Positions 1-64,000 of a stretch of DNA of 64,000 nt are shown here, piece after piece. The notes below the pieces were generated by a model, which was not told where the DNA came from, did no database searches, and saw only the letters and a program-made list of their open reading frames with translations. Source of the DNA: Zygnema cylindricum (Eukaryota > Streptophyta > Zygnematophyceae > Zygnematales > Zygnemataceae); assembly GCA_037447655.1 (NCBI GenBank), contig JBBHKE010001665.1, positions 62,001 to 126,000 on the forward strand. The letters run 5' to 3'. The translations under genes were made by a program, and so were the position numbers. How positions within the stretch are numbered: position 1 is the first letter of the stretch; every line of letters starts with the position of its first letter.

Positions 1-216
1 AATGAGAAATACCCTCACACAAACACAGAGTGAAAAAGAAAGAAACAGACAGAGACAGAGACAAATACCAAGCTCACACCCATCTGCATCTCCAAAAAAG
101 ACAGACTATAAAGGAGGTTTAAAAGTTACCTACAAATTAAGTCATAATTTCTTGTTAAAGACACAGACAGAGGAGAAAAAAAGAAAAAAAGAAAGAAAAG
201 AATCCTTGTCGTTTAC

Positions 217-1001
217 CTGGCGGTTGAGCTGAGTTGGATTGTGGCGCTTCCAAAAAATCTCCAGAAGGTGAGAGTAGCTGACGACATCCGGATTGTACTC
301 GACCTGTACGGCCTCAGCATGCCCGGTTTTCCCGGAACACACAGCCTCATACGTCGGATTCGCCACGTGGCCCTGCGTGTACCCAACAGCTGTCTGCAAA
401 ACAGGAAGTGCAGGAAGAGGAAAGCTGTTCAGAACAGTAAAAAAGGTATTTCCGGCGTAAATAATGTAAAAAATCAACATTTTCTAATATGTTAGTTACA
501 CATACGCAATGACTGGAGTTAATAGTCACTAATCGCAGTAATTGTACAGAAACATGTACAAAAAAAAAGTACACTTCTCTGTACGAAAACAAGGATTACT
601 CGCCAGAAATTGCATGTGTACTTCTCCTATTAACCTGCAAATGAAAAACTGGCTCATTTCCATTCGAGACTGTTGTTTTTATGCAAAAAGCAATTACAAA
701 CCAAGGAAATCTTAACAACATGACTGCAAAAAAAGCTAAAAATGGTAAGAAAAGAAAAGAAAAGAAAGAGAAGACTTGCTAAACCACACATCAACAGTTT
801 GAGATCTAAACAGTGTGAAAACGAAAATAAATAAAGCGAGAACAACGCAAAGATCTCCTACTAAAAGTCTCAATTTCCAAACTCAGAAAAATGGAAAATA
901 TGGCGTTTATGGACCTTTATGACACCTGGCACTCGCTGATAGGCCAGTTCCACTCCCCAGAAACAACCGGCGGCAAAAGTGGCTTGTGTAGGTTTAGCCA
1001 T
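217..1001 (-). CDS. MSRA: Peptide methionine sulfoxide reductase A, copy 1 (exons 1-2; 3' end outside window)
   Basis: The enzyme reduces methionine-S-sulfoxide in proteins and free methionine using a catalytic cysteine recycled by thioredoxin. Two exons are visible on the minus strand: exon 1 at 1001-915 (29 codons) and exon 2 at 393-217 (59 codons), with GT donors and AG acceptors and phase-0 joins. Exon 1 carries the MsrA signature [14 protein letters not shown] with the active-site Cys; exon 2 carries [19 protein letters not shown] and the Trp/His-rich segment FWKRHNP. The start is the ATG at 1001; the frame stays open upstream but looks non-coding. The third exon, which holds the C-terminal resolving cysteines in copy 2, should lie left of base 1. 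Exon 2 is about 95 percent identical to exon 2 of the copy at 2438-3940, while introns and the first codons have diverged. No lesion is seen in the visible part. Confidence 0.85.
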
Positions 1002-1450
1002 AGCTGAAGAAGTCGCACACCAATCTCTCTTTTGTACACTCGCTTGAGACAGAAACGAAGGGAAAGAGCCAGAAAAAATATACCAAACGAATACAGTAAA
1101 GCAGAAATATTTGAAAGATAGGAAACCTGTAGTCGTTATATAAGGCATGTACAGATAAAACAGCCAGAGGAATACTTCCTATGAACGGAACAGAGTTGCC
1201 TGCAGTACTGGAGAAGCTTCCATATTGCAGAAGGTCTTGGTGGCTTCGTTTGCTGCTTCCTCATGGATATCAACGTCAATTATCGTAGCCAAGTGCTCAT
1301 GAATCGCACACATATGCATACAATAGCTTCCTGGAAGTTTCCAAGAGCCAGCGTCTGTACTTTACATTACGCGTCCTATGTACACTGTAGTCTGTATACG
1401 CGCATTTTTACTGATCAACGTACAGATTTTACTAGATATGGTACACTGAG

Positions 1451-2056
1451 TACACCGCCAATCGTTATTAGCGTTGTGTACACTAATTCCGTCCCGCTTT
1501 TTTTTTTTTTAATTCTCCATTAGTGCAGTTCATTCTATTTTTTTCTTTATTCTATTTAGGGTTATTTTAAGTACGTTGTCTCTTAAATAGAGTGGTGTAC
1601 GGTAAGTGTCACTTCGTACATAAATGTACCTTTTTAAGGTAAAAAGTACAATAAATTAGTTTTAGTAGCCATGGACGCATGAGAATGTGCGTTATAAAAA
1701 GGAAAAAAACCAGGTCGTAAAAAATCCCGCTCGCACATATTTGTCCGACAGCCGCGTTTCGACCGTGTGAATGTAGGATTTGTGTACGATTTGTCAGATT
1801 GTGTACGGAGACCTATATTAGTGTAAGCATGTTTGCGACCGACATTTTTTTTTCAAAGATCCAAATTACCATAATCAAACAATTAGAATGTATGATTTTT
1901 TCCAAAAATTCCAAATTCTTAAATAGCGTAACGTACTGAAAATAACCCTAAATAGAATAAAGAAAAAAATAGAATGAACTACACTAATGGAGAATAAAAA
2001 ATAAAAAAAGCGGGACGGAATTAGCGTACACAACGCTAATAACGATTGGCGGTGTA
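1451..2056. mobile_element. 606-bp MITE with long terminal inverted repeats (TACACCGCC family)
   Basis: Both ends carry TACACCGCCAATCGTTATTA inverted, extending about 45 bp (through an ACTAATTCCGTCCCGC-like block). There is no transposase ORF. The inner part contains the GTAC-rich block also found in the copies at 7340-7903 and 21127-21675. It sits between the two divergent msrA copies. By analogy with relatives whose empty sites are visible, the outer TA is the target duplication. Confidence 0.8.
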
Positions 2057-2437
2057 CAGTAGCGTACGTTTTACGGACTCACGACGCAATACATTTTTCA
2101 TAGTGGTTGTATATTTTGTACGGCGTGTACCATCAGACGAATAAGGAAACTTCATAGGAAGGAACGTTGTCTTGTACTCTTCGAATTGTACAATGTCGAT
2201 GTGTACGGTAAAGTACAGTCTCTCATCTATAGACCAGAGTTTGTTTCGCTTTTTTACGTCATCGCTTATCTATTCACATATCAGTCTTTCTGCTTTCTGT
2301 TTCCTACGTTCTCCCATTGTCGGTTAATCTGGTCCAAAGAAAAGTATTAATTTCCGAGTGTTTATTTCTACTGCAGCTTGACTTTTTCATTACAGAATAG
2401 ATACCAAAAGCCTCTACTTCTTACCATTTCTTCTGAT

Positions 2438-3940
2438 ATGGCGGACAATACTATACAGAAGGCTACTTTTGCCGCCGGTTGCTTCTGGGGCGTAGAACTG
2501 GCGTATCAGCGGCTGCCAGGTGTCACTCAGGTCATAATCTATTATTCTTATTATAATCCTTTTCGTGGTTTTAGAAAATATTTTGCATGCTACACGATTC
2601 ATTTTTCAAAGAGAATGAGCTGTGAAATGCACTGCATACTCTGCTGCCAAAACCGCCGAAATGAATACTTTACGTTGCCGAACCAATTGCTATGTTGAAT
2701 TTCCGAACCAAAAATACTACGCTCATCCGAAATTCACATATTTTCGGCAAGAATAATATATAACTACATATAATATATAATGACATTTATTCGTAAGCTA
2801 TGGCTCCCAGAAACATAATTTTCTGCATTGACATTGTGAATTTGACCTCCCCCATCCTTTGCAGCTTCTGAGCCGGAGGTTTTCCTTTCCTTTTCCTGCA
2901 CTTTCTGTTTTGCAGACAGCTGTCGGGTACACGCAGGGCCACGTGGCGAATCCGACATATGAGGCTGTGTGTTCCGGGAAAACCGGGCATGCTGAGGCCG
3001 TACAGGTGGAGTACAATCCGGATGACGTCAGCTACTCTCACCTTCTGGAGCTTTTCTGGAAGCGCCACAATCCGACTCAGCTCAACCGCCAGGTAGACGC
3101 CAAGGATTCATTTATCTATTTATTTTATTATTATTTTTTATTTTTTTTCGGCTTATCTCTTGGTTGTAATGTAACAAGAAGGATTTTTTTTTTTTTTTTT
3201 GTATCAGCTTTCTGGAAGAAGGTGAATGGTCGAAAGGTTCAAGAATTATTAGAGAATAAAATTTATGAGTTGGACAAGAAACCATCTGTCATTTTGGAAG
3301 GACATACTGAGATTTCTGTATGGTGTATTTATGCAGAGTGAGTTGTTTTTATTTCAGGCATTAGTTTCTGCCTTACGACTTTTCTACTGGACTGTTCCCC
3401 TGCAAATCCTCTGCTTTTTCTAACATTTGCTTTCTTGTCCATGTACCAAAGTTTTCCGTTGTTCCTTGTCGTACTAATTTACTTATTTTCAGTGTCACAA
3501 TGTATTGTATGCCCTAGAAAAACCTCTCAGACATAAATTGCCACACTTAATCTTTCAGTTGTAACACCCAGATAGCATTATTGTTTGACCACTATTTTGA
3601 TCCATTTTTTATTTTTTTTGTGTTAAATCAATGCAGACAAGAATCAGTACCTGTTGACCTCTCCTTTTTTCCTTCTTATGTGATACAGGGAAATGACGTT
3701 GGATCTCAGTATCGCTCCGGCATATACTTTCATACTCCCGAGCAAGAAAGGATTGCTAAGGAATCATTGAAGCTCGAAGAAGCGAATCGTGGTCAGAAGA
3801 TTACGACAGAAATTTTACCTGCGGCCATATTCTACCGGGCAGAAGAATATCATCAGCAGTACCTTGAAAAGGGAAATAGGCGAAGTAAAGGACAATCAGC
3901 GGCTAAGAGCTGTAATGATCCCATTCGTTGCTATGGCTAA
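2438..3940 (+). CDS. MSRA: Peptide methionine sulfoxide reductase A, copy 2 (complete, 3 exons)
   Basis: Exons at 2438-2530, 2916-3092 and 3689-3940 join in phase 0 to give 173 residues, about the normal length for a cytosolic MsrA. The start ATG at 2438 gives a short N-terminus without an evident transit peptide. GCFWG with the catalytic Cys15 lies near the N-terminus. Exon 3 encodes the conserved [19 protein letters not shown] block, then the YHQQYLEKG motif and a C-terminal [10 protein letters not shown] with two cysteines expected to resolve the disulfide (about C165 and C171). Splice sites are canonical (CAG/GTCATA, CAG/GTAGAC, TTGCAG, ATACAG). Copy 1 is divergently oriented, about 1.4 kb away ATG to ATG, with a MITE in the shared upstream region. 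Intron 2 holds an odd open segment at 3207-3343. The gene appears functional. Confidence 0.93.
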
Positions 3941-4049
3941 TATGGTTATGTATGGTCTCGCTATCGAAATAGTAAAATGGAAGTTTAGTAGAAGTTTAGC
4001 AAGAGTTTTACGGGAGCTTTTGTACAGCTTGAATGTATATAATGTCTAA

Positions 4050-5012
4050 TATTGTTCATTATTGTGACATTGACTAGCATGATGAGGCTACTTTTTTTTT
4101 GAGTATGTAGTTTTGTAAGTTATTTTTACCACTAAATTGAAAAATTTGTCAGAGTATGTGCAAATGCTATTTTGGATTAATCTGTAACAATTTGATGTAT
4201 TATAACAGTTCTTAAATGCCATTTTGTTTTAATCATATATGTCCTTTTTGAATTGATCTGGATTGGCAAAAATGGAATTTCTTTAGGAGATATTGTGCAT
4301 AAGAATAAATGGAACTTGTAAACGTGCATCAGTGTAAAGTTGACATAGAAATGTATTAATTGTAAAATTATAATTAAAGCATAACATACATCAGTTATAA
4401 ACTCGTATTAAGGAATAGCATACATCAGTCCTAAAATTTTAATTGATGCGTAATCAACATGCCAACTTGTCCAGCAATCAAGGTGAAACTTCTTCCTAAC
4501 CTTTCGTGATTTTTTGAGCATAAACATAATACCACATTGAGTTTATTTTTGCTGGCAACTAAATAGATGGAGACATACACTTGCGGTTAAGTTTTCTTAC
4601 AACAATTATGTTACATAGTGTTGTGTTATATCATGTTATGTTGTGATATGTCACGTTATGTTATGTTGTGTTGTTACGTTTTGCTGTTCTGCTAAATGGC
4701 ACAAACACCCTTGGAGTTGCCCTGTCTTTTGAATGAGTCTAAAAATTTTCACAAACAACATTCCATAACTAAACCTGGATAAAATCCATCCTTATACTCG
4801 AGAAAAATAAATTTGACTTCCTTTCTAAAATTATATTACTGTGCACACTCCCATAAGATTTATAAATTTACAGTTGTGATAAACCAATTTTCCCATCAGC
4901 ATTTTCTTTCAGCTGCAATTGTTTCAAAAAATCAATTGCAACAAACAAGAACAGAACCCAATTTTTTAAGTTATTTGATGAAAAAACTCTAGAAAGTCTT
5001 GACACTTCACCG
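4050..5012. other. Intergenic stretch downstream of msrA
   Basis: AT-rich. AATAAA at about 4303 could serve as a polyadenylation signal for msrA. A degenerate TGTTATGTTG-type tract lies at about 4617-4680. No gene or clear transposon is seen. Confidence 0.5.
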
Positions 5013-5188
5013 TGTATCGCTATTAGTGTTCATAATTTTTTTGTCACTTAAAACATCTTTTATCCGTACAGAAGATGAGAACTTTAGCTTTCAATCGCAA
5101 CCGTCAGATCTATAATCCGACCAACATGTACGGAGAAAATATGTTTTAAGTGGCGAAAAAAGCATTAACACTAATAACGTTAATAACT
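5013..5188. mobile_element. Small MITE-like inverted repeat
   Basis: The segment folds on itself: TATTAGTGTT and GTCACTTAAAACAT on the left match AACACTAATA and ATGTTTTAAGTGGC on the right in reverse. It resembles the TACACCGC MITEs in its TATTAG-type ends but lacks a clean terminus. Confidence 0.5.
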
Positions 5189-5282
5189 AATCAGTATATA
5201 AATAAGGGAACGTTGTTCGCCCCTCTGCGAAACCTTATATAGGCGGTAGGCGGTGTGTCTGTCAAGGATTTTTTCCGTCCGT

Positions 5283-6480
5283 CCGCAGTACGGACCGCCG
5301 TACCGCTGGCACAGTGTAACCGGACCGCCGTACCGCTGGCACAGTGTAACCGGACCGCCGTACTGCTGGCACAATGTAACGGTGCCGCCCGTACCGCCGT
5401 ACGGATGGCATAATCTTACGTTGCCAATTGTCGGTGTGCAGACCACCGTCCGGCTGGCATACTCTAACATTGCCAACCGTCGGTGTGCAGAGAGTCGTAC
5501 GGTTGGCGAAATTTAACGTTGCCGTGCGTCGCTGTGCAACCCGTCGTACGGATGGCGTAATGTAGCATTGCCGTGCGTCGTGTGCAGAACCGCCGTATGG
5601 ATGGCGTAATCTAACGTTGTGCGTCGCTGTGCAGATCGCCGTACGGATGGGCTAATGTAACATTGCCGTGCGTCGCTGTGCATACCGCCGTACGGATGGC
5701 GTAAGGTATCATTGCCAACCGTCGCTGTGCAAACCGCGTACGGTTGGCACAATGTAACGTTTGCCAACCGTCGAAGGCCGCCGTGCCGCTGGCAGAATGT
5801 ACACCGCGAATCGTTATTAGAGTATATAACTCTAATTGGGTCCCTGAAATTTTGATTTTTTTTCCTAAATAGGATACATGATTTTAATTTTTCCTACACG
5901 TTAGTTAAGGTACCTTACATCATAGCGTAAAAAATGAAATTACTATAAGATCTAAATAGTGTGATGTACGGTCAATGTCAGACCGTACATAAATGTACCT
6001 TTTAAAGTGAAATTTTTACAAAAATATGAATTAAATCAGATGCGCACGCATAAGAACGTGCACTCAAAAAACGGAATTAGTCTGACAAGTAAATTAGTCT
6101 GACATGTACGGAAATGTAAACTTCACAACGGCGTACGATTTTTAATATTTTGTACGAATACATATATTAATGTATACAATCGTACGGAGAATATTTAGTT
6201 TTTGTTGTTCCCAAATTAACATTAAGCCGAAATTACAATACACCTTTAAAAAAAAAAATCAAATTCTTAATTAGCATCAATTACAGTAAATTACCTTCAA
6301 CACTATTTAAACTTTGACACTAATAACGATTCGCGGTGTAACGTTGCCGTGCGATCGTCCGTACGGACCGCCGTACCGCTGGCACAACGTGACGCTGTCG
6401 TGCGTCAGCGGTACAGAACTCCAAACCGCTAGCACAACTGACGTTGCTGTACGTCAGCAGTACGGGCATGATAAACTTGA
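5283..6480. repeat. GC-rich GTAC-containing minisatellite, split by a MITE
   Basis: A tandem array of diverged units built on ACCGCCGTACCGCTGGCACA followed by ATGTAACGTTGCC and GTGCGTCGCTGTGCA. The first three units are about 32 bp each and near identical; later units are about 55-60 bp. The array is interrupted at 5800-6340 by a TA-flanked MITE and resumes in phase at 6341 to about 6480. Open frames across it are artefacts of the repeat. Confidence 0.75.
5800..6340. mobile_element. 541-bp TA-flanked MITE inserted in the minisatellite
   Basis: Ends are TACACCGCGAATCGTTATTA and its inverse. Removing the element and one TA restores GGCAGAATG-TA-ACGTTGCC, which matches intact neighbouring repeat units (GGCACAATGTAACGTTTGCC). 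This directly shows a TA target duplication. Confidence 0.85.
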
Positions 6481-6834
6481 CAGTACAATTACTCTAATTC
6501 GGTCGCTCGAAATTCCGACTCTATCACATCAAATAGAGTAAATGATTCTAATTTTTTCATTATGCTATTTAAGGTAAGGTTTAATTAGCCCTTTTTTATT
6601 CTAATACATGTTCGTTTTAAATAGTGTGGAGTACGGACAACGTCCGACCGTGCAAAATTGTACTTTTATAAGTAAAAAAGTACAAATAATGATTTAATAC
6701 TGGCCATTATCATGTAACTGCGTTTTAACAAACCGCGTAATGCAAAAGTCATAGTGACGAAAAACTGTACGTTTTGTCAGATTCTGTACGAATAACTTAT
6801 TTACACTAGAGGATATTAGCTTGCCAAATTAGAG

Positions 6835-6967
6835 TACACCGCATAAATTAGAGTCAATTCCTTTTTGAAACAGTTCTATCACATAAAAAAGAGTAAATTA
6901 CTCTAATTATATTTTTCTCTTTTTTTACTCTATTTTTTTCATTACTCTAATTACGATGCGCGGTGTA
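6835..6967. mobile_element. Short TACACCGC MITE relative
   Basis: TACACCGCATAAATTAGAGT at the left and ACTCTAATTACGATGCGCGGTGTA-type sequence at the right form imperfect inverted ends. It may be the right part of a larger, decayed element beginning near 6480. Confidence 0.45.
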
Positions 6968-7135
6968 GTGTTAAGTATCGGGTAAATTCATATCGCGATA
7001 ATCGATCGAGCAGAATCCTCGATATATCCTACCGGGACCAACATAAACTATCGCGATATACATCGCAAAAAATGGGTGTCCGTACAGCTAAAGTACATAA
7101 ATTGTACGAAAAATCGACGGAAAATCATACGGATA

Positions 7136-7188
7136 CCCCCCCCCCCCCCCCCCCCCCACTGAGCGAGCGCCACATTGGGGGGGGGGGG
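7136..7188. repeat. Poly-C (22) and poly-G (12) runs facing each other
   Basis: An uninterrupted C run at 7136-7157 is followed 19 bases later by a G run at 7177-7188. Either strand could form a hairpin, a G-quadruplex or an i-motif. Run lengths should be treated with caution because homopolymers are error-prone in assemblies. Confidence 0.8.
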
Positions 7189-7339
7189 AGGGTTTGAGAA
7201 AAAAATCGGGAAGAAAAAAAAAATCGAGTGGGTATCCGGATATTTAGCTTCTAGGTACATGGATTCGATATATCGATTATCGGATCCCAACAATTTGATA
7301 TATATCGAATATCGACAATAAGTCCTCGATACCCAACAC

Positions 7340-7903
7340 TACACCGCCAATCGCTATTACCGTAGTGTACGCTAATTCCGTCCGGTTTTTTTTTTTTTAT
7401 TCTCAATTAGCGTAATTCATTCTATTTTTTTCCTTACTCTATTTAGGGTTAATTTTTTATTACCGTTCAAAACGGAAGTATGTCATCATTTAATTACTAT
7501 GGTGTACGGACAGTGTCAGACCGTACAAAATTGTACCTTTTTAAGTGAAAATGTATAATTAATGAGTTTTAGTAACCGCGGACGCATGAGAATGTGCGCT
7601 CTAAAAAAGGGATATAACCGGGTTGTCAAATATCACACTCGCACACATTCGTCTAGCAACCACGTTTCGATTATGTGAACATACGATTTGTGTACGATTT
7701 GTCAGATTTTGTACGAATACCTATATTAGTGTAAGCATGCTTGCGACCGACTTTTATTTTTTTCAAAGACCCAAATTAGAATTATTAAACAATTAAAATG
7801 TATGTTTTTCATTCAAAATTTTCAAATTATTAATTAGCGTAAACCACCGTAATTGTTCATATACGCTAAATAAACTTCTACGCTAATAGCGATTGGCGGT
7901 GTA
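7340..7903. mobile_element. 564-bp TACACCGCC-family MITE
   Basis: TACACCGCCAATCGCTATTA is at the left end and its inverse at the right. The internal GTACGGACAGTGTCAGACCG block is shared with the 606-bp copy at 1451. It ends 46 bp before the 8-bp target duplication of the 2.4-kb element. Confidence 0.8.
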
Positions 7904-8253
7904 GTTGACAAGGTACATGCCCGTGTAACGGGCGTTGATTTACTAGTAATTAAAATTGGGAATTGCTAATCGCATAGACGATTTTTGCTGCGCGCAGATA
8001 GTTGTCAGAAATTGTACATTTGAAGTACAGTTTCGTACAGGCTACGTACCTTTGATTTTAAATTTGACGGTCAATCCGTCGAACAACTTTGACTGGCGGA
8101 ATATTCTAACGGCGGTTAAAAAAGTATCTCGCTTGCGACCGTCATAAAAAATAAAAAAATCACACGGCCGGCGCAGGTTTACTGTAACAAAACTGCGGCA
8201 GCCACATATAAATATAATGGCTGCGCGCAGGTAGTTCACACACATTTGACTTA

Positions 8254-8956
8254 GGGTGAGGTTCCATTAGGGGAAAAATGCCGTTTTTTACAGAAAACAG
8301 TACTGTTTCGTACAGTGCCGTACCAAAAAAAATAAAATGTCAGAAAAATAAGCCTAGTGAATGAGGGATTTGATACTCCACGTTTATGGGCGTAAACGTG
8401 GACCGTCGGATTCATATTCGGATAAGCGATCGTCTGACACTTACAGTTCGCAACAAGTGACCCGGAGTAGGTCAATTCTATGCGCCTGAATGTATAACAT
8501 CGTGCCTCGTGGAAACGTGAACAAATATCCTCGACGACCGCGCGACCAGGTGGGTATGACATGACATATGCTATCCGCCACCGGAGGATGCGATGCCATC
8601 GAAAGCCGCAAGAAAATATTTGACGGAGGATATTGTTTCACGCGTCTGTCGCCATCCACTAACCATTCTGACATTTTCGTACGTTTCTATAAATCTTAAG
8701 TTTCGTCCGCCCGTACAGATTTTATTCAATACGTCGTGCGAGTCACTTTTTACTTTCGTGAGTAAAATTTTGTGGTCACAATTTGCTGTCATAGATTCTG
8801 TAAAGATTACTAGAATCACATTCATCTACTACGTGGACTAATCAAAATGTGCCACGCAAATAAAATGTCGGTTACTGACCCGACACAATGGAACAACGGT
8901 TGCTTCAGTAAACGAATTTTCGACGTTTACTGAGAGCGCCTAATGGAACAACGCTC
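8254..8956. mobile_element. 703-bp TTA-flanked MITE (PIF/Harbinger-like)
   Basis: TTA lies at both ends (8251-8253, 8957-8959). The imperfect inverted termini are GGGTGAGGTTCCATTAGG and GAGCGTTGTTCCATTAGG. It directly abuts the next TTA element, sharing one TTA, inside the 2.41-kb transposon. The TTA duplication is the hallmark of PIF/Harbinger (Tourist-type) elements. Confidence 0.6.
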
Positions 8957-8959
8957 TTA

Positions 8960-9625
8960 GGGCATGGTTACATCAGGAGGTCTCTGTAATAGTACGGACA
9001 GCAGAAATTCTGTATTACAGAGGCCTCGGTTACATCGCGTATCGTCTGTAAACAAGTTTTTACATACGTGTTCTGATTTAGTGGTTCCACGTAAGTCGAC
9101 GATCAAATCTTTAGAATAGTTAAAGATTTGGAAACCGACCATTTTAGTACGGAAATCCGTACTTGCGTATTACGTACGTGTACTTCGCAAGTGTACCGCG
9201 TCAATGTACCTAAAAAATCTCCTTCACTCTGCTGACTTTCAGGAAAAAACCGCATTTCTTTTCGACAAAGATTTTACGGTCACCTTATCCGAAGGCACGT
9301 GACTTTGGGGGCGTGTGAAAATTTTCATTTTTCATCGACGCACGTGTCTATCGTCCAGGTGTAGCGAAATGGCTGGTTCTGTATTGGTGAACCTACCTCC
9401 GCGAGGTGGGTTCACCAATACATAGGCGTATGGAGCGATTGCTTTGCAGATGAAGACCAAAATGTAATCGGACGGTCGACGTCTTCTCCCGGATACTTGG
9501 AGAATCGTAATCTTATTTTCTGTAATGTTGTTTTCAAAAAACTCACGAAAAAATAGTACGATATGGTACGGGCAAGTACAAAATTCTGTATTAAACCTCA
9601 CTTTTCGTCTGATGTAACCATACCC
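8960..9625. mobile_element. 666-bp TTA-flanked MITE (PIF/Harbinger-like)
   Basis: TTA flanks at 8957-8959 and 9626-9628. The inverted termini GGGCATGGTTACATCAG and GGGTATGGTTACATCAG differ at one base. A near-perfect hairpin lies inside at 9381-9421. No ORF of note. Confidence 0.75.
9381..9421. repeat. 41-nt near-perfect hairpin
   Basis: Arms of 19 bases starting GTATTGGTGAACC and ending GGTTCACCAATAC surround a CGC loop, with a single mismatch. It lies inside the 666-bp MITE. Confidence 0.8.
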
Positions 9626-10123
9626 TTAGTCGCAAAAATGAAATCTACTCGCGAACCGTGACGCTGAACCCGTGAAGTACGTTCTATAGAGGTGTTGATT
9701 CGTAAATAGTGTGACTTCATTTGGTCGCGCGTGACGACGCGTCATTTTAGTTTCATCGATATTTAAAAGCGGGTACGCTTTTTTTATTTTGTACTAAGTT
9801 TATTTCGTTTCGTGCGAGTTCATACATGTTGTACGTCGTCCTTTAATTTGTGTCACCGTCCAAGTCAAATGTCAGTGTGAACTATTTGCGCGCAGCCATT
9901 TTATTTATATGTGGCTGCCGCAGTTTAGTTACAGTAAACCAGCGCCGGCCGTGTGATTTTTTTTATTTTTTATGACGGTCGACGTTCGCAAGTTCGACAC
10001 TTTTTTAACCGCCGTTACAATATTCCGCCAGTCAAAGTTGTTCGACGGATTGACCGTCTAATTTGAACTTAAAGGTACGTAGCTTGTACAAAACTGTACT
10101 TCAAATGTACAATTTCTGACGAC

Positions 10124-10326
10124 TACACCTTGAATCGTTATTAGCGTATAGAAATTATTAGTGTAAAGAAAAAATTAGCATCATTCATTCTAATTTAGTG
10201 CCAGGAGACGTGGCAGATTATAGTCCACGTTCTTAAATAGTGTAGTTTATTATATTTTAGATATCAATGTCAAAATTTTGGGGTGCCGATATAGCGTACA
10301 TAAGGCTAATAACTATTCGCGGTGTA
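10124..10326. mobile_element. 203-bp TA-flanked MITE in the right TIR of the 2.4-kb element
   Basis: It interrupts the right inverted repeat of the 2.41-kb element exactly at TA. The left inverted repeat shows the uninterrupted site (CTGACAACTATCTGCGCG on the plus strand). It is the inverse of the 203-bp copy at 16042-16244, with the same length and only scattered differences. Confidence 0.85.
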
Positions 10327-10497
10327 CCTGCGCTCAGCAAAAATCGTCTCTGTGATTAGCAATTCCCTTAAAATTAATGGTTTTTGGCCAATTGAGCCGC
10401 GATTGAATCATTGTTATTGACGACGTAACGAGAAACTGAGACGTTTATGCTACATATACCCGCTATGGTCGACGAAAAGACTAAAATAATTGCATTA

Positions 10498-11294
10498 GGG
10501 TACGCCCCATGTACTTGTAACTAAGCGAACTTCCTTTGTTTTTTATCGCAGATCAGGCGGACCCGGATTTTAGGCGTCCCTATGTGTAACAACGTAATTG
10601 TTACTTAAGGGTGTGACGACTGTATACGTCGACTATGCCCGTGACGGCTGTCAACGTCTACAGTCTGTGTTGTCGCACCATGTTTTTTGAATCTTTTTGA
10701 AGCGTCGCAAGACACATCGTAATTTCTGAAACGATTTGGTATGTCGCATGTCATTGCATGACATCGTAGACGTACAGCCTTGCAGCCGTGGCTGTACGAC
10801 ATGCCTGTGCGTAAACCTCTCCTGTCCGGCCGCCAAGTCTTCGCAGATTTTTCACCTTCGCAGATTTTTCACCTTTCCGTGAAAGGGCACTGCAGCCTCC
10901 ACCCCTGCAAAAAAAAACCGTACAAGGTTCATGCGGACAAAAACGAACAGCCCTGTACTTTTTTCCGTCGTCAAAAATTTCCCTTTTTCCCTTCGTCAAA
11001 AAATTCTGAAGACTTTTCACACGTGAGAATACGTTTTCATATTTGTGAAAATAGTTCTACTTTATTTAAAATACATCGCCGATGTGTTTTATGATAAGTT
11101 TGAAGATGACGTGACAGCGATTCGAAAAGACACAAGACGACAAATTTTCGTACATCCTAAGTTCGAGGATGATGCAAATTGTACTCTACAATTTTGCGAT
11201 TTCTCCGTATTGTTGCAACTTTAGCAGTACGGCGCTAAGTTTTAAAGGAAAACGACAGAAAAGAACCTGTACCTAGCCACATGGGGCCGTACCC
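10498..11294. mobile_element. 797-bp TTA-flanked MITE (PIF/Harbinger-like)
   Basis: TTA at 10495-10497 and 11295-11297. The termini GGGTACGCCCCATGTA and GGGTACGGCCCCATGTG are inverted. It contains a short direct repeat TTCGCAGATTTTTCACCTT at about 10838-10877. No coding capacity recognised. Confidence 0.7.
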
Positions 11295-11297
11295 TTA

Positions 11298-12389
11298 GTC
11301 TGGGAACCTAGTCAAGGTTAACGTACCAACAATTAACGTAAAAAAAGAAATCTGTATACACCTCCCGGTCAGATTTAAATCCGAAAAAAAAATATTTCTT
11401 GACAAGATACAGTACAGTACGGTAAAGTACAACATAGTACTGTACTGTAGTGAATATTTCCGAAACAGGAAAAAAGTGGTGTCTTTATTGCAAAAATCGC
11501 GATGTTAAAACCATCTGTGTACAAAAGGGGCCAACGGTAACCCGAAATGCTGTCGTTAGCTTGAGGCGTCACGCAACTCTTTTGAGTTTTAACGACTCGT
11601 TCTTGATTTTTTGAAGTCCTTTGATTGCCTTCAGCCTTCCCTTTGGTTTTTTCTTCTTTTGCAATTGAATTTCGTGGCCGTTTTTTCGAGCCAAATGTGA
11701 TGACGTCACCGTAGACGCCATCACGTACACAGTTTACGGTCGGAGAAGCTGGACGAAGCCTTTGTGAAAATCTTTTTCCTGTTCTGACGATATTCTGACG
11801 ACTTCGCGAAATTATCGGAAACCGAAAAAAAATTAGGGAAGTCGTCTGCGGAAGTAGGCTACGATAAGCTGTTGAAAAATACCTTATAACTGCAACTCCA
11901 ATTTCTTGCTATGAATAATAGTGCTTTTCGAAGAAATGGTTGCATACAGTGTTGAAATATCTACTGCTTCTTGCTAATCCCAACCAGAGCGAAAACAGTT
12001 CCCAGTTATCTAGTTTCTTTTCTGGTATAGAACTGTTCCTAACTTGTGTTTCAGATAGAATTCGAGCAATTTTCCGAAGTTTGACAAATACACTTATACG
12101 TCCACCTCTCTCAAATTTAGTTACAAAATTATTTAGTCTTCTTCACAATTACCTACAATATTTCTGGTTGAAAATAGATGAGATGATTATTGGCTCAAAT
12201 CACATTAGAATTTGTCAGTGTGTACGTAGTCAAGGTTGGAAAAAGTTTGTATCTTTAATCTTCATTTCTTGGCTTGGGGGGAGCTAGAATTGAAGGGAAG
12301 TTGAATTTAGTGTGGAAGTTACACATTTTAAATTTAGACTGGGTTCCATACAATTTAATTTAGTGTGGATACTAATATACATGTACGCC
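11298..12389. other. Stretch without recognisable gene
   Basis: AT-rich with GTAC-rich patches such as ACAGTACAGTACGGTAAAGT near 11410. No gene, exon-like block or clear transposon end was found before the palindrome arm begins. Confidence 0.4.
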
Positions 12390-13690
12390 ATTAGTGGCAA
12401 TACTGGTCAGTGATCATCATAATTGTACAGAAAAATGATTTTTTTTTTAAATCGTACGGTTTTCTGTACGAGTACTAGATTACTGCGCCAATTCTGCCAG
12501 TTTAAGGGCTCGAAGAATTCCCTATTAGTTCTGTCGTTCGTGTATAGGCTGTTTTAGATCATTACTCAAGGCTGCAAGTCAGTTTTACCAACGTCAAATG
12601 CTATTAGAGTAAAAAAAACATTAGCCTGGGGTTAAAAATAACTATTATTGTTTTTTATTCGAACTACATGGCTGGTTTTAAACTGTATAAGGAATCAGGG
12701 TTAAGGCAAAAACAAGTGGTATTTTAACACTATTTTATGGTCAGAGGGAGAATAAAACTGGCAACGAATAAGGTTATTATACCAATTTCCGTACCTTTGA
12801 GCTAAACCGAGGACACTGCCTTACAAGGGCGTACAATGTCGCGCATTTTTTCATTCAACATTTGTGCAGTTTCGTATACTACTACCGGACGGTTACAAAT
12901 CTTCAATTGAAAACTCAAATCTCCGAGGCCTCGATAATGGCAACGATGGGCCTCGGTTAGAGGGTCTAGGTTCATGCGGGGGGGGCGTTATTTATATCAT
13001 GAGTGCTAGGCAATTCAACCTGAAAAACCAGAAAAACAACATGTTACCAACATTCCTCTCTCTATCCCAAGGCTGAGAATATCCTTCTCGCGCTTTCTTG
13101 CTCTGTTTTGTCTCTTCCCTCTGTGATGCTCTATTCCATCTTTATTTCTCCAGTAAATACAAGGAGACATCACAATCAGACTCTTTGCCGGCTACTTCTA
13201 TAAGTGAAGTTTAAGGTCAGGTTTTCTAATGCAATGCCTAATAGCATTTTATTTCGTTCATTTTGTTTGTTTTTTCCAAAATACATGAATCATGTGGATT
13301 AATCTTTTAGGAAAACGCAACTCACTTTCCGAGGATTGACAAAAAGTTTTCGATGCCCAGTCCATCCGGCACAGTTAGTCACCGATGATCGATGACAGAA
13401 AGGTTTTTTGTCTCTAACCACCATTCTCTCCACCATAAATTCATCTTCTGAGGTTTTGCTTTTACAAGAATGGACATCCCAATTAAAAGCTTGGTGGCTT
13501 AGCCATGGTTCATCTTTATACTTAGTCAATAGACTTTGCAAAGTATTTGGGGGAACCGGATTGAAATATCTGCAAAACATTCAGATATGTAACCTTTTAA
13601 CTTCGAAACCTTTTTGCCTATTTTTGAATGCATTCCAACTACATAAAGTGATGCATTACAAAGGCAACTGCACCACAGGCATTTCTACAG

Positions 13691-13750
13691 TGAAGAGTTT
13701 CGTGCTTTATAAATAGATAGTGAAGAGTTTCGTGCTTTATAAATAGATAG
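13691..13750. repeat. 30-bp perfect tandem duplication
   Basis: Two identical adjacent 30-base units (TGAAGAGTTTCGTGC...ATAGATAG), absent from the right arm, so it postdates the inverted duplication. Confidence 0.85.
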
Positions 13751-14469
13751 ATACATCAGTCCAAAATGGTAAGATTCTTACTCATCAGCATCGCCAAAAA
13801 ATATCCATTTGGCATTGATGCGTGAACGGTATAGACAATCTGCAATAGCCAAAGGCTGTATGACAATAACCACCCTCCCCTCTCCCCCCCAAAAGAAAAC
13901 ACCACATGAAGTTCTGTGAGAGTTATGACAATATGCACCTGAATCTCAATTTAGTGATGCTATTCCGAAATTGTTGTCAGAACATCTCGGCGCACAAAAG
14001 ACTTACAGGCTTATATGTCTTCAATAAAAAATGCAAATCTTCTTATATCGTACACTGACTAATGTTAACCCACTACCTGCAGAACCTAGTATAGTTTTCC
14101 AGATGAATAAATAAATAATTGGCTGACTTCAGGGAAAAAAAACTATCATTGTTAGTACAGATGTAGAATACTGGTGCGAAACATCGCCGATACTTTCTCA
14201 GCCAACAACAGGGAGAGAGATTAATTTTGAAAAGAAAAAAATGAACCAAAGTATGCCGATGCAAGTTCACATGTGATTCTCTAATGGACAAATGATGATA
14301 TCAGTGTGATCTATAATTTATCGCTGCTTGCTGTCTTTGACAAGATTTTGGTCAGGATTATCTTTGCCCCAATGTCCATGTCCTTGTCAAGGTTCATGTG
14401 ATGCTGATGTTATATTCAATTTAGCTTTCTTATAAAAGAAGTGTCGTTGATTTCAATGTGGACTGTGAT

Positions 14470-14659
14470 AGAAAACCGCCCATCACTATTAAAGTAAAGG
14501 AATTGGTATAGTATAAATGTGAAAATAGAATGCATAACAGTGATTTAGAGCAAAGAGATGTGGCGGATTGTAGTCCACTCCTTAACACTAATTTTACAAT
14601 TTTCGACCAAAAAAGCAAGACCGAATTAGGTTATTAACTCAATAGCGATGGGGGATGTA
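14470..14659. mobile_element. MITE shared by both palindrome arms (left copy)
   Basis: The ends resemble the TACACC...GGTGTA family (ACCGCCCATCACTATTA; AATAGCGATGGGGGATGTA). The counterpart is at 28630-28794 in the same intron of the other GT92 copy, so insertion predates the inversion/duplication. Confidence 0.6.
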
Positions 14660-15215
14660 GTTTTGACTTTCACTATTACAAGCATCAAAAATGTTTATGT
14701 GAAAAATGTCAAATTTCCATCTCAATGTTATCTCTTTAATCAACAGCCACAGTTCGAATGGCTTTCAATGAATGCCAAATGCCACTTTCAATGTTGATGA
14801 TAATAAATACTAACTTCACTTTCCTTGCCCAGGTTAATACATTTGCTTACCTGCCCACGTTTCTTCAAGCTCTAAATGTTCACCTCTTTCATATCCGTCA
14901 CTGTTACGAGTCCAGCATCCACATAGGGCTTCAACATTTCTTGAAATTTATCATCTATAGCGCCAGAATTATACAAATAAAAGTGATCGACAGAGAACCG
15001 CATTTGATGGTAGTCTAACATTTCTTGTACCTGCAAGAGCAACCCCAACTGTAAGGACAAAACACCTGCTGTAATGATCTGATTTCCTACAATTTGTCTT
15101 CTGCCGGTGAATTATTTGTCGGCCACTCATAAATGGCTTTATCATGCACAATATTTCAAAACTTTGTTAGTTATGATTGAAGTACACCATCACAAAGACT
15201 ATTAATGTGCTATGA

Positions 15216-15883
15216 TAGGAATAAGAGTCAATCGGAATGCGGTCACAAATACTTAAATGTCTTAATGCGGAAGCGATATTAAAATGAAATCAAACATTAC
15301 AACACATCAAAAGCGCATAATCCAAGATAGAGAGAAATTAAATACTCAATAACATAAACTCATATTAACTCAATACTTAAACATTACACTTCTCTTAATT
15401 CATTCCTCCTTAATTGACTCTTGATTGATTCCTAATTATTATATAATCTAACTCACACAATGGCTTTATAACTTAGCCGTAGAAACAATCTAGAACACTA
15501 ACTCTAGAAGTGTCTAAATGTACTTAGACGTAAATGTGGTACAAAAGAAAATGAAACTACTAGAAACAAAACTGACAAAGTCCTGTACGAACAATTTTAA
15601 CTTACGCGAAACGAAACTACTAGATGTAGGTTTCGCGAAACGAAACTTCACGATGTACGGTACTAAAACTTGAACAAAACAAAATAAATCAAATCATATC
15701 TAATCGTGTACACGTGAAAAGTACACGCAAGGAATATTACATCAAACTATACGAAACAAAACCAAAGTACGCAAACCGACGCACGACCAAATCAAATGAA
15801 ATTGACGCGCGACAAAATCTATACCACACTAACTACGAACCAACATTACGTAGACGTAGATTCTAACATTGTAAATCGTAACA
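15216..15883. mobile_element. Left-arm-specific insertion of about 670 bp
   Basis: Left and right arms align on either side of this block (intron upstream of the 15030-14851 exon) but the right arm is continuous across the site near 28115. The inserted DNA is AT-rich with short GTACACG motifs and no ORF. Ends are approximate; no inverted termini were resolved. Confidence 0.45.
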
Positions 15884-16041
15884 TGCTACATGCTGTTATC
15901 CTTTTTCAATTTTCTTTCAGTTACAGAGTATGAAACAGCTGAATATAGATTTCCCGATATGAAAAAGACACTTGATCAAAAAGTTCATGACTCCCACTTG
16001 GCTTCAAACAAAAAACCCAAATTTTTGAGTTATACGAAAAG

Positions 16042-16244
16042 TACACCGCGAATCGTTACTAGCGTTATGAACTCTATATCGGCACCCCAAAAATTTGACA
16101 TTAATACCTTAAATAGAATAAACTACACTATTTAAGGACGTGGACCATAATCTGCCACGTCTCCCGGCACTAAATTAGAATGAATGACGCTAATTTTTTC
16201 TTTACACTAATAATTTCTCAACGCTAATAACGATTCGCGGTGTA
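16042..16244. mobile_element. 203-bp TA-flanked MITE, left arm only
   Basis: Ends TACACCGCGAATCGTTA and its inverse. The right arm near 27940 lacks it and shows a single TA at the matching place, so it inserted after the arms were formed. Same family and length as 10124-10326. Confidence 0.85.
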
Positions 16245-19200
16245 GAGCATGCCTGTTTTCATGTGCGAGATGGGTAAAGGGAGGAGTAGAAACTACCTGT
16301 CGAGGAACCATGTGGCTATGGTAGCCAGCACTGCGGTAAGCCAGCTGGTACTTAAAGGGCCCACCAGAATCAACAGAAGCCCTTGTGACCTGTCATATAT
16401 TCCTTCAGAAATTATTAATACGTGGCATTTTGCGCTTGACTGATTCGTGGTGTACTCTATGGTACATACAAGGAGAAATGATTTATAAAAAGGGAGATTG
16501 TGTCATTCAAGGAGATGCAGGAAATTCACGAGTGCTCAAGAGTATTTCCAAATTTGCATGGATAAGGAAATTACACTGGTTTAAAAACTTGAAAAGTTTG
16601 TAGATTTTATTATTATAAAATTCGCCCACCCGTCTGTTTACATCTTTTCAGATATATTTTCACATGTATTGGTCACAGATGCATATGTTTTCTTTGATTT
16701 GCATTTACATGTTCACGTTATCTGACTACAAACTAATTCAAAACATGGACGCATCTGTTTCACCTTCTTTGACTTCAAGTGTCCTCATTGACAGCTATAA
16801 AATCCTGAAACTTACATAAGCGATAACAATATACGAGTCAAGTATGGAACACATGCAAGACGCATGCTTAGTCTTCTTATACCTTCTGGTGATGTTTTTA
16901 CAATGGTTGGAATTTGAGTTTCCATTATCAACATTTTCTCTACATTGCCCACCCCTATTGGTGCAAAGAAATTATCAAACGAAATTTGGGGCTGCTTGTC
17001 ATCCACTCATATAAATGATGTCATTCACTCACATAATGATGTCATTATTACTATTTTGTTTTTCCGGTCAAAAAAGCTGCGACCGAATTAGTTATAGTAG
17101 CACTAATTTGCAATAGGCAGTGTAGCTAACCGCATTGGAACTTTCTCGATACATGACGAAACGCTCATAGTCGATACTGGCAACAACATGCCCTCCCGCA
17201 ACCTCTGTCGATTTCTCGAGAGTGCATATAATTGCGATAACTTCATACTGCCAGAAAAGTAAACACCTGAACGTTACTCCTTTTTTTCAAATATAATGGC
17301 TTACACTGTCAGGGAAATAAATGTCTAAATGTCATTTCTTTTTAGACATGATGACTAATTTCAACTGTTCGCCAGTGACCAAGGAAGCAGGCAAAATTAT
17401 AGATAAGAGGAAATAGTCCCATAATGTTACTCAATTTTGATTATTAACCCTCAGATTCTACATTGAAACTGATGAGACAAAAGCTACATAGACAGATAGG
17501 TACCTGCAAACCGAGAGTGCTGTGACGTAAATCTACTTCAACTGCAAACGAGAGCGATCCTTGTATCTTAACTCCATTATTTCCAATCCACCGACAACCT
17601 TGAAGAAGACGCGTTTCTCGCTGTTCACCGGCTCCTAATCCTGGAGCAACAAAAGTACGAGGTCCGGTACGATACCCACTGGATTACAAGATACATACAA
17701 GACAAGAGAAAGTGGTCCAAATGCTTTTGCCAGGTTGAAAGACTGGACAGGATCCATAATACACCTTACAATGAAGAGTCTCCTTATGAACTAAGATGCT
17801 AATTCATTGGTCAATTTGCTCCATGAGCATTATCACCAAAACTTGTGGGATGTTGTCCGAGGAGCTTTCCAAAATGTACCTTCGTGAAACAATAATAAGG
17901 TGAGAATGTTCTTTTTTCTTACAGATGCCATTTTGATAGTTATAAGTACAAATGCAGCCAAAAAAAATGGTGATTTAAGTGCTCACCATAATCTATGGAT
18001 AACCGCAACAGGTCGCAAGATCCGATCCCCTAACTTTTGAGCTCTAAATCCATTACCCTTTCTATGAACTTAAGTAGCAAAAATCCAAATGTTAACAAGG
18101 AGTGCATGCGATAACTTGTATAAATTACAGCGGTGACCATGTGCCCATGGCATTGCCATTATGAACAAATTTGTGATTCAGAAATGCAAAAAGACGAGGA
18201 AACGCCATATCTGGTTGCCGCATATTAAATCGTGATCATACGGTTTTTCATGTATAATATGTGTTTGGTATGGGTGTCAACCACATATAGCGTTACATAC
18301 CTTTTCACACAACTGTGGATAAATCACATAGCTTTGAGACCCCTGGATGAAAGGTCCTCTAACCTGAATTGAATATAGCTTCACAATCCGTGAGACTTGA
18401 AGGCATGCTGCCGCCAGTAGGAGGGATGTTCAGCAGGTATCCAATGGTGGCTTACCCCACCCGTACCCTTTTCCAATGTTTCCTGTGGCAGGGCAAAGAA
18501 GAGTTGCCAGTAACAGATATAAAACCACACAAATACATTTTGCACATAAAAATGGGTCACACATACCCCACGCAACATACTAAGATAACATGATAAGCAT
18601 TTTCCAAAAATGTGAAAAAAGAGCATCCGTCGCACTTTTTCTGGGTTACCATTTTCATCCTACCATTTTTAGAGTTTACACCTGAAAATGTGAAAAATGT
18701 CACACCATAATAAGATAACATAGTAAATACGCATTTTCCAAAGGATGTGACAGACGTCACACCTTTTTCGGGTGCCAATTCTATTTCATGTGCACAAGAC
18801 AAACTAGGGAGAGGGAACAGGAGGTAAAAAATGATTCACCTTGATAGCTTTCTGGACTTCTGGCAAATCACTTAACGATGCCAAACGAGCAGGTTGAGGG
18901 CCCTCCCATACATTCTCCATAGTCGCAAGAGATCTTTTTTGAATGGCATTTAGTGAAATTGTGACCTGATAGTCTTTCAACTCTTTCAATCTCTGAGAAA
19001 ATTCATTCCCTTGCTTTAGTAAAGCATTCCAATCCGATCCATTCGTTTTGCACGTTACATCGAGCCTTCCATTCAAACTCTGGAGCTCCAGAGTTAAAAA
19101 ATCTAGCTTTTCTTGGAGACTATCGATCTTATTTGCTATGTAGATTGATCCATATTGAGAATGAGAGAGCATTTTCTGCCAATAAATACAGCAGCAGTGA

Positions 19201-20579
19201 GCTTTCCGTTATCGACAGAGACACCACTTGGTAAGTACATCACATTGACACATTAAGCAAAACATGCCATACCACATAAAGCTTAGAAATTGGAGGGAAA
19301 AAAAGTCTCGCAGAATCTGATAATTTTTGATTGACGAGGGCCGAAATTGCACCGGTACTGTAAGGCCAACCTCCGACATTTTCTGAAAAATGTGGTCTCA
19401 GCAACTGCTAATGGAATGTCAGAAAATGTCAGCAGGAGAACGTCGACATGAAAGTTGTAGTCAGCCTAAAAGTGTCTCAACTGGCATCTTATTGTACTTC
19501 AATTAATCGTAAGGAGGAGAATATTCTGATGGCTGCTATAACAAGTTTCCTTATAAAACAGTTCCTAAAAAACAAGCGATAGCTGGCTACATATTGTTTG
19601 CACTAGAGCTGAAGTTGATGTTCACGTGCCATGTTTAGCATCCTAAAGAGTAATCTGAATCTCTTTTGGAGGGTGTGGATGGGGGCAGCAAAACGATATA
19701 GTTTACAAAACGGAATGTTACCTGAAGCACAGCGAATGCCGCAACAACTACACAACCGACTACCTGCAGGAGCCATCCATATAAAATAATCAAAGCATTA
19801 GAGCCAAAAAAAAAGAAAAAACAACAACAAAAAATGCTTTTGGATAACAAATTCCTAATAAATGTTTTAGGACCAAAAAAGAAGTTAACAACAAAGGCTT
19901 TTTTTCCCTGCGCAGCCCTTTATTACTGAATTTGTTACCTTGTAGGCGATCATATAAATTTGGCTTGTCTCCAAGATGTCTAATACAAGCCAATACTAGC
20001 AATTTCACTCGCATTTTTACCATGGCTTTAGCGGGAATGGATGTGACTTTTAGAGTGCAAAATGCACTAGTTGAACAACATCAGTTTAGATATCCAGTCT
20101 GATAATAGAAATAGTTGGATCATATCTTCTGCAAGTTCATGTGCAGTAGCTATGAAGAAATTTTTATGACGTAGTTGCTTAAAAAATAATATGAATTTCT
20201 AAAAATTAATTGGACACTCATTGCTGGCGATGTCACTCTAGACAATCTTGAAACTGCCTGCATCATACTTTTCTAACTCTTATTACGACTGACGCAGAAT
20301 GCAAAATGCATGATGATGACCATAACAACTTGCAAGTAACTTGAACCAAATAAGAGCCCTAGGTAACCTAATGACTTCCAAAGAACACTTTCAACATCAC
20401 AAAGTTCACCTAAACGAATACACCAGACATAATCAATCAGCTGTATTACAGCCAAATTAACATAAGAATAGAACCTCTCGACACATAGCTAGTTAAGAAA
20501 TTTGCATTCATTCTTGCTACCGATGATGCAAAGTATGTTGAAACTCAACAAGTTCCAGAGTTGTCCAAATATACCAGAA

Positions 20580-20739
20580 TGTTCTGCACCATCGACGACA
20601 CAGGTTTGCAATTTGTATGTTTCCGCAGTATGTCCATACTCAAATACACGAATAATAAAATGTTCTGCACCATCGACGACACAGGTTTGCAATTTGTATG
20701 TTTCCGCAGTATGTCTATACTCAAATACACGAATAATAA
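20580..20739. repeat. 80-bp tandem duplication at inner edge of left arm
   Basis: Two near-identical 80-base units (beginning TGTTCTGCACCATCGACGAC). The right arm has one counterpart near 23425-23510. Confidence 0.85.
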
Positions 20740-21126
20740 AAAATCGACACTAGTCAAAATATTTTCACCTGTTGTATGCTAGAATAAAAGACAAGTCTGA
20801 AAAATAAGAAAGGAAGAATTAAAACATGGCTTCATTGTAAACCCTCCGCCATTAATGTTTAAGATTGCTTCCGCCTTGGCTTAGGCTTCCTCCATCATCG
20901 CAAATGAGCCATTTAGGCATACAATTTGTCCACCATTCACATGGCTACGTGCAGATTCGACAAGATTATGATTCAATCGTTTGCGACCGCATACGAGTGA
21001 CTATATAATCCTGATTTTAGATATTCCTCGAAATCATTTGACACGTATACTCTCAATCAGATCTGATTGATAGTTGATTTGCTCGCGTGTCTGTTCTCCA
21101 CCGAGCCCTTGCACTTTGGATTCTGC

Positions 21127-21675
21127 TACACCGCCAATCGCTATTAGCGTGTAAGTTTTTTTAGCGTATAAAAATAATTACCGTGGTGTGCGCTATTTAA
21201 GAATTTTAAAATTTTGGAAAAAGTCATACATTCTAATTGTTTGATTATGGTAATTTCTAATTTGGATCTTTGAAAAAAAAATGTCGGTCGCAAACACGCT
21301 TACACTAATATACGTCTCCGTACAAAATCTGACAAATCATACACAAATCGTACATTCACACGGTCGAAACGCGGCTGTCGGACGAATATGTGCGAGCGGG
21401 ATTTTTTACGACCTGGTTTTTTTCCTTTTTAGAACGTACATTCTCATGCGTCCGCAGTTACTAAAGCTAATCTATTGTAATTTTTAACTTAAAAAGGTAC
21501 ATTTATGTACAGTCTGACACTGACCGTACATCACTCTATTTAAGAGACAACGTATTGAATATAACCCTAAATAGAATAGAGAAAAAAATATAATAAACTA
21601 CGCTATTTGAGAATATAACAAAAAAAAAGCGGGACGGAATTAGTGTACACAACGCTAATAGTGATTGGCGGTGTA
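21127..21675. mobile_element. 549-bp TACACCGCC-family MITE in the palindrome spacer
   Basis: Ends TACACCGCCAATCGCTATTA and its inverse. The interior matches the 606-bp element at 1451 in inverse orientation, including the CGACCGTGTGAATGT-like and GCGGGACGGAATTAG blocks. Confidence 0.8.
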
Positions 21676-21898
21676 CCACTGAAACTTGCCAGACCTATTC
21701 CGTACACTGTGACAAGGCCTACACCTAGTCTTCGATCCACTCTGCCGAACTATGCGGCGACCACGTCCGATCCATTATACCCGGGCTGATTGTCCCCAAT
21801 ATTGTGAAGATTCCATCTCCTTTGGTCCCATTTTGGATATTCAATGCCATCCTCCTCAAATACGTATGGATTTTTAATTTCGTAAGAAACGAGCGTAA

Positions 21899-22630
21899 GG
21901 GTGGCGTTCCATCAGGAAATTCTGTAATCGTACGGCGAACATCACAGGGTGCTACATTTTGAACGATGTTCTATCGCGCAGACTCTGTAATCCACGTGCT
22001 CAAATTGAATGGTACCACGTAAGATAAGATCGTATATTGAAAATCGTCAAATGTTTTTCTCACCGACCAGCTTCAACTTGAAATCTTCATTTGCGTACCA
22101 TGTACGTGTGGACCAGGTCATCGTACGACATAATTTTGTACTCTTTGCAGACGCCTTGTCAGATACCAGCTCAATTTTTTAGGGTTTCTGGACTTTTCTG
22201 TTTTTTCGCGTGACGAATGAGCGCTGCCACAAATAGTGTGACGAATGGGTCGCTAACAAAAATAGCGTGACGAAAGTTCGTTACGAGATTACTTTTGTGA
22301 TTTCGGTTAGGAATTTTGAATGGATGCATCATGTGCGAAATTTTTCGATTTCCGTTGGTAGCCGTCTTGACACGTATGTTCATTATCCAACGTGTCGCGG
22401 CTCAAATTTCGAGGTACATCACCATTTACAGAAAAATTCGAAGCAAAATAGCAAATGCTTCGCGAAAACAAATCCAACGGTCATTGTTACCTCCCAGACC
22501 TTTGGAGAATTTTGGCAAGATTCTCTGTAATGTTATCCGCCCATAAAAACAAAATAAGCGGTACGAACTGGTACGGATAAGCTCCGATTTTTGTAAACTG
22601 CCCCACTTTTCGTCTGATGGAACGCCACCA
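21899..22630. mobile_element. 732-bp PIF/Harbinger-like MITE in the spacer
   Basis: TAA flanks at 21896-21898 and 22631-22633. The inverted termini GGGTGGCGTTCCATCAG and TGGTGGCGTTCCATCAG differ at one base. No transposase. Confidence 0.7.
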
Positions 22631-25600
22631 TAAAATTGCAAAGTACGATACACTCATACAGTACTACGATTCAACGATAAACAATTATTTCATGTTACGT
22701 ACGTTTCAAATGTATATTTGAATTATGTTGTATCGCGTATGGCCCAGTAAATTATGGCCGTCACCTGGTACGTCAGTCGCATCGCATCGACCCTTGGTGT
22801 TATCGATCCGATGCGAATCAATACCCAGCTTTCGGGTTTGAGCCCGAAACAAAAAGATTCAAGAGGGATTGCTCCATCCATGCGAATCCAGAGGGGCACA
22901 GGCCAACATGTAAACGAATCATTGAAATTTGTGTTTTATCATGGTTACGACGTTTTCCACGTAACCGTGTACAAGATTTAAATGTCATTTCCGCTGTACT
23001 GCTGAGATCAATCGGGACCGTCCATGTATGAGGCAGGCCTTGCAGGGCCGTTTAAACTAACAGCCCTCGTGGAGATTAATTGGTCCACTCGTCCAAGTCA
23101 ACTCACCGGCGTATTTAGCGAAGTTTTTACTAGTTTATTCCGGTGAAAAAACAACAAAAATTGGAGAACAGGTAACGGCCAGCGACAGAGTCGATGATTC
23201 GATAGTAGCTAGCCAATTACTGGGCTGCCGGCTTCCTGGCCTTTCTAAAATGCTTCCTAAGGCTGCCGGATCTGGGGTTTAAGGCTGAAGCATTGCGAAA
23301 CACCAATGGTGCAGGGTTTATAGTGCAGCCAGTTTTGTAAGTATATTTTTTCGTTCTTTCTTATTTTAAGACTGGTTTTTCATGCCAACATATAACAAAA
23401 GTAATTTTACCATTATCGAATTTTTATTATTAGTGTATTGAGTATGGACATACTGAGGCGACATCCAAATTGCAAACCTGTGTCGTCAATGGCGCAGAAC
23501 ATTCTGGTATATTTGGACGACCATCTTTGGAAACTGCTGAATTTCAACGTACTTTTGGTAGCAAGATAGAATGCAAAATTCTCAACTAATTACTTCTCGG
23601 GAGGTTCTCTATTTAGGTTGATTCGGCTGTAATGAAGCTGATCGACTTTGTCTGGTGTATTTGTTTGAGTGAACTTTGTGTTGTTGAAAGAATTCGTTGG
23701 AATTCATTAGGTTACCTAATGCTATCAAATGGTTCAAGATACTTGCAAGTTGTTACGATCATTACCATGCAATTTGCATTCTGCAACCACCATCAAATTA
23801 GCTGAATTTCAGACGCAATAAGAGTTAGACGAGTATGATGCAGGAAGTTTCAAGTTTGTCGAGAGTGAATTCGCCAGAAATGTGTGTTCAATTAGGGATC
23901 TAAAATGATGTTGCTCAACTGGTGCGTTTTTGCACTCTAAAAATTAACCTTCATTCCCACTAAAAGCATGATAAAAGTGCGAGTGAAACTGCTAATTCTG
24001 CTTATGTCGGCCAACTTGGAAACCAGCCAAATTTACCATATGATCGTCTATAAGACGACAAAACAGTATTAAAGGGCTGCGCGGGGAAAAAAACTATGCA
24101 GATGACCTCCTTTTTGAATCCTACGATGTTTATCAGGAATTTGTTACCGAAAAGCATTTGTTGCTGCGATCTATTTTTGTTGTCGGCTCTAATGGTTTGA
24201 TTATTTCTACAGGTAGTCGGCTGTGTAGTTGTTGCGGCATTCGCTGTGCTTCAGGTAACATTCCGTTTTGTAAACTATAATTTTTCACTCTACCCTTCCA
24301 CACCCTCCAAAAGAGATTCAAATAACTCTTTAGGATTCTAACAACTATTTTCTTTTTGATGGCATTTGAACATAACGTCAACTCTAGTGCAAACAATATT
24401 TAGTGAGCTATCGCTTGTTTTTTAGGAACTGATTTATAAGAAAACATGTTATAGCAGCCATCAAAATTTTATCCTAAATGCTTACGATTAATTGAAGTGC
24501 AATAAGATGCAGGATGAGCACTTTAGGTTGACTAAAACTTTCATGTCAACGTTCTCCTGCTGACATTTTCTGACATTCCATTTGCAGTTGCTGAGACCAC
24601 ATTTTTCAGAAAATGTCGGAGGATCGCTTAACAGTATTGGTGCAATTTCGGCCCTCGTCAATCAAAACTTTTCAGATTCTGTGAGACCTTTTTTCCCTTT
24701 GATTTTCACAAGCTTTGTCTGGTGTGGCATTCTGGCTTAATTTGTCAGTGTAATGTACTTACCAAGCGGTTTCTGCGTCGATATGGAAAGCTGACTGCTC
24801 GAGTATTTATTGGCAGAAAATGCTCTCTCATTCTCAATATGAATCGACTGACATAGTGCATAAGATTGATAGTCTCCGAGAAAAGCTAGATTTTTTAACT
24901 CTGGAGCTCCAGAGTTTGAATGGAAGGCTCGGTGAGGTAACATGTAAAACGAATGGATCGGTTTGGAATGCTTTACTAAAGCAAGGGAATGAATTTTCGC
25001 AAACATTGCAAGAGTTGAAAGCCTATCAGGTCACAATTTCACAAAATGCCATTCAAGAAGGATCTATTGTGACTACGGAGAATGTATGGGAGGGCCCTCA
25101 ACCTGCTCGTTTGGCATCATTGAGTGATTTGCCAGAAGTCCAGGAAGCTATCAAGGTTAATCGTTTTTCCTTCCTTACCTCTTTTTCCCTCTCCCTTTTT
25201 TGTCTTGTGCATATGGGATAGAATTGGCATCCAAAAAAAGTCGTGACATCTGTTAGTGAAAAACGCGCATTTATAATGTTATCGTATTGTGGTGTGATCT
25301 CTGTCACATTTTCAGGTGTAAACATTGAAACAGGCAGGATGAAAATGATGTCCCAAGAAAAGGGTGACTTATGTTGTATTTTCATTAGTCTGAAAAATGC
25401 TCCCTTATCAAACTATCTTAGTGTGTTGTGCCAGGTGTGTTCGAAATGTATTTGTGTGGTTCATATCTCTTACTGCAACTCTTCTTTGCCTGCCACAGGA
25501 AGCATTGGGAAAGAGTACGACGAGTGGGGTAGGCCACCATTGGATACCTGCTGAACATCCCTCCTACTGGCGGCAGCATACCTTTAAGACTCACGGATTG

Positions 25601-27312
25601 CGAAGCTATATTCAATTCAGGTTAGAGGACCCTTCATCCAGGAGCCTCAAAACTACGTCATTTGTCCATAGTTTATGTGTGAAAAGGTTGACACCCATTA
25701 CTATACGTGTATTATACCCGAAAAACCCGTATGATACTTATATAACACGTGGGAACCAGATACAGCGTTTCCACGTGTTTATGCATTTTGAATCGCAAAT
25801 GTGTTCATAATGGCAACGCCATGGGCACTTGGTCGCTGCTGTAAGCTATACAAGTTATCCCATGCACTCTTTGTTAACATTTGGATTCTTGCTACCTAAG
25901 TTCATAGAAAGGGTAATGGATTTTTAGCTTAAAAGTTACCAGCTTACTTAATAGCTTAGGGGATCGGATCTTGCAACCTGTTGTGGTTATCCATAGATTA
26001 CGGTGAGCACTTAAATTCTCTAAAATTTTTGGTTGCAATTGTACTATCAACTATCAAAATGGCATCTGTAAGAAAAAAAAACGCATTCTCACCATTTATT
26101 GGTTCACCAATGTACACATTATGTAAAGCTCCAAGGACAGCCTTTCACAAATTTAAGTGATAATGCTCATGTAGCACAGTGACCTTTGCCTACACAAATT
26201 AACATCTTACATAGGGAGACTCTTCATCACAATGTGTATTGTGGATCCAGTCCTGTCTTTCATCCTGGCAAAAGTAGTTGGACCATCTCCTGACGTGTAC
26301 GTGTCATGTAATCCAGTGGATATCGTACTGCACCACATTCTTTCGCTGCCCCAGGATTGGGGGCTGGTGAACAGCGAGAAACGCGTATTCTTCAAGGTTG
26401 TCGGTGGATTGGAAAAAATGGAGTTGAGATTAAAGGATCGCTCTCGTTTGCAGTTGAAGCAGATTTACGTTACAGCACTGTCGGTTTGCAGGTCTGTCTA
26501 TCTATCTGCCTATCTGTCTCTGTAACTTTGTCTCAAATGTAGAATCCCAGGGTTATTAGACAAAATTGAGTAACATTATGTGATTATTATTTTATCTGTG
26601 ATAATGCCTGCAACCAGAACTTTTATGTAGAAGCAACTTGCTTGCTGTGAACAGCTGAAATTAGTCATCATGTCTAAAAAGAAATGACATTAGTGACATT
26701 CAGATGTTTTCTTTACTGGCAGTATGAGGTTATCGCAATTATATGCACTCTCGAGAAATCGACGGAGGTTGCGGGAGGGCATGTTGTTGCCAGTATCGAC
26801 TACGAGAGTTTCGTTATGTATCGAGAAAGCTCCAATGCGGTTAGCTACACTGCCCATCGCTACTAGTGGTACTAACACTAATTCAGTTGCAGTTTTTTTT
26901 TACCAGAATAGTGTTGTTAACAGAATTCATGTGAGTGGATGATAAGCAGCCCCCCTTCCTTTGTTAAGTTATAATTTTACATTCTAATTTCGTTTCCAGC
27001 CTATTGATTCCTTTGCGCTAACAAGGATGGGCAATGTAGAGAAAATGCTGTCAGTGGAAGCTCAAATTTGAAAAAAACGTAAGAACATCACCGGAAGGTA
27101 TCAGAATACTGAGCACGTGTCTTGCATGTGTTCCATACTTGACTCGTATATTGTTATCTCTTATGTAAGTTTCAGGATTTTATAGCTGTCAAAGAGGGCA
27201 TGCTATTAAAATCAAAGAGGATAAAACAGATGCATCCATGCTTGAATTAGTTTGTGAGCCAGATAACATAAACAGGTAAATGCAAATGAAAGAAAATATG
27301 TGCATCTGTGAC

Positions 27313-27740
27313 CAATACATGTGAAAACATTTTTGAAAAGATGCAAACCGACAGGTAGACGAATTATATTATAATAGAATCTACAATTTCAAGTTTTTAA
27401 GCGAATGTAATTTCCTTATCCATGCAAATTTGGAAATACTCTTTAGCACTTTAAATTTTCTTGCCATCTCCTTGAATGACACAATCTCCCTCTTTATAAA
27501 ACATTTCTACTTATATGTACCTCATAGCACAGCAATACATGTGATAACGTATCTGAAAAGGTGCAAGCATGAGTGGAAAAATTATATAATAATAGAATCT
27601 ACAAACTTTTCAAGTTTTTAACCTTTTCCATGCAAATTTGGAAATCTCTTGAGCACTGGTGAATTTTCCTACCATCTCCTTGAAAGACACAATCTCCCTC
27701 TTTATAAATAATTTCTCCTTGTATGTACCTTATAGCACAC
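27313..27740. repeat. About 216-bp tandem duplication, right arm only
   Basis: Two diverged units each run from CAATACATGTGA through CATGCAAATTTGGAAAT and CACAATCTCCCTCTTTATAAA to TAGCAC. The left arm has a single copy (about 16445-16665). It lies in a GT92 intron. Confidence 0.7.
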
Positions 27741-28629
27741 CAGAAATCGGTCAACCACACGATATGCCACTTACTAATTATTTTGGAGAAATATATAACA
27801 GGTCACAGGGGATTCTGTCGAATCTGGTAGGCCCTATAAGTACCAGCTGGCATACTGCAGTGCTGCCTACCATAGTCACATGGTTCCCCGACACGTAAGT
27901 TTCTACTCCTCTAACCAATTGGCATATGAACATAGGCTTGTTTTACTCTTTGTGTAACCTACATATCATGGTGTTTGTTGGAAGCCAAGTGGGAGTCATT
28001 GACTTTTTGAGATGGAGTTTTGTGACTCATATGTTTTTTCATATCAGGAAATCTATATTCAGCTTATTCACACTCTGTGTGAGATAGAAATCGGAAAAGG
28101 ATAACAGAATGTAGTACATTAATAGTCATCGTTATGGTGTACTTCCATCATGAAATAACAGATATTATGTGATTACGAAGTTTTGAAATTTTGTACAGGA
28201 TAAAACCATGAGTGAAATCCACAGGCGTAAGACAAAAAAAAAAATCAGAAATCAGATCATTCGACAGCAGGTATTTTGTCCTTACAGTTTAGGTTTCTCT
28301 CGCAGGTACAAGAAATGTTAGACTATCATCGGATACGATTCTCTGTTGATCACTTTTATTTGTATGATTCTGGCGCCATAAATGACGAATTTCAAGAGAT
28401 GTTGAAGCCCTATGTGGATGCCGGACTCGTAACAGTGACGGATATGAAAGAGGTGAACATTTACAGCTTGAAGAAACATGGGCAGGTAAGCAAAAGTATT
28501 ATCCTGTGCATGGAAAGTGAAGTCGTACTTACAATCATCAACATTAAAAGAAAGAGATAACATTGAGCTGGAAATTTGGCATTGTTTCATATCAACATTT
28601 GTGATGCTTGTGATAGTGAAAGTCCATAC

Positions 28630-28794
28630 TACACCACCCATTGTTAATGAGTTAATAACAGTAATGCGGTTAGTGTTAAGGGAGTGGACTATTATCGGCC
28701 ACGTCTCTTTGCACTAAATTAGTATTATGCATTCTATTTTCACATCTACATGAACAATTCCTTTTCTATTTTTTAATAGCGATGGGCGGTGTTC
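28630..28794. mobile_element. MITE shared by both palindrome arms (right copy)
   Basis: Starts TACACCACCCATTGTTAAT and ends TTTAATAGCGATGGGCGGTG. It corresponds to 14470-14659 in the left arm. Confidence 0.6.
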
Positions 28795-30800
28795 TGTTAT
28801 AGTCCACATTGAAAACGGCAGAGGTCATTTCTTTTCACTGAAACTGAAATTACATCAGCATCAACATGAACCTTGACAAGGACATGGACATTGGGACAAA
28901 GATAGACAACATGACCAAAATCCTGTCAAAGGCAGCAAGCGGCGATAAATTATAGATCACACTGATATTGCTACACATCATTTGTCCATTAGAGAATCAC
29001 ATGTGAACGTGCATTGGTTTATTTCTTTCTTTTCAAACTCAATGTTTCTCCCGGTCATTGACTGAGGAACTATCGGCGATGAAGTTTCACACCAGTAACA
29101 ATTCCACATCTGTAATAATAATGACAGTTTTTTTTTTCTAACATTGGCCATTTTATTTATTAATTCACCCGGATTCTGCAGGCAGTGGGTTAACATTACT
29201 CGTTGTACTTTATAAGATAACATGCATTTTTTAACAAGATTTATAAGCCTGTAAGACTTTTAGCACGCTGAGATGTTCTCTCAACAAATTCAGAATAGCA
29301 TCACTAAATTGAGATTCAGGTGCATATTGTCATAACTCTAACAGAACTTCATGTGGTGTTTTCCTATGGGGAGGGGGGAGGAGGGTGGTTATTGTTTTAC
29401 AGCCTTTGGCTATTGCAGATTGTCTGTACCGTTCACGCATCAATGCCAAATGGATATTTTTTGGCGATGCTGATGAGTAAGAATCTTACCATTTTGAACC
29501 GAATTATGCAATATATTTATAAAGCATCAAACTCCTGACTGTAAAAATACTTATGAAGTGATGTGGTGCAGTTGCCTCTTTAATGCGTCACTTTATGTAG
29601 TTGGAATATACTCAGAAATAGGTTACATATTTTGTGAAGTTCAAAGCTTACATATCTAAAAGCTTTTGCAGATACTTCAATCCGGTTCCCCCAAATACTT
29701 TGCAAAGTCTATTGACTAAGTATGAAGATCAACCTTGGCTAAGCCACCAAGCTTACACTTGGGATATCCATTCTTGTAAAAGCAAAACCTCAGAAGATGA
29801 ATTTATGGTGGAGAGAATGGTGGTTAGAGACAAAAAACCTTTTTGTCGTCGATCATCGGTGGCCAACTGTGCCGGATGGATCGGGCATCGAAAACTTTTT
29901 GTCAATCCTCGAAAAGTGAGTAGCGTCTTCCTAAACGATTGATCTGCATAATTCATGTATTTTGGAAAAAAACAAACAAAACAAACGAAGAAAAATGCTG
30001 TTGGACATTGCATTAGAAAACATGATCTTAATAGCCAGCTTTGATTTGATTGTGATGTCACCTTGTATTTAACGGGGAAAAAAAGAAAGAAAGAACATCA
30101 CGAAGAGCAAGAAAGAGAGAGAAGGATATTCTCAGCCTTGTGATAGGGAGAGGAATGTTGGTAACATGTTTTTTTCTGGAGAGGGATATTTTTCCAGGTA
30201 GAATTACCAAGCACTCATGATATAAATGACGGTCCCCCCGGCATTGACCTAGACCCTCTGACCGAGGCCCATCATAACCATTATCGAGGCCTTGGTGGTT
30301 TGAGATTTCAATTGAAGATTTGTGACCGGCCAATGGAAGTAAACGAGACTACACAGATATTAAACGAAGAAATGCGCGACATTGTACGCCTTGTAAGGCA
30401 GTGTCCTCGGTTTAGCTCAAAGGTATGGAAACTGGTATAATTGGAAATAAGTATGTAAGAGAAAAGGTTGAATGTGATGTGCGAGCTTATGGTATAGGTA
30501 ATCTACTGGTAAAATCAGCCTCGTCGTTTGGAACTAAATTAAAATTAATAACAGTAATATAAACCCCAGGGTAAGTTCTTTACTCTAATAGCGATTCATC
30601 GTAGCAAAACTGACTTTCAGTCTCGATTAATGTTCAGTGAAAGCACCCTTTGCACGAACTACACAACTAATTAACTGGCAATACTGGAGTAATCTGGTAC
30701 TCGTACAGAAAAACCATACAATTTTTTAGCGATTGCATTTTTCTGTACGATTATGATGATCACTGGCCAGTATCGCTAGTAATAGCGTACGTGTAATTAC

Positions 30801-31921
30801 CCTGTAAGACAGGTTTTAACTTTCTCCATTTGATGTATAGTATCCACCCTAAATTAAAATTTGTTGAATCCATTCTAAATCCAAAATGTATAGAATCCAC
30901 ACCAAATTCAAAATGTATAAGAACTAAATCCAAATTCCCTATAACTCTGGCTTCACATCATTCGCTTTTCACCAAATCCCCTCACATAAGGTCATGATCC
31001 TTATCAGTTATCTCGGAAACGACGTTCTGTAAAGCTTATTGATTTTGTTGACTTTCTTTCTGTTGACATCCAGGACTGCTTTGAGGCTTTGCAATCAGAG
31101 CATGGGAGAATCACCAGCAACAGCTCATCGTGACTTTGATGTACAAATGCCGTTGATAATCAATTCCCACTCATTTTCATTTTATTTTTGTCTGTGAATT
31201 TCTAAAGAATTTGCAGAAAACGCAAATTCTTTCCGATGAAAACAAATAACATAACATTGTTTTTGATGACGTTATGTTTGATCCTGGGCCCAGGAGAAAG
31301 GATAAAAGTATTGGTTGATTATTGAGTTTCCAAGTTATTCCCTAGTCAAAAAATCCCAGTAATGCGCCTGTTAGTACGTTGCAATTGATTATCCTTGTCG
31401 GCAATTGCAGTCAAACAACATGATGAATATAAGGTTGTGGCAGTTGTGAATTTTGAAAGGGTTCTTGATGTATATTTTTTAAATTTTCCTCAAATCTAAT
31501 TTATCTCTTAGAAAAAAATTCGATCTTGTCATGTTGTTCCTTTTATAATGCTGCAAAACATAATATATTACTAGCTGATTCTTCGGTCAGCTAAATACAG
31601 TATGTTTGTTATGGATAGGACTTTCTGAAAAGGCGATATGGCCTCAAGCCTCGCAGTAATTCAAATTTTATCCTCATTACCAATTTATTCACAGGACTTT
31701 ACTTACAACATTGTACTCGCGTGTTTCTCTGTTCGATATTCAAGGAATTAAGATAGACGATACGAACTTTCCAACCTTGATTGCTTAGATACTGACAAAC
31801 TGTAACGTGATCTGAGACAATTATCATCTCATCTATTTTCCACCAGAGTAGTATTGTAGAACATTGTAAAGAAGACATGATAAGATTACAACGACCTTCG
31901 AGTCATGTGGACATATAAGTG
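30801..31921. other. Stretch without recognisable gene
   Basis: AT-rich. Four short CCAAATTnAAAATGTAT-like blocks occur at about 30850-30930. Nothing else identified. Confidence 0.4.
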
Positions 31922-32043
31922 TATTCTGTCAAACTTCATAAAGTTACTCGGATACTATCTGGAATTGTTTCGACTGTTAAAATATTCTGTCAAACTTCAT
32001 AAAATTGCTCGGATACTATCTGGAATTGTTTCGACTGTTGAAA
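31922..32043. repeat. 61-bp tandem duplication
   Basis: Two adjacent copies of a unit beginning TATTCTGTCAAACTTCATAA and ending TTTCGACTGTT, with a few differences. Confidence 0.85.
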
Positions 32044-32226
32044 CACTCAACACAAGAAGAAATCTCACTACTGGGAAAAACTTTCGCACTGCCGGGATTG
32101 ACAGGAAGTAGAAGTTATATCAACAAGCTATGTGAAACCATTTCTTTAAAAAACACCATTATCGATAGCAAGAAATAGGGCCAGCAGTTCTTACAGCCTT
32201 TGCCAACAACTTTTCATACCCTATTC

Positions 32227-32696
32227 CGGAGCTCGCAATCGGGTACCCGAATCCGTACCCGACCGTTATCCAACCACCCGCGTCGGATCCGGAACAGATT
32301 CGGGTACCAACAAATTTTGGGGGCCGGTCGGATTCGGGGGGGTGATTCAAAAAAAAAAAAAAAAAAATCGGTTACGGTCGGGTAAGCAAAAAACGAAAAA
32401 AATTGAAGGTTTTGTACTGTCCATACTATCTAACATTATTGTACTTTCTACTCTTGGTATCGTGGAAGGTATGAGGGAGATGTACCATTGATTTTGTACA
32501 TATTCGGGTACGGGCGAGTATGGGTAGTCGCGAGAAATCGAGTTTCGATTAACTTTATTTTCGTAAAACACATATCGGACAACGGTTAACAATTTAGGAG
32601 CGTGACATAACCCGGCCGGGTATCGGGTGTTCAGATTTTAAAAAACAAAAAGTTGTCGGTTTCGGGTATCTAAAATTTTAACTTTTGCGACCTCTG
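32227..32696. mobile_element. 470-bp hAT-type MITE
   Basis: Termini CGGAGCTCGCAA and CAGAGGTCGCAA are inverted. Flanks CCCTATTC (32219-32226) and CTCTATTC (32697-32704) match at 7 of 8 bases, consistent with an 8-bp hAT target duplication. The interior is rich in CGGGTACCCG-like motifs and has a poly-A run. Relatives are at 32971-33246, 51828-52022 and 52023-53330. Confidence 0.7.
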
Positions 32697-32970
32697 CTCT
32701 ATTCCCACCAAAGACCACATTTTTTTCCGTGTCTGATAATTTCGCGAAATCGTCGGAATATCGTTAGAGCAGACGATGCCCACCGTGGTTTCGTTCAGAT
32801 TGCCTGACTGTAAAAATTTGTAAGCAATGCCGTACTTGATGACGCTGTCAAGTCTGGCCTAAGAAAGACGGTCACGAATTTCAACCGCACAATTAATAAA
32901 CAATCAAAGGGAGAACTATAAGTACAACAAAAGAATTAAAACTACAGTATTGTACTGTACTATACATCAA

Positions 32971-33246
32971 AGGTCGCAAAAGTCAAAATTTTAGAAACCC
33001 GAAACAGAGGTCGCAAACTGTTACCCGAAACCGTAACCGACCGTTACCCTGCCACCCGCGTCGGTTCCGAAACGGATTCGGGTGCCATATTTGGACGGCT
33101 GGGCGGATTCGGGCGGGTGATTCACAAAAAAGAAAAAAATCGGTTACAATGGGGTAAGCAAAAAACGAAAAAAAAATGAAGGTTTTGTACTGTCCATACT
33201 ATCCAACATTATTGTACTTTATACTCTTGGCATCGTGGAAGTACGT
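32971..33246. mobile_element. Partial relative of the 470-bp hAT-type MITE
   Basis: Begins AGGTCGCAAAAGTCAAAATT, then carries a second AGAGGTCGCAA terminus followed by ACCCGAAACCGTAACCGACC and continues through the poly-A and ATTGTACTTT blocks. It appears to be two truncated or recombined copies. Confidence 0.55.
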
Positions 33247-33814
33247 GACATCATGATTAGCGTCGTGTAATAGGGTTACAGAATGGAAGCAGAGTTGAGA
33301 AGTTGTTGTAGTTGCGATGTCAGATCAGACTAGCGCAGCATAGCAGCATAGCAACGCAGTATAGCAACAAGGCAATACAACTTAGCAGCATAGCAACTTA
33401 GCAAAATGTAGAATGTACTGTATAGTTCTAGAACCTAGTGTGGATAGGGTGCAATTAATGAAGAGTGTCCACGTGTACATAGTTGACCAGTTGTAGTACC
33501 GGATTGACTAGCAAGTAACTAGTTTAAATAGTGGGTAGACTTAGTGAAAAGAGACTCTTTTGCAAGTAGACTTCTGACAGCGTGCATTCAATCTTGTAAT
33601 CTCTTCCTGATTAATAAAGCTCCAGCTTTCCCTTATGTACACTGTGTGACCTTACTGTTGCTACGAGTGAATCTCTGGGAATATTGCGCTGTGCATCGTG
33701 GACGTGGTGTCTGGGTTACTCTTTTACACGTCGCAAATCTGACACAGTACTAACACTATTCATTTTGCAAATCTTAGTGTAAGATAAGGGTCGCAAATCG
33801 TACTCTATTGAAAA
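33247..33814. other. Stretch without recognisable gene
   Basis: Contains a degenerate AGCAGCATAGCAAC tandem tract at about 33333-33405. No coding exon recognised. Confidence 0.4.
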
Positions 33815-34085
33815 GTGTTAATCATCCACTTTATACTGTGTTTCCAGATATATGTCAAATTACAATGTCAATATCACGCGACAGATCGTAATTATTGGCT
33901 TACTCATACGTCGTACATTATTGCAAAGTGTTATTTGTGGATTTTATACAGTGTTTCCAAAAAATGTATCAAATTATTATGTCAATTTCACGCGACATGC
34001 ATAATTATTGGTTAATAAATCAATGGAAATCAAATTATTACGTTAATTTCCCACGACAAATCTTACTTATTGGCTCACTCACATG
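33815..34085. repeat. Three diverged tandem units of about 110 bp
   Basis: Each unit contains TCAAATTAnnATGTnAAT, CACGCGACA (or CCCACGACA) and TAATTATTGGnTnA. The third is partial. Confidence 0.6.
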
Positions 34086-34455
34086 ATTCAAACAATAAAT
34101 TGATAAATTGAATTGCTATTTAAGTTAGAGAAACTTGACCACAATTCAAACTAAACCTAGTCATACACCAAAATACAAAAAAACATCCTCGCTTCCCTTA
34201 AAACTAAAATCCAAAACGAACTACAAATGTCAAAAAATGGTGAAATTACTCTGTATTATCTAGTGAAAGAAAGTAGGGCCACTTCAAGTTGTTGGAAAAA
34301 ATTTGAACATGTCTATGAAGCTAAAACATCAAACAAAAACATGGTAAAGGGGTGGAGGTTTTGTGGCTTGTAATACATGTTTCATAGTTAATCAATACAA
34401 GTTAACAAACGGTACTTCAAAAACTACTAAATAAACGCCTGTTACATGGGCATGG

Positions 34456-34925
34456 ACCGTGTCCTGTTTTATCATGCCCCTTTATCATGCCCCTTTATCA
34501 TGCGCATGGACCGTGTCCTGTTTATCAAAACGTCTTAGTACTGTTGTACTATTCAAGTCGTCTGTACGGATATTTGTAGACGCGACCCAAATCAACACAA
34601 CGATTGACAAAAAATCGAGCAAAGAATTTATGACACGAAATTGTACTTGTTGAAAAAGACCGCTAGATTTTGAACAGCCAGCATCCTACAACCGTTTGGT
34701 CACGAACGCAGGATTGATGGTTGAAAACTATTTAGTGCACGTGGCGGCTTTATCTTAATTCATTGACAAGATCGAGCAGCCAAGATGTGACGGTCAATAA
34801 CGATTGCCGAGGGAGTACTTTGAAAGTTACTCGTTTGCCGACGTAGGCCGAGGGACAAAGCTACCCGTTTGCTGACGTAGGCCGAGGAACAAAGTTACCC
34901 GTTCGGTGACGTCGGCCGGGGGACA
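34456..34925. repeat. Short direct repeats including a three-unit ~35-bp tandem array
   Basis: At 34456-34530 ATGGACCGTGTCCTGTTT occurs twice around TTTATCATGCCCC repeats. At about 34828-34925 three units of TACTCGTTTGCCGACGTAGG-type sequence occur head to tail. The rest of 34086-35393 shows no gene. Confidence 0.6.
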
Positions 34926-35393
34926 CGCCATTTACGGGTGCAGACGAACAGAAAGTCGGCCTATTTAAAGATTTTTAAACGGAGCACCAAAGGTATATTA
35001 TTTGTATAAAGATTAGCACTCACACATGTTCAACATTCACACATGTTTTAACGGCTTTCAAAAATTGTTTGACCACATTTGAAATGTCCTATTTTGATGT
35101 TTTGGAAAATCGTTGCGTTGTTCTAACCGACATTGGCACTCACATGTGTGTGGTTAAAGGTCCACCAAGTATGTTTACTTGGATACCTTGAGCAGACCAT
35201 AAAATTGCTACAATCGTGACAACGCTTTTGAACAAGAGCGGAACTTCCGGAAAATAATAATACGATGTGCAAGTACATGAATTGTTTGTCAAATTGACGC
35301 TTGTAAATCATTGGTCACGTTTTTCAAACTGAGTAATTTACAAAATCTTTTGAAAACACTTCAAAACAAGAAAATGCAACACGGTGGAATTCT

Positions 35394-36027
35394 TTGCTTG
35401 AAATGCTTAAGAGTATTTACGATGCATTTAATGAGATAAGAACAATCGCTCAAGCAACAAATAAATTGATACTTTTTGCTTGTATCGATAAGACTCATCT
35501 TACCGAACTTATACGATTTTTGGAAAGGTTTCAAAAAGCGACACTAAAGTTGAAGAAGTTCAAAGAACCAACTTTACATTTGGTTATGTTTGAACTATCG
35601 TCTCTCCGTAGCCAGTGTAAGGAAAGAAAATTATCTTACAATGACGGTGAAAAACAATGCCCCACCGAATCACCAAACTTACAAAAATTGAAAGAACTTT
35701 TTATGAAATTTGCACAACCGAAGTGGGGCCTTCACGAGTATCATATTGTCGTGGCTCTTTTAGATCCCCGACAAAAACAAAAGGCTTGAAATAATTGGGG
35801 TATCAAAAACCGAAATTGAAAGCTCGAGGGTCAAACTTCGAGAACTCGCAAACGACCTCGGTGATGACGCTGATTTCGGTAATCCTCAACATATAACGTT
35901 GCAAAGTATGGACAATTTCCACAACTTTCTAGGTGAGAGCGATGAGGAATTCGAGGATGTTATTACCACCGACAAAAAAACGCTCGTTAATGATGAATTG
36001 AAATGTTACTTTTTTTTATAATTAACC
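35394..36027 (+). pseudogene. hAT transposase fragment (upstream part, interrupted by the Ty3/gypsy element)
   Basis: hAT transposases catalyse cut-and-paste transposition. The first frame reads RFLERFQKATLKLKKFKEPT and continues to a conserved LDPRQKQK, typical of the central/C-terminal region of plant Ac-like transposases. A frameshift follows, after which the coding sense continues (FGVSKTEIESSRVKLREL ... DELKCYF). No N-terminal BED finger or catalytic region was recognised upstream, so the copy is truncated. Coding sense resumes at 50738, on the far side of the 14.7-kb retroelement. Confidence 0.75.
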
Positions 36028-37315
36028 TGTCAAGCTCGTGTGCATTCTCTGCACAATTATACTACCAGGATTTCCGGGGCCTTGTTCCACCCTGTACGGA
36101 CCCCAGCGTACAGAGAAGGGGAGGACAACCAGTCAGATCAGATCCTTGTATTCTCACCTAGGAGCACAACGCAATTTAGTTCACCTCAAACGGAGGACGA
36201 ACAGCGGAGTTACTCTGTTGCAACGGTGGCGGCTCCATGACATGGCATATGTACTATGTAGCTCTAGTGGAGGGGTACATTGTGGAAAGCCACGTAACCT
36301 TTGGGGTTGTCTTGTAGATCCCAACAGACGGGCAGACCATGTATTACTTTGGGTCAGAGTCAGGCGGTTTCAAGTCAAATCAGGACCTTGTTTCCTATTA
36401 GTGTACCATACCTTTTGCCGCAAATCCAGTCGGAGCCGGTCGCCTAAATTTTTTCCCTAAGAGTAGTACATACTATTTTGTCTTATGTCAATACGATAAC
36501 AATTGCTAGCCGCTGATTGGCTTCTGGCATTGCTTTGACTTTGCACAATTGCTAGCTGGTGATTGGCTTCTGGCAATGCTTTGACTTTGCACAATTGCTA
36601 GCCGCTGATTAGCTTCTGGCATTGCTTTGACTTTGGCCCCTGCTGTAGGAAAAACTGTGATGTATAAGGCACTTGGGGCCGTGACTTTGGCCCCTGCTGT
36701 AGGATGTGATGTATAAGGCACTTGGGGCCGAAGGAGACAGGTTGTTTTTCAGTACTGTCTCCTGATAAAAACCTTAGAAATTCTACCAAACCTTCTTTGG
36801 GAGAACCTTTATTGTTATGTGATTGTGACCCTATTGCCATCTTGGTTTGCATTTGTCCTTTGTGGAAATCATAGTTCGGTTGGGTAGTTGGCACTATCTT
36901 TCCAGTTTGGGCGATTTGGGGCTTGTGGCTGTTTGATTCGAGAGGGGTCTTTTTGGTTCCGATTTGCGGAAACCGAAGAGTTAAGGAGTAAATTACCTGT
37001 TTCGGTGTCTTCAAGAGAGATTTCGTCTCCTCTTTTTGTCAGCGTTCCTTTTGGGGGTATGTTAAGCTCGCTTGCTATTATTCTTAATCCTTTATTTATC
37101 TCTATTTTTCTAGGGCAAGGTGATATTGTTAATTCTGAAACAGCTTATTATTCTTTTATTTTTCCGTTATTCTGCGTTGGAGTGTCTTTGTTCTCTCTTT
37201 GGTAGTCCTTTTTGGGCTTCGGTTGCATTTCAGCCGGGGTCAAATGCCAAAATCTTTTGGACTAGAACAATGGGTTTTGAGGGAATATTTGTTAGACTTC
37301 CAGCGAACCAGCACA
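36028..37315 (+). repeat. 5' LTR (segment a only)
   Basis: Matches 49292-50489. It contains three tandem ~48-bp units (CAATTGCTAGCCGCTGATTG...) at about 36500-36645 and two ~54-bp units (GACTTTGGCCCCTGCTGTAG...) at about 36629-36730, where the 3' copy has one of each. It lacks the 241-bp segment b that precedes segment a at the 3' end. Confidence 0.85.
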
Positions 37316-37440
37316 GTACTGAAAATCCACCTGTCTCCTTCAAATTAGAGGGGATAGGAGCTTCAAATTTTGGGAACCTCAATTTTTGAGAGGAGTTAGG
37401 GTTCTCTTTTCCGACAATTTTTTCTTTTAGCCGTCACTCG

Positions 37441-40400
37441 ATGGGAGGGGGAGAAGATCAGGAAAAAGGGGCTCCGGGATTCGGATTTGAGGAGCAGGGT
37501 AGTTAGGAGACGTTTGCACCGGAGGAAGAAGAGACGTTTGCACCGGAGGAAGAGTCCCTGGTGCCCGAGGAATCAGTCCCTTTTACATTTTCTTTAAACA
37601 TAGAGCACTGGAGGAAGAAGAGACGTTTGCACGGAGGAAGAGTCCCAGGTGCCCGAGGAATCAGTCCCTTTTACATCTCCTTTAAGCATAGAGCAGTTTC
37701 TTAAACGAATGATGCCTCCGGCTGCTCCAGCTGAGACTCCTCCAAAACAGCTCGTGAGGCTACCCACTCCTCCACCTCCGCTTGTCTTTTCTCCCGAGAA
37801 CTTTCCTACCTTATCCGAGGCTACCAAGGCTCGGGCCGTGGAGAAGGTTGAGAAAAAGCCGATATCTCCCAAATCAGGTAGGAAGGGTTTGGCTCATAAT
37901 GAAGCCTGTCCTTGGTCACCCTCCCGAGTTCGGACGCTATACCAGGTCTAAGGCTCCGACAGCTGAAATGTACATAGATCTTGAGATTTTGGCAGACCCT
38001 ACCCGGCCAGGTCGGAACGAAATCTTAGCCCTTCACAATCTCCATGAGTTGAAGGTAAAAAAGGAGTTGGTACAGCGGGTAGCCAGAACCGACAAGGCCA
38101 GGATCGTACACCAAGTGGGAGGTGTCGTTGAGATACTAATCAGTTCGTCCAAGAGCGGCTCTTCGACCTCAGTCCGGAAGCAACAGGGGATGCCCTCAAC
38201 TTCACGCCAGCAGCCGACCTAATCTGTGGACATTACAACCAGCAGACCGTCGAGGGGCAGGGCAACATCTCGGGCCGGGCCGGAGAAGGGAGAAGCTAGC
38301 GGGGGTTACCAGAGCCTAAGAGAGTGCATCGGTTTGATCATCGAGACAACAAGGGCAGGTTTGCTCCCCGACCTAAAGAGGAGTCGTTCTTCCCTTCCGC
38401 CTTAATTTCTCCAAGCTCCCTGTCTCCACCAGCACCGGTTGTTCGACCTTCCGAAGGGTTGTGGCGTTCGAGACCCAGAGACCCCGAAGTACCAGGTTTA
38501 GGGATTGCGGATCTCTCTGGTGTAATGAGCAGCACCTAGAAATTGGTCGACATTTTGCGATCGCAGAGTGAGGCTACGGCAGGGGTCAGACCTTTCACCA
38601 TAGACTTGGAGGCTCTTGAAAAAGAAAGGAAGGAGACACTTGAACAGAAACTGCTTTTCATTTGAGAGGCTAGACGCAGGTCAGGAGGGATTCTTACTGG
38701 ACAGGTAGCTCCTCCTCAGAGGACAGGTCCCTTTGCGGGAGGATAACCTCGGGGTCAAGAAAATCCACCTGCGATGCAGGCTCCAAGGAATTCACCGGGA
38801 CCTAGACCGGAATCTCCTCTTCAGCGGGAAGGGGAGGAAACCACAGGGCCTATCGGAGAGGGGTTGGGTGCAAATTTACCGGGTAACGTTGCAGCCGCTA
38901 GCGCTGAGCATCCTACATTTGTCTCAGTGGGTGGATCTTCCACTGTGGAGGCATTGGTGTAACTACAACCGAATCGGAGACTCCACATTTCCCTCGGACT
39001 GTCCACTCCACCATCACCACCTGTCGCCTCCTCTCCTCCACCATCACCACCTTTAGCCACCTCTCCTTCGCCATCCATTTTTCCTGCTGTCGTAGTTCGT
39101 GGGTCATCGGGCCCACCTGTCTTATCGTACAAACATGACGTCCTCGCCTACTCACCACCTCACCGATTTTCTCCTTCATCCAGCTGAAGAACTCCACCTC
39201 CCGAGACATATAGGAGGCAAACCAGGAGACATACGTCTTTTCCTACCGCGCCCCAGCATCTCCATCTCCGTCTCCGCCGCCGTCAATTCCACAAATGCCT
39301 TTGAACAGACCTCGGCTCCACATCCCATCACTGGAGAGAGTTCTAAGGGAGGAACAATACACTCCTAGATCTAGAGGAGCCCGAAATCCAACCCCTCTTT
39401 TAACAGCAAGACCATCCTCAGTGGGGGCGGGGGATCACAGAAGTTACACCCGCCCGTCCTAGCGGAGGAGAAGGCGGTTCGGATCTAGAAGGTGTAGATC
39501 TAGGAGCAACTTTGTCGGCTCAATTTGTCAGCCCCACCAGACCGGTCTCGCCTCTATTCACTAATCTCGCAGAGGAAGAGAAAGAGATGGGGGACGTTCC
39601 GATCTTTACAGAGGATAGTTCTGGAATAGCTTTTTCTGATTTTGAATTGTTGTGGAAATCTTTCACCCAATCTGAGATCAATAAGTACAGGGGAGGGGTA
39701 ATTCCGGATGACTTCGAAACTACCCTTTTCCCGATGATGGTCAACTATCTCTCTAGGGGAGCCCTAGCCGACTATAAGGAGCGACAACCACTCTTGATGG
39801 CGCTTAGCATCAAGATTTCTGACCCGGTTCCGGATGCGGCAGTTTTGCAAGCAGAGGCAGATTTGGCTGCAGCTGCGGCCGCCGTCACTCCTACCTACAC
39901 CAATGACATGAAATTACAGGAACAGGGGCAAGCTTATATGAACCATCTGCAAGCAATACTAGCCGCCCAAGCTGCCACCAGAATGGTTGCCAACCCCACA
40001 CCCTGCACTACTCTTTTAAACATCTGAAGACTCCTCTACACCGAGAGGAATGAATCTGCTATCAAGGAGTTTACACAATTCTGGTGTCTGAAAAGTGAGA
40101 CACCACAAACTCTTTTTAACAGACTGTCCAGCCTCTGTCAAAAGACGAAACTTTCAAACATCGATCTTCCAGCGATGGCTGTTGTTTTGAAAGCTTTATT
40201 CCTCACCAAGCCTCCTATGTGAGGGGAGTGTCTTCTAAGTACTTAGTTTATTTTGTGGAAGCTTGGTTCAATATGTACCAGATTTAGTGTGACACTAAAC
40301 AGTGAGAGAGTACAATTTGTATCACACTAATGGGACACGCGTCAGCCAATTGAAATGAAACACTCCGCAAGACTCGGTTCTACGACTCAGTTTCACCAGA

Positions 40401-41845
40401 AGACCGAGGTGTCACACAAAGTTTCATCTTGGATAAAACTCCTCAAAGATGGACGGAGGGGATTTGCTGCCGACGGACGCTGGTCAGCCGAGACCACGTT
40501 TATTATTATTCGACGTGTTTTTGTACAGTATAGTGTGATATAACATATCCCTGTTTTGTACATAGACGTGTTTTGTTTGATTAAGGACTTAGTTTACGTT
40601 CATTCTGTATGACATTCCTTGAAATAATCAGGTATCCTTCTTAGATCTGGTAGATATTATTGATGCATGGCTGATATGCCTTCTTACCTTGATTAGGATA
40701 GTGAGTGGCTGCTAGTCTTCAGAAAGATAGATATTTTTGGTATAAGAGTAGGACTTAACCATTTTAGAAGTTAGGAACTTGTTGTATCAAATTATGCTTT
40801 AGCATTTTAATATCTTTGACTGAGAGTTTTTCTCATATCTGTTTGCAGATTTCTATGTAAATTTGCACTTGTGTTCCTCTTTGCATTATTTGCATTATGG
40901 CAGATTCGCATGCCATTTGGTTGCCTAAATGGTCTTTGGTTGTGTTCCAAAGTTGTATGTTTTTCTGATCATCTATGAGAGTTTCTTGCTTGTTTTAATT
41001 ATGTGATGACTACTCTTGCCTCGTCTTCATCTTCAATGGGTGTAGCATCCACAGAGCAACAATGGCCACCAAATATTTCATCGCAGTCCGAAATTCTTTC
41101 GGTCCCAAGGGACAAACTGCACACGATAATTTGATCGCAAGCCATGCCATCGAAGATATCAATCCATCTGCTAAGGAAATTTTGCTTGTCGCTATGAAAC
41201 TAGTGAAGCCAGGGAAAAGGCAGTCACCGCAAAGCCAAGGGAAATTTTGCAGGATTTGCCGGAGAATTGTCTTCGTACAACGATGAGACAGCAGAACTTC
41301 AAGCTTTGCGGAAGCTTAAGGGGAAACATGTGATTGATAGCGGATCAAAACCATCCATTGGAGCCGACGACCGAGTCTTCCTGTACAATTGCCTGAACTG
41401 TCAGCAAATCGGTCATGGGTGGAAGCGCTGCCCACGGAAGCTGAACCCCAAACTTGCCCTAAAGCAAAAGGAATGGGAAAAAGAGAGAGCTAAAAGAACA
41501 AAGAAACAGATTGAACGGAAACAAAGAGGAGGATCGGAAGACAAAACGTCGGTAATCAAGGACAACTACTACCCGACTCCCCAGTCAAAAACTGCCAAAA
41601 TGTCACAAGCTCAGTTGCGACACGTTAAACTCCCAAAAATTGATGATGCGCAGATCTCAAATGAGTTACGGAGCAAATACACCACCGAGGGCTCTAAGTG
41701 TCAGGCTTGCGGTTTCATGGGACACAAGGAGGGGCAATGTTTCAAGAAAAATGGAGTTCCGAAAGAGATGATGCAATATGCTCTGTTTACAGGCGGAGGG
41801 GACACTATCGTGAATCCTCTTCCCTTCCAACTCTTTTCCCCATGA
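37441..41845 (+). pseudogene. gag-like region with two CCHC zinc knuckles
   Basis: Gag packages the element RNA. The reading begins near the ATG at 37441 (MGGGEDQEKG) and runs through acidic and Pro/Ser-rich stretches. A capsid-like block lies at 39512-40218 (DFELLWKSFTQSEINKYRGG). After an interruption at about 40221-41045 it continues to a nucleocapsid part with CLNCQQIGHGWKRC (about 41392) and CQACGFMGHKEGQC (about 41700), both C-x2-C-x4-H-x4-C knuckles. A ~93-bp internal tandem duplication occurs at about 37513-37700. Several frameshifts and stops; non-functional. Confidence 0.75.
40221..41045 (+). mobile_element. Secondary insertion in gag, LTR-like
   Basis: Interrupts gag. It opens with GAGGGGAG followed by TGTCTTCTAAG, like a copia polypurine tract and LTR start, although a frame-shifted gag reading across the first bases is possible. 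Its 3' half matches, in inverse orientation, the insertion at 46703-47780 (shared blocks such as AGTTCCTA...TAAGTCCTA and GGAACACA...CAGAT). Boundaries approximate. Confidence 0.5.
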
Positions 41846-42841
41846 GGACGTCGAACCATAGAAGAACCAGAACTCAAGCCAACAAGTCAAGCCAGACTCA
41901 CACTGGAAAAGATCATCCAACAACAAAGCCAGCAACTGGCCGCGATGAGTGCAGAATTGGAGGCCCTGCGTTTAAGATCTCCCTCTTGGGTTTCGGCTCT
42001 GACGGTCGATCAAAAACTCCAACGGAGAAAACAGGAGTTCCTACAGAAGTTGGCGGAGCTTAAACAAGAATCCACGGCGGGTGGAGATGATGACGATGTT
42101 ATGGGGTGGATATGGAACCACCTAAGGCTCACCATGCTCGTACCTTTTTGTCAAGAGCTTGGAATATGGGTGTGGGAGACAATCGCAAAGAACTTCGCAA
42201 TACCACCTCGGAACAACGGAAAGGACGGCGGAAATTGGCTCAAGGGGACCATAACAAAAAAGTCACGGGCCCACGGTCATTCATTTCCCGGGCAGTGATT
42301 TTGAACAACGACATCGGTCTCGGAATCAAATCCACCAATCTCCCTCCCCCTGCCGTGAAGAAATTACCTCCCGGATTTGAAAATTACAAAACAGGAAATT
42401 ACAAAACGGATAAACTAAGGGAGATGGAAAAACAGGCAAAGGAGGAGGAGAAACGTAAAAATCAAGATTGGTTTAAACGGTATATGGCGGAACGCCCGGA
42501 GGATAAAACACCAAGAACGCTTCCCGAACCGAAATCAGACGATGAAATTGAGGAAGTAGTGGGGGGGGAGCAAGAGAAACTGGAGGAACCGGGTTCCCCC
42601 ATTTTTTTGCCAAAAACTCAACCTCCTTCTTCCAAGCTAGTAGTTATGCTAGTAAGGCACCTCATGCCCTACGCCCTCACACATGTGAAAACATTAGCCT
42701 TGCCCATAACCTGCCTAAAGAAACCATCATTCAGGCACTAGGAGAGGAAATTCAGTCGAGAAAGATGCAAAGAGGCTTGGCAAACCAGCCCAGGTCATTC
42801 ATTTTGTCCGCTGACCCCAAGACCCCTATGGTGGATATGGA

Positions 42842-43260
42842 TTATAAGACGTTATCTGTGGCGCTTATCCTCAACCGGACATGAAATTTCAGAATTAACG
42901 GGTACGGAAGATATGAAGATGTAGTGGTCGACACCGGAGCATTACCCAATTTGATAACTACTTCGGCTTTGCAAAAAATGCCCAAGGAACACCGACGGAA
43001 AATTTTCCCCAGCAACGTATGCCTGAGAACAGCTAGTTGTGGAAACCACCCGGTCCACAGAATTATCAAGGCTATGTTGATTGAATTTTCCCATGACGCG
43101 GGTCAAAGAGTCCAAATCCGGCTTCCCTTCTTTGTGGTAGAAAGTAAGCAGTTTGAAATTCTTCTGGGGATGGCCACCTAGACCAGGTTGAATATGGATT
43201 TAAGTGTGTGGAAGGAGCAATTTACAGTCCGGGACCCTGAAGATCCAAAAGGGGCCCAAG
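42842..43260 (+). pseudogene. Retropepsin-type aspartic protease domain
   Basis: The catalytic signature VVDTGALPNLIT is at about 42924-42960 (DTGA at 42930-42941). The hydrophobic segment with FEILLGMAT at about 43155 matches the retropepsin C-terminal motif (ILG-type). It processes the Gag-Pol polyprotein. It lies upstream of the methyltransferase domain; stops follow. Confidence 0.75.
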
Positions 43261-43580
43261 TGGTCGTACCCCTAGATTTATAGAATCCAGGAAAAACCAA
43301 TGTTCCCGTGTCCGGATGTTATCCTATTTATGCCACCCACTCACCAACAGAACTGCTCGCCAGCGCCCCAGACATCTCCGAGGATATATAACAATTCCGT
43401 ATTTCCAAGGGGTGGGAAAAGGGATACTAGGAAAGATTATTACAGGTATCAACACTTCGGTGGGAAGTGGATCAGTCTTTCTCAACTGCTTTTACCAAGG
43501 ATAAGACTTCCAAACCTTAGTCTGAATCTTCGGAGGTTCAACCCGAAAGACAAAAATTCAATCAACAGGTGGTGTCATTA

Positions 43581-44600
43581 TCAATTTCGGATTCCGGACT
43601 CAGGATACTATCACTTTTCTCTGGAATCAGCTCGGACCTAAAAGTTGTCTTGAAGGCATGATATAAGGTGGAGTCTTATGTAGCCGTGGAGATCTCACCC
43701 GACGCCCGAGTTGTTAGTGAGCACCAACTACATCAGCTTCACCAAATGTATCCCCACCAACTTCCCGTGTCTGCAATCTGTAAAGCTCACCGAAGTTTGC
43801 CCCAAAATGTTGACAACATCCTAGCACCACATTTGGCCATGCTGAAAAGAGTAGATCTGGTAATAGCAGGATGGCCGTGTTTGGGATACTCTTTTACAGG
43901 GAAAGGTGAGGGGCATCAAGACAGCCGAAGCCGAACTTTCTTTCAAATGATCAAATTAATTTCTTGGTTGCAGCAACTTCAAGATACGCTAGTGGGGTAC
44001 GTTTTGGAGAATGTCCACCCGGGAGACGATAAAAGAAAACAGGTCGCCAATAGCTGGAAGCAAGTTACGCAGGTTTTAAGGGCTCCACTTGTTTCGGATG
44101 TAGCACAAATGTGATCTAGAGCTCACTGAGTACGGGCTTACTGGACAAATCTAATCCCATTTTTCGTCCTCCACCAACTCTTACAAAACCACAAAACAGA
44201 TCCCCAGATCACTCTCCAACTGATTCTCGGACCAGGGCGAATGGCCACTCCAGTGACAAAGGTTGATCATCTCCCATTCTTCCCCTACAACAAACAAGAG
44301 GCCCCACGGCAACCACTGCCGACTCTGGTTTCCTTCCCCAACAGCCATGCATATCGAAAGGGAGTGACAAAAATGATATTTGACAACAAAAGTGGAACTT
44401 GGACAACCCCAACGGTCGAGGAACAAGAACAAGCAATGGGATTCCAACCTGCAACAACGGTTGCACCAAGTATTTCAGACCTTCAGAGGTGTAGCCTACT
44501 CGGACATAGCATGATCTGAATGCGGTCACATGGGTGGTAAAACATTCTCTTGCCTTTTCTAGTCTGCAATCTCCTCAGTTAAGGGCTAGTTTCCTACAAG
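43581..44600 (+). pseudogene. DNMT3-like cytosine-C5 DNA methyltransferase domain within pol
   Basis: One reading frame covers nearly the whole catalytic domain. Motif I RILSLFSGISSDL (about 43602-43640) binds S-adenosylmethionine; VAVEISPDA follows. Motif IV AGWPCLGYS has the catalytic Cys codon at 43878-43880, with Leu where most enzymes have Gln or Asn. DSRSRTFFQMIKLI follows; motif VI LENV lies at 44004-44015; a motif VIII-like SRAH.VRAYWTNL at about 44115-44147; and a C-terminal EEQEQAMGF ... RCSLLGHSM (motifs IX/X) before about 44520. In-frame TGA codons at 43659, 44112 and 44127 and a frameshift near 44517 inactivate it. The Arg-rich motif VIII and LLGHS ending resemble DNMT3-type enzymes. 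It sits between protease and reverse transcriptase in the same orientation, so it was expressed as part of pol in the active ancestor. Confidence 0.88.
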
Positions 44601-45099
44601 CTCGAAAGTTGTTAGCAATGCAGGCCACTTTGCAGCTTGAGGGGGGGAGAGAGGAAAAGAGAAAAACTCACAAATTCCATCCAATGGGGGGGAGCAGAGG
44701 CTCGAAAAGTGACAACTTAGCGAAAATTGTCATCAGTAATGTCCTAGCCGAAACGGTAGAGGCAGATCCACCAGTGGGGTTTCATTTCGACATTAACCTC
44801 TAGGGTAGACCGCCGGAAGCTTGGGCTTCTGTTGAGCCGGGGAAAATGGATTGGACCCTGAACAGAAGGCAAGGATTTCCGAAATATTGCCCAAAACAAG
44901 CAGGTATTCTCATGGTCAGCAATAGATGTCGGCATCTACAAAAGAACCCCTTTCCGAATCGATTTAATCGACGAGACGGCTACTGTTTTGGAGAAGTAGT
45001 GTCCTCTCAGCTTCAAGGTGAAGGAATTCACCAGGGCTAAACTCCAGACTTTGGTGAAGCCGGATTGGTTCAGGAAAGCACCGGACTGCATGGGTTCGC

Positions 45100-46290
45100 T
45101 TCACGACAGTTCTCCCTCCGAAGAAGTACTCATCCGGAAAAACTGTAGATTTCCGGATGTGTGGAGACTATCGCATGCTAAACAAGACCACCATCTCTGG
45201 TCGGTATCCGATGCCAACTTCGGAAGAGATATTTGACTCTCTTGCTGCTGCCACTATCTACTCTACTCTGGACATGAATAACGATTTCAACCAGATCGTC
45301 ATTGAACCGAAGCACCGGGAGCGAACAACATTTTGGGCAGGTTCCCAGCGGTATGAATGGATTTACATGCCATTCGGGCTGAAGAATGAACCGTCCAAAT
45401 TCCAACGGTCAATGGACGAAGCGCTCCGAGGAATCGATTGTGCCCGGTGCTATATTGATGATGTGATCATATTCTGAAAGACTTTTGAGGAACACCTGAA
45501 GCATATCCAGATCGTTTTTCGGGCACTCCGAGCAGCGGGCTTGAAATGTCACCCAAGCAAAGGCATTTTTGGGGTGCAGAAAAATCATTTACCACAGAGA
45601 TGAGGTGACTCTCGGGACTTTGGGTCCCCACATGGTCAAGGTGGCAGCCCTTGACGCTCTTCTCCCACCGCAAGAAATCTCGGCCTTTCGCACCTTCCTG
45701 GGCTTGGCCAACTAATATCGGTGGTTTATCCCTGAGTTCAGTAGTCACGCCCAGTCCCTCAATCTGTTATTGCGCAAGGACCAAGAATGACAATGGGTTG
45801 AAGAACAACAGATTGCCTTCTTGTTCTTGAATGATGCTCTGAAACAGCACCCCGTGCTTCGGATGCTTGATCTCTATAAGCCTTTCCTCATTTATAGTGA
45901 TTGGAGCAGGTTTGGATTGGGAGCGATTTTGGCTCAAGTCGATGATGCCGGAGCTGAATATGTGGTGGCTTACCCTAGCCGGACCAATAACCGAGCGGAA
46001 GGAAATTATAGCAGTTACCACGGAGAGCTCCTCTCAACTGTTTGGGCAATCCAACATTTCCGACCTTATTTGTACGGGGTCCATTTCTCCCTTATTACCG
46101 ACCACCAACCCTTGAAATGGATCATGGAAAATAGTAAGTTGACTGGCAAACTTGCCAGATGGGTTCTTATCTTGCAGGAATACGACTTCAGTATTATCCA
46201 CCGGGCAAGGGAAATCCACGTGAATGTCGACGGACTGAGCCGAAATCTCAATCCCTCCACTCTAGATTCCACCGGAGCACGTCACGATGA
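45100..46290 (+). pseudogene. Reverse transcriptase and RNase H
   Basis: RT reading: DYRMLNKTTISGRYPMP, TLDMNNDFNQI, YMPFGLKNEPSKFQ and the catalytic YIDDV (45451-45465), followed by a stop and shifted frames through FEEHLKHIQIVFRAL. RNase H follows at 45880-46250: IYSDWSRFGLGAILAQ, SYHGELLSTVWAIQHFRPYL and TDHQPLKWI, the Ty3-type order. The D of YSDWS corresponds to the first catalytic Asp. Confidence 0.9.
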
Positions 46291-46559
46291 GGATCCGGAG
46301 ATCAGTCTGGGACTTATTCGAGCCTCTTCCGCTTTAATCTGGCTTCCCCGATCTGGGGGGGAACTGTCCACTTTCACGGTGGACCTGGAGGGGCATGCAC
46401 CGATAGGAGCCGGACGAAAAGATATCTGGAATGATCCTGATTCTCTACAATCCATCCAGCAGGGATCTCCTCTTTCCCACTTGGTTGGAGTTCAATTGTC
46501 CCGTGTGCAGACGCGGAAGGGGGCGTATGACTGGGACCGAGGTATTCTCCTCCGGAAAT

Positions 46560-48560
46560 GGGCTGACGGAACGAGGAAAGTGGTTCCTCCCCCCGCAGAT
46601 CGAGAATTGTTGGTGGCACGGGTTGTGTTGTCCATAGCCATTTCTAGCCATGGATTCACCCTCGGAAACACCACAGACTACCCCAAATACAGCCTACTTT
46701 GGATACACACAGAATTCAACAGAATTAACAAAACATGCTGAAACTACATTAAACGATATAATCTAGGCTATATAATAACCTCACAAAGTTTCGGACAAAA
46801 ATAATAAACATAGAGATCACATCATCTATTCAAAGTTGCAGAAAAACAGTCTGCCTGAAATTTGATAAAATAGACAAACTTCACAATGAATTAAAACACA
46901 GACCAGGAACACAATAGGCCTTCAAATCTGTGAAAATATTACGAGTATGGATAGGAACACACATGCAGAATTTCAGACAATTCTGCCAACAGATCTAAGA
47001 GTAACCGTCAGATAAAATTACCAAAAATAACCATAAACAGTTTTGGTCCAAAAAGTTCCTATGTCCTGAAATGACTAAGTCCTACAATATATACACTCAG
47101 GCTTACTCGTAAATGTACGGAGGCATACCAGCCGTACGTAATCTACCATCTACTTAAATTAATGTGAGTATACCCGAATAATTCAAGGTATGTCAGAAAA
47201 TGTAATTCTACACTAATAATTAATGCACAAAAAGACAAAACAATGTTAAATCAAAATATTTACACCGACGCTTCCATAAAATCCGCGTACTGAGTATCAA
47301 CTTGATTATTCACTTGTGGACGAAACCACGTAGTGAGTCGACATCACGTACGTACGGTCCACTTGATACCACGTCATCAAAATTGCGATCCCTTGAAAAT
47401 ATCGCCGTCCGCCCTCCAAATGTACCATGACCCACTTGCCGAAAATAAACCGTACCTTCAAAATCTTTTCCGTACTGAACGTGCGTCCTTTTCCATCCAT
47501 GCCACTTGTCCCATTATGTTCGGTACGTGCGACGTACCATTTCAACCTCGTCGATTATCTAACGTCGGATCGCTTCGCGATCCGCCGTCCATTTCCTATT
47601 TACGCAAACCATACGTTGCAATATAATTCATACGTTTTCTCCCCCAATCCGCAAATACATTCGAACCTCCACATTAAACTTAGTGGGTACTCATGCATTA
47701 CAAATCACATTGAGTACGCACACAACCTTACGTACGAATAAAATGTCATGCATGCACGAAACTAACATTTCAAAACAACAGGTTGCGGACCCAAGTCAAC
47801 CGAATTGTGCAAACTTGCTCTTCTTCTGATCGGGTTAAAGCAACTTTCGACAAAAAAGGTGGAACCGAGCTTCATTCTCTTCCCATCCGGAGGATGTACT
47901 ATCGATGGTCTTTGCATCTGTTGGGGCCTCTTTCGACCAATAGACGGGGAAATCGCTTCGTGTTGGTCATGATCGAACATTTTTATAAATGGATAGAGTT
48001 GGTGGCTTTGCCCCGGAAGGAGTCCAAAGATAATGCAGATGCCTTCCTTCAGAGAGTGTTGTCACAATTTGGAGCGCCAGAGGTTTTGACATATCAAAGA
48101 TATGAATTTGTCGGAGAATTCTAAACCCTTTTGGAGAAATGTCTCATCGACCATCGACTTACCAGTCGCGACCAGCCCCAAGCCGACGGTTTGGTCGAAA
48201 GGTGCGTACAGACACTGAAGCGATCACTACGGAAAGAGGCAGTTGAAGGATATTTAGGGGAGTGGGACAGGCGGGTGTCGTGGATCGCCATGGGATACAA
48301 GTTCAGCCGGCAAGCCTATCTCCATTCCTATAACCCTTGCTTCCTTTTATTTGGACGACATCCCATCCTTCTCGGCGCTGCTTCGGCCCAAGCAGTGGTC
48401 CTCGCGGAGATGGATAATGAAGGGACAGTCGAGAAAATGATCGCTGACACAGCCAAAGTGCTCCACCAAGAGATGCCTCTCGCCATGGGGAATTTACAAA
48501 CAGCGCAGCATCGGGATTATTTATGGTATTCTCAACGCAGGAGCGGGAACTATGTACCTT
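46560..48560 (+). pseudogene. Integrase, interrupted by an insertion
   Basis: The N-terminal zinc-binding half is visible as ELLVARVVLSIAISSHGF near 46600; the second half (VNRIVQTC) resumes at 47780 after an insertion. The catalytic core includes WSLHLLGPLSTNRRGNRFVL (DLLGP expected, H replaces D), VMIEHFYKWIE, SQFGAPEVLT and QADGLVERCVQTLKRSLR, which holds the conserved Glu. Integrase inserts the cDNA into the host genome. Frames shift at 48120. Confidence 0.85.
46703..47780 (-). mobile_element. Secondary insertion in integrase, related to the gag insertion, opposite orientation
   Basis: Splits the integrase zinc-finger region. The plus-strand block CAAAAAGTTCCTATGTCC...AAGTCCTAC is the inverse of sequence near 40745-40795, and GGAACACACATGCAG...CAACAGATC is the inverse of sequence near 40850-40890. 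It probably is a solo LTR or retroposon of the same family; boundaries approximate. Confidence 0.5.
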
Positions 48561-48788
48561 GATAATGTCGATTCATGCCTAGAGACTTAGTGTATCGGAT
48601 GCAGCAAAAAAAGGACACGTTAGATATTTTTGCCTGGCGGGTGATTTTAAAAGTGGTGGAGGTTTCCAATAAAGGGGTCCTTACCTTGGAAGGAAAGGAT
48701 GGCCAGAGAATCAAGGAGAATCTGATCAATGTAGCCCCTTGCCACCTTCGAGGTTTTGAAGACGAACCCACTTTCCATCTAGCTTACT

Positions 48789-48990
48789 TTGCCGACCCTC
48801 CTTCCTGCTCTTCGGACTGCACGTCGTCTTCCTCACCGGGTCTTGTCTTGGTCTGTGACAAATGCAGCCAATGCTGGCATGCAACATGTATCCCCACCTC
48901 TTAGGAACCACAAACCCAACCCCAAGGTACTTGGTTTTGTGGGAACTGGAACCACACACCCAACCCCAAGGTACTTGGTTTTGTGGGAAC
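48789..48990 (+). pseudogene. PHD-like zinc finger at the C-terminus of integrase/pol
   Basis: Reads CSSDC ... LVCDKCSQCWHATC ... GTWFCGNC, giving the C4-H-C3 spacing core of a PHD finger (CDKC, WH.xC, then W-F-C-x2-C). PHD fingers read histone H3 tails. It occupies the place where chromoviruses carry a chromodomain. A TAG lies in the middle at 48902, and a 44-bp tandem duplication (48904-48991) repeats the last part. Confidence 0.65.
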
Positions 48991-49033
48991 TGTGAATTGG
49001 GCAGGTGAAATTATATCTTAGTCAGGGTGGACT

Positions 49034-49047
49034 AAGAGGGGGGGAAA
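49034..49047 (+). promoter_or_regulatory. Polypurine tract (plus-strand primer site)
   Basis: AAGAGGGGGGGAAA directly precedes TTGGGATATC, the start of LTR segment b, as expected for the plus-strand primer of an LTR retrotransposon. Confidence 0.75.
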
Positions 49048-49048
49048 T

Positions 49049-50733
49049 TGGGATATCAACCCTAGAGGGGGGTTTAGGGTATCTTTTTCACCTCCCCACG
49101 CTTTCATTCCCTATGCGGGCTCCATTGCCTCTTTTGTTTCGCATACATTTCCCCGGGGGATTTGGTTGTAGAAATGAGCATGGTCAATATCATCGGAAGC
49201 ACGCGCATCGCGGGGGCATTTGCAGGACTCTCACATCAAATAAGGTGGGTTGTGGGCCTCACCTTATTTTTTCTCAGGCACGCTCGACATCTGTCAAGCT
49301 CGTGTGCATTCTCTGCACATTTATACTACCAGGATTTCCAAGGCCTTATTCCACCCTGTACGGACCCCAGCGTACGGAGAAAGGGGGGACAACCAGCCAG
49401 ATCAGATCCTTGTATTCTCACCTAGGAGCACAATGCAATTTAGTTCACCTCAAACAGAGGTCGAACGGCGGAGTTAGTCTGTTGCAACGGTGGCGGCTCC
49501 ATGACATGGCATATGTACTATGTAGCTCTAGCGGAGGGGTACATTGTGGAAAGCCACGTAACCTTTGGGGTTTTCTTGTAGATCCTTCTGTTAGGCGTCA
49601 GCAGGATTTTAGTTGAGTCCCAACAGATGGGCAAAGCATGTATTACTTTGGGTCAAATTCAGGCGGTTTCACGTCGATTCAGGACTTTGTTGCCTATTAG
49701 TGTACCGTAAGGGGACCTTTTGCCGCAAATCCAGCCAGAGCCGGTCGCCTAACTTTTTGCCCTAAGTGTAGTACATACTCTTTTGTCTTATATCATTACG
49801 ATAACAATTGCTAGCCGCTGATTGGCTTCTGGCATTGCTTTGACTTTGGCCCTTGTAGTAGGAAAAACTGTGATGTATAAGGCACTTGGGGCCAAAGGAG
49901 ACAAAGGAGACAGGTTGCTTTTCAATACTGTCTCCTGATAAAAACCTTAGAAATTCCAACAAACCTTCTTTTGGAGAACCTTTTTTGTTATGTGATTGTG
50001 ATCCTATAACCATCTTGGTTTGCATTTGTCCTCTGTGGAAATCGTAGTTCGGTTGGGTAGTTGGCACTATCTTTCCAGTTTGGGCGATTTGGGACTTGTG
50101 GCTGTTTGATACCGAGAGGGGTCTTGCCGGTTCCGAGTTGCAAAAACCGAGGAGTTAAGGAATAAATTACTTGTTTCAGTGTCTTGAAGAGAGATTTCGT
50201 CTCCTCTTGTTATCAACGTTCCTTTTAGGGGTATGTTAAGCTCGCTTGCTATTATTCTTCATCCTATCTTTATCTCTATTTTTCTAGGGCAAGGTGATAT
50301 TGTTAATTCTGACACAGCTTATTATTATTTTATTTTTCTGTTATTCTGCGTGGGAGTGTCTTTGTTCTCTCTTTGGTAGTCCTTTTTGGGCTTCGGTTGC
50401 ATTTCAGCCGAGGTCAACTTCCAAAATCTTTTGGACCAGAACAGTGGGTTTTGAGGGAATATTTGTTAGACTTCCAACGGACCAACACAAATTGGGATAT
50501 TAGCCCTAGAGGGGGGTTTAGCATATCTTTTTCACCTCCCCACGCTTTCATTCCCTATGCGGGCTCCATTGCCTCTTTTGTTTTGCATGCATTTCCTCGG
50601 GGGATTTGGTGGCAGAAATGGGCATGGTCACTATCATGGGAAGCACACGTATCGGGGGGGCATTTGCAGGACTCCCACATAATCTAAGGTGGCCTGTGGG
50701 CCTCACTTTATATTTTCCCAAGCACGCTCGACA
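49049..50733 (+). repeat. 3' LTR region: segments b, a, b
   Basis: Segment b (49049-49289, starts TGGGATATCAACCC) plus TC plus segment a (49292-50489) forms an LTR starting next to the polypurine tract. A second 241-bp b (50493-50733) follows directly, joined as CAACACA-AAT-TGGGATAT. The two b copies have equal length and differ by scattered substitutions. The missing 5' b is thus found at the far right end. Confidence 0.8.
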
Positions 50734-50737
50734 AACC

Positions 50738-50993
50738 AGCGAAGAAAGGTATAACTTCAACATACTTGAATGATGGACAAAAAAAATCAAGTGTACGTGC
50801 GTAAGATGGAGGGTTTCCTATTCTAGCTTATGTCGCTAGATCCGGTTTAGCTATTCCGGCTTCTAGCTTTATGTCCGAATGCAATTTTTTCGGATGCCGG
50901 AACACGATCACAAAAAAGAGGAGCACACTAGCAGCTTCAATTGTTAGTGATCTTTTGTGTGTTAGGTCCAACCGAGATCTTTTAAACGCATAG
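50738..50993 (+). pseudogene. hAT transposase C-terminal dimerisation domain (downstream part)
   Basis: Continues the gene broken at 36027. ERYNFNILE.W corresponds to the NFDILxWW motif. After a frameshift the frame from 50816 reads PILAYVARSGLAIPASSFMS ... TLAASIVSDLLCVRSNRDLL, the conserved hAT dimerisation region, to TAG at 50991. Confidence 0.8.
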
Positions 50994-51643
50994 TATTTTG
51001 TTTTCTAATCATTGTAATTTTTTTAGTATTAGTTATATTGTTTTTTTTTCTTTGAATTTTTTGTTGTATTTCACATTTTTTCTAGTGTTTATCTACTTTT
51101 TTTTTAAACCGGAATGCTTATTTTTAAAACCATGGCATTTATACCAAATTTAGATCTATAGATTTTGTGTAATTTTTCAGTTTGAGGTTGAGAATTTGTA
51201 TAATAGAGTCGAAAATAGGACAAGGATTTTTTTGTCGTGATTTGTTTATTTCTATATTTGATATTACATGAGAATTTTTGTTTTTTTTTGGCCTATTATA
51301 ATGTGTTTTTTGCTAATTGATTTTCCATGTGAAAAAGTAAGATTTTTTTTTTAATCGTACATAGTAAAAACTTTACCTTTTTTGCATAATTTATAACATA
51401 GTATCGTAGTCGAAAGAAAAACCGTCCAAAAAATGTAGCGAAAAATTTAGATTTGCGAGAGAATAAACATTAATATAAGAGTTTAAACACTAATCTAAAA
51501 GTTGCACGCAAAATTATGAAAAAATCTCTTGAGGGGGATGACTGTCGAAGAAAAAAAATATTCGTCAAGAGAGATTGCAAAAATACAAAATAGTAAAAAA
51601 AAGATGTAAGCAAACTGTTTTTTTGCAAAAGGAGATGTGCCAC
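50994..51643. other. AT-rich stretch downstream of the hAT remnant
   Basis: Long T and A runs, no gene. The right terminus of the old hAT transposon may lie here but I could not identify it. Confidence 0.4.
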
Positions 51644-51819
51644 TACGCGGCTCATTGTTATTAGTGTTTTATAGCTAAAAATCACAAAATAGAGTTTACA
51701 ACGTTATTTAAAGACGTGGACTACAACCTGCCACGTCTCCTTGCATTAAATAGTATGATTAATTATAATTTTTCATCAACACCAATAAATGTTTAATGTT
51801 AATAACAATGAGCGTTGTA
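51644..51819. mobile_element. Diverged TA-flanked MITE
   Basis: TACGCGGCTCATTGTTATTA at the left and TTAATAACAATGAGCGTTGTA-like sequence at the right. The central GACGTGGACTACAACCTGCC block matches the 203-bp family. Confidence 0.65.
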
Positions 51820-51827
51820 ATTTTGTA

Positions 51828-52022
51828 CTTATTCGGATACGGGCGGATAAGGGTGGTCGCGGGAAATCGAGTTTCGGTTAACTTCTATTTCTGTAAACGC
51901 GTATCGGGTAACGGGTAACAATTTAGGAGCGTGACATAAGTCGGTCAGGTGTCGGGTACTCAGATTTTGAAAAAAAAAAAATGTCGATTTCGGTTATCTA
52001 AAATTTTGACTTTTGCGACCTC
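51828..52022. mobile_element. Partial hAT-type MITE
   Basis: Corresponds to the right part of the 470-bp element at 32227, ending TTTTGCGACCTCT. It abuts the next copy head to tail in inverse orientation. Confidence 0.6.
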
Positions 52023-53330
52023 TCACCCGAAAGCGACAATTTTTTTTTTCAAAATCTGAACACTCGATACCCGACCGGGTTATGTCACTCTCCTAAATTG
52101 TTACCCGTTATCCGATATGCGTTTAATAAAATAAAAGTTAACCGAAACTCGATTTCTCGCGACTACCCGTACCCGAATAAGTACAAAATTAATGGTCCAT
52201 CTCCCTTAGGGTGCGTCCCCATGTAATCGGTACTTTGATAAAGTATTTTGGACTGTAGTGAAGATTCACCGTACTACTTTGAAGAGCGTCCCAATGTGCA
52301 AAAATGAAATCGGAACTTTGAAATGTGACGGTTGTAGACGTAGGTACAATGTGACGATTGACGACGACTACGAAACTTCTGATGATTGGTGACGCCAACA
52401 AAAACAACGATAATTGTAGACGTCTGGATTTTTTGTGAAATTGTAGGTGTTTAGGGATTGGTGACATTGTGACGTCATACTCACTTGTGACAACGCCGAC
52501 GTCACTTATTCCATAACTTTCCACCATGGTTTCCCGATTTCGTTTTTTCTCTTTTTCTCACTTGACTGTGCGAAAATGAAAGCAAAACTTTGAAATGTGA
52601 TTGTTGTAGACGTCGGTACACCATGAAAAAAAATCTAAAAAATGTTAGAAAAAAATATTTTTCAAAGATCTTTCATTTTCAACCTATATTGTCCTGTCTC
52701 TGTCTAAATAGTGTGAGATAAAAGCGACCCATGAATGAAAGTGGAGGTCCGAGACCCCTGCAATATTTTTTCGTACATGCGCGTGACGTGCATGGAGAAT
52801 AGCGAGTACTCTCCATCGTCCAAAAAGTTTCTCACTCGTGTGGCGCCTATGTGGATCATTTTCCATTCGCTGTTTTGGCGATACTTTAACTAAAAACACC
52901 CCCTCGAGGTGATTTTGGATGAAGTTTTTTTATGGGCTAGATTCTCTTGCCCGAGGGTCGAAAAGAGGAAAACGCCAAAATGCGCTCACATGACGACAAA
53001 CATGCAGTACACTCAAAGTATAGAATTGACGTAGGGCAAAACGACAAAGAAAAGTAGATACTTTAATACATGGGGACGACCCCTTATACCTTCCTCGATA
53101 CTAAAAGTACAAAGTACAATAATGTTGGATAGTATGGACAGTACAAAACCTTCATTTTTTTTCGTTTTTTGGTTACCCGACAGTACCCGATTTTATTTTA
53201 TTTTGTGAATCACCCTGCCCTAATTCGGCCGGTCCCCAAAATTTGCCACCCGAATCCGTTCCGGATCCGACGCGGGCGGTCGGGTAACGATCGGGTACGG
53301 ATTCGGGTACCCGATTGCGACCTCTACTGT
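52023..53330. mobile_element. hAT-type MITE split by a TTA-flanked MITE
   Basis: An inverse copy of the 470-bp family (52023-52205 and 53087-53330), ending GATTGCGACCTCT. The intact relative shows CTCCCTCATACC at the insertion point, where this copy has CTCCC-TTA ... TTA-TACC. Confidence 0.7.
52209..53083. mobile_element. 875-bp PIF/Harbinger-like MITE nested in a hAT-type MITE
   Basis: TTA at 52206-52208 and 53084-53086; inverted termini GGGTGCGTCCCCATGTA and GGGGTCGTCCCCATGTA. The intact hAT-type relative gives the approximate empty site. Confidence 0.8.
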
Positions 53331-53601
53331 ACATTACTCTGTAGATGTGGCCATCTCATTCTACAAGCGTATCATACGATTTAATACGAGTCTAGTACGA
53401 GGTAGCCACAAGCATAGTTGTTCAAACCGTTGAGTACTAACGATTCAATCGCGGCGAACTATAAGTAACGCATTGAACGATTTGAAAAAATCGTTAAAAT
53501 CATTAGTGATTTTATATCCATACTATTTCCGTACATGTAAAAAAATTTCCGTATGATCATACAGAATTCAAACTTACCGCGCAAATGGCGCAACACTGCA
53601 A

Positions 53602-53790
53602 CGTCTCTTTTCGTAAAAGTTCGTACATTTTCGGTAAATTTCCGTACATTTCCGTAGAATTTCGTACATTTCCGTAAAATTTTAGTTCAATTTGCCGGAC
53701 ATAGAGTACTAAGAAGTGCAGCGTATCTTTTCGTCAAAGTTCGTACATTTCCCGTAAATTTCCCGTTCAGTTTACCGGACAGAAAGTACA
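53602..53790. repeat. Two diverged direct repeats rich in TTTCCGTACA
   Basis: Unit 1 (about 53602-53712) and unit 2 (about 53722-53790) share CTTTTCGT.AAAGTTCGTACAT, GTAAATTTCC and TT.GTTCA.TTTACCGGACA-like sequence. Unit 1 is internally expanded by ACATTTCCGTA.A repeats. Confidence 0.6.
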
Positions 53791-53906
53791 CCATGAATAG
53801 TTATTAGCCTTATGTACTCTGTCTCTTGGCACTAAATTAGAATGAATGACGCTATTTTTTTCTTTACACTAATAATTTCTATACGCTAATAACGATTCAA
53901 GGTGTA
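53787..53906. mobile_element. 120-bp deletion derivative of the 203-bp MITE
   Basis: Both ends match the 203-bp family (TACACC...GGTGTA) and the right ~95 bp are nearly identical to 10124-10326 (inverse). The middle is deleted. Confidence 0.8.
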
Positions 53907-54552
53907 CTCTGCTTTTTTTTGCTATTTTTTCAAAAGTCACGAATTATAGTAAAAAATGAAAAAATCGCACGATTTGAACAACAGCGCCCACAAGTTTCGC
54001 ACATTTGAATTAATATTATACTGTGAAAATTTCAGTTTATATATATGTCAAATTGAAGTGCTTCCACGTCAAATCTTCACGTGAGCTAAAGCATAAGCAT
54101 GCTCATTCGTTGCAGCGCTGCAGTGTTGTATGTCCTTTTTCCTGCTTCTCAAAACCTCATAACACACGGCGTTCATGCAAATTCCAGCAAATTAAACTTT
54201 TCATATTTCTCGGGTTTTTCGAGCTTTTCAAGGGACTAAATAGCAAGGAGAACCCCGCCATTGAGTTTCGGTTACAGCTGTCAGATTCTGCTTGATTATC
54301 TTTATTGGAAAAATCTTCATTGGAGGCATCGTCAAACATGCATCGACGGAAGCAACTGCCAGCAAGGAAAAAAAGATGCGGCAATCACTCCTACACTTTA
54401 GCACTGTTCAGGCCTTGTTGGAAGTATAAATGTCACTGGAAATATTTCACATTGCCGGGCGCAGTAGCTGATTGAAAAACCGAACAGAGAAGGCATTTTT
54501 GCAAGTTTCAAGAGTCTCTCTCAACTTGTGTCGTTTTACTCTACATATTGCT

Positions 54553-57500
54553 ATGGCTCGTGAGAATATGGCATTGATGCTGGGCTGGCTTTTGATAGTC
54601 GGTTTTGCAACAGCTCAGCAAGGACAAGAATCTGAGTTTTTAGCTCCTCAACCGAAGGAATATATAAAAACCGAGGGAGGAAGACTTGACGTTTTCAGCG
54701 AAGACTTCAGGCAGTTACAGGTGAAATTTTCAACACCAAACTGTTTCCTGCTGCCGATTGGTACACACATGCTAGCTTGCGATTCTTGTAAAATTTGCAG
54801 AATTGGATATCGACTCTCTGTTTTCTATGAATTTTGTTGGATAAATCATGGATTTTCATTTTGGTTATTGCTTTTTTTATTTTTTCCTTTTTCTGATGCA
54901 AAACAACTGCTCCCTCCCCCCTCTCTCGCCCCCCTTCTCTTTCTCTCCCTATCTCCCTCTCATGCTCTCTTGCTCCCTCACCCCTTCTCTCTCTCCTCTC
55001 TCTCCTCTCTCTCGCCTCTCACACTCTCTCTCTCTCCCCCTCTCGCTCTCTCATCTCATGCTCTGAGTTTTATAGAATGCCGACCTCGGAGCGGCTATGA
55101 TCACCATTGAAGGGAATTCAATGTCTCTTCCCCTCTATTCTGACTCGGACGCACTCAAGTATGTGCTGCAAGGCAGCGCTCACGCTGGTGTAATTTCTCC
55201 AGCTGGAATCCCCGGCAATCTCAGGTAATTCAGAGGAAGTGGAAACTTCTAATGAAAATTTGAATGTGTTTCTTCTTTTAGATTCGTTTGACTTGTTGCA
55301 TATCGAAAGCTAGAGTCTGGATAGAGTGTCTGACTTTTGGCAAGCAAAAGGGAGTGCAAAAAAGTAGGAAGCTTCTTTTAGAAAGCCTTCTTTTTCCATT
55401 CTATTCGTAGTTTTATGGCTGCTTTTTGTGGAACTTAGCACCATTCCGCGCTTCTGCTCCCCGTTTTCGCAAATTTAGAATCTTCCTACTTGAAGTCTTT
55501 CGTACTTTTCTTAATGTGTTTCCATGTTTTGTCAAAATCTGTTTCAAACGTTTTAGAAAAAAATATGTTTTTTGCCTACTTTTCGTTTGATTGTTTTTCC
55601 AATGTGTAACCTTTCGTTGGCAGGCATATTCAGAAGGGTGACGTTCTGGCAGTTCCTAAGGGCTGGACCATCTGGATTTGGAACGACAAAAATGAAGCGG
55701 TGAGACTGATGGCTGTAGCGCGCACATTCCAAGGAGCAATGAAAGGAAAGTGGACCGCATTCCATCTCATGGGAGGACAGGAAGAGTACTCTGGCGGTGT
55801 GATTCATGGTTTCAGGTAGATTCTGGTTCTCTGTTTATCCTGTTTCTTCATGTTTGAAAGCTAAGATAATGTTATAAACCATTATTTCTGTTTGTGTCCA
55901 GGATGTGTTGGACAAGATCTTTAGAATGGAACTCTTTTTCCTAGTGTTAATGTGACCCTTTTAAATGTGAGTTTTACGTGAAGTTCCAATGTTTTTAACA
56001 ATTATATATGGTTTTAAATGTACAATTTGAAAGTAATTTCAATGTGCAGATTGTGCTTTTGTTGTAATGTGCAATTTTGGTTTTGGTTCTGTTTCTATGC
56101 AGCAAGGAAACACTTGCACGTGCCTGGAACCTCAAGCAGGAGGATGTGGAACAATTGCTCAAAGCTCAAACCTCCACAGCATTTGTGAAAGTGGATCCTG
56201 AGGCAAGTGGTTCAAAACTTCCAGACCTGAAAAGCATCTCCGCAGCATGGATGCATTTTGATTTTTTAATGTGCTCGCAATTTGGGTTATCTTATGCCTA
56301 CACCTGCTAGAATTCTTGGGGTTATGTCTTCAATGCATTGTTTCCCTTCGGAGTTATTTCCAACTTCAACTATTTGCAGTTCCGAAATCTTATTTCGAGT
56401 TCTCAAAATATGTATATTTTTGCAGGAAGCAAAGAAATTGACATGGCAACCGACAACTCCAATTTTTGGAGATTTTGTTTTCCATACAAGGACTGCAGAC
56501 CCTGAGATTTTTGTGAAGAATGGTGGCGTTGCAGTGGCTGTAAATGCCAGGAAGCTTCCTATCCTCAAGGAGATGGATCTGTCTTTCTGTTGCTCTCGCC
56601 TCGAGGTGTGTGAAATCCTGGGATTTCTCAAAGAAAATTTGTTTGAATTGGCGGCGATGACAAAATCGAAAGTGTAACTGTGTTTTTCTGAATGATTCAG
56701 TCATCCAAACTAGTCTTGTATAGTTTTTCATCGACACTTTTTGTTAAGGTTTCTACTTTGACATTCGACTTTTTGCTTAGTTGGGCTTTAATCTTTCATT
56801 GGAGTTTTTGTTTACATTTGAAGTCAGTTGAGTCATTTGAGCTTTGGCTAAAATCTTCAAAATCTTTCATCAGGCACTTTTCTTGAAAATTCGACTTTCC
56901 GTTCAGTTAGGCTTAAAATATTCTTTGTATGGACTTGAACATCTCTGCAGCAAGGAGCCATGATGGCGCCCCACTATACCACCGGAGCTCAAGTGATTCA
57001 CATTTCGGGAGGCAAGGGTCGAATGGAAATTGTGTATCCCGGAGGAAAGAATGCCTTCACAAGAGATGTTCAAGGGGGAGATACCATTGTTGTCCCAGCC
57101 ATGTTCCCCATTGCAATGGTGAGTGAACAAATATATATTTGCGTTATTTGATTTGCGTTTTGATTCCGTTATCTTCTTTTTATGTAAGAAATGTTAAAAA
57201 ACCTTTCAAAAGACACTAAGGAAATTTGCATTTTCATTCTCCTTTTTCCATTCTGATAGCTGTTTGTGAAAGGTTTCCGTTCAAATAAGGATTCGATTGT
57301 AAAGCTTTTTCACAAGTGAAACCCTCGTCTCTTTTTCTCCCATTCTCCCCATATTCCCCTCTCATTTCCCCTCCCTCCCTCCCTCATCCTCTCTTCTCCT
57401 TCCCAATACCTCCCTCCTCCCTACTCAAATCCGGTCAAACCTATCTTCTCCCAAACCTACATTTTTCCAATACCGATCTCCCCATCTCCCCTCCCTCCGG

Positions 57501-58194
57501 TGTTCCCCAGTGGGCGGCTGGCGACAGCCCTCTCGAGTGGGCGAGTTTCTCGAACCGCCACACGGAGCATCCGGCGTTCCTCTCGGGCTTCAACTCGCTC
57601 TTCCACGCGCTCCCCCGGGAAGTCCTCCGACAGGGCCTCAGGCTCGAGGAGGCGCTCTTTGAGAGAGTCTACGCCACGCGGCGCTCGCGCCAGGAAGTCG
57701 CCATCTTCCCACCGCCCGAGGGGGAGGGCAAGGGCTGGTCTGAGCTCATCAAGGTGAGTGGATGTGAAGCGTTCGGTCAACTTTTTCTCCGTTAAAATTT
57801 TTTGTGTTACTTTGTCTCTTTTGCTTTCTCTCTTCCTCTCTCCCCTCCCCTCTCTCCTCTCCTCAAAACCGTCTCTCTTCTCTTTTTTTGCTGTCCTCCC
57901 TCCGCCCTCTCCTCTCCCTCCCTCCCTCTCCTCCCTCTCCTCTCCCTCCCTCCCTCTACCGCCTCCCCTCTCTGTCCCCCTCTCTCCTCCGGTCCTGTCC
58001 CCTCTTTTTTCCTTCTCTCCCTCTTCACTCTCCTTCCCTCTCCCCCCTCTCCTCTCCCTCCCCTATTTCTTTCTGCCCCTATCTCCCCTCTCCCCCTACC
58101 TCTTCCCCCTCACTCCCTTTCCCTCCCTCTTTGTATTGTTGTGGGTTTGTATTATTGTGGGTTTCTGTGGTGTTTTCAGAAGTTTGCGCAGTAG
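54553..58194 (+). CDS. Secreted 11S-globulin-like two-domain cupin protein
   Basis: Eight exons: 54553-54720, 55076-55224, 55624-55815, 56103-56202, 56426-56605, 56951-57118, 57511-57753 and a last short exon 58180-58194 (KFAQ, TAG; tentative). They join in phase to about 404 residues. The first ~21 residues (ALMLGWLLIVGFATA) are a signal peptide. N-terminal cupin: LPLYSDSDALKYVLQGSAHAG, GDVLAVPKGWTIWIWND, GGVIHGFS. C-terminal cupin: GAMMAPHYTTGAQVIHISGG, GDTIVVPAMFPIAM and FLSGFNSLFHALPREVL, the LAGxxSVxxALP-like block of the family. This architecture matches plant 11S/legumin-like cupins; catalytic metal ligands are not obviously kept, so a storage or binding role is more likely than enzyme activity. 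TATAAAT at 54425 could be the TATA box. Intron 4 begins GC (GAG/GCAAGT). Introns 1, 6 and 7 carry long CT-rich tracts. Exon 7 is much more GC-rich than the rest. Confidence 0.88.
54905..55060. repeat. CT-rich tract in cupin intron 1
   Basis: Pyrimidine-rich simple sequence (CTCTC/CCCT units) on the coding strand, immediately upstream of the exon 2 acceptor. Confidence 0.8.
57330..57440. repeat. CT-rich tract in cupin intron 6
   Basis: CCCT/CTCC simple repeat on the coding strand upstream of the GC-rich exon 7. Confidence 0.75.
57825..58135. repeat. Long CT-rich microsatellite in cupin intron 7
   Basis: About 300 bases of CTCCCTCT-type units on the coding strand. The long proline/serine frames across it are artefacts. 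Confidence 0.85.
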
Positions 58195-59060
58195 AGTGAG
58201 AGTTTCGGAGTGTGGAAAATTTCGCATTGTACCATTACAAGAGCCTCGCGACTCAGAACGGAGTTAGGGAGACCTTTTGACAATTTTGATTTTCTCGTGA
58301 ATAGTTAGATATCTGCAATTCTCAAAATGAGGATTACTGCTTCAATTTTGTACATTAGAGACTAGGAATGTTTTGTTTTTTAGTTTTGTGTTTTGGGGTT
58401 TTTGTAAGAAATTTTGTTTGAAAGAGGAAACTGTAAAATTCTTCTCCGATAGATTTGTAAAGTTGTGAAAAGATCACGACTCAGCTTTTGTAAAAAGTGT
58501 GTTTCAAAGGGAAGCTTTTGTAAAACTGTGTTTTTGTCTGTAAACGAGAATTGTTGAAAATTATGTACAATAGTGATAAAGATTGTTTGCGCATTTTGAC
58601 AACATTTGTAACTGAGCTGGATGTGCGCCATGCGCAAATTCTGATTTCGAGTACAAAAGAATTTATGAGAAATGTGGTACAAATGCCGGACAGCAAGGAG
58701 ACAATTTGGATAGGCATGCAATTTCAAAGAATAATATTCAAATTTTGGACATTAAAAAAAGGAAAGGGCACTTTGTGAATTTCAGTCGAATTGCAATCTT
58801 GATTTTGGCAATTCTGCAAGAAAACCGAATCTATAAGAAATGTGGTACAAATGTGTGAATGTCATATCCTCGTGGTGGATTCCTGGAATTCAATGGTTTT
58901 CAAATGAGTTTTTATTAGTTTTGATTCATTTGCAGACATGGGGTTTTAACAGTCGAATCTTCTCAGTTTTCATGGTGCTCTCCATCTTCCTTAATTATTC
59001 AGTTTTGGGGTGCCTATCCCTCTCCTCCCTCCTGCCTCAAAAACTTGCTGTGAATCCCTC
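58195..59060. other. 3' flank of the cupin gene
   Basis: T-rich, no gene identified. The block CTATAAGAAATGTGGTACAAATG (about 58830) repeats ATGAGAAATGTGGTACAAATG at about 58665, a short dispersed duplication. Confidence 0.4.
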
Positions 59061-59071
59061 TTTTCAGAAGA

Positions 59072-60840
59072 GTTATTGCAGTTTTATTAGTAAAACCATT
59101 TAAAAGCAGAAAAAAAAAGATAACAGAAGTGTTATTGCAGTTTTATTAGTAAAACCATTTAAAAGCAGAAAAAAAAAGATAACATGATAAATTAAAAAGC
59201 ACGATGGTAAACCATCTGAATCCGGGGGTACAAAAGGGGTGGGATGGCCAAAACTGAAAAACTACAAGCAGGGCGATAAAAAACAAAGAAAGCAACGTGA
59301 ACACATAAAAATGGGAAGTAAAATCAAAGCACCCAAAATCAAAATGAAAAGCACGGCAACTCACAAAACCAAAACTACAACCCCAACCGCAACCTCGTAA
59401 GTCCCCCCAGCCCGGGGGAGCACGTTGAGGGAGTTCCGGAGCATGTCGACAATCCATAATTGTAATAGGTGATCGAAATCCCCCCAGCCCGGGGGAGCAC
59501 GTTGAGAGAGTTCCGGAGCATGTCGACAATCCATAATTGTAATAGGTGATCGAAGGAGAATAGAAGCCAAAGCCAACAGATAAACGTTGATGATAAAAAG
59601 AAGTAAGAACTCGTTGTAAAGCCACAGATAAACGTTGATGATAAAAAGAAGTAAGAACTGAAGGAGGAGGGCTCCCAGGTCCTAAGCACGTCGAGCACAG
59701 GTACAGAGAAACTCGTCCAACGCAACAGCCAAACAACCAAAGATCTCGACCGCCATCGGAATAAAGTCATCTATTGGGTACGCTCCTTCGACTTAGCGGC
59801 ATCACGTGCTGCCAACCCAAAATGTCAAGCCGCCTGATCATCGATTGTAGTCGAAGTAGGGTTCGCCAAAACAATATCACCAAGTTACGACGAGCACCAT
59901 CGAGCAAAACAACATCGATCCGACGCGAGGGAATAATATGAGAAACCTCCCGACACAAAAAAAAACCCCCTCCCAAGCGATGGTCGTAACGGCGTCGCGA
60001 ATAGTGTCGTGCGCCTGGATCAATTCTCCGCCATGGGAGCAACGAAGCAAATGGACACTATCGGGCCCCAAGACACGACCACAGGCGCAAACTAGAGAAC
60101 CAAGTAAAGGGGGATGGGGGAGGCCAAGGCGAAACCGGAGGGCGGTGGTGAACTGAGCACGTGAGAATCGCAGTGGACAGAATAGGTGTAACGAATAGCC
60201 AAGACCAGCAACGAAGCAAATGGACACTATCGGGCCCCAAGATACGACCACATGCGCAAACTAGAGAGCTAAGTAAAAGGGGATGGGGAGGTCAAGGCAA
60301 AACCGGAGGGCGGTGGTGGACTGAGCACGTGAGAATCGGAGAGTGGACAGAATAAGTGTAGCGAATAGCCAAGACCCAGAACCAGGTCCACCACAAGAGA
60401 GAAGACGGGCACGCGAAGAATCAGAGGGAAGCGCCTCGAGAAGCTCGGATTTAATGGCGGCGACAACCTGATCGGAAATCGATTCCTGGACACGCTCAAC
60501 GAATTTCATAACAAGGGTGGAAAGAATCGGCACATCCGTTAGGGCATGAGGAGGAAAAAAACGTGACGCGTCCAATAGAAATCGTTGGAAGGCGAACACA
60601 CCGTCTAAACCCCAAGGGACCACTGTGGCTAGAACGGGGGTGTCCCCAGCCAAGAAGCAGGAAACAAGAGTGGAGGCAATAAGGCACCGACTTCCCAAAT
60701 AGGCAGCGGGAGCAACGTGGGCAGTCGATAATATACCCAATCCCCCCGTATGAAAAAGGAGGGATGCCTGAATGCGGGCCGAAAGCCTTAACTTGCGATC
60801 GAATGCCCCACGGCCTAGCAAAGTGTAAAAGACATCTATG
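59072..60840 (-). pseudogene. Non-LTR retroelement ORF2 C-terminal remnant with tandem duplications
   Basis: Minus-strand reading contains GGLGILSTAHVAPAAYLGS, SSRARLLSCGGPGSGSWL, RFSRAQFTTALRFRLGLP, a zinc motif CACGRVLGPDSVHLLRC and AHDTIRDAV, a block seen at the C-terminus of many LINE-type reverse transcriptase proteins (CCHC followed by HD). No RT catalytic motif is present, so only the tail survives. It is expanded by direct repeats: about 169 bp (60042/60211), 76 bp (59403/59479), about 48 bp (59585-59660) and 59 bp (59072/59131). Identification rests on motif resemblance; gene-like frames are broken. Confidence 0.5.
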
Positions 60841-61164
60841 AGGCGATCATCAAAGGCTGAGAGAGAAGGTCATCCACGTGGGCCAGATCAGTCAACATCA
60901 TCAAAGACTTACACGAGTAGTAAACTTTTCCACATTTAGTTTATCGACGACCGCCATTAACGTTGACAATTGTATTAGTCTTAATTATTATTAGTCTTAA
61001 TTATTGAATTTCTAGTTCAAATCAAGTAGTTGTTTGTGTAAATATATAATACATACACGCTGACTGGGGGAGGGAGGGGAAGTTATAGGATGTGGAAGAG
61101 GGAGGTATTGAATAGAGGACAAACAAGGAGAGGGGATATCAGAAGTTTGGCAAGCCGCGTGACG

Positions 61165-61610
61165 TTCGGGGAAAATCTAAATCATGAAACTTTGGACCTT
61201 TGGAAATGAATCCCTCTCCCCTCACTCTCCCTCTCCCTCTCCCTCTCCCTCCCCCCACTTTTAGAATCTAAATAGAAACTTTGGACCTTTGAATCGTCCC
61301 TCTCCCTCTCCCCTCCCCCCTCCCCTTTTAGGAAAATCTAAATCATGAAACTTTGGACCTTTGGAAATGAATCCCTCTCCCTCTCCCCTCACTCTCCCTC
61401 TCCACTCATTCTCCTTCTCCCTCTCCCTCCCCCTCCCCCTCTCCTTCTCCCTCTCCCTCTCCCTCTCCCTCTCCCTCTCCCTCTCTCCCCTCCTCTCCCT
61501 CTCCCTCCTCTCCCCTCCTCTCCCTCTCCCTCTCCCCCTCCCCTCCCTCCTTCCCTCCCTTCCCTCCCCCTCCCCCCCTCCATTCTTTGTCCATTCCTTC
61601 TTGTTTCATT
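61165..61610. repeat. CT microsatellite with a triplicated flanking block
   Basis: ATCATGAAACTTTGGACCTT or close variants occur three times (about 61182, 61270, 61344), each followed by CTCTCC-type sequence; 61376-61582 is almost pure CTCCCT. Long frames here are artefacts of the repeat. Confidence 0.8.
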
Positions 61611-61969
61611 TCATTTTGTCACATTTTCTGTTTGATTCTTGTTCTGATTCAGAAATTGGTGCCCCAATGTGTGAATAAGAATAAGAATACAAATAAATTA
61701 TTGGTGCAAACCAGCGATTCTAAAACTAGAGGAGATGAGAAATGTATATGAGCAATATAAAGGTGCTTAGAAACCAAAAGACACATAGAAAACAGGTGGC
61801 AATGCTTATAGATTATAGGTTTATATTTCTGGTTTTCCTCCTCTCTCTCTCCTCTTCCTAAGCTCCCATCTTTCCTCCTCTTTCCAAAAATTGACATGAA
61901 ATGATGTCTGTGGATGTAAAAGAACCAAGCTCGGCTTTTCAAAATATGAATGTATTGACTTTTCATGAA

Positions 61970-62881
61970 AAAAGCGTAATGTACTGCTTTCTTATTTAAA
62001 TTTAAAGTGTTTTCCCTTCAAAAAAGAGTAATCAGCTGTTTTGAGTTCTATTCGTCCATTCATCTAAAATCTATGGAAATCAAATGAATTTTCCGTGCCC
62101 TCTATTTTATGGCGCCAAAGGAAAACTAGGTTTATTTTTTGAAAATAAGTCATACATTTTATATATGAAATAATCTATTTCCGGCCCGTATGACATTGAC
62201 GATTAAAGAAGGAAACAAGAATCGGTATTGGTAACGCTTGTTTGTATTAGGGGTGCAAAGAATAAAAGAAAAAAAAAATCTACGGAAGGATTTGTGATTA
62301 TAAATAAATAATTTACGTGATTGATGATTTTGTACCACTTCTGCGTTTTTGCTCTTTATATTTAAAACCAGGCCAACTTAAAACGGCAATTTTAATCCAA
62401 GGCCAAACAAAATCCAAACAACTTTTATAACAAAGGGCTTCGAAACAATCCTAACTCTAACAAATTGAAGATCACCATTATATTTATTTTTAGCCCTAAA
62501 TTCAGCACTACGTCCAAACATTTCCCATCCTAAGATTTTCCCAAACATTTTTTTCATTTACCACGCCATATCATAAGAATCCAATACATCCAAAAAAACT
62601 ATGTCCACACCAAATTTGTGCAATATGTACTTTTGAAACGAAAAGTATGCCCACTTCCCCCTCTTCCCCTCTCTCTTCATCACCACCTCCTATCAAACTA
62701 CTTCGCATTTTAGACAAGGTTAAACTTTCAAGTCGGGGCACAGTATTCTGTATGAACGAGAATTTAGGAGTACACTTATATTTACATAACCATTACTATT
62801 GCTGTACACTTATTTCCGTTAACAAAGGCTAACGGTTAGTATATCCCGATATTTACAAAAAAACTCAGAAACATCACAAAC
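61970..62881. other. AT-rich stretch without recognisable gene
   Basis: No exon or transposon end recognised. It includes the 3' flank of the minus-strand gene that ends at 62882. Confidence 0.4.
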
Positions 62882-64000
62882 TTACAAAACTTGGTGGGAG
62901 AGACTCAGAATTGCTTTCCAGAGGCCATTAACAGCCTCATCAAATTGTTGAACCGAACCACTTTTGAAAACCTGAGGCTCTCCCACCTTCACACTCACCT
63001 CCGTAAAATTATTCGAAGTTGAAAATGCACGATTATTAAGATCCCAACCATCCCACAAAGTCACTTCGGAGACCTCCACAGATAGAGACAATCCACCCCA
63101 TTTCTCGTCCCTCTGGCAGCTGAAAATTTTTGGTCGGAGCTTCTTCACACGTAAAACTTTATTGATAAACTTGTAACCCACGTCAACCTCCCTTCCGCTC
63201 AACCGCAATCCTCTTCCCTCTCCTCCCTGTTTTTCCGTTTGTTTTAAAAGGCTATGCTTTTGAAGTAGTCTTAACAGCTTATCGGTGGGCGACAGTTGGC
63301 GTTCCGATTGAAGATAAATCCGTATCCCATTCGAGTTTTCGCCGTTTTCCATTTCCACATTACTTTCTCCAAGTCGTTCGGCTCTTATGGATGGAGAAAT
63401 GTTAAGAGACGCCGTAAGAAATCGTCGAGGCCCTTCGCTAATATGGAAAATCTCCAATTTTTCATTCAAACGAACATCCACTCGTTTGTTTCCATCTCCT
63501 AACGTCACATCAAAATAGTCGGAACTATCCTGGAGGACGAATCCCAGCGCGACAAGAAATGTTTGAAAGTCACATAAAGGCCGTGTTACCTGAATACATA
63601 AAGACAAAAAAGAAAAAGGAACGTTAATCAACTTTTCAACAATTGTGTTTTAGTCCCTTCCACCGATCATAATAATCATGTTTTAAGCTTGGCATTGTGT
63701 AGAAATTTGTAAAAACCCACGTGTTAGTGAAAAAGTAAAGAAGCCGGTTTCGCTAACTTACATGTGGAAACAAGCTTAGTGAAACAGCTTTTGCTTTCCC
63801 TTCCTTCTTCCTCTTCTTCTGTCCCTCCTTTTCCTCGACTGCTTTAACCTCTTTCTCAACAACTGATATTTCACGGTTCTCCTTGTCTCCACCCTCTTTT
63901 GATGTTCTCGATTTTTTCTTTCTCCTTGCGCGATTTTTTTTTTTCATAAGCATGTCTTCTAAATCCGCTACTCTAAGCCCTCCAAGTGACTCTTCCCCTA
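62882..64000 (-). CDS. Uncharacterised plant protein, 3' two exons (5' part outside window)
   Basis: Exon at 64000-63772 (open at the window edge) and last exon 63589-62882, joined in phase 0 across a GTAAGT...CAG intron. The visible upstream exon encodes EESLGGLRVADLEDMLMKKK followed by a very Lys/Arg/Glu-rich stretch that could be a nucleolar or nuclear signal. The last exon has DFQTFLVALGFVLQDSSDYF, GIRIYLQSERQLSPTDKLLR, GYKFINKVLRVKKLRPKIFS and GWDLNNRAFSTSNNFTEVSV, alternating beta-like segments. The pattern weakly recalls a conserved plant family of unknown function (DUF7903), but this is from memory of the fold order only. Strong splice sites and a 236-codon open final exon argue for a real gene. 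No function is assigned. Confidence 0.6.

Follow-up and report, generated by a model that had tools for sequence, protein, structure and literature searches.

The closest published relative of the element described here is KnitGypsy-Dnmt3 of the charophyte alga Klebsormidium nitens, and names of the KnitGypsy type occur, in the open-access literature consulted, in de Mendoza 2018 (PMC5890265) alone. In that paper, the Klebsormidium case is read as an independent acquisition by Gypsy elements in the K. nitens lineage, and the legend of Fig. 4 ascribes the structure of a DIRS element to the KnitGypsy-Dnmt3 repeats, this structure being given as A-coding-B-A-B for Symbiodinium. The second described system, the SymbioDIRS-Dnmt3 of Symbiodinium, also carries a DNMT3-class domain in the pol ORF, together with split repeats (PMC5890265). 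De novo CG methylation has been reported for the SymbioDIRS enzymes, and no methylation was detected for the KnitGypsy DNMT in yeast, a result considered inconclusive by the authors, who propose self-methylation by the DNMTs of retrotransposons (PMC5890265). The words PHD, Marchantia, chlorophyte and liverwort do not occur in the main text of the same paper, where the single mention of a "stop codon" is found in a legend on the Symbiodinium elements. The open-access literature consulted includes no report of such elements from Marchantia, Closterium, Tetraselmis or Haematococcus, and green algae in general are named for such elements in PMC6338049.

The window considered here, which is the whole stretch of 64,000 nucleotides analyzed, comes from Zygnema cylindricum and contains a 14.7 kb Ty3/Gypsy element (36028-50733), with a DNMT domain inside the pol region (Table 1). 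The preferred reading, with a probability of roughly 0.86, is that of a dead member of a multi-copy Ty3/Gypsy family, in which a DNMT3-class methyltransferase lies between the protease and the reverse transcriptase (RT), and a PHD finger follows a DDE integrase, and which would have acted through the readthrough of a stop codon, the methylation of its cDNA, and steering by the PHD finger. The parts of the element and their order, the RT clade shared with Klebsormidium, the constraint on the enzyme, the conserved stop, and the split repeats of the window copy are all supported by sequence evidence.

KnitGypsy-Dnmt3 resembles this element in the DNMT3-class domain of its Gypsy pol, which precedes the RT in the Klebsormidium protein P0137 as it does in the window, in its A-coding-B-A-B (DIRS-like) terminal repeats, and in its purifying selection (PMC5890265), as well as in the RT clade to which P0137 is assigned by a quick tree. 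By contrast, P0137, which we infer to be one of the published KnitGypsy copies, is found on the other branch of both the DNMT and the RT trees, and no PHD was found in this partial protein. SymbioDIRS-Dnmt3 has a tyrosine recombinase (PMC5890265), whereas the element here has a DDE integrase, together with a putative duplication of 4 bases. The present analysis adds the in-frame stop between the protease and the DNMT, the PHD finger after the integrase, an RT clade that extends across the green lineage, and, in one subclade, a DNMT located after the RNase H. The PHD finger, the split terminal repeats and the conserved stop are features of the element absent from the first-pass annotation.

Table 1. 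Features of the Ty3/Gypsy element, in positions of the window.
Feature	Position	Strand	Basis or remark
Putative left target-site duplication, AACC	36024..36027	.	Matches 50734-50737; from one copy, chance possible
Terminal repeat A, left copy, TGTC start	about 36027/36028..37315	+	blastn against 49291-50489, ~87% over two aligned blocks
Aspartic protease (DTGA), decayed	42669..43388	+	tblastn, 64% to sibling protease ORF
Conserved in-frame stop and context	43389..43397	+	TAA CAA TTC in the window; TAG CAA TTC in most siblings read
DNMT3-like cytosine methyltransferase domain	43581..44516	+	PF00145 and PDB DNMT3A/B/C; 3 internal TGA; last helix to ~44560, in another frame
Reverse transcriptase piece with YIDD	45106..45582	+	tblastn, 84% to sibling RT
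RNase H (RT_RNaseH)	45821..46741	+	PF17917, E 3.9e-33
Integrase core (rve), two broken pieces	47714..48562	+	rve E 1e-3, rve_3 E 0.01, both under cut-off
C-terminal PHD finger remnant	48818..48892	+	PF00628, E 0.0075, under cut-off
Terminal repeat B1	49045..49289	+	90% identity to B2
Terminal repeat A2, TGTC start 2 bases past B1	about 49291/49292..50488/50489	+	blastn self-comparison
Terminal repeat B2, end GCTCGACA	50489..50733	+	blastn self-comparison
Putative right target-site duplication, AACC	50734..50737	.	Same 4 bases at left flank

The terminal repeats were found by a blastn comparison of the 30-56 kb portion of the window with itself, which recovered the order A, coding region, B, A, B. 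As the outer ends are TGTC...GACA, and AACC is common to both flanks, the whole of 36028-50733 is most likely the insertion unit. The junction of B1 and A2 places the right end of the element beside its left end, with two bases between them, and the same junction forms part of the terminal structure on the 3' side of the sibling copy L009, where it may belong to another copy, given that an insert of approximately 3.7 kb separates it from the L009 pol. This insert (L009:4634-8349) lies between 331-base direct repeats (98%) that carry the PHD end and repeat B. No such junction was found in the other sibling loci read, most of which end before the termini of the element, so that the A-coding-B-A-B structure is complete in one copy (the window) and partial in one insert-bearing sibling. 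The K2P divergence is 0.079 between the A copies and 0.110 between the B copies, while the CpG observed/expected ratio is 0.70 in the element vs. 0.98 in the remainder of the window, a reduction in keeping with methylation and decay, though no proof of them. Elsewhere in the window, a long imperfect palindrome (51818-52191; 78% to its own reverse strand) is MITE-like and has repeated kin at 32491-32695 and 32474-32667, and an open frame on the forward strand (2859-3341) scores 90 bits to PF01625 (peptide methionine sulfoxide reductase), and is probably part of a host gene. An Rfam scan of the window returned nothing at the gathering score.

The first-pass annotation had described a DNMT3-like domain at 43581-44600, and the motifs on which it relied (RILSLFSGIS, AGWPCLGYS, LENV, RAYWTNL and RCSLLGHSM) are indeed found in this order in the translated frame, with the catalytic Cys of AGWPCLGYS encoded by the TGT at 43878. 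With its stops read as X, the frame matches PF00145 at 30.8 bits (E 2.7e-7; cut-off 22), and its 148-residue open piece reaches 30.2 bits by itself. The assignment to DNMT3 agrees with a phmmer search of the PDB, in which all 25 distinct matched sequences are DNMT3A, 3B or 3C, which makes DNMT3 the nearest of those C5 methyltransferase classes for which structures have been solved. A bacterial origin of the domain was rejected, and in the same comparison none of the DNMT1 or CMT chains reached E 0.001. A chance string of motifs was also rejected, given that 67 of the 68 DNMT loci read in the genome adjoin element genes.

Motif IV of the DNMT3 family is PCN. This form is absent here, with PCQ in 43 of the 45 family Q copies (the window counted), and the domain is therefore named DNMT3-class, rather than an orthologue of animal DNMT3. 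The PCL that had been noted as unusual is real in the window copy, but is confined to it, with PCQ in 43 of the 44 other copies, and was thus rejected as a trait of the family.

The decay seen at first reading is evident from the in-frame TGA codons at 43659, 44112 and 44127 that interrupt the domain, a further TGA after SMI at 44517, and two frameshifts, one before the last helix of the DNMT (which continues in a third frame) and another before the RT. As a result of this frameshifting, the YIDD is found in a different frame, while the upstream protease motif shares the frame of the DNMT. The window element is a dead copy. A search of the species' own genome recovers its domain (C1251:105392-106429, E 1.9e-142, 64% identity to a sibling), and the sibling copies retain the catalytic residues, with dN/dS well under 1 between them.

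This genome comprises 352.8 Mb in 2689 contigs, and no rbcL was found in the assembly. In this genome, the PF00145 search scored at least 123 places, all above the cut-off, from 782 candidates, and a search with a sibling domain scored at least 116 places from 1851 candidates. Sixty-eight of the 123 PF00145 places were read (L001-L008 and 60 more), as loci of 3 to 4.5 kb, a length that may cut off a partner gene. The protease lies upstream in 63 of these loci, the RT downstream in 58, and both in 54, which bears out the earlier placement of the DNMT between protease and RT of a Ty3/Gypsy pol, a position held by the siblings as well. The sole exception to the association with element genes, L007, is a host exon of the chromomethylase type, which scores 104.5 bits to 4fsx (maize ZMET2), and at most 51.5 to the next group; an exon of this type points to a host of the plant line. 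The 67 element loci are divided into 44 of family Q (AGWPCQG), to which the window adds a 45th, and 23 of family S (AGSECQG). In family S (e.g., L005 and L016), the proline of the catalytic PC is replaced by Glu in 23 of 23 copies, with Gln after the Cys in 22, and Glu is also found at this site in the Closterium relatives P0036 and P0040.

From the protease side, 1061 candidates yielded 139 scored places, and the pairing with DNMT used all 116 sibling-domain places and 76 of the 123 PF00145 places. A DNMT match is listed just downstream in 67 of the 139, and the other 72 have no DNMT neighbor among the matches listed, including one (C10:59305) that is 93% alike to the query; some copies may lack the DNMT. 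The retrotransposon family is abundant in this genome. In a sibling copy, the integrase reaches 48.6 bits to rve, and the protease remains slightly below the PF13650 cut-off (22.3 bits, E 2e-4; cut-off 24.3). The pol frame of L009, in a Pfam scan, contains RVT_1 (103 bits), RT_RNaseH (113), H2C2 (52) and rve (49), and no tyrosine recombinase, which is the domain set of a Gypsy pol with a DDE integrase after the RNase H.

In the 44 readable copies of family Q, the window included, the codon at the junction of protease and DNMT is TAG in 39, TAA in four (among them the window copy), and TTT in one, so that an in-frame stop is kept in 43. Directly 3' of this codon, CAATTC is found in 39 of the 44 copies; CAA is never CAG and TTC is replaced by TTT once, while the two codons that follow differ in their third bases from one subfamily to another. 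The stop is common to subfamilies in which protease and DNMT are only some 45 to 59% identical, and exactly three bases separate the two domains in 24 of the 25 end-to-end pairs of the genome tables. In the sibling L006/L009, the frame is open past the stop through the DNMT, RT, RNase H, integrase and PHD. Family S lacks the stop, with a continuous frame from protease to DNMT in the copies readable there, and one open frame of 2395 residues. In tobacco mosaic virus (TMV), the CARYYA that follows the UAG is essential to leaky termination (PMC2754532, PMC4132726, PMC2194720), and in a mammalian test all six positions are said to matter, with UAA being much less effective (PMC2754532, PMC4132726). 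The element likewise has CAA and a TTY codon after its UAG, but its hexamer ends in C rather than A, and thus agrees at five of the six positions without matching the strict CARYYA form. The folds of four copies, each covering 63 nt from the stop, revealed no common structure by eye. The conservation of this codon and its context suggests a readthrough signal.

The C-terminus of L009 contains a C4HC3-like pattern (PF00628, 18.7 bits, under the cut-off of 24), and the PHD finger of its relative P0020 reaches 42.9 bits. A profile of ten such fingers matches the PHD fingers of KMT2D, CHD4, DPF3, KDM5A, ATXR5, BAZ2, UHRF1, and others, several of which bind unmodified H3K4. Chromoviruses are Gypsy elements with a chromodomain after the integrase, and the present element resembles them in having a histone-reader-type domain in this position, but differs in that a PHD finger replaces the chromodomain and a DNMT is present; the Pfam scan of L009 3099-4379 listed a PHD and no chromodomain. 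In three other Gypsy polyproteins (P0144, P0154 and P0165), the RNase H is followed by a PHD and then by the integrase; no DNMT was found in them, and in the RT tree they lie apart from the DNMT side. In Zygnema cf. cylindricum SAG 698-1a, which has 73.3% repeats, the PHD family is expanded 9-fold or more (PMC9915684), and, if this strain is the host, the PHD fingers of transposons could, as a guess, explain the expansion.

The 167 relative proteins come from three protein searches, two of which used the DNMT as query and the third the RT-RNase H part; the third contributed the best 120 of 3496 matches, drawn from the 7974 candidates with the most words in common. The second DNMT search, with the short domain, returned seven matches, none near-identical and hence none from the host, and no relatives were found in a scan of IMG/VR. 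A domain scan of the 167 proteins and L009 revealed 31 rows with both RT and DNMT above 60 bits, in which the DNMT precedes the RT in 23 and follows the RNase H in eight. The DNMT is in frame in Gypsy proteins of Klebsormidium nitens (P0137), Marchantia polymorpha (P0002, P0101, P0116, and others), Closterium sp. (P0141, P0111, and others) and, more weakly (133 to 135 bits), Tetraselmis (P0146 and P0150; named from the tag Tetstr), and follows the RNase H in P0120 of Haematococcus lacustris. The range is thus wider than the charophytes named initially, extending to Marchantia, Tetraselmis and Haematococcus. In the metagenome protein P0041, a Gag that bears two CCHC knuckles is accompanied by a DNMT-like domain at 446-748, with a protease-like DSGSS past that domain, and P0041 looks like an element of Copia order whose separate methyltransferase is only 24% alike.

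The RT tree was built from 100 rows (123 with RT and RNase H, minus 12 by a length rule and 17 of the DNMT-less outgroup, plus six host pieces), and P0137 was the only DNMT-bearing row among the 12. In the quick version, all the DNMT-bearing rows fall within 77 on one side of a branch (SH-aLRT 98), 44 of these having no DNMT in their own frame, although these are proteins only and a separate upstream frame is possible. A careful tree, for which 47 rows were taken from the 100 (the 33 that bear a DNMT, with 14 of the 23 in the outgroup) and the 44 were left out, united the 33 at 100/98, and the eight rows with the DNMT after the RNase H at 100/99, a subclade in which the domain sits between RNase H and integrase. 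A quick tree of 50 rows places P0137 among 36 on one side of a branch (SH-aLRT 96), which sustains the link to the charophyte case drawn at the outset. In the quick DNMT tree (68 rows), all 15 rows labeled as after-RNase-H and six unplaced rows form one clade (SH-aLRT 100), with four of the 15 labels resting solely on a DNMT directly preceding the integrase. All the trees are unrooted, and statements on clades assume a root among the other Gypsies. On this basis, the DNMT-Gypsies of Z. cylindricum, Closterium, Marchantia, Tetraselmis and Haematococcus belong to one RT clade, as does Klebsormidium in the quick tree, which indicates a lineage that probably ranges from unicellular green algae up to a liverwort.

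The decayed state of the window copy, and its single occurrence there, could be taken to indicate that a single Gypsy copy had, by chance, received a host DNMT3 gene or its retrocopy, but siblings with the DNMT at the same place refute this, and the elements of Klebsormidium, Marchantia and Closterium also carry the domain, which leaves such an event a negligible probability. Several independent captures by Gypsies of different green lineages, from a common DNMT3 donor, would be in line with the two positions of the DNMT in pol, and with the 44 of 77 rows that lack it in their own frame; a common cellular donor is possible, as the trees contained no green-algal cellular DNMT3. However, the DNMT-bearing RTs lie on one side of a well-supported branch, even with the 44 rows in, the after-RNase-H type is a single clade in the RT tree (and, with the six unplaced rows, in the DNMT tree), and rows of both DNMT positions terminate in integrase and PHD, all of which renders repeated capture improbable. 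One capture and one relocation would be the fewest events for the pattern of the trees, and the lineage may have been transferred between hosts, instead of descending vertically.

Under the preferred reading of a DNMT-bearing Gypsy with a leaky stop, Gag-protease would be the main product of translation, and a minority of ribosomes would read through the UAG to produce the DNMT-RT-RNaseH-integrase-PHD part, which would package the methyltransferase at the dose of the polymerase. Alternatively, ribosomes might pass the stop by re-initiation, or a separate mRNA might serve for the downstream frame, and an ATG is present 19 codons past the stop in 25 of the 44 copies. The other 19, including the divergent L003 subfamily, lack this ATG, the DNMT frame directly abuts the stop, and CAA TTC is conserved even at its synonymous sites, in contrast to the variable third positions of the two codons that follow; this alternative is considered unlikely. 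After readthrough, the DNMT would methylate the newly made cDNA of the element, either inside the particle or where the element inserts, the PHD finger would bind the H3 tail and steer the integrase, as is thought for the chromodomains of chromoviruses, and the junction of B1 and A2 may be the template for the element ends. The DNMT could also shield the element from recognition as foreign DNA, or damp transposition for the host, roles that de Mendoza 2018 considers along with other options (PMC5890265); the present data fit these roles and the marking of cDNA alike, and these roles are rated as less likely than not. A broader reading would unite these points in one Gypsy lineage that predates the chlorophyte-streptophyte split, with a single DNMT3 capture fused to a histone-reading integrase, a polyprotein that both writes methylation on the cDNA and reads chromatin, a leaky stop that sets the dose of the writer, and DDE integration from split direct repeats by a cycle undescribed for Gypsy, although the conjunction of all these is rather unlikely.

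Given that the elements of Marchantia, Closterium, Tetraselmis and Haematococcus form one RT clade, the capture looks old, with the liverwort included. As a liverwort carries DNMT-Gypsies, the question of why a transposon retains an enzyme of the silencing type becomes testable in a tractable land plant, together with yeast.
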